From: a virus
Strand: one strand, 5' to 3'
Length of the DNA stretch: 20,361 bases
Virus record (IMG/VR): IMGVR_UViG_3300050130_000077
Coordinates: 1 to 20,361 of that record
Shown: positions 1 through 20,361 of the stretch, piece after piece
Layout of the letters: every line of letters starts with the position of its first letter
Position numbering within the stretch: the first letter of the stretch is position 1
Notes under the pieces: model-generated
What the model was told of the DNA's origin: nothing
Databases searched by the model: none
Seen by the model: the letters and a program-made list of their open reading frames with translations, nothing else
Translations under genes and position numbers: made by a program

Positions 1-127
1 CTCGCCGTCGGGGAAGTTGAGGCCAGTCTCTTCCTGCCACTCGCGCAGAGCTGCCTGGCGGGGAGGCTCGCCGGTTTCGAGGTGGCCGCCGGCGAACTCG
101 AACTTGCCCGCAGCGGGGTCTGTCATA
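1..127 (-). CDS. NUDIX hydrolase C-terminal half (partial, runs off the window)
   Basis: The 42 visible residues contain a perfect NUDIX box Gx5Ex7REUxEExGU: G14, E20, then R28-E29-W30-Q31-E32-E33-T34-G35-L36. This is the metal-binding catalytic loop of enzymes that hydrolyse nucleoside diphosphates linked to another group. The ORF begins just before the box (MTDPAAGKFEF), so the N-terminal beta strands of the fold are missing. They are found instead at the C-terminus of the portal ORF (451-528), on the other side of the 138-431 gene. The ATG at 127 follows a GGGGTGG sequence 11 bases after the previous stop; an in-frame GTG at 136 is an alternative start. The gene continues beyond base 1. 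Identification of the box is firm. Whether this half makes an active enzyme alone or with the portal-borne half is unknown. Confidence 0.8.
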
Positions 128-137
128 CGGACCACCC

Positions 138-431
138 CTAGCGCATTGTGACCGCGAAGCCGGGGATGCCGAGGCCGAAGTCAGGGTCGGAGGAAGCGGG
201 CCGCAGCGGTGCGCGCAATTCGGTCTCGTCCGCCGACACCATCGGCCGGCTAGGCATCAGCCCGGCCTGCAGCCCGATCCACCGGAACGGCTCGCCGCAG
301 TCCGCGCACGACGCCCTGATGTCTGCCGAGTAGGCGCCAGGCTCGCCGCCGCCCTCCCCGGTGAGGCGGTTGATCTCGACGGATGCCGCGAAGTTCTCGT
401 GAGGACACGCCTTGTCAGGGTCGGCTTTCAC
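138..431 (-). CDS. Small phage-type protein with CxxC motif (97 aa)
   Basis: This 97-residue protein starts at GTG 431, overlapping the portal stop by 17 bases, with an AAGGGA-like ribosome site about 7 bases upstream. It begins with an HENF segment, followed by INRLTGEG, a CADCGEPF segment that looks like a zinc or redox CxxC, and VSADETELRAPLRP. From memory, small proteins with this layout (SVEVNRLT...DCGEPFRF...VS.DG.E) are common among actinobacterial phage head-region genes, but their function is unknown to me. Its position is odd: it sits exactly between two halves of a NUDIX domain, so it may have been inserted there. It is a convincing gene of unknown function. Confidence 0.75.
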   Translation of the reverse strand: MKADPDKACPHENFAASVEINRLTGEGGGEPGAYSADIRASCADCGEPFRWIGLQAGLMPSRPMVSADETELRAPLRPASSDPDFGLGIPGFAVTMR

Positions 432-3400
432 CGGGCATCCCTTCGCCTTCGCTGGGATCGAGCGCCCGCTGGAGCATCAGCACCCGCCCCGTGTCCGCAG
501 CGAGCACAGCAAGCCCCGCCACGGCTACCTCGCCAGCAGCCTTGCGGACAGCGAGCCTGCCGCCGTCGTTGAGGTTGTGCGCCTGTACCGGGCCGACCGC
601 GCGGAACTCGAAGTCGTGCCACTCCCCGGCCTGCCGCCGCTTCCTGCGGAAGTTCCTGAACACGGTGAGCTCGGACTTCACCGCCGCAGTGCGCGCGGCC
701 TCCTCGTCCACGGCGACGACATAGTCCGGGATGATGACCTGCGGCTTGCCGTCGTCATCCTCGCCAGGTCCGTCGTAGCCGTAGATCCCGGTGTCGCTGG
801 TGATCCCCGCCGTGGGTGCGCCTTCGCCTTCCTTGGCGACCGTCCCCGGCTGCTGCGGTCCTGCTGGCGGCAGGGCGGACGGGCCGTACTCCTGCTCGGC
901 CAGCGGCTCCCCGATCAGCGGCGGGGACGTGACGACGCCCTCGACGGTGGTGAATGCCTGATGCGGCAGGGAGGCCCCCGGCTCGGGCGCGGCCGTCGCC
1001 TCGTCTACCGGGCCCGCGACCGAGTCCAGCGAGATCAGCGGGATCGGCCCGGCGCGGGAGGAGAAGATAAACCGCGGCACCGGGACCGGATCGGACCAGC
1101 CCCACCGCTCCTCACGGACCTCGCTGGTCGACACGGTGCCGTTCTTGATGTAGATGTCATCAGCCTGCGCCTGGGCCAGCCGGTCGTCCTGCTCCTCGCC
1201 GCGGTCGAACTGGTGCTTCAGCGGCAGCCCGAGGTCATCCTGCAGGAACCCGGTGATGATGCCCTCGACGTGGTTCTCCAGCGGCAGCTCGCCGACCTTG
1301 TGCACCACGTCGGCCTGCGACTCGCCAGATGACCTGTTGACATCCTCCGTGAATCCGAGGTCGCTAGGCACCGTGTGATAGGCGGCCAGCGTCTTGCGCA
1401 TCAGGAACAGGCTGAACTGGTCGCTGAAGTCCTTCTCGTTGCTCCACGCGAACTTGGTACCGGGCGGCATCCACTTGATCTGGTGCTTGCCAGCCTGGTC
1501 GCCGTACATCATCGCGTCCCAGTAGACCTGGAACGCCTCGATCTGGTCGGGGCTCCAGGTCTCCGGGGCCGCGGCGAAGGCAGCAGGAAGATTGCCGGCT
1601 GTGAACCGTTCCAAAAAGTAGAGCTGGAACCTCATATCGGTGTTGGCGCACCATGATGGATAGCCATTCCTGCGCACATACAGCGTCTTGTTGGGAACGC
1701 TTACGCAATAGACCTTGCCCTCATAGGGAACGGGCTCAACGTCGATGCGATAGGCCGGCTTACGGCGAGTCTGGATTTGCCACCGCTGGTGATGGGCCGG
1801 CTTTGCCGGCTTCCCCACAGGACGCACCGCCCCAGAATAACCGATCTTCTGCAAAACCTCCTGCAGGCCATCTGCGAGGCGCTTGCTGCACGTGGACACG
1901 ATCTCCGTGCGAGGATAGATGGCCCCGTCACCCAGGACGTAGAAGTGCCAGAAAATCTCAAGCTGGCGCCGGGACATCCCGAGCACCTCGCGCGGGATGT
2001 ACTTCTCATGCGCCTTCCCGAATGGCCGCAGGTAGTCGGCCAGCGCCGTATGGCCGAAAGTGAAGGCGCCCCGGTGATACGGGGCTTCGCGTCCGAGCAT
2101 CCGCGCCAGCAGATCGCGGAACTCCACATAGCCCTTGGAGAACTCCTCCTGCGCGATGGTGATGTTCGAGCAGTCTGGCCTGACGCATCCCTCCGACAGG
2201 TACATGCCCATGAAGGCGGCGAAGTCGTCGCCTTCAATGCGGCTGCTGAAGTAGTGCGCGTCTTCCCGGATGACGCCGCGAGGCAGTCCGTAGGCATCGC
2301 GGATAGCTTCGGCCGACGCCCGGCGCAGGCGCTCGCCTCTTTCCGCCCGGCGCAGTGTGGGATGAGTGATGCCGAGGCTGCAAGCCGGGAAGCCGGCGTT
2401 TGCCCGCGCCTCGCGCACCGCCTCCCCGTCCATGCGCACGAAGTCGCACGGGCTGACGGGAAGCGTGAAGCACTCAAGGTCGGGGGCGCTCCAGGTGCTC
2501 GTCGCCGGGCACCTGACGCCCGCTCCCCCGCCGGGAAGCGCGGACTGGTACTCGTAGAGGTCCGCGGCGTGAACCAGCCATTCGCTGCCGTGCCTGACGC
2601 CCGGACAGCCGCTGGGCAGGCGGTTGACCAGCAGCCGGTGGCCGCCGGTGACGAGCAGGTCCGCGTTCCTGGACGCGGCGTGGTACATGATGCCGTCGGA
2701 GTCGGCCTCGTAGTACCTGGTCGCCGATTGCCACTCAAACGCAGCGGTCGCGGGATTGCGCGTCGCGAACCTGTCTGAGCTGATGTCCGCCTCTGCGAAC
2801 CGCAGCCAGCCGCGGTCTGTCAGAACCTCGGTGTCGTCGCTGTAGCAGTTCGCGTTCAGGATTATGCTTTCCAGTGGCGCGTACCCATACAGCGAGTTCG
2901 GGCGCGGACGGAATGGCTCGTAGATAATATCGTCCCTGGTCAGCCAGTTCCAGGGCAGGCCATTGACGTACTGAACATACGCCTCCGCAGGCGGCTGAGG
3001 CGGATTCCCCCAGTAGTCCAACAATGGCGCTATTGTCGTTCCGTCGATCACACTCAAGCCTACCACTTTACCGCCGCGATTACGCAGCCGGTAAAGCGCT
3101 CCCGCATCATAAGCGAGAATGTCATAAAGGTATTTGGCAAGCCACGTGCTGAACGAGCTGATCCGGTCGGGCTTCTTCAGTGCGACCATGCCGATCTTAA
3201 CGGCATCCTCGACGTCGCTATTGAATCCGTCGGCCGCGACCAATTTCCAGTCCAGTGACCGGATTGAGTCGATGCGATGCCAAATCGCGATCTGCGCGAT
3301 GTCATAGGAGTCGACCAGCCCGCGGAGCGTCTCGAAGCTGACCCGCTCGTGGATCCTGGGCCGGGTGGCAATGTTCGTCCCGGTGACGAAATCCTGTGAC

Positions 3401-3573
3401 CTCGGGCGACGGTCGTAGCCGTCATAGGGTCCGATGGGCGTACCGGGCGAGAACGGGGACGCCGGGGTCATCTGCGAGGCTTCTTCGCCCTCGCGGAACG
3501 ACTCCGGCGTGCCGGGGCCGAACACCTTGGCGACGCGGGTCAGGCCGTCATGGATGCGGGAGCGGACGCCCAT
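415..3573 (-). CDS. Phage portal protein interrupted by an intein, with a C-terminal half NUDIX domain
   Basis: The ORF encodes 1052 residues, about 650 after removal of the intein (residues 243-644). The portal protein is the dodecameric ring at the capsid vertex through which terminase pumps DNA. N-terminal hallmarks are the DSYDIAQIAIWHRIDSIRSL region, a WKLVA strand and the APLESIILNAN/TDMRFQLYFLERFTAGNLP core; the last joins across the intein and matches the conserved 'yfteGniP' portal segment. After the core (VPRFIFSS) come a Pro/Gly-rich linker, a helical part (SELTVFRNFRRKRRQAGEW, HNLNDGGRLAVRKAAGEV) and then AGLAVLAADTGRVLMLQRALDP, the first strands of a NUDIX fold, which is cut off by the stop. 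I chose ATG 3573 because GAGGGGG lies about 8 bases upstream; an in-frame start at 3612 lacks this. The N-extein and intein are less GC-rich than the flanks. The C-terminal linker returns to high GC. Confidence 0.88.
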   Translation of the reverse strand: MGVRSRIHDGLTRVAKVFGPGTPESFREGEEASQMTPASPFSPGTPIGPYDGYDRRPRSQDFVTGTNIATRPRIHERVSFETLRGLVDSYDIAQIAIWHRIDSIRSLDWKLVAADGFNSDVEDAVKIGMVALKKPDRISSFSTWLAKYLYDILAYDAGALYRLRNRGGKVVGLSVIDGTTIAPLLDYWGNPPQPPAEAYVQYVNGLPWNWLTRDDIIYEPFRPRPNSLYGYAPLESIILNANCYSDDTEVLTDRGWLRFAEADISSDRFATRNPATAAFEWQSATRYYEADSDGIMYHAASRNADLLVTGGHRLLVNRLPSGCPGVRHGSEWLVHAADLYEYQSALPGGGAGVRCPATSTWSAPDLECFTLPVSPCDFVRMDGEAVREARANAGFPACSLGITHPTLRRAERGERLRRASAEAIRDAYGLPRGVIREDAHYFSSRIEGDDFAAFMGMYLSEGCVRPDCSNITIAQEEFSKGYVEFRDLLARMLGREAPYHRGAFTFGHTALADYLRPFGKAHEKYIPREVLGMSRRQLEIFWHFYVLGDGAIYPRTEIVSTCSKRLADGLQEVLQKIGYSGAVRPVGKPAKPAHHQRWQIQTRRKPAYRIDVEPVPYEGKVYCVSVPNKTLYVRRNGYPSWCANTDMRFQLYFLERFTAGNLPAAFAAAPETWSPDQIEAFQVYWDAMMYGDQAGKHQIKWMPPGTKFAWSNEKDFSDQFSLFLMRKTLAAYHTVPSDLGFTEDVNRSSGESQADVVHKVGELPLENHVEGIITGFLQDDLGLPLKHQFDRGEEQDDRLAQAQADDIYIKNGTVSTSEVREERWGWSDPVPVPRFIFSSRAGPIPLISLDSVAGPVDEATAAPEPGASLPHQAFTTVEGVVTSPPLIGEPLAEQEYGPSALPPAGPQQPGTVAKEGEGAPTAGITSDTGIYGYDGPGEDDDGKPQVIIPDYVVAVDEEAARTAAVKSELTVFRNFRRKRRQAGEWHDFEFRAVGPVQAHNLNDGGRLAVRKAAGEVAVAGLAVLAADTGRVLMLQRALDPSEGEGMPGESRP
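451..528 (-). other. N-terminal half of a NUDIX domain fused to the portal C-terminus
   Basis: The portal ORF ends with VAGLAVLAADTGRVLMLQR followed by ALDPS. This is the usual first beta hairpin of a NUDIX hydrolase (a hydrophobic strand, a turn with DTGRVL, then LLLQR). In an intact domain the next strand would be KFEFAGGHLE, which is instead found at 98-67 in a separate ORF. After ALDPS the portal frame runs 11 unrelated residues to a stop. The two halves therefore fit head to tail around the 138-431 gene. The short DP motif occurs on both sides of the break (GATCCC against GACCCC). I infer that an ancestral portal-NUDIX fusion was split. Confidence 0.65.
1642..2847 (-). other. Intein (402 aa) with LAGLIDADG homing endonuclease, inserted in the portal gene
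   Basis: An intein is a self-splicing protein insert. The first residue is Cys (CYSDDTEVLTDRGWLRF, block A), and block B contains VTGGHRLLV with the TxxH motif. Block F is EGKVYCVSVP and the C-terminus is NGYPSWCAN, with Thr as the +1 extein residue. Excision would join LNAN to TDMRF exactly at a conserved portal segment. Between the splicing blocks lie two LAGLIDADG-like helices, FMGMYLSEG and FWHFYVLGDG, the signature of a DOD homing endonuclease that spreads the insert. Ahead of them, at portal residues about 384-430, is a region resembling an XRE-type HTH (VREARANAGF...RRAERGERLRRAS), a possible DNA-recognition part. The penultimate residue is Ala rather than the usual His, a known kind of variation. 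The endonuclease acidic residues (E and D of the two motifs) are present, so it may be active. Confidence 0.9.
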
Positions 3574-3604
3574 TGAGCCGCCCCCTCGCTGCCATGATGG
3601 GCGG

Positions 3605-3985
3605 GTGAGCAACGAGGAGCTAACCGCGTGGGCGCTGACCAGTGACGGGCCGGACTGCGAGCCGGATGTCAGCTTCGGCTCGTTCTACGGCTGCGTGACG
3701 GCCGGGCGGTGGATTGCGGGCGTGATGAGCTGGTCGGATTCCCCGCTCTGGGTGGACACGATCCTGCTGGGCGAGGACCGGTTCGTGATCCGGCCCCGCG
3801 TCCGGGTGTCGCCCGGGCGGACAGCGTGGTTCAACCTGGGCGGCTGGCCAGCAACCCCCAGGAGCCGCTGGCCGGCGCCGGACATCAACCCCGTGGCGTT
3901 CACCGAGCATGTGCTCAGCCGGCCGCTGGACTGGCTTCGCGACGATGAGCGGCAGGACATGCGGCGGATCTTCGGGCTAAGCTAG
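3605..3985 (+). CDS. Unknown 126-aa protein, the only plus-strand gene
   Basis: The protein begins at GTG (MSNEELTAWALTSDG) and ends IFGLS. It has no domain I recognise. Amino-acid composition is balanced, with segments such as SFGSFYGCVTAGRWIAGVMSW, DRFVIRPRVRVSPG and AWFNLGGW that suggest a small beta-rich globular protein, while the opposite-strand frames read as Arg/Ser/Pro-rich noise. It is divergent from the portal gene, with only about 31 bases between the two start codons, and converges on the 4101-4316 gene. A gene against the flow of a packaging operon often marks a late insertion or separately expressed cargo. The start is chosen because the reading frame upstream lies inside the portal N-terminus; the ribosome site (GATGGG) is weak. 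Confidence 0.6.
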   Translation: MSNEELTAWALTSDGPDCEPDVSFGSFYGCVTAGRWIAGVMSWSDSPLWVDTILLGEDRFVIRPRVRVSPGRTAWFNLGGWPATPRSRWPAPDINPVAFTEHVLSRPLDWLRDDERQDMRRIFGLS

Positions 3986-4087
3986 GCGGTCCGGAGGGGT
4001 TGGGCCGGGTGGCCGTGCACATGCCGAGCAGCCGGATCGATTGCGGTGAGAGACCGTGACGGGCCACGCCGGGCTTCACTTGCTGCC

Positions 4088-4100
4088 GCCCCTCCGGGGC
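4088..4100. terminator. Short hairpin in the convergent gap
   Basis: The gap between the stop at 3985 and the stop of the minus-strand gene at 4101 is 115 bases. It ends in a perfect inverted repeat GCCCC-TCC-GGGGC that could form a hairpin for either transcript. There is no U-tract, so a terminator role is only a guess from position. Nothing else recognisable lies in the gap. Confidence 0.3.
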
Positions 4101-4316
4101 CTAGCTCCCGCGCATCCGGCCGGCCAGGCGGAACCATGTGCGCCTGATCCGCCACCACCACCAGCGCCACCGGAACGGCGCCAGCAGCCGCACATGCCAC
4201 GGCACCGGGCCGATGCCGATCTGCCACGGCTTCACGTCGAAGGCCTCGCAGACCTGCCGCTGCAACATCACCAGGTCGCAGGTGAACTCCTCGTCGCTGC
4301 CGGTCTCGCTGGTCAC
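4101..4316 (-). CDS. Small protein with Trp/Arg-rich C-terminus (71 aa)
   Basis: The protein starts at GTG 4316 with a weak TAGG ribosome site. Its first half (EEFTCDLVMLQRQVCEAF DVKPWQIGIGP) looks globular; its CDLVM word also occurs in the preceding gene product (ITCDLVMF). The second half is strikingly rich in Trp and Arg: FRWRWWWWRIRR followed by TWFRLAGRMR, giving a strongly cationic, amphipathic tail of a type seen in membrane-active peptides and in nucleic-acid-binding tails. It is the last of three small genes between the large terminase and the portal. I know no function for it. Confidence 0.6.
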   Translation of the reverse strand: MTSETGSDEEFTCDLVMLQRQVCEAFDVKPWQIGIGPVPWHVRLLAPFRWRWWWWRIRRTWFRLAGRMRGS

Positions 4317-4325
4317 GGACAGAGC

Positions 4326-4769
4326 CTAGCTTCCCCGCACCCGCATCTCGCTGACGATGAACGGGAACACGCCCGTGCGGACCTTGCCGTCATCGTCGGT
4401 GTAGATGCGCTCGCTGCCGATGCGGCCGGGGCGCCCCTGCGGGTCCGGGATACGCTCCGGGAACAGCAGCGGCATCCCCTTGTCGTCGGCGAACATCACC
4501 AGGTCGCAGGTGATGAAGCTCTGCACATCGGCGGTGACGCGGAGGATGGTGGCCTTCTCCACGGTCGTGATGAGCTTGCCGGTCGTGGCGTCCAGGATCG
4601 AGCAGTCCCATGCGGGCATCATCCTCGGTATCCCGTCCTTGCGGCGGGGCACCGGCCACTCGATGATCACGTAGCCGTAGTACTGCCGCTCCGGGCCCTG
4701 CGGCCACGGGTCGTCCCCGGCGATCTCGGCGTCTGCGATCTCGCCGGGTACTGCTACCTCAGTGGTCAT
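4326..4769 (-). CDS. Hypothetical packaging-region protein (147 aa)
   Basis: This 147-residue protein is not recognised. It has an acidic start (VAVPGEIADAEIAGDD), then strands such as QYYGYVIIEWPVPR, CSILDATTGKLITTVEKATILRV and ITCDLVMFADDKG, ending TGVFPFIVSEMRVRGS, all consistent with a beta-rich domain. Its ATG follows a GTGAGG ribosome site about 9 bases upstream that overlaps the stop of the preceding gene (4779), so the two are probably co-translated. Its place between large terminase and portal suggests an accessory role in head assembly or DNA packaging, but that rests on position only. Confidence 0.7.
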   Translation of the reverse strand: MTTEVAVPGEIADAEIAGDDPWPQGPERQYYGYVIIEWPVPRRKDGIPRMMPAWDCSILDATTGKLITTVEKATILRVTADVQSFITCDLVMFADDKGMPLLFPERIPDPQGRPGRIGSERIYTDDDGKVRTGVFPFIVSEMRVRGS

Positions 4770-4778
4770 CGCCGAGCC

Positions 4779-5264
4779 TCACTGTCCGGGATTCGTCTGG
4801 CCGATGTGGATCGTCCTGTGATCCGGGTGCTGGCGGCCGGTCTCGGTGCGGACCTCCGCGATCATGTCGTCAAGGGTCATGCCGGTGACATCGCCGCACT
4901 CAACCGGGACGACCTCGCGGCAGGCCGTGCACACGACCTCCCTGACCGTCGCGCCGCAGGCGTTCACCGCGGGCGCTATCTCCACCCACGGCTCTGCGTC
5001 ATCCGGCGGTGCGCCCTTCTGCTGTTTACGCACCCATTCGCCCGGGTCTATCGCTATCGCCATCGTGGCCACGTCCGGGCGGCGGCCGGTCAGGCGCTGC
5101 CAGCCGGCGATGAAATCCCGTACCGCGATCATGTGCATCAGGTCATCGGCTGCTGTCCAGGGCCCGTAAGTCTCCTGCATGGTCAGCCCGGTCACGGCCT
5201 CGCGCCACTGGAGGGTCAGGACGATCTGGTCAGGCCGACTTGCGGGCGCCTCATCTACCGCCAC
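4779..5264 (-). CDS. Hypothetical protein with Cys cluster (161 aa)
   Basis: I start this gene at GTG 5264 because AGGAGAG lies 8 bases upstream; it then overlaps the terminase stop by 10 bases, which suggests coupled translation. An ATG at 5294 would lengthen it by ten residues without a ribosome site. The N-terminal half reads QIVLTLQWREAVTGLTMQET and contains a helical DLMHMIAVRDFIAGWQRLTG. The C-terminal half has ACGATVREVVCTACREVVPVECGD, four Cys residues that could bind zinc, and it ends with DDMIAEVRTETGRQH. No family is recognised; the product is probably soluble and belongs to the packaging operon. Confidence 0.7.
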   Translation of the reverse strand: MAVDEAPASRPDQIVLTLQWREAVTGLTMQETYGPWTAADDLMHMIAVRDFIAGWQRLTGRRPDVATMAIAIDPGEWVRKQQKGAPPDDAEPWVEIAPAVNACGATVREVVCTACREVVPVECGDVTGMTLDDMIAEVRTETGRQHPDHRTIHIGQTNPGQ

Positions 5265-7066
5265 CGTGCCGCCTCTCCTCGCTGTGCCTGCCATGCTGCG
5301 TTCCGTGCCCGCTTCCGGGCTTCCACCGGGTCAAGGATCTCCGGGGCCGGCTCAGGTGCGTCCATGCCGCGCTCGGCCGCCCGCTCGTCGCAGTCGCCGG
5401 CGTGCGCGTGGATCTCGTACTGGCCGTCAGCAGCCTGCGCACAGGGGCCGCAGCAGTACAGCGCACCGAGGGACACCAGGCGGAGGCAGTCCGGCTTGCC
5501 GCACTTCCTGAAGTCCTGCACTGCGATGGCCCGGGCCTCAGCGGCTGCGAACTCTGCGTCCGGGCCGATCGCCGCGGCCTGCTCGGCCTTGCGCTTCGCC
5601 CATGCGATCCACGCCTGCGCGCCGTTCCCGTCCAAGAGCAGCTCCGCGAGGGCCTGGCTGGTGGCGTCCACCTGGTCATCGTGGGCGTCGTTCGGGAAGG
5701 CCGCGCACTCGGTTACGTACGCTTCCGTATCGAAGAGGGCGATCTCGGCAGCGGGCAAGAATGCGTTGCCGGCCTCGATGAACGGGGCGACCGCGGTAGC
5801 CCGCGCATACTTCGATTCGGTCGGCGTGATCGCGACGATGCCGGGAATCTTCGACTTCAGCGACGAGATCACGGCCGGGCCGTTCGCCTTGTTCTCGACG
5901 AGCTTTCGCGTTGCCTGCGGCCATCGCGCCACCATCGCCTGGAATGCGACCAGCGTGTCCGTGAAGCTCAGCCGCTTGCGTACCTGGTCGAGCAGGTAGA
6001 CGCTGGCGCCGCGGCGGCACCAGATCTGGCCTGCTACGTAGTCGCTTCCCTTGGTATCGGCAAAGGCCATGTCCCACGACGCGATTACCTCGTCGCACTC
6101 GTGGACGAGGTAAGCGTCCGGGCGGTCAGGATGCTGTGACCACAACGGCGTGCCGTAACGCCGCCACCATTGCCGCTGCCACACGTTCCCCGCATCGGGG
6201 GACGGACGACCCTGGTACAGGGCGGCGAACACGCGGGACCCGGCCTGGATCCGGATCTGCTCCCACTCGGCGACCGTCCGGCCCCGGGCGGACTGGAGCC
6301 ATTCGCCTGGCTCGCGGCCGAGCGGGTCGCTCTGGCCCTTGGCCGGGTCGTGGTCGGCGAGGGCGGGGATGTTGATGACGCGCCACCGGTGGCCGTCCTC
6401 GGCGGCGACGAGGCGGCCGGCCAGGTCGTCTTCGTGCCAGCGGGTGAGGATCACGATCACCGGGGCACCAGGGGCGAGGCGCGGGGCGCCGACCGAGCGC
6501 CACCACTCCCAGACCCGCTCGCGGTAGTAAGCCGACCCGGCCTGCTCGGCATCGGCGAACGGGTCGTCTATGGTCAGTGCGTCAAGCGGGCGGCCGGTCA
6601 GGCCCGATCCGATGCCGACGCAGACGACGCCGCCGCGGTGCCCCTCGAGCTGCCAGCGGCGGGCCGAGCCGTTGTCGCGGGCAATCCTCAGGCCAAGGTT
6701 GAGCGTGCCTTCGTCGCCGTTGAACGTGGTGATGGTGTTGCGGACCTCACGGCCGAAGCCCTCAGCGAGGGACTGCGCGTACGACGCGATGCCGAGCCGG
6801 AGTTCGGGGTTGCGCTCGAGCGCCCACAGCGAGCTGGTCTTCGTGACCCTGCTCGACTTGCCTTCCTGAGGTCCGATCGAGATGATCAGCCGCGCGCCGG
6901 GAGTCGTGTACGCCCAGGTGACTGCCTCGTCTATAAGGTCGAGCGCCGGGGTCTGCACGGTCGTGGGGTCGATGGCTACGGCGAGTTCGCCCGGTGTCTC
7001 CCATGTGCGCTCAACGGCCGGCGGGTCGAGCCTGTCGGCGAGTGAAGCAGCGAAATCAACCGTCAT
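5255..7066 (-). CDS. terL: Phage terminase large subunit with a C-terminal Cys-rich extension
   Basis: This 603-residue protein is the DNA-packaging motor ATPase and nuclease. Walker A-type loop: GPQEGKSS (65-72). Walker B: ALTIDDPF (163-170). Coupling motif: ILTRWHEDD (207-214), typical of the Terminase_6/TIGR01630-like group, as is SYAQSLAEGFGREVRN. The RNase H-like nuclease is marked by SWDMAFAD (D332), ENKANGP (391-397) and NDAHDDQVDA (459-468). After the nuclease, where most large terminases stop, comes about 120 more residues: a KCGKPDC...YCCGPC Cys cluster (C522, C527, C538, C539, C542) and HAGDCDERAAERG, which looks like a zinc-binding tail, perhaps for DNA or for contacts with the portal or small subunit. 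The ATG at 7066 follows a GGGCGGG. The next gene overlaps its end, so the packaging genes are coupled. Confidence 0.93.
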   Translation of the reverse strand: MTVDFAASLADRLDPPAVERTWETPGELAVAIDPTTVQTPALDLIDEAVTWAYTTPGARLIISIGPQEGKSSRVTKTSSLWALERNPELRLGIASYAQSLAEGFGREVRNTITTFNGDEGTLNLGLRIARDNGSARRWQLEGHRGGVVCVGIGSGLTGRPLDALTIDDPFADAEQAGSAYYRERVWEWWRSVGAPRLAPGAPVIVILTRWHEDDLAGRLVAAEDGHRWRVINIPALADHDPAKGQSDPLGREPGEWLQSARGRTVAEWEQIRIQAGSRVFAALYQGRPSPDAGNVWQRQWWRRYGTPLWSQHPDRPDAYLVHECDEVIASWDMAFADTKGSDYVAGQIWCRRGASVYLLDQVRKRLSFTDTLVAFQAMVARWPQATRKLVENKANGPAVISSLKSKIPGIVAITPTESKYARATAVAPFIEAGNAFLPAAEIALFDTEAYVTECAAFPNDAHDDQVDATSQALAELLLDGNGAQAWIAWAKRKAEQAAAIGPDAEFAAAEARAIAVQDFRKCGKPDCLRLVSLGALYCCGPCAQAADGQYEIHAHAGDCDERAAERGMDAPEPAPEILDPVEARKRARNAAWQAQRGEAARWR

Positions 7067-7117
7067 GCCCGCCCGATGTCACGCTCTGCTGATAGTTACC
7101 GGCTAGTACGGGTCTCG

Positions 7118-7134
7118 GCCCCGTCATCCGGGGC
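7118..7134. other. Inverted repeat in the gap before terL
   Basis: The 97-base gap upstream of the large terminase contains a perfect inverted repeat, GCCCCG-TCATC-CGGGGC, about 50 bases before the ATG. It has no U-tract and is unlikely to be a strong terminator. It could be an mRNA stem that sets terminase expression, or a protein or packaging site near the terminase genes. Nothing else is seen in the gap. Confidence 0.35.
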
Positions 7135-7163
7135 ACCTCTACCCGCCAGTAACATGAATTCGG

Positions 7164-7712
7164 TCACGCAACGCTACGGAGATGCCTCGCGAGACGGCCG
7201 CGGGCGTCTCGCTGCTGCTCGGCTGGCAGGCCCATCTCGCGGAAGGTGGCCGCCAGTGCATCACTGACGAGCCGCGCCTGCGTCTCCGTGATCTTCGCCA
7301 GCCGCTCCTCGATGTTCAGCTTCGCGATATCCACCAGCAGCCGCCCGCACCGGTCCATCGCCCGCTCGAGCACCGAGACCTCAGCGCGGAGCTGCTCCCC
7401 GCCTTCCTCGCTGCCGTAGCGCACCGACCGGAGGTTGTTGACCAGGCCGCCGATGGTCTCCTCGAGCGCCAGCGCACGGCCGGCCAGCCGCTGCAAGGCT
7501 TCGAGCGGGTCAGTGACGGGGGCCGCGTCGTACCTGTACAGCAGCCGCCGGGCTTCCTCGTTCAGCGCGGCGACACGGCCCGACGGGGTGCAGCCGCCAT
7601 GGTTCTTGCAGTTGCCGACGCCTTGGTGATCCGTGCCCTTGCCTGCGCCGTTGCCGCACGGCTTGCCCTCGCGGTTGGTGCCGCCGCACTTCGGGGCAGC
7701 TCCATGGCCCAT
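7164..7712 (-). CDS. HGG-motif zinc protein, putative small terminase subunit
   Basis: The 182-residue protein starts with a Cys/His cluster, KCGGTNREGKPCGNGAGKGT followed by NCKNHGGCTPSG (C9, C19, C35, H38, C41). This is the 'CGAKT..G.PC...G.GT.H.G.G.C..HGG.TP' zinc module that is widespread immediately upstream of large terminases in actinobacterial phages. The remainder is helical (ALQRLAGRALALEETIGGLV, LRAEVSVLERAMDRCGRLLV, KLNIEERLAKITETQARLV) and could form an oligomeric coiled ring, as small terminases do. Position directly before terL supports a role in recognising DNA for packaging. The family is recognised by motif; the small-terminase function is inferred. The ATG at 7712 has AAGGCGG about 7 bases upstream. 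Confidence 0.75.
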   Translation of the reverse strand: MGHGAAPKCGGTNREGKPCGNGAGKGTDHQGVGNCKNHGGCTPSGRVAALNEEARRLLYRYDAAPVTDPLEALQRLAGRALALEETIGGLVNNLRSVRYGSEEGGEQLRAEVSVLERAMDRCGRLLVDIAKLNIEERLAKITETQARLVSDALAATFREMGLPAEQQRDARGRLARHLRSVA

Positions 7713-7754
7713 GACGTCACCGCCTTGGTTCCATGGCCAAGCGTTTGCCCGGCA

Positions 7755-8057
7755 TCACCAGAATGAGCACCGGGCGGGCTCGTCCTGCACGATCTCGCCG
7801 CGGTAGGGGCCGGCTTCGTCCGCCTCCGGAGTACCGGCGGGATGGCCGCACGGCTCCAGCTCGTACAGGTCCGTCATGCTCCCCCGCACCGCGCCGAACG
7901 CGACGATACGGTCACCGGGAAGGTGCACGCCCTCGGTGTGGCAGAGCGTCCGGTCTGCGGTGAAGCCGAACCGGTGGTCGTCGTCCACGGCGTCGCAGCC
8001 GGCGAAGTCGCCGGTCGTGCCGCCTTCCCTGACCTTGGCGAGGGTGCAGAACTTCAC
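7755..8057 (-). CDS. Hypothetical protein (100 aa)
   Basis: The gene starts at GTG 8057 (MKFCTLAKVREGGTTGDF), with GGAG 8 bases upstream, and forms a GTGA overlap with the stop of the upstream ORF. The longer reading of this frame back to 8270 is Arg/Pro/Ala-rich and belongs to the overlapping gene's shadow. The product has DDDHRFGFTADRTLCHTEGV and HLPGDRIVAFGAVRGSMTDL, and a Cys-containing tail (LEPCGHPAG...ARCSFW). No family is recognised. It ends 42 bases before the putative small terminase. Confidence 0.65.
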   Translation of the reverse strand: MKFCTLAKVREGGTTGDFAGCDAVDDDHRFGFTADRTLCHTEGVHLPGDRIVAFGAVRGSMTDLYELEPCGHPAGTPEADEAGPYRGEIVQDEPARCSFW

Positions 8058-8329
8058 GGGCGCCGCTCCGTCATCGTGAACGCCGGGTGGTCCGGGGGCC
8101 GGTAGAGCAGCTTCCCTGACCAGGTGAAGACGGCTTCCTGCGGCGGGATGATGGTGTGGGTGTACGGCGGTCCGGGCGCTGGCTCGGCGAGCAGGCTGGC
8201 GAGGAACGCCCCGGCAGCCTCGGGCCAGAAATTGAGGCTGTTTTCCGGCCAGTCTTCGGGCAGGACCCATCCGGGCGGGGCTTCGAGCGGGCCGTCCGGG
8301 TACTGCCTGCCGGTGCTCTGGGTGCTAAC
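8054..8329 (-). CDS. Coding stretch without a standard start codon (about 91 aa)
   Basis: This frame is open from just after the TAG at 8341-8339 to a TGA at 8056-8054. It reads with good protein composition: YPDGPLEAPPGWVLPEDWPE, then AAGAFLASLLAEPAPGPPYT, then EAVFTWSGKLLYRPPDHPAF. Its TGA overlaps the GTG of the next gene as GTGA, the same coupling used throughout this operon, which strongly suggests a real gene. Yet no ATG, GTG or TTG occurs in frame until the last ten codons. The most natural start is GTT at 8329 (VSTQSTGRQ), placed 8 bases after an AGG; a GTG-to-GTT change would explain it. Other options are a non-standard start, readthrough of the upstream TAG (same frame), or a sequencing error. 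Function unknown. Confidence 0.55.
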   Translation of the reverse strand, partial: VSTQSTGRQYPDGPLEAPPGWVLPEDWPENSLNFWPEAAGAFLASLLAEPAPGPPYTHTIIPPQEAVFTWSGKLLYRPPDHPAFTMTERRP

Positions 8330-8338
8330 GCGGCCAGC

Positions 8339-8563
8339 CTAGCCTTCGGCCGCCTCTTGCGGAGCGGCCTGCGAGGCCACCAGGAACTGCCGGCGCGAAT
8401 CCCGGTCCAGCAGGCGGACGGCGCGCTTGGCTTCCTTGCCGCTCATCTTCAGCCCGGCCCCGATGTCCGCCCAGGAGGCTCCCGCTGCCCTGGTCTCAGC
8501 GATGAGACGGAGGCGCTGCATGGCGGAGCCGAGGGTGGCGGGCATGGCAGCGGGCGCGGTCAT
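8339..8563 (-). CDS. Small helix-turn-helix protein (74 aa)
   Basis: The ATG at 8563 overlaps the stop of the preceding gene as ATGA. The longer upstream reading of this frame (to 8842) is an Arg-rich shadow of that gene. The product contains MQRLRLIAETRAAGASWADI and GAGLKMSGKEAKRAVRLLDR. The SWADIGAGLKMSGKEAKRAV segment fits a helix-turn-helix like those of sigma region 4 or small terminase subunits. Its place a few genes upstream of terL means it could be a regulator or a DNA-recognition subunit of packaging. The call rests on motif shape only. Confidence 0.65.
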   Translation of the reverse strand: MTAPAAMPATLGSAMQRLRLIAETRAAGASWADIGAGLKMSGKEAKRAVRLLDRDSRRQFLVASQAAPQEAAEG

Positions 8564-8889
8564 CGCGGCCGCGATCCCGGCGCCCAGTTCGCGGCGGAAC
8601 GGCGGCGTTCCCGGTCCAGCAGCTGCGGCAGGACGCGGCCAAGGCGCACGGTGAACTCGGCGTCCGTCTCGGGCTGCACGACGGCCATGTCCAGGTGCGG
8701 GACGACGAGCACCTTGACCTCGGGGGCGTTCTCGGCCAGCCACCACGCGGCGTACTCCTGCATCTCGCCGGCCTGGTCCGGGGTCCAGCCTTCGGGGCAG
8801 CGCAGGATCAGCGTCTCGCCGGGCTTCACGACGGTGACGCACTCGCGGAGTAGCTGCCGGATCTCGTCCGGGCTCAGCTCAGGTGCCAC
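8560..8889 (-). CDS. Conserved phage-type protein of unknown function (109 aa)
   Basis: The gene starts at GTG 8889, directly after the TGA of the preceding tiny gene. The protein is rich in recognisable text: ELSPDEIRQLLRECVTVVKP, GETLILRCPEGWTPDQAGEM, EYAAWWLAENAPEVKVLVVP. From memory this LRCPEGWTPxQ...WWLxENAPxVKVLVVPH pattern recurs in actinobacterial phages, always as a short protein of unknown role. It has an alpha/beta look with a strand (TLILRC), a helix (QAGEMQEYAAWWL) and a strand (VKVLVVPH). The ATGA overlap with the HTH gene downstream implies coupled translation. Confidence 0.8.
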   Translation of the reverse strand: MAPELSPDEIRQLLRECVTVVKPGETLILRCPEGWTPDQAGEMQEYAAWWLAENAPEVKVLVVPHLDMAVVQPETDAEFTVRLGRVLPQLLDRERRRSAANWAPGSRPR

Positions 8890-8988
8890 TCAGTCCCCCT
8901 GTCCCGCGCAGCACCGGCAGTCCCGGCTGGTGCACCGCTCGTGCTTGTCGCGCTCGCACTGCGGGCACACCCAGTCATCGGCGGGCAC
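8890..8988 (-). CDS. Tiny Cys-rich zinc-finger-like protein (32 aa)
   Basis: The gene starts at GTG 8988, two bases after the previous stop, and its TGA abuts the next GTG. The product has six Cys and one His in 32 residues: DDWVCPQCERDKHERC, then DCRCC. The CxxC...HxxC...CxCC layout suggests one compact zinc site. It is too short for most gene finders, but codon use and exact end-to-end packing with its neighbours support it. Function unknown; perhaps a protein-interaction or nucleic-acid-binding microprotein. Confidence 0.65.
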   Translation of the reverse strand: MPADDWVCPQCERDKHERCTSRDCRCCAGQGD

Positions 8989-8990
8989 GG

Positions 8991-9122
8991 CTACGCCCGG
9001 CCCCCTCCGCCGGGCGTGGCCGGCGACGGGGCGGGCTGGAGGACGTCGACGGTGACCGACGCGGTAGCCACCAGGCCGGCCTTGTCGGTCACCGTCGCCG
9101 TGATCGTGAGGGTGGCGCTCAT
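8991..9122 (-). CDS. Short Ig-like/beta-strand companion protein (43 aa)
   Basis: The ATG at 9122 overlaps the stop of the 9119-9445 gene as ATGA. The product, MSATLTITATVTDKAGLVAT and ASVTVDVLQPAP, ends in a Pro/Gly tail. It repeats the style of the preceding protein (alternating Thr/Val strands, TDKAG against TDAAG) and looks like the last strands of an Ig-like domain made as a separate chain. The two could pair to complete one fold, perhaps as a virion surface decoration. The role is inferred. Confidence 0.6.
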   Translation of the reverse strand: MSATLTITATVTDKAGLVATASVTVDVLQPAPSPATPGGGGRA

Positions 9123-9445
9123 GCCGCGGCGGGAGGCGTCCCGATCGTGGCGGTCAGCACCGCGACGCCGGCGGCGTTGGATACCTGGGTGTAGGCATCA
9201 CCGAAATTGTCCGTGACGCCGATCGTCATCGGCTGCTGCTCGGAGGTGTTCACCGTGACCGACAGGTCGGCGTTGATGCTGTTGCCGGCCGCATCGGTGG
9301 CCGAGGCGACGATCGACAGGGTGACCGGGGCGGAGGTGGAATCAGAGTAGGTCGCGGTGAGAGTCAGGACATCGCCGACGCTGTAGGTCGCCTTGTCGGC
9401 GGCGAGGGTGAGGGTCGGGGCGACAGCGGGCGCGGGGGTGGTCAT
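9119..9445 (-). CDS. Ig-like domain protein (108 aa)
   Basis: After a short Pro/Ala leader, the protein has repeated beta strands: TLTLAADKATYSVGDVLTLT, then APVTLSIVASATDAAGNS, then MTIGVTDNFGDAYTQVSNAA. The 'DKxTYxVGDxxTLTxTYSDS' pattern is characteristic of bacterial and phage Ig-like domains used in surface or virion decoration. No signal peptide is seen, as expected for a phage structural protein. The ATG has AGGAG 7 bases upstream (CTAGGAGCCCCCCATG), one of the best ribosome sites in the window. About 100 bases without a gene precede it, which may hold a promoter, though no clear -10/-35 pair is visible. Confidence 0.75.
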   Translation of the reverse strand: MTTPAPAVAPTLTLAADKATYSVGDVLTLTATYSDSTSAPVTLSIVASATDAAGNSINADLSVTVNTSEQQPMTIGVTDNFGDAYTQVSNAAGVAVLTATIGTPPAAA

Positions 9446-9549
9446 GGGGGGCTCCTAGCTGGGGGTTTCGTGGTTGCTGCGATACCGGGCGCGAGATGGG
9501 CGGCCGGGATGTCTTCGGGGCGGGCGGCCAGAACGCGGCGAACTTAGGG

Positions 9550-10656
9550 TCAGGCCGCTATGTCCTGCCGGCGGGCGCCGTTCGCCATGCGCTCGCCACG
9601 CTGCCGGGTCTCGATGTCGGCCCGCGCGACGTCGCGGAGCCGGTACTTCGGCCGCCCCCGGCTGTCGCGGATCTCCCGCCCGTTCTTGTCCGTGGCCACC
9701 GGAAGGTAGCCGCGGTCCCGCCAGTTGCAGATGGCCGGGACGGACACGTGCGCGTACTCCGCCGCCTGGGTCGCCGTGATCAGGGCGTCCATGTCGAACG
9801 TGGGGGCGTCCAAGCATCCTCCCCCGGGCATGAAGAAAGCCCCCGGAATCCGGGGGCCCGTGGTGCTTGCGGGACGCCTGCGAACATGGCTGTCCGGGAG
9901 ACAGGTTAACCCGTGAAGCTGCCCGCCGGCAAGTAACGCCACGCGCTTCTGCTCGGCGGCGAGCCGTTCCACTTCAGCGTCGTACTCGGCCAGCGAGAGG
10001 ATGCGGTTGCAGACCGGATTCGCGCAGGTGACCTGCTGTTCGCCTTCGGTCCAGATCAGGGTCGCGTACTTGCAGGACGGGCAGCGCAGCGGCTTGCGAA
10101 CCGTCCTGACCCCGGCCTTGGTGCTGCCGGTGAACTCACGGTGCCACTGCAAGATCTCCAGCCCGAAGTCCGCGGCGACACCGGAGCGGAGGACACCGTT
10201 CAGGTGGTGCATCAGCCACGCGATGCATGTCGTCTCGGCGGATGCGAGTTCGCCACGGGGCGGCGGAGACGGCCAGCGGCGCAGGTTCCGGTATACGCGC
10301 TCCCAGCTGATCAGCATCGAGGCTAGCTCGTCCTCGTCGTCGCCCGCCTGCGACGGAGACTGGGCCTCGTCGGAGGATCCGGAGACGCGCTCGGCCGCGT
10401 CGGACTGCTTCTGGCCGTCGGCCGGGGCTTTCCTCAGGGCGATGAGGTCATCGAGCTGGACAAGCCGCTCGCGGATACTCGACGCGCACGCGCCGCACCA
10501 GACGGGATCGCCTGGCCACGGCACGACCTCGGGCGGCTCCGGGCGGGACTGCGACGAGTCGAGCGGGTCGTAATCGGCGAGGGCCTGACGGTGGGCGTCG
10601 CGGGCTTCCCTGAACCTGCGGTTGCACGGGCCCGGACAGGCTTCCTCGCTGCTCAT
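9550..10656 (-). CDS. Zinc-binding protein apparently fused to a MerR/excisionase-like HTH protein (368 aa)
   Basis: I place the start at ATG 10656 (MSSEEACPGPCNRRFREARD); the longer frame upstream is non-coding in character. The first part has CPGPC (7-11), VWCGACASSIRERLVQLDDL (C54, C57) and a zinc ribbon CPSC...CANPVC (192-216), with an acidic Ser/Asp-rich linker between. Proteins of this plan are familiar from actinobacterial phages and elements. The last 80 residues (ITATQAAEYAHVSVPAICNW then RDRGYLPV...KYRLRDVARA) form a MerR/excisionase-type winged HTH. Between them, residues about 240-288 are unstructured and are encoded over a textbook terminator (9832-9857). A one-base shift near 9930 would end the first gene at a TAA (9908-9906) just before the terminator, leaving the HTH gene to start at ATG 9831 or 9792. 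Two original genes are therefore likely. Confidence 0.7.
   Translation of the reverse strand: MSSEEACPGPCNRRFREARDAHRQALADYDPLDSSQSRPEPPEVVPWPGDPVWCGACASSIRERLVQLDDLIALRKAPADGQKQSDAAERVSGSSDEAQSPSQAGDDEDELASMLISWERVYRNLRRWPSPPPRGELASAETTCIAWLMHHLNGVLRSGVAADFGLEILQWHREFTGSTKAGVRTVRKPLRCPSCKYATLIWTEGEQQVTCANPVCNRILSLAEYDAEVERLAAEQKRVALLAGGQLHGLTCLPDSHVRRRPASTTGPRIPGAFFMPGGGCLDAPTFDMDALITATQAAEYAHVSVPAICNWRDRGYLPVATDKNGREIRDSRGRPKYRLRDVARADIETRQRGERMANGARRQDIAA
9832..9857 (-). terminator. Intrinsic terminator lying inside an open reading frame
   Basis: On the minus strand the sequence is GCCCCCGG-ATT-CCGGGGGC followed at once by TTTCTTC. This is a perfect 8-bp GC stem with a 3-base loop and a U-rich tail, the strongest terminator-like element in the window. 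It sits in the middle of the 10656-9550 frame, where it encodes GPRIPGAFF. It should stop transcription after the zinc-binding part unless readthrough or antitermination occurs. Confidence 0.75.
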
Positions 10657-10708
10657 GGCGCAATGATGGAGTACCGGGACCGATGGTGCCAACGCGGCCC
10701 GCCCCGGG

Positions 10709-10930
10709 TCATGCCGCGAGCCGGATCTCAGCCTGTTGACGGTCCGGTCTGCTGCCGTGCCTAGGGTCCTGGTCTTCGCTGCTGCTATCGGGGGCCTCAT
10801 CGTCGACGGGCAGCCCGCCTTGCTCCTGGCGGATCGCATTATCCGGCTCCTCTCCGGCATACAGGCGCAGCAGGACGGGGAGCACGACGAGGATGGCGGC
10901 AGCGGCGATCCAGGGAAGCCAGGCAGGCAT
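10709..10930 (-). CDS. Small membrane protein (73 aa)
   Basis: The protein has one clear N-terminal transmembrane helix (MPAWLPWIAAAAILVVLPVL to about residue 22). A charged, probably cytoplasmic tail rich in Asp, Glu, Gln and Ser follows (DNAIRQEQGG...EDQDPRHGSR). Nothing identifies a function; a holin-like or accessory membrane role is possible but unsupported. The ribosome site is poor. The 100-base gap upstream (10931-11030) holds a TAGGAT that could be a -10 box on the minus strand, without a convincing -35. Confidence 0.6.
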   Translation of the reverse strand: MPAWLPWIAAAAILVVLPVLLRLYAGEEPDNAIRQEQGGLPVDDEAPDSSSEDQDPRHGSRPDRQQAEIRLAA

Positions 10931-11030
10931 AGCTGTAGCAGGAACCGTTCAGAAGTTGGGGCTTGACCAGCGGAAAGGGGCGGCCGGAGGGCCTGCCTAA
11001 TCCTATCGGTTCCGCCCGCGCCTGATGACC

Positions 11031-11477
11031 TCAGTGCCCCCCTAGCGCCTTCCAGATCTTCCTGGTCCCCGAGGCCTTGATGGCGGCGGAGACCTGGCGG
11101 CCGGCTCGTTCCTTACGCGCAGCGAATTCCGGCGAGGCCTCGGCCGCCTCGGCCTCCCGCAGGCGCCACAGCCGCATGGGCGCGGCGCTCTTGTAGTGCG
11201 GATTGTCGACCCGCAGAGCCGGCTCTCCCAGGAGGTCGCGGATCATCGCCTCAGTCCAGCCGCGTTCCCTCAGTCCGGGGGCAGCGATGCACTCCGCTGC
11301 TGCCGCGATCTCCGGCCACCGGGCGCGGATCTTATCTGCTGCTGCGGCCGACCAGCGACTGCGGGCCCGGTCAGGCTCCGGCAGCAGGCCAAAGTCGCGG
11401 GCCCGGTCTACCTGGCCGTAGAACGCACCGAGGTAGTCGGCTAGCTGGCGGGGGCCGTAATCAGGCCGGGCTGTCAC
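11031..11477 (-). CDS. HTH-type conserved element protein (148 aa)
   Basis: The start is GTG 11477 with GGAAGG 6 bases upstream, overlapping the preceding stop by 17 bases. The N-terminus (YGPRQLADYLGAFYGQVDRA, RDFGLLPEPDRARSRWS) resembles an HTH domain in which a helix pair contacts DNA and W42 begins the wing. The middle reads ERGWTEAMIRDLLGEPALRV, then NPHYKSAAPMRLWRLREAEA, followed by a charged helix. From memory, this WTxAMxRDLLGEPD...NPHYxSAAPMRLY pattern is common in Streptomyces integrative elements and phages with no assigned function. The HTH part is inferred. Confidence 0.75.
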   Translation of the reverse strand: MTARPDYGPRQLADYLGAFYGQVDRARDFGLLPEPDRARSRWSAAAADKIRARWPEIAAAAECIAAPGLRERGWTEAMIRDLLGEPALRVDNPHYKSAAPMRLWRLREAEAAEASPEFAARKERAGRQVSAAIKASGTRKIWKALGGH

Positions 11478-11652
11478 CCTGCACCTTCCCTGTCAGCAGC
11501 GCCAGCAGGGTCGGGTCAGTCGCCTGACTTGTCCCCTCGCCGTAGTGCACGAAGGCCCAGTTGTCGTTGACGGACGTGATCACGCCCTCTTCCCCGGTGG
11601 GCAGGTACACCACGCCGTGGCCGATGTGACCGCGGCACTGGTCAATCGTCAT
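11461..11652 (-). CDS. Small conserved beta protein (63 aa)
   Basis: I chose ATG 11652 over the ATG at 11661 because GGGAGG is 9 bases upstream of the former and abuts the latter. The product (GHIGHGVVYLPTGEEGVITS followed by VNDNWAFVHYGEGTSQAT) is an SH3-like small beta barrel pattern: 'GVVY...GEEGVITSVND.WVFVRYG'. Proteins of this form are frequent in actinobacterial phages and are of unknown role. It overlaps the upstream stop by 11 bases and the downstream start by 17 bases, so the three genes are probably co-translated. Confidence 0.75.
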   Translation of the reverse strand: MTIDQCRGHIGHGVVYLPTGEEGVITSVNDNWAFVHYGEGTSQATDPTLLALLTGKVQGDSPA

Positions 11653-12073
11653 CGCTGCCATCCTCCCGCGCCGCCAGGTTCGTGGTCACCCCGGCCGCGT
11701 ACTTCAGGTCCGCCCCGAGATGCTCAGCCGACAGCCTCGCAGCGTCCGCCCTCATCCGCAGCGCGATCACGGCCATGGCGGTTGCGGCCCGGTCCCCGGA
11801 TACGACCCGGAGTCTCCCCGCAGCAGCCCGGCGCTCGTACCAGGAGGCGATCTGGTCCAGGAGCTGAGGCATGCGCTCCGCGGCCGACTCCAGGTAGCGG
11901 AAAAGCTGATCACCCTCAGCCGGGAACTCCAGGGCCTCAGGGTGGCGGGTCAGGTGATTCAGCGCGCGGATTATCTCGGCGGCGGCCTCAGCGAGCTCAA
12001 GCACGTACCCAGGGGAAGGCGGCGCGTCGATGTTGATGGCGACGGTGTAAGGCTGCCGGTCTTCGTCGGTCAC
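11642..12073 (-). CDS. Helical conserved protein of AICE/phage type (143 aa)
   Basis: The start is GTG 12073 (MTDEDRQPYTVAINIDAPPS), with GAGGA 5 bases upstream. It shares a GTGA with the TGA of the HicA-like frame, showing that the two are separate genes. The single long frame to 12292 joins them only because of a frameshift. The product has a hydrophobic helix (GYVLELAEAAAEIIRALNHL) and the segment RYLESAAERMPQLLDQIASW followed by YERRAAAGRL, then a second helix pair. The 'AExLPQLLxQLxxWxxxxLAAGRL' segment is one I recall from genes close to transfer regions of Streptomyces elements. Function unknown. Confidence 0.75.
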   Translation of the reverse strand: MTDEDRQPYTVAINIDAPPSPGYVLELAEAAAEIIRALNHLTRHPEALEFPAEGDQLFRYLESAAERMPQLLDQIASWYERRAAAGRLRVVSGDRAATAMAVIALRMRADAARLSAEHLGADLKYAAGVTTNLAAREDGSDDD

Positions 12074-12292
12074 GATTCCTCTTCCTTCAGCCCGGCTCTT
12101 CGGAGCCGGGCACGGCTGTTGCGGGAACTGCGGTGGTCGCTGGGGGTGGACGGGGTTATCACCACGGTGCCCGTCCGGGGACTCCCAGCGGAGGTGCCCT
12201 GTACCGGTCAGGGTGATCGACCAGCCGGCTCTGTGCGCTGCGCGGGCCAGGGACCTCAGGGCACCGGGGATGCGGAGACGGGAACGGCCCAT
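12070..12292 (-). pseudogene. HicA-like mRNA interferase family gene with a one-base frameshift
   Basis: The gene starts at ATG 12292 with GAGGAGG nearby and reads RSLARAAHRAGWSITLTGTG, then HLRWESPDG. At GGGCACC (12172-12166) the frame breaks. Skipping one C (12169) continues the family pattern as TVVITPSTPSDHRSSRNSRA, then RLRRAGLKEEES, and ends at a TGA (12072-12070) that overlaps the next GTG as GTGA. The combined pattern GW...GTGHxxW.SPDG.VVITPSTPSDxR...N..ARLRRAGL is that of small HicA-like double-stranded-RNA-binding-fold proteins, with the key His in GH. In the present sequence the product would be fused in a wrong frame to the next gene. Either the gene is inactive, there is a sequencing indel, or a +1 programmed shift occurs. 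No HicB-like partner is visible. Confidence 0.7.
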
Positions 12293-13131
12293 GGTTGCCT
12301 CCTCGCCGTGATCGGCGAGACGTTGGCCTCGCTGCGGATCTGCTCGAGTAGCGGCCTTACCCGGTCACGGCTGCGGTTGAGATTCTTCGCTGCGGCGTTC
12401 ACGGACACGGACGGGTCGGCGTCGAACTCTGCCTTGACTTCCCGCTTCAGGTCAGCGTCGGAGATGCGCGGCGGCCGGGCCGCTGGCTTGCGCCGGGGCC
12501 TGACTTGAGGCGTGGCCGGAACGGTGACTCCGGGCTGACCTGAAACAGGGGCCGGGGGCTGACTTGAAGTCAACTCCGGGACCTGACCTGAAACTTGCTC
12601 CGGGGTGACCTGAACGGGTGGCGCGGCGGCGGCTTCAGGCGTGGCGTCTGCGGTGACCTGAACTGCGGCCAGGGTGACTCCTGCCGCGTCCTCCGTAGTG
12701 CGCAGCAGGTGCGTCAATGCCGCGCCAAAGCCGAGCGTCACGACCGGCATGCACGACACGGCCACGGTGACAGGCCACGGTGCGCGAGTGCTGTGCGCGG
12801 CGGCGAGCAGGTGGTAAATGACCTGACCGCACATGCCGAGGATGAGTGACCCGACGGCTGACCGCCGCGCGAACGCCCGCGCCCGCTCCGGGGTGCCCGG
12901 GATAAGCCACGCGCCGAGAGCATAGGCACCATATGCCTCGACGCCGACCGGGAGCGTGATCGCGGTATTGACCGAGAAGCCATGCCCGATGCCGGGCAGC
13001 AGGTTGACGACGCCAAAGCCGCACATGCCGCCGAGCGCCACCCACCCGGACCACACCGCGACGGCAGCCGGGGAGGCTATGAGGAACAGGGGCCAGCGTG
13101 GCATCCCGCGGCGCGTGCTCATAGTTGTCAC
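12256..13131 (-). CDS. DUF2637-like membrane protein with C-terminal HTH (291 aa)
   Basis: The start GTG 13131 has GGGGA 5 bases upstream, but an in-frame ATG at 13206 cannot be excluded. Four hydrophobic segments lie at about 13-47 (PRWPLFLIASPAAVAVWSGW), 58-77, 90-112 and 119-143, with conserved-looking LPVGVEAYGAYALGAWL. Next is a 75-residue linker rich in Pro, Val, Gln and Thr. The protein ends with a DNA-binding-like region (ISDADLKREVKAEFDADPSV, SVNAAAKNLNRSRDRVRPLL). Proteins of this kind, often labelled DUF2637 or 'permease', are frequent beside the translocase and replication genes of Streptomyces conjugative elements, where membrane Spd proteins help plasmid spread. It may anchor DNA near the membrane. 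The linker DNA carries a repeated 9-mer (see 12446-12662). Confidence 0.75.
   Translation of the reverse strand: MTTMSTRRGMPRWPLFLIASPAAVAVWSGWVALGGMCGFGVVNLLPGIGHGFSVNTAITLPVGVEAYGAYALGAWLIPGTPERARAFARRSAVGSLILGMCGQVIYHLLAAAHSTRAPWPVTVAVSCMPVVTLGFGAALTHLLRTTEDAAGVTLAAVQVTADATPEAAAAPPVQVTPEQVSGQVPELTSSQPPAPVSGQPGVTVPATPQVRPRRKPAARPPRISDADLKREVKAEFDADPSVSVNAAAKNLNRSRDRVRPLLEQIRSEANVSPITARRQPWAVPVSASPVP
12446..12662. repeat. 9-bp DNA repeats TGACCTGAA within the DUF2637 gene
   Basis: On the plus strand TGACCTGAA occurs exactly at 12536, 12584, 12606 and 12654, with variants TGACTTGAA at 12560 and TGACTTGAG at 12501, and one exact inverted copy at 12446-12454. Start-to-start spacings are 35, 24, 24, 22 and 48. 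The copies at 12536, 12560 and 12584 lie in one reading frame and those at 12501, 12606 and 12654 in another. The repeat is therefore conserved as DNA rather than as a peptide. It may be a recognition site for a DNA-binding protein such as the nearby translocase. Confidence 0.7.
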
Positions 13132-13192
13132 GGTGTCCCCGTCTCCTGATCGGTTGCGAGTGCTTGCGGGCATTACGCCGCCCGCCGGCTGG

Positions 13193-13912
13193 TCACGCTG
13201 CTCCATGGCGGGCCGTCCCTTCTATCCACCGGGCGTAGTCCGGGAGCCGGCCGCCGTTGCGGAGGAACGTGTGCACCAGCTCGTACACCTCGCCGAGATC
13301 CTGCGGGACACGGCGGACGCAGGTAAGCACGGCTTTCACGGCGGCGGCGAGGCTGTCCAGGACCTCGGCCGCGGTCTCGCAGATGGCGGTGGACTGCCGG
13401 GCATCGCGGGCCCGTGCGTCCGCGTCCTCGACAGCAGCCTGAGCAGTATCTATGGCGGACTGCTTCGCGCCGTGGCAGCCGGTGCACGGCTCATTTACCG
13501 GCCATGCGATCGCGGCAGTGAGCTGGCGGTGGGCGGCATCAAGGTCAGCCTGGGCGACGGTGAGGGCCTTCTGTGCGGACTCCTGGAGTCCCGCGACCTC
13601 GGCGAGCAGGGCTGCGGCGGCGCGGCGGCGCTGCTCAAGCTGGTCTTCGGCGTCGCTGACACCTTCCAGGAACTCCCACTCTGACCGGTAGCCGGTGTTA
13701 ATGCGCCGGTCGGACTGGCTGCCGGCGTCATAGCGGACGGCCATGGCCGGGTCGAGAGCCCGGAGCGCGGCGATCAGGCCGGTGACGGCGCCGCGGTCCG
13801 CGCCGGCCTGCTCGGCGCCGGCGAGGACTTCGCCGGCCAGCTCGGCCAGGTCGCCGGTCTCGGCGAGGATCTCGGCCTGGATGTACAACTCGCGGGCCTG
13901 CTCTGCACCCAT
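13193..13912 (-). CDS. Coiled-coil protein with CxxC (239 aa)
   Basis: The start is taken at ATG 13912 (MGAEQARELYIQAEILAETG), 8 bases from GAAGGGG; GTG 13921 and GTG 13915 are alternatives. The protein is almost wholly helical and heptad-like, with QARELYIQAEILAETGDLAE, DAEDQLEQRRRAAAALLAEV and ALTVAQADLDAAHRQLTAAI. A single CTGC at mid-length may bind metal. The C-terminus (VYELVHTFLRNGGRLPDYAR, WIEG) is a pattern I remember from proteins encoded beside TraB-like genes. It is the first gene after the repeat cluster at 13962-14035. Structural, oligomeric and possibly membrane- or DNA-associated roles are all open. Confidence 0.7.
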   Translation of the reverse strand: MGAEQARELYIQAEILAETGDLAELAGEVLAGAEQAGADRGAVTGLIAALRALDPAMAVRYDAGSQSDRRINTGYRSEWEFLEGVSDAEDQLEQRRRAAAALLAEVAGLQESAQKALTVAQADLDAAHRQLTAAIAWPVNEPCTGCHGAKQSAIDTAQAAVEDADARARDARQSTAICETAAEVLDSLAAAVKAVLTCVRRVPQDLGEVYELVHTFLRNGGRLPDYARWIEGTARHGAA

Positions 13913-13961
13913 CACGCTCACCCCTTCCCGGCTACGTTGAGTGATGGTCCACTCCCCCGCT

Positions 13962-14035
13962 GATCGTTCGCGGGATCGTTCGCAGGGATCGTTCGCGAAC
14001 GTTCACAGCGCTGGTCAGTGACGCCGCGAACGTTC
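13962..14035. repeat. Cluster of five GCGAACG(A/T)TC repeats between the translocase gene and the next gene
   Basis: The minus strand carries GCGAACGATC three times (13971-13962, 13983-13974, 13996-13987; spacings 12 and 13). The plus strand carries GCGAACGTTC at 13995-14004 and 14026-14035. The third minus copy and first plus copy overlap to form an inverted pair, GATCGTTCGCGAACGTTC. The cluster fills half of the largest intergenic gap in the window, directly downstream of the FtsK/TraB-like gene. TraB translocases of Streptomyces bind short direct repeats at a clt locus, often near traB. A regulator operator or iterons are other possibilities. Confidence 0.8.
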
Positions 14036-14042
14036 ATGTGCC

Positions 14043-14060
14043 GGGACGCGGGCCCGTCCC
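14043..14060. terminator. Hairpin just downstream of the translocase gene
   Basis: Ten bases after the stop of the translocase gene, GGGACG-CGGGCC-CGTCCC forms a 6-bp stem with a 6-base, itself GC-rich loop. There is no U-tract, so termination is uncertain. A related direct repeat, CTGGTCASTGAACG-like, occurs at 14011 and 14066, flanking the hairpin. Confidence 0.35.
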
Positions 14061-14069
14061 CTCTTCTGG

Positions 14070-16424
14070 TCACTGAACGTCACCCGTCCCGGCATCCGGC
14101 GATCCGTCATCCCCGGTGCCCGCAGGCAGCAGGGTCAGGTGTCCTCGCTGGCGGGGTCTCCCCATCCCGGCTAGCTCGCGGGCCTTCAGCAGCATTTCCC
14201 GGGTGTCGTCATCGCACTCGACCAGGCCGCTGGCGACCGCATCGGCGAGCATCTCAATCGTGCCGTATGGCCTGGTCACAGCCTCGGAGTCCAGCCCGGC
14301 CGCCTCTGGCTCCGCTGTGTTACCGGCCAGTAGCCAGCGGGACGCCTGGCCGCTCTTGACCGTCACGGCAACCCCGGCCTTCCGGGCGGCGACCAGGTAC
14401 TCATACGCCTTCGTCTTGCCCGTGCCGATCGCCGCGGCGAACTCCGTGGCGGTGGTCCCCTTCTCCAGCAGCGGGAGCATCTTCGACACTGCGTGCGCGG
14501 GAACGCCGGGGATCATCCGCGCTGTCCGCGCGGCCGGAGCCGGGACGGAAGGGGCTTCCGGGGGAGGGGTCGCGCCGGCCGGCCGGGCGTGCCACCGCTG
14601 GTTACCGCCAGGTAGCAGGCCGACAGCGCGGGCGAGGCGGCCCCGCAGGCTGTCCGGGTCATCGGACGCGGGTAGTCGACCGCTGTCGTCAACGTCCTGC
14701 TGAGGCTCGGGCTGCCCGTAGCCGTCCAGGTCGAGCCCTGGCCCCGGGAGAGCAGGCCGGCCCGCCGGGTCGCGCTGCCAGATGATGTTCCGCTGCTGCT
14801 CGCCGATCGTCCCGATGTTGAACGCCCGGCCCCGGGCCACGACCCGCTTGGCCATCGGCTTCCAGTGCTGGAAGTAGCCAGGCTCGCCCTTGGAGTACTC
14901 GCTGATGTCCGGCATGTCATGCTCGGCGCCGGTCGCGTGGCGGGACTCCGACGCGCGGGTCATGTTGCCGATCAGGACGTCGGTCAGGTTCGCCCGGACC
15001 CCGCCGCCGCCGGTCCACTGCTGCACCGCCCGCTGGCTGGCCAGGACCAGGATAACGGCGGCCGAACGCCGCTTGCTGGCCAGGAACTCGATCCCGGACT
15101 GCGCGCCGGGGACCTTCAGGGCCTCGTCGACCTCGTCCACCAGGATCACCACGGCCGGGTCTGCCGGCGTCGGCTGGAACACCGAGTCCCCGGTGATCAC
15201 GTGGGTGGCAGACCGGGCGGTGATCAGCTCCTGCGCGTACTGCAGGACCGCGAGGATCTTGTCGCACGTCCCGGCCGGCTCGTCGGCCAGGACCGACCCG
15301 GCCGCAGTCCCGGCAGCCAGGTCAGCCCACGCCAGCTCATCGCCGACCTTCGCGCCGTTGACCTGAAGCATCACCGCGTCGTCCATCGCGGTGATCCGCT
15401 CGCGGAAATTATCGAGCACGGTAGTTTTCCCCATGCCGCCCGCCGCATACACGCCGATGACCTTCCCGCCGTTCTCATCCCACAGCGAGATACTGGCGAC
15501 CTCGCCTGTCTCCGGGACGACCAGCAGCGGCACCGGGTCGCGGACCGAGGCCACGGCGGGGAAGTAATCAGCGAACTGAGAGCCGGGATCGATCATCGGA
15601 TGCCGGACCGGCCCCTCGATCGACGGGTCCTCATAGCGGATGTCGACCAGCAGCCATCCAGGTTTCGGGGTGGTGATGTCGATGTTGCCGTAGTCCATGC
15701 CGAGATGGTGCAGCAGGTTCTCCGCTACCCCCTCCGGGTGGGCGGCGATCTGGGATGCCCGGCCGCTGCGGCTCCCCGGGGAGCTGGTCAGCAGCAGCTG
15801 CTCGCCGAGCAATGTCGGGATGACGTTCACGAGGTCGAAGCCGCCCAGGCCGATCAGGTGGGCGATCAGGTGCCACCAGGTTTTCCGGCGCACCAGGGCG
15901 GCGGCAGCCTCCCGCTGGTCCCGCGCGTCCTGCACGGCCGGATGGCGCCGCAGCCACCGGTAGCCGAAGTAAGCCCCGGCCACGTAGACGACGGTCGGCC
16001 AGAAGCCGGGCGGGGCGAGCGGGCCCCAGCGGGCGGCGGCGGTGATCCACCCGCCCGCGGCCGCGGCGACGCCGGCCGCCTCACTGGGCAGGAATCGCTG
16101 CCGGGCGGGCCGGCCGGCGGCCAGCGCCCGGTCATACCTCCAGGTGTGCCACGCCCACACCAGCCATGTCAGGACGGTGACGGCAGCCGCGGCCAGCACG
16201 GTGTCCAGGAGCCGGACGCGGGCCAGGTACATCAGCCACGCGGCCGGCCACGTCACCAGGATCCCGGTGAGCGGCATCCGCTCGGCCGGCGCAGCCATAT
16301 GCCAGGCGCGGAAACGCCGCCACGCCGACTCGGGCACCATCGGCCCGGCCGTGTCCTGCAGGTCCTCAGGATGGCCTGGGACCGGGGACGGCCGGGTGAA
16401 AGTGTCCGGGTCGGCGGACGGCAT
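14070..16424 (-). CDS. Membrane-anchored FtsK/TraB-like DNA translocase (784 aa)
   Basis: FtsK/SpoIIIE/TraB proteins are hexameric ATPases that pump double-stranded DNA. In Streptomyces, TraB alone moves plasmid DNA between mycelial cells. Here residues about 50-95 and 113-158 hold four hydrophobic helices. Walker A is AAGGMGKTT (327-335), Walker B is AVVILVDEVDEA (424-435), and a sensor-like ILVLASQR follows (458-465), then TDVLIGNMTR. After a Pro-rich linker (555-635), residues about 645-700 form a winged helix (AVSKMLPLLEKGTTATEFAA, GTGKTKAYEYLVAARKAGVA), matching the place where TraB and FtsK carry their DNA-recognition gamma domain. The ATG has GAGGA 9 bases upstream. The gene follows a string of small membrane genes and precedes a repeat cluster. 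A true TraB function, rather than chromosomal FtsK or a plasmid-partition role, is inferred from context. Confidence 0.85.
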   Translation of the reverse strand: MPSADPDTFTRPSPVPGHPEDLQDTAGPMVPESAWRRFRAWHMAAPAERMPLTGILVTWPAAWLMYLARVRLLDTVLAAAAVTVLTWLVWAWHTWRYDRALAAGRPARQRFLPSEAAGVAAAAGGWITAAARWGPLAPPGFWPTVVYVAGAYFGYRWLRRHPAVQDARDQREAAAALVRRKTWWHLIAHLIGLGGFDLVNVIPTLLGEQLLLTSSPGSRSGRASQIAAHPEGVAENLLHHLGMDYGNIDITTPKPGWLLVDIRYEDPSIEGPVRHPMIDPGSQFADYFPAVASVRDPVPLLVVPETGEVASISLWDENGGKVIGVYAAGGMGKTTVLDNFRERITAMDDAVMLQVNGAKVGDELAWADLAAGTAAGSVLADEPAGTCDKILAVLQYAQELITARSATHVITGDSVFQPTPADPAVVILVDEVDEALKVPGAQSGIEFLASKRRSAAVILVLASQRAVQQWTGGGGVRANLTDVLIGNMTRASESRHATGAEHDMPDISEYSKGEPGYFQHWKPMAKRVVARGRAFNIGTIGEQQRNIIWQRDPAGRPALPGPGLDLDGYGQPEPQQDVDDSGRLPASDDPDSLRGRLARAVGLLPGGNQRWHARPAGATPPPEAPSVPAPAARTARMIPGVPAHAVSKMLPLLEKGTTATEFAAAIGTGKTKAYEYLVAARKAGVAVTVKSGQASRWLLAGNTAEPEAAGLDSEAVTRPYGTIEMLADAVASGLVECDDDTREMLLKARELAGMGRPRQRGHLTLLPAGTGDDGSPDAGTGDVQ

Positions 16425-16446
16425 CGCTGGTTTCCTCTTCCTGGTT

Positions 16447-16818
16447 TCAGTAGAAGGCGTACAGGGATTCGGTCTCGGCCAGGAATTCCCCTGCCGAAAC
16501 TTCGGGCTCGGCGGCGAACACGGCCAGCTGACCGGCTGCGTGCGGCAGCTTGCGGGTCACCTGCGGGGTGTTGGCGTACTGCTGTTCCATGGCCCGGACC
16601 CGGTTCCGCAGATCCTCGCGGTCAGCCGCGCGCCCGGCCCATTCCAGCAGGGGTCCGGCGGTCGCCTTGACGCCCCCGGCCGACCCCCGGTCGGCATACG
16701 GGGTCAGGGCGCTGGCGATGCGCAGGATGGCTGCCCGAGCCTGCGAATCTACGATGACCGGAGGGGCTGGCTGCTGTGCCCGCTCCCGGATTTCGCTGAA
16801 CGTTGTAGCGGTCTTCAT
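16447..16818 (-). CDS. Small helical protein upstream of the translocase (123 aa)
   Basis: The ATG at 16818 lies 20 bases after the preceding stop, with AGGAGAT about 7 bases upstream; the gene ends 22 bases before the translocase start. The sequence is helical: MKTATTFSEIRERAQQPAPP, ARAAILRIASALTPYADRG, LLEWAGRAADREDLRNRVRA, with an acidic, aromatic tail (AETESLYAFY). It has no membrane segment or Cys. Tight spacing suggests it is made with the translocase and may be a partner of it. No family is recognised. Confidence 0.7.
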   Translation of the reverse strand: MKTATTFSEIRERAQQPAPPVIVDSQARAAILRIASALTPYADRGSAGGVKATAGPLLEWAGRAADREDLRNRVRAMEQQYANTPQVTRKLPHAAGQLAVFAAEPEVSAGEFLAETESLYAFY

Positions 16819-16838
16819 GGCGGTTCCTTATCTCCTGG

Positions 16839-17750
16839 TTAACCGGGGCTGCCCTGATGCCACCTGCCGTCGTGCGCCAGCTGGCCGCCGCTGTCGACAA
16901 AGGCGTCGGGGAGCTCGAAGTAGGCGCAGAACGCCCCGACCGCGCCGGCCATCGTCTGAGCGCAGGTCACCCCGGCCTCTGCGACGTCCTGCAGCATGGA
17001 GATAGCTGCCGCGTCGACACCCTTGCCGCGGTTGGTCTCGTGCTGCTCGACAACCGACTCCGCCCAGGCGGCCAGGCCCAGAACCTGCGCGGTCATCCAC
17101 TGGGCGAGCTCGATGTTGCTGTCAGCCTCGAAATCGCTGGTCCCGGCGACGACAGCCGACCATTCCGCGGGCACCGCCACCATCCCGGCCGCCGCGGCGA
17201 TGCGCCGGGCCCGGATGGCGGGCTGCTGGACAGTTCCGTTCGCTGGCGGCCTGGTGCCGTTTCCTCCGGTGTTCCTTGATGGCATGGCGCTTGCTCCGTT
17301 CGGGCTGGGCTGGATGGGTGGTGCGGGCTCGAGGTCTGAGTCCTCGCCTGTGCGCAGTTCCTGCCAGCGGCGGCCCAGCCAGCTGGCTGGCCGGCTGGTC
17401 AGGCTGCGGGTGTCGCGGGCGAGATAGCCGAAGCCCGCACCTGCGTGGCCGAGCACGCCTCTTGCTGCCGCCAGCCTCCAGCCGGGCGGCACGCCCTCTT
17501 CATCGCCAGCCGCCAGGGCTTCCGTCACGGCGAGTCCCGCCGCGGCGAGAAGGGCCAGGAGCGCCAGCACCGCAGCAGCGGCGGGACTGAGGGCACCGAC
17601 GGCGGCCAGCAGGACCACGGCGGCGCAGGCATACAGCCCGGCGGCGATCCACGGGCCGCACCACTTGTCGCGGATGCCGTGCCAGGCCGAGGACAGGCAG
17701 GCGGCTAGCAGGCCGAGAGCGGCCAGCCAGCCGATGGTGGTGAGGATCAT
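16839..17750 (-). CDS. Two- or three-helix membrane protein with large soluble domain (303 aa)
   Basis: Hydrophobic helices lie at about 3-22 (LTTIGWLAALGLLAACLSSA), 34-56 and 60-80. A disordered Pro/Ser/Asn-rich stretch spans about 135-180, and a helical domain follows (EWSAVVAGTSDFEADSNIEL, AQWMTAQVLGLAAWAESVVE). The C-terminus has AYFELPDAFVDSGG. GGAAGG lies about 10 bases before the ATG. It is in the same tight string as the murein hydrolase-like gene (stop 17767) and may be part of an envelope complex with the translocase, comparable in place to Spd proteins. No family is identified. Confidence 0.7.
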   Translation of the reverse strand: MILTTIGWLAALGLLAACLSSAWHGIRDKWCGPWIAAGLYACAAVVLLAAVGALSPAAAAVLALLALLAAAGLAVTEALAAGDEEGVPPGWRLAAARGVLGHAGAGFGYLARDTRSLTSRPASWLGRRWQELRTGEDSDLEPAPPIQPSPNGASAMPSRNTGGNGTRPPANGTVQQPAIRARRIAAAAGMVAVPAEWSAVVAGTSDFEADSNIELAQWMTAQVLGLAAWAESVVEQHETNRGKGVDAAAISMLQDVAEAGVTCAQTMAGAVGAFCAYFELPDAFVDSGGQLAHDGRWHQGSPG

Positions 17751-17766
17751 TGAGTTCTTGCCTTCC

Positions 17767-18339
17767 TTAGCAGTTAGCCGTCAGGGTGCCGTCGTAGTGG
17801 CTGGCCGCCCACGGGCTGGCCATGATCGCGTCACAGACGGCCTGGGCGGAGTTGCCGGCCCGCAGGGCGGACAGGATCGCGCCGTAGTAGCCGTCGTTGA
17901 GGGTCTGGACCGTGTACCGCAGGCCGTCCGCGGCGTCGGGGAATGCCCAGGCACCGGTGGCGTTGCTGCCGGGCCATCCGGCACCGGGGCCGGGGTTGAC
18001 GTTCAAGGGATTAAAGCTCGCCTGGTTCCCGAACCCGCCGCCTTCCCTGGCCTCCCACTCGGTGACCGCGCTGAAGTCGCAAGACGTCCGCGGGTCGCCT
18101 TCCGCGGCGAGCAGGGCACTGGCCCAGCCGGCCGGGGTGTTCAGGTTGCTCCCGGCCGGGACGATCACGGCGGTGACAGCGGCGGTGCTCCCGTGACCGC
18201 CGCTGGTGCCGTGATGCGCCACCTTCGCGCCCGACCCGGCCGCCAGCACGACGAAGGCAGCAACGGCGATAAGCGGGCCCTTGTCGTTCTTGCCGTAGCG
18301 GCGGCGCAGGCGGTAGTTGTACCGGCGGTAGGCGGCCAT
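17767..18339 (-). CDS. Membrane-anchored murein-hydrolase-like protein (190 aa)
   Basis: The ATG at 18339 overlaps the stop of the 33-residue gene as TGATG. An N-terminal cluster of Arg and Tyr (YRRYNYRLRRRYGKNDKG) precedes one transmembrane helix at 22-40, leaving a short linker and an outside domain. That domain reads LLAAEGDPRTSCDFSAVTEW, then EAREGGGFGNQASFNPLNVN, then AFPDAADGLRYTVQTLNDGY with ILSALRAGNSAQAVCDAIMA and ASPW. This 'FNPLNT...A..DGL.ATV.TL..GYY..I..ALR.GNSA.AVC.AI..SPW' pattern is that of secreted lysozyme-like hydrolases I recall from actinobacterial elements. E96 or E99 is a candidate catalytic acid. It may open peptidoglycan locally for DNA transfer or lysis. Cys 87, 169 and 190 might form a disulfide. 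Confidence 0.75.
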   Translation of the reverse strand: MAAYRRYNYRLRRRYGKNDKGPLIAVAAFVVLAAGSGAKVAHHGTSGGHGSTAAVTAVIVPAGSNLNTPAGWASALLAAEGDPRTSCDFSAVTEWEAREGGGFGNQASFNPLNVNPGPGAGWPGSNATGAWAFPDAADGLRYTVQTLNDGYYGAILSALRAGNSAQAVCDAIMASPWAASHYDGTLTANC

Positions 18340-18440
18340 CAGCGCTGCCCCCACCCTCGCTCGCAGGTCCAGCAGCAGAAGTAGCGCCGGTAACGGCGGG
18401 CATTGTGACCCCGCCGGCGGCAGCCCCAGTAGCGGAACAT
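18339..18440 (-). CDS. Tiny Arg/Cys-rich zinc-knuckle-like protein (33 aa)
   Basis: The ORF is bounded on both sides by TGATG overlaps, which fix its start (18440) and end (18339) precisely. The sequence MFRYWGCRRRGHNARRYRRY followed by FCCWTCERGW has C7, H12, C22, C23 and C26, a possible CxxxxH...CCxxC zinc site, and nine Arg. It resembles the minimal 'CxxxGHxW...CxxCG' zinc ribbons found in phages and elements of actinobacteria. Too short for standard gene calling. Function unknown. Confidence 0.6.
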   Translation of the reverse strand: MFRYWGCRRRGHNARRYRRYFCCWTCERGWGQR

Positions 18441-18571
18441 CACCGCAGCCCGAGCATCCTGAGCAGGCCCCAGAAGGCAAGCAGCAAGGCGAGGACGATG
18501 ACCGCCCAGGCGACCACGTTCGCGGTGTGGGCAGACATGTGGCCGGCAGCGAGGACGAAGTCGGGGTTCAC
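18440..18571 (-). CDS. Tiny single-pass membrane protein (43 aa)
   Basis: The start is GTG 18571, sharing GTGA with the stop of the upstream gene. It ends in TGATG with the next. The product has a short polar N-terminus (MNPDFVLAAGHMSAHTANVV) and one transmembrane helix (AWAVIVLALLLAFWGLLRML). The longer reading of this frame upstream to 19129 is a shadow. A small membrane subunit or holin-like peptide would fit the form; nothing more can be said. Confidence 0.65.
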   Translation of the reverse strand: MNPDFVLAAGHMSAHTANVVAWAVIVLALLLAFWGLLRMLGLR

Positions 18572-18999
18572 GACCGGGCCTCTCTCGTCATGCGCAGGGT
18601 GACGATGCAGACCACGGACAGCACGCCGCAGATGACGACCGCAGCAAGGCTTAGGTGGTACAGGTGATCCCAGGGAAGGCCGGCAGTGGCGACGGCGAAG
18701 GCCCAGGCGGCGACAACGGCCAGGAGCATGCGGGACAACCTGGACCAGGACCGGAAGTACGCGGTTAGCAGGAGGGCCACGATTGTCACGGTTACCGCCA
18801 GGACCGCTATGCGCCACGGTGCCCACCAGGACGGCGAGGCCAGTGCGGACGTCCACTCGTAGCAGGTGCCGGGATGCATGGCCGGGCTGAACGCTCCCGG
18901 AGGGGCCGGGGCGGGCAGACAGGTTTCCGCCGGAGCCGGCCCGGGGCACACTGCCGGGTTCGCACCGGGCGGGCAGCCGCGGGCGAGGATGCTGATCAT
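18568..18999 (-). CDS. Membrane protein with Cys/Pro-rich outer N-terminus (143 aa)
   Basis: I place the start at ATG 18999, nine bases after the preceding stop and with GGAGG 11 bases upstream; the frame back to 19455 is Arg/Pro-rich noise. The first 50 residues (ILARGCPPGANPAVCPGPAP, AETCLPAPAPPGAFSPAMHP) hold four Cys spaced for disulfides and are probably outside. Three hydrophobic helices follow (APWRIAVLAVTVTIVALLLT, MLLAVVAAWAFAVATAGL, LSLAAVVICGVLSVVCIVTL). It fits a small envelope protein of the transfer-like module. No family is known to me. Confidence 0.65.
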   Translation of the reverse strand: MISILARGCPPGANPAVCPGPAPAETCLPAPAPPGAFSPAMHPGTCYEWTSALASPSWWAPWRIAVLAVTVTIVALLLTAYFRSWSRLSRMLLAVVAAWAFAVATAGLPWDHLYHLSLAAVVICGVLSVVCIVTLRMTREARS

Positions 19000-19007
19000 G
19001 GGCGCGC

Positions 19008-19253
19008 TTACCTCCGCCGGGCCGGGGCGGGGCGGCCGTACCGCGGGCCGGCTGACTCCGGCTTGGCCGGCCGCACTGCCAGGACGAGGCACACGATGAC
19101 GAACAGCGCCAGGACGATGAGGGCGCCAAGGGCGGCGTAGTGCACGTCCTTGTGGTGGGTCATCCACCTGACCTCCGCCGGCCGGGATGCCAGCCATCCG
19201 AGGACGAGGAAAGCGACCGTGCCTAGGAATGCGTGAAACAGGTTCTTGATCAT
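19008..19253 (-). CDS. Two-helix membrane protein (81 aa)
   Basis: The ATG at 19253 overlaps the WhiB stop as ATGA. Helix one is NLFHAFLGTVAFLVLGWLAS. A loop with VRWMTHHKDVHY follows, then helix two (AALGALIVLALFVIVCLVLA). The C-terminus is short and basic (RYGRPAPARRR). This hairpin topology is seen in holins and in many accessory membrane proteins; there is no direct support for either. It is coupled to the WhiB gene. Confidence 0.7.
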   Translation of the reverse strand: MIKNLFHAFLGTVAFLVLGWLASRPAEVRWMTHHKDVHYAALGALIVLALFVIVCLVLAVRPAKPESAGPRYGRPAPARRR

Positions 19254-19756
19254 GCTGCCGCCTTCTGGGGCCTGGTGGTGGTGGATTGAGCCGCGGACTT
19301 CGCGGCCTGCCGGTCGTATTTCGCTTCCTGCCACCGGGCTCTTTCGCCGGCGTTCGTGCACGCGCGGCACCGCTTCCACTCGCCGTTCGGCCCGGCCGGG
19401 ATGGTGTTCTCCGCGTCCATGACGTGCAGCCTCTTCCTGCACAGGCCGGGGCCATCCGGGGTCGCGGGCCTCATGCCGTGCCGCTCCTGCTCGGGCAGGC
19501 CGCCCCACGTACCCCAGCGCTCAGGGGATGACAGGGCGAACTGGAGGCACTGAGCGGACACGGGGCAGCCGGCGCAGATGGCCCTGGCCTCGCGCGTGGC
19601 GGCCACTCCGGTGCCGTCGTCCGCGGGGAAGAACAGCCCGGGGTCCTCGTCGCGGCAGGCTGCGCGGTCGCGCCAGTCCTGGTGGCGGACGCCGGAGCGC
19701 TGGGTGAACTCGTGCTCCCGCAGGTAGGGAGCGACGGTGTAGGGGCTGGTGCTCAT
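19250..19756 (-). CDS. WhiB-family iron-sulfur regulator with an extra C-terminal zinc-like motif
   Basis: WhiB-like proteins bind a 4Fe-4S cluster and partner with the main sigma factor in actinobacteria. The four cluster ligands are C34 (RAACRDEDPGLFFP), C61, C64 and C70 (CAGCPVSAQC), followed by the G[VI]WGG-type turn as WGTWGG (81-86) and LPEQER. At 168 residues it is longer than a typical WhiB (about 85-120). The extra part has LCRKRLHVMDAENTI (C106, H111) and WKRCRAC (C130, C133), which resembles the CxxxxH...CxxC zinc half of HNH-associated domains, then a basic helix. Phages and plasmids often carry WhiB genes to steer host transcription. It starts with an ATGA overlap with the upstream tiny gene. 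It is the most likely regulator of this operon. Confidence 0.92.
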   Translation of the reverse strand: MSTSPYTVAPYLREHEFTQRSGVRHQDWRDRAACRDEDPGLFFPADDGTGVAATREARAICAGCPVSAQCLQFALSSPERWGTWGGLPEQERHGMRPATPDGPGLCRKRLHVMDAENTIPAGPNGEWKRCRACTNAGERARWQEAKYDRQAAKSAAQSTTTRPQKAAA

Positions 19757-19875
19757 GACGAGCCCCCCGCGGGCACTGGCTCCGGCGCGCGCTCCGGGGA
19801 GTGCAGCACCTGCAGCGGTCCCCGGTCAGGCTCCGGGTAGCCGAGCATTGTCACGTACTCCGTGGTGGCGCTCAT
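19753..19875 (-). CDS. Tiny protein upstream of WhiB (40 aa)
   Basis: The ATG at 19875 overlaps the previous stop as ATGA, and its TGA overlaps the WhiB ATG in the same way. The product reads MSATTEYVTMLGYPEPDRGP then LQVLHSPERAPEPVPAGGSS, an acidic, Pro-rich and probably unfolded peptide. The double overlap argues that it is translated, if only to feed ribosomes to whiB. Function unknown. Confidence 0.6.
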   Translation of the reverse strand: MSATTEYVTMLGYPEPDRGPLQVLHSPERAPEPVPAGGSS

Positions 19876-20075
19876 GCCGGAACCCCGTTCACTGCGTCGC
19901 CGACAGCGCCCAGGACGAGGTTCAGGGCGTCGGCCAGCGGTCCGGGCGGGAAGGCATCGGGGGCGCGGAACGTGGCCTCCAGGTACGCCTGCTCGGCTAT
20001 GCCGGGCTCCTCCTCGGCGGCAGTGATCGCGGTCGCCGTGCAGCTGAGCACGTCGTACAGGGCCCACGGGTCCAT
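19872..20075 (-). CDS. Small hypothetical protein (67 aa)
   Basis: The ATG at 20075 overlaps the preceding stop as TGATG; the longer frame up to 20267 is a shadow. The product (MDPWALYDVLSCTATAITAA, AYLEATFRAPDAFPPGPLAD) appears to be a small helical protein ending in LNLVLGAVGDAVNGVPA. No motif is recognised. It is part of the coupled string that runs into WhiB. Confidence 0.65.
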   Translation of the reverse strand: MDPWALYDVLSCTATAITAAEEEPGIAEQAYLEATFRAPDAFPPGPLADALNLVLGAVGDAVNGVPA

Positions 20076-20335
20076 CAGCGGGACGCTTGCTGGACCGCCG
20101 CGACCCCGGCAGCCGTCAGCTCCCGCTCGATCCGGGCGTGGATCCCGGCCACGTGCTCGCGGCCGGACAGCTCCGCCTCGTAGTCCCCGGGGGTCATCGC
20201 GGCGGCCAGGTCGTGCACGCCGATCGCCGCCATCGAGCCGGCGGCGATGCCAACCCGCAGGAGGCACGCACCGTACTGGGAGACGTCGGATGCCGGATCC
20301 GGGATGGGGGCGGGAAACTGGAGTATCGTGGCCAT
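20075..20335 (-). CDS. Small hypothetical protein (86 aa)
   Basis: The ATG at 20335 is preceded by AGGAAAG, about 8 bases upstream, so this may be the first gene of the visible string. The product has a Pro-rich start (MATILQFPAPIPDPASDVSQ), a hydrophobic helix (ACLLRVGIAAGSMAAIGVHD) and a charged amphipathic helix (YEAELSGREHVAGIHARIER). No family is recognised. The promoter, if any, lies mostly outside the window, since only 26 bases remain. Confidence 0.65.
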   Translation of the reverse strand: MATILQFPAPIPDPASDVSQYGACLLRVGIAAGSMAAIGVHDLAAAMTPGDYEAELSGREHVAGIHARIERELTAAGVAAVQQASR

Positions 20336-20361
20336 CGGTTGCTTTCCTGTCTCCGTCTCTG

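Follow-up and report, generated by a model that had tools for sequence, protein, structure and literature searches.

Organization of the portal gene and its intein

The window analysed here is the entire 20,361-bp IMG/VR record IMGVR_UViG_3300050130_000077, and carries the intein-bearing portal gene of a soil phage. A single open frame on the minus strand (415-3573) encodes 242 amino acids of portal protein, a 402-residue intein, the remainder of the portal, and then the start of a NUDIX-like tail. The N-extein (2848-3573, minus strand) begins with an ATG at 3573—an alternative TTG at 3612 is possible—and ends in IILNAN; the C-extein (415-1641, minus strand) begins with the Thr+1 of TDMRF and continues through the portal core into the NUDIX-like segment.

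Family PF04860 matches precursor residues 115-249, within the N-extein; the whole protein scores E 1.3e-8 and 34.9 bits, short of the curated cut-off of 39.1. The nearest isolate over the N-extein is Arthrobacter phage Sonali, whose portal is 47.0% identical at 88% coverage; the portal of Arthrobacter phage Mufasa8 is 45.7% identical over 77%. An intein-free homologue, L030, matches solved portals, its own model being weak (pLDDT 58.7), too weak to place the intein site in the portal structure, and that placement was dropped. NCBIfam returned only a weak match to a replicative helicase model, and a plasmid search with the N-extein returned three distant portals (31-34%); both results were set aside. 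On the evidence of PF04860 and of L030 against the solved portals, the host protein is a portal. A large terminase gene (5255-7066) adjoins, with both terminase domains matched and no sign of an intein within it.

Three further contigs (L007-L009) carry inteins 100% identical to that of the window and match it at 99.8-99.9% over 455-6847, all differences falling within 457-505. A small gene cassette (133-455, minus strand; 97-aa orf at 138-431) lies within the NUDIX-like tail of the window's portal frame; L007 and L008 have a different cassette of ~330 bp at this spot, L009 ends there, and the portal-NUDIX frame is uninterrupted in L011, L013, L014 and L015.

The intein (1642-2847, minus strand, as are all of its parts) consists of a Hint splicing domain with a nested helix-turn-helix-like insert and a LAGLIDADG endonuclease. 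Its first residue is Cys1 (2845-2847), the presumed initiating nucleophile of a class 1 intein, and the block B TxxH motif is TGGH (residues 67-70; 2638-2649), with Leu at B:12. A shrunken Xre/HTH_3-like insert (residues 139-187; 2287-2433), recognized by a profile match and by helices in the model, separates Hint-N from the endonuclease. The first LAGLIDADG motif is FAAFMGMYLSEG (residues 209-220; 2188-2223) and the second is FWHFYVLGDG (residues 299-308; 1924-1953); both contain acidic residues (YLSEG and YVLGDG in the alignment), and the second is degenerate (YVLGDG). The Pfam LAGLIDADG_3 match (residues 299-343, E 0.021) is under the cut-off in the window and over it in L010, an 89% homologue of the intein that likewise ends CAN/T. 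Block F has Cys381 at position 4 (F:4; 1705-1707), and block G ends WCAN (W399-C400-A401-N402; 1642-1653), with Cys400 at G:5, a penultimate Ala, and the terminal Asn codon (1642-1644) followed by the Thr+1 codon (1639-1641), both on the minus strand. There is no penultimate His and no block F His in the window intein. A sequencing error is an unlikely source of the penultimate Ala, with identical inteins in L007-L009 and the Ala kept in L010. Whether it was copied from the adjacent LNAN codon by homing is neither supported nor opposed by the codons, as both inteins use GCC whereas the extein uses GCG in the window and GCA in L010.

The joined portal was aligned to 54 loci: the 48 loci L022-L069, L011, and five phage records (L002-L006). 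The LNAN/TDMRF junction is gap-free, over 12 residues on either side, in 50 of these; the other four are L022-L024, which are near-identical to the window and have its intein, and L059, which ends before the site. The distant phages L004-L006, among the 50, have no Thr at +1, and thus could not, unchanged, host a splicing-competent copy. An AlphaFold2 model of the intein (60 sequences) has a pLDDT of 94.0 and a pTM of 0.87, and its best structural match is the TliVMA intein (Z 26.0, 305 residues aligned, 4.3 A). Further whole-intein matches that include an endonuclease are 2cw7 (Z 25.9), PhoVMA (23.0), PI-PfuI (20.9) and PI-SceI (20.7). The closest of these, TliVMA of Thermococcus litoralis (PDB 7qsu, 7qss) and 2cw7 (listed as 'intein homing endonuclease II'), which we take to be PI-TkoII, match at Z 25.5-26.0 over 302-305 residues and share the arrangement of Hint, LAGLIDADG and accessory domains, but are only 19-20% identical and have archaeal hosts. 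The predicted fold is that of a complete Hint plus LAGLIDADG intein. The first-pass annotation had placed such an intein at 1642-2847 in the portal core with all splicing blocks present, and had proposed a comparison with intein-free homologues across LNAN-TDMRF; its coordinates are exact, Cys1, TGGH, F:4 Cys381, Asn402 and Thr+1 are all located, and both the fold and the gapless site agree with it.

Splicing residues among the relatives

Relatives were collected from two profile scans—one of viral contigs (best 80 of 473) and one of genome contigs (79 loci of 83 candidates)—together with earlier loci, and the sample represents the nearest relatives. At least 194 frames contain a match, of which 175 are full length and 142 are distinct; 19 partial frames were excluded before residues were counted. 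Members come from viral contigs as well as from genome records of bacteria and archaea. By direct reading, position 1 among the 142 distinct matches listed is Cys in 140 and Gly in two. The last residue of these listed matches is Asn (134), Gln (6), Gly (1) or Ser (1), and the +1 residue is Ser (59), Thr (49), Cys (32), Ala (1) or none (1). The penultimate residue, again among the 142 matches listed, is Gly in 134, Ser in four, Ala in two, Cys in one (L101, whose frame stops ahead of the Asn) and Lys in one; only the window sequence and L010 have Ala, both at the same site. No His is present among the ten commonest residues at the block F His position (141 of 142 rows, gaps included, among the matches listed). 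The first-pass annotation had singled out the Ala in place of the penultimate His: the Ala is there, but with Gly in 134 of the 142 matches listed the missing His is the family norm and not a defect.

Three family frames (L101, L102 and L020) end in WCG or WAGSA without the Asn plus extein, and in L101 and L102 Gly replaces Cys at position 1; these are possibly cleaved tails or dead copies. Five others of the same family, in archaeal or bacterial genome records (L188, L211, L214, L221 and L227), are mini-inteins of ~150 residues, too short for an endonuclease, and most of them end WCGN.

The Ssp DnaE split intein has a natural penultimate Ala, as in the window, but keeps the block F His that the window intein lacks. 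The Bethlehem RDF intein and the cluster C1 portal inteins, by their description in the available part of PMC5050341, resemble the window intein as phage class 1 inteins with a non-His penultimate residue and a portal host; the penultimate residue of Bethlehem RDF is Gly, whereas that of the window is Ala. According to the same text, conservation of the penultimate His is poor among mycobacteriophage inteins, which have Gly, Lys or Ser instead; the Bethlehem RDF intein splices completely in an E. coli reporter construct, and changing its Gly to His slows splicing (PMC5050341). Splicing in the absence of these His residues is noted for several inteins in the accessible part of PMC7664689. A literature search of openly licensed papers for penultimate glycine in inteins returned no match.

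Insertion sites in portal genes and transfer between phages

The flanks of the 142 listed inteins were joined and aligned to the portal profile, with positions numbered on the window's joined portal. Thirty-eight inteins matched the profile, and 37 of the 142 matches listed have an exact junction, at ten sites: 78 (1 intein), 179 (13), 195 (4), 201 (3), 205 (2), 231 (5), 242 (the window's site; 2), 255 (4), 326 (2) and 350 (1). An eleventh site, near 97, is occupied in L015, L063 and L064 by a different type of intein ending VHN/C. Some genes are multiply occupied: L098 has two inteins, L015 has two of different type, L147 has two with nine host residues between them, and a portal-like frame in L146 (494-6268) contains three of the window's family. 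L146 has no portal profile match, and L147 has one without an exact junction; both were called portals by eye from a sequence pattern, and that assignment is less sure. The L098 and L063 inteins also led to inteins in so-called portals of GX15bay and Eggerthella phage LE2-3; these gave no portal model match and were left unplaced. Conservation around the intein sites exceeds that around randomly drawn positions (20,000 draws; p 0.0027, 0.0004 and 0.0012 for flanks of 3, 5 and 8), in a mapping that itself favours alignable regions.

A tree of 47 inteins, with the helix-turn-helix columns removed and L146 left out, places the window sequence and L010 in a clade of their own (100/100). The sites need 12 changes on this tree, against a minimum of nine for ten states, which indicates mostly one clade per site with few re-invasions; a single clade for all site-179 inteins is not rejected (p 0.098; group named after the tree was seen). 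The family to which the window intein belongs has invaded the portal gene repeatedly and at many places. As regards the suggestion in the first-pass annotation that a portal insertion is less usual, 11 of 49 portal loci fetched by a portal query contain at least one intein, three of the 11 being near-identical copies of the window's, and six portal inteins are listed for cluster C1 mycobacteriophages in the available part of PMC5050341. The parts consulted of three other papers (PMC7886860, PMC3868846, PMC7156551) report terminase inteins and no portal intein; searches of openly licensed papers for portal intein as a phrase, and for phage inteins at multiple insertion sites, returned no match. 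As described in the accessible part of PMC10643990, haloarchaeal MCM inteins likewise occupy several sites in one conserved gene, some doubly occupied, with four sites there in contrast to ten for one family in a phage structural gene here.

Transfer and selection were estimated from the one diverged pair at the window's site, the window and L010. Their inteins are 89.3% identical in amino acids (dS 0.393, dN 0.063), their N-exteins 64.0% (dS 1.611, near saturation; dN 0.333) and their C-exteins 60.2% (dS 0.765, dN 0.333). The intein dS is below both extein values, so that, for this pair, the intein is of more recent origin than its host portals; it appears to have moved between diverged portals. 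Values of dN/dS for the pair are 0.20 in Hint-N, 0.19 in the linker and helix-turn-helix, 0.09 in the endonuclease and 0.23 in Hint-C, and that of the endonuclease points to purifying selection.

The helix-turn-helix insert was recognized in seven of the 142 matches listed (seeds included), all of them portal inteins, at three sites. Neither this insert nor the occupation of several portal sites figures in the first-pass annotation. HTH_3 scores above the Pfam cut-off in the site-179 inteins L011 and L014, and the window gives HTH_31 at E 0.096; a profile of the L011-L014 segment matches the window intein (via L007) at E 1.2e-5, L010 at 8e-5 and L082 at 2e-4. L094, which falls within the site-179 clade, has no such insert. 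A clade of all the carriers without L094 is rejected (p-AU 0.003), so the insert has been lost or has moved; a clade with L094 included is not rejected (p 0.112), both groups having been named after the tree was seen. The accessory domains of TliVMA and PI-TkoII resemble helix-turn-helix domains (PMC8966425, available part), but the window's differs from them in that it scores as Xre/HTH_3 in its relatives.

Splicing class and proposed mechanism

The class 1 features present in the window intein are Cys1, the TGGH block B, Asn402, Thr+1, the Hint fold and the gapless empty site. Class 3 inteins are marked by the WCT residues—B:12 Trp, F:4 Cys and G:5 Thr—as set out in the available part of PMC5050341; F:4 Cys381 is the single one of the three found here, with Leu at B:12, Cys400 at G:5, and Cys1 present. 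The class 3 inteins MchDnaB1 and Bethlehem DnaB thus share the F:4 Cys with the window intein, and differ from it at B:12, G:5 and Cys1. The first-pass annotation was right that F:4 Cys occurs alongside Cys1, but the residues at B:12, G:5 and position 1 lead us to reject a class 3 assignment. In a hybrid or class 3-like route the F:4 Cys would make or relay the block F branched thioester, and Cys1 would be dispensable. Of the listed matches, 119 of 132 aligned have Cys at F:4. This Cys was part of one of the two search patterns, but 70 of the 92 listed inteins whose block F lacks that pattern have it too, so it is not merely a search artefact. F:4 Cys is moreover the residue that class 3 inteins use, yet it is the second commonest at F:4 across inteins generally, after Asp and ahead of Trp (PMC4031507, in the text available). 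Cys1 is kept in 140 of the 142 matches listed, B:12 is Trp in none of the 139 aligned, and G:5 is mostly Cys or Ser, with Thr in four of 132 aligned; grafting WCT onto a class 1 intein, as the accessible part of PMC7664689 describes, gave no efficiently splicing class 3 intein. We regard this route as very unlikely.

A degenerate intein, in which loss of the His residues leaves cleavage only, or slow conditional splicing that would delay portal production or tie it to a signal such as redox state, is very unlikely. Both His residues are absent, the splicing blocks contain several Cys (Cys1, Cys381 and Cys400), and a disulfide-bonded precursor has been seen with a mutated phage intein (PMC5050341, in the part available); however, His-free ends persist over wide divergence, as the family-wide Gly indicates. 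Purifying selection also appears across all domains (dN/dS 0.09-0.23). Tailed phages cannot do without their portal, and a dead intein in it would for that reason kill the phage.

Because of the literature on F:4 and on inteins that splice without these His residues, we assign the window intein to class 1, without penultimate or block F His and with an ending normal for its family. The insert is very probably a class 1 intein that encodes a homing endonuclease of its own, with splicing, cleavage and the residue roles inferred. Cys1 would turn the peptide bond at LNAN into a thioester, the N-extein would be transferred to Thr+1, and Asn402 would cyclize, rejoining the portal at LNAN-TDMRF. Cyclization would run without either His, the family's usual solution being a small residue in penultimate position (Gly generally, Ala in the window), and the missing His presumably replaced by backbone contacts or by conserved neighbours (F:4 Cys, RRNG, Trp399). 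The precedent of Gly is not strictly applicable to Ala, since Ala occurs in two of the 142 matches listed, both at the window's site. The LAGLIDADG domain, aided by the shrunken helix-turn-helix insert, would cut intein-free portal genes at LNAN/TDMRF and so copy the intein from phage to phage.

Portal inteins and non-His penultimate residues (PMC5050341) and the F:4 Cys (PMC4031507) are already known from the available parts of those papers. A broader proposal, of a widespread His-free class 1 family in which F:4 Cys acts as catalyst (acid-base or transient thioester), portal genes are a main playground, new sites within one gene are captured repeatedly (ten so far) and some members are retargeted by a captured Xre helix-turn-helix, is unlikely as a whole. 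As a class 1 family in which a His-free ending is the rule, these inteins offer many natural test cases for His-independent Asn cyclization, with the ~150-residue mini-inteins as ready small test objects; and the portal gene, having ten sites and as many as three inteins per copy, is a compact system for studying the gain of sites by homing endonucleases inside a single gene.

Follow-up and report, generated by a model that had tools for sequence, protein, structure and literature searches.

A candidate transfer-locus repeat array behind a putative TraB/FtsK-type translocase gene in an actinobacterial phage

The clt locus of the Streptomyces plasmid pWTY27 is made up of 16 bp of traA and the adjacent 159 bp, which contain 7-bp repeats bound by TraA. 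The direct repeats are TGACACC, in four copies, and CCCGCCC, and inverted repeats are present in addition (PMC3583192). The clt or TRS loci of pSVH1, pJV1 and pIJ101 are clusters of 5−9-bp repeats read by an FtsK-like translocase (PMC3583192, PMC4170104), and the TraB protein of pSVH1 reads its repeats through a C-terminal winged helix (reviewed in PMC3583192 and PMC4170104). Here, we compare these plasmid loci with a repeat array found directly behind a putative translocase gene of a phage.

The array lies in the viral record IMGVR_UViG_3300050130_000077, of which the whole stretch from position 1 to 20,361 was analyzed (20,361 nucleotides, referred to as the window). The window is 99.9% identical to bases 54,441−74,350 of the 74,380-bp contig G001, the parent phage. 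Because G001 carries genes for phage tail, portal and terminase together with a tyrosine recombinase and a large serine recombinase, we assign it to the temperate actinobacterial phages. Positions 1−454 of the window have no alignment to G001, and the C-terminus of the portal and the sequence beyond differ between the two records. The portal gene (415−3612, minus strand, 1065 amino acids) appears to be interrupted by an intein beginning with CYSDDTEVLTDRGW, as indicated by a marginal LAGLIDADG match, PHROG matches to intein-bearing families, and flanking matches to portal proteins. In the early region of the phage (G001:C1, ~1060−1180, locus L011), a palindromic, operator-like motif of the CACCAGAATTGGTG type is present three times in 100 bp.

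The translocase gene (14070−16424, minus strand) encodes 784 amino acids and is followed in the same direction by a gene for a 242-residue protein with no assigned function (13193−13921, minus strand). The gap between them measures 148 bp, from the translocase stop at 14070 to the next start at 13921 or, with the best fit to a ribosome-binding site, the ATG at 13912. Within this gap, the array occupies positions 13962−14035. The sequence-only reading had described five copies of GCGAACG(A/T)TC here, three in one direction at 12−13 bp and two in the other with an overlapping inverted pair, and its description proved exact in every coordinate. Three direct units GCGAACGATC are found on the minus strand (13962−13971, 13974−13983 and 13987−13996), with starts 12 and 13 bp apart, and two inverted units GCGAACGTTC on the plus strand (13995−14004 and 14026−14035), the second one 31 bp from the first. 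The third direct unit and the first inverted unit overlap in the central palindrome CGTTCGCGAACG (13990−14001), and a one-mismatch copy at 13997−14006 (minus strand) is the opposite strand of the palindromic GAACGTTC. The array had rightly been placed directly downstream of the translocase gene, since the minus-strand reading direction of this gene puts the repeats 3' of its stop codon. Counted on the coding strand, the units start 34 (−), 65 (−), 74 (+), 87 (+) and 99 (+) bp after the stop, and the array as a whole spans 34−108 bp past it.

In 5000 dinucleotide shuffles of the 148-bp gap, neither its number of 7-mer copies nor its count of repeat pairs was ever reached. By 8-mer pair count, the array ranks at the top of the repeat clusters of the 74,380-bp G001, which contains no further exact copy of the unit outside the array. 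A cruder test across the window, based on the most copies of any 8-mer per 75 bp, was not extreme (34 of 200 shuffles), because shuffled DNA of 69% G+C yields CCGG-type repeats by itself.

In its position directly 3' of the translocase gene and its combination of short direct and inverted repeats, the array resembles the clt of pWTY27. The units, however, are different, and the pWTY27 locus begins inside traA, is located on a plasmid and has demonstrated TraA binding, whereas the array of the window is putative and located in a phage. With the loci of pSVH1, pJV1 and pIJ101 it shares the cluster of short repeats accompanied by an FtsK-like translocase, which is here predicted to read them. It differs from these in the repeat sequences, in the divergence of its translocase, which is too great for a PF01580 match, and from pIJ101 also in location, as the clt of that plasmid lies near korB and not behind tra. 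A more distant likeness is found in FtsK with KOPS and SpoIIIE with SRS, hexameric pumps for double-stranded DNA that recognize 8-bp motifs with a C-terminal winged helix; these motifs are scattered genome-wide with polarity, in contrast to the one local array seen here.

The translocase contains N-terminal membrane helices, a Walker A motif (AAGGMGKTT), a Walker B motif (VVILVDEVD) and a predicted C-terminal helix-turn-helix at approximately residues 643−700. For residues 643−682, AlphaFold predicts three helices at low confidence (pLDDT ~60−65), with values of 33 (poor) for the entire protein and 50 (only fair) for the C-terminus. The putative winged-helix C-terminus claimed from the sequence corresponds to this low-confidence prediction of three helices. 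The protein has no match to PF01580 (FtsK_SpoIIIE), a profile that also misses four of its Streptomyces relatives. Marginal matches were obtained to AAA_22 (E 0.0028) and to an FtsK/SpoIIIE-like PHROG (E 0.0015), and a sequence search of the PDB gave only weak matches to FtsK (E 0.08) and to a PapI-type protein (E 0.03), the latter not reproduced with the single sequence.

Searching with tblastn at 1e-5 returned no match in 72,556 plasmids and 50,697 phages. The lead to the Streptomyces family came from a loose search (E up to 10) of all PLSDB plasmids, in which uncharacterized Streptomyces plasmid proteins (E 3e-3) ranked as the nearest relatives outside the translocase's own phage kind. Full-length scans of genome contigs returned nothing in the first scan and one Streptomyces locus in the second. 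In a profile-profile comparison (hhalign), the two phage sequences, of which the second is introduced below, aligned with 12 Streptomyces relatives over 163 ATPase columns at a probability of 95% (E 2.6e-8); the C-terminal domain could not be aligned with those of the Streptomyces family. By its membrane N-terminus, its Walker A/B ATPase and its homology to known Tra proteins, the protein belongs with the TraB-type translocases. By the PF01580 domain, the criterion that defines Tra in PMC3218068, it falls outside them. The earlier label "TraB-like" therefore holds as remote homology and not as a PF01580 match, and the protein is best described as a putative translocase that probably works like TraB but stands outside the PF01580 family.

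A second phage, G002 (59,944 bp), has a single block in common with G001, which consists of the WhiB gene, two membrane protein genes, the translocase gene, the gap and the next gene. Outside this block, no gene in common was found at the level searched, capsid and terminase genes included. In the window, the block includes the WhiB regulator (19250−19756; PF02467, E 2.9e-23), which has a related gene in G002, a membrane-anchored protein (17767−18480; 68% identical in G002) and a membrane protein (16839−17750; 72%), all on the minus strand. The membrane-anchored protein is possibly a wall hydrolase as judged by eye, and had no family match in Pfam or PHROG and no match in the PDB. Identity between the two phages is 83% for the translocase and 86% for the gene after the gap. 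Beyond the latter, the window encodes a membrane protein with a helix-turn-helix-like C-terminus (12256−13206, minus strand), which appears DUF2637-like by eye only and has no match in Pfam or PHROG. Inside this gene, CTGACCTGAA/GTGACCTGAA occurs five times (12446−12667), with four plus-strand copies within ~130 bp; it resembles the spacer motif described below, without being identical to it.

The gap of G002 keeps the array on this second backbone with a drifted unit, GCGAACGACTCC. One inverted unit (GATCGTTCG) is accompanied by the direct units GCGAACGACTCC, GCGAACGACTCC and GCGAAAGATC at a pitch of 12 bp, and the spacer contains CACTGGCCAGCG, with CACTGACCAGCG as its counterpart in the window. 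Between the two translocases, the putative recognition helix region GKTKAYEYLxAARKAGVA differs by one residue, while the remainder of the C-terminal domain diverges more than the ATPase. G002 further carries strong tandem repeats of the GAGCTGGCCCC and GCAGGTACAGCCTTCCGGGCAG types in or near coding sequence (G002:C1, ~60−290 and 52370−52620).

Of 298 Streptomycetaceae genomes searched with a profile, 41 contained homologous translocase genes. The comparison covered 34 loci, of which two are those of the phages and 32 come from Streptomycetaceae and plasmids; three pairs among them are near-duplicates. For each locus, we scored the excess of hexamer repeats (p ≤ 0.01) in the 250 bp past the translocase stop against four flanking 250-bp windows. 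The excess was significant in 26 of the 34 gaps, as opposed to 3, 4, 4 and 8 of 34 in the flanking windows. Arrays of this kind accordingly stand behind most of the distant homologues; by the hexamer-repeat test, none was seen behind L021, L047, L049, L059 and L060. The sequence-only reading had made its proposal depend on conservation beside homologous translocase genes, and such conservation is present, in the architecture with its helical spacing and not in the sequence. The units are specific to each lineage (GATCCGTC, CTGCTCA, CCAATCA, CCGATCA/GATCGGC, GATGCGTC, ACCCGGT, GGCCTGTCC and CCTGCCG, and in plasmids CTCTAC for pFP1 and CCTGGAC for pFP11).

Pooled over 30 non-redundant gaps, the distances between repeats peak at 9−12, 20−23, 31−34 and 40−44 bp (z up to 30). 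These peaks at ~11, 22, 32 and 43 bp correspond to roughly one turn of the helix and multiples thereof, whereas coding control windows show distance peaks only at multiples of 3. Forward and reverse units form separate, opposed blocks, and each site is therefore a large imperfect inverted repeat. Compared with the family, the array of the window has a pitch of 12−13 bp instead of 11 and fewer units than most plasmid sites. The phasing seen across the family is left unexplained by neutral repeat expansion, or by a transcript hairpin that ends the translocase message, both of which would do without a protein reader. The two outer units and their spacer can indeed fold into an RNA hairpin of 15−16 bp (z −2.2 for a 157-nt stretch), but a T tract and an Rfam match are absent and the arm sequences are not conserved in G002, and we regard such an origin as highly improbable.

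In 17 of 31 gaps, a spacer of ~31 bp contains the invariant TGACCTGC or its complement, which is present in 0 of 31 cases in each of five control windows. The near-invariant STGACCTGCR is independent of the repeat unit and recurs, in the first 200 bp past the stop, in many of the Streptomyces sites among L044−L072, L073 (pFP1) and L075 (pFP11); a host factor or a conserved part of the translocase are candidates for its reader. In the window, the 31-bp spacer holds CTGACCAGCG (14009−14018, minus strand), one mismatch from STGACCTGCR, and G002 has CTGGCCAGCG in its place. The resemblance is suggestive only, and we rejected TGACCTGC as independent proof for the array of the window, where one-mismatch matches to STGACCTGCR are too frequent (18 per 20 kb).

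The plasmids pFP1 and pFP11 connect this family to conjugation. The Tra protein of pFP1 fits the family profile (E 2.5e-52) and is listed with the Tra proteins of conjugative plasmids in PMC3218068, and conjugation of both plasmids is the topic of a 2008 paper, judging from its citation in PMC9195940. The gaps of both have the array design of the family. As in the window, lineage-specific units in opposed blocks are located directly 3' of traB, and a membrane gene stands beside it, annotated as DUF2637 in the plasmids and DUF2637-like by eye in the window. Unlike the window, the plasmids have the units given above, a perfect TGACCTGC spacer motif and a MobF relaxase. When the plasmids are considered in full, the gap ranks with the stronger repeat regions but is not unique, as other regions score equal or higher. 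We found no description of a clt for pFP1 or pFP11 in the available literature.

To relate the unit to the parts of the protein, we used a Pearson Mantel test with a profile-defined core on those loci that have a clear unit, counting units with three or more copies. Unit similarity correlated with how similar the last 115 residues are (r 0.49), also when the ATPase core was controlled for (partial r 0.41, p 0.0005). With the C-terminus controlled for, the correlation with the ATPase core was r 0.04 (p 0.20). Of the pairs with similar C-termini, 19 of 48 had a unit in common, compared with 8 of 323 pairs whose C-termini are dissimilar. A rank-based test done earlier (Spearman, with a cruder fixed-offset core) was not significant (p 0.10). 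In these sequence comparisons, unit identity follows the C-terminal domain and not the ATPase core. A C-terminal domain that reads the unit would be expected to produce such covariation, and the C-terminal domain of TraB of pSVH1 was shown to read its repeats (PMC3583192).

The same results bear on an operator, at which a repressor acting as a dimer or oligomer, or the translocase as autoregulator, would bind the inverted pair and control the next operon. The array ends ~40 bp ahead of the start at 13912/13921, CGTTCGCGAACG is an overlapping inverted pair, and WhiB and helix-turn-helix-like proteins also belong to the module common to both phages. Across the family, however, the array stays behind the translocase gene while the gene after it varies, with at least 18 unrelated families represented, which assigns the array to the translocase and not to the next operon. 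Repeat identity moreover tracks the translocase C-terminus, a dimer site needs fewer than multiple helically spaced units, and no promoter or terminator consensus was found in the region, with actinobacterial promoters being poorly covered. An operator is thus unlikely. Of the two functions originally proposed, clt or operator, we prefer the first, because the unit tracks the C-terminal domain of the translocase and the genes found downstream have no relationship to one another.

Arrays of phased short repeats likewise characterize replication iterons and some partition centromeres, where they are bound by an initiator or a partition protein. In the unrelated viral contig L094, the unit recurs at the same pitch (GCGAACGGTC-GT-GCGAACGATC-AG-GCGAACGATC-GTTCG; 10732−10751 and around, 12 bp) within an ORF of 488 aa that is flanked by recT and a DnaB-type helicase gene, and this array is probably a replication origin. 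Sequence alone therefore does not prove the reader of the unit. Among the 25 matches in an exact-unit scan of viral contigs, a related translocase was found only in the same phage. Near 14 kb of the window, on the other hand, Pfam and PHROG recognized no replication initiator gene beside or around the array, and no helicase or ParA-like gene beside it. The helicase of the phage is ~54 kb away on the contig, and the arrays of the family track the translocase gene and not a rep or par gene. We consider iterons or a centromere improbable here, slightly more so than an operator.

We therefore favor, with a probability of roughly 0.7, a clt-like transfer or loading site that would be read by the C-terminal helix-turn-helix domain of the translocase. 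Such an array would be a cis-acting locus, required for transfer, where the adjacent TraB/FtsK-type translocase binds the units and loads onto double-stranded DNA. The C-terminal domain of each subunit would read one 10-bp unit, and units about one helical turn apart could align several subunits along the same face of the DNA and nucleate a ring, with opposed blocks permitting assembly in either direction. The ATPase would then drive duplex DNA through a pore in the membrane or septum; from docking onward, we infer these steps. The phage may be what is transferred from cell to cell, or its DNA may be passed across a septum, and movement between cells, spread along hyphae and prophage segregation are possible uses.

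More tentatively, and at somewhat less than even odds, temperate actinobacterial phages may carry a complete one-protein conjugation module for double-stranded DNA that moves between backbones and comprises WhiB, membrane proteins, translocase, clt and a further membrane protein. Its clt would represent an undescribed general design of helically phased opposed arrays with a lineage-specific unit set by the translocase C-terminal domain, and usually with a 31-bp spacer that holds the near-invariant TGACCTGC. Few clt sites have been mapped so far, and a family-wide rule for place, spacing and the protein part that sets the unit would make loading sites predictable from sequence in many elements, and the specificity between motor and site testable by domain and site swaps. 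If this holds true, a single element could have two routes of spread, the virion and TraB-type transfer, which for phages raises the possibility of a conjugation-like spread of proviruses.
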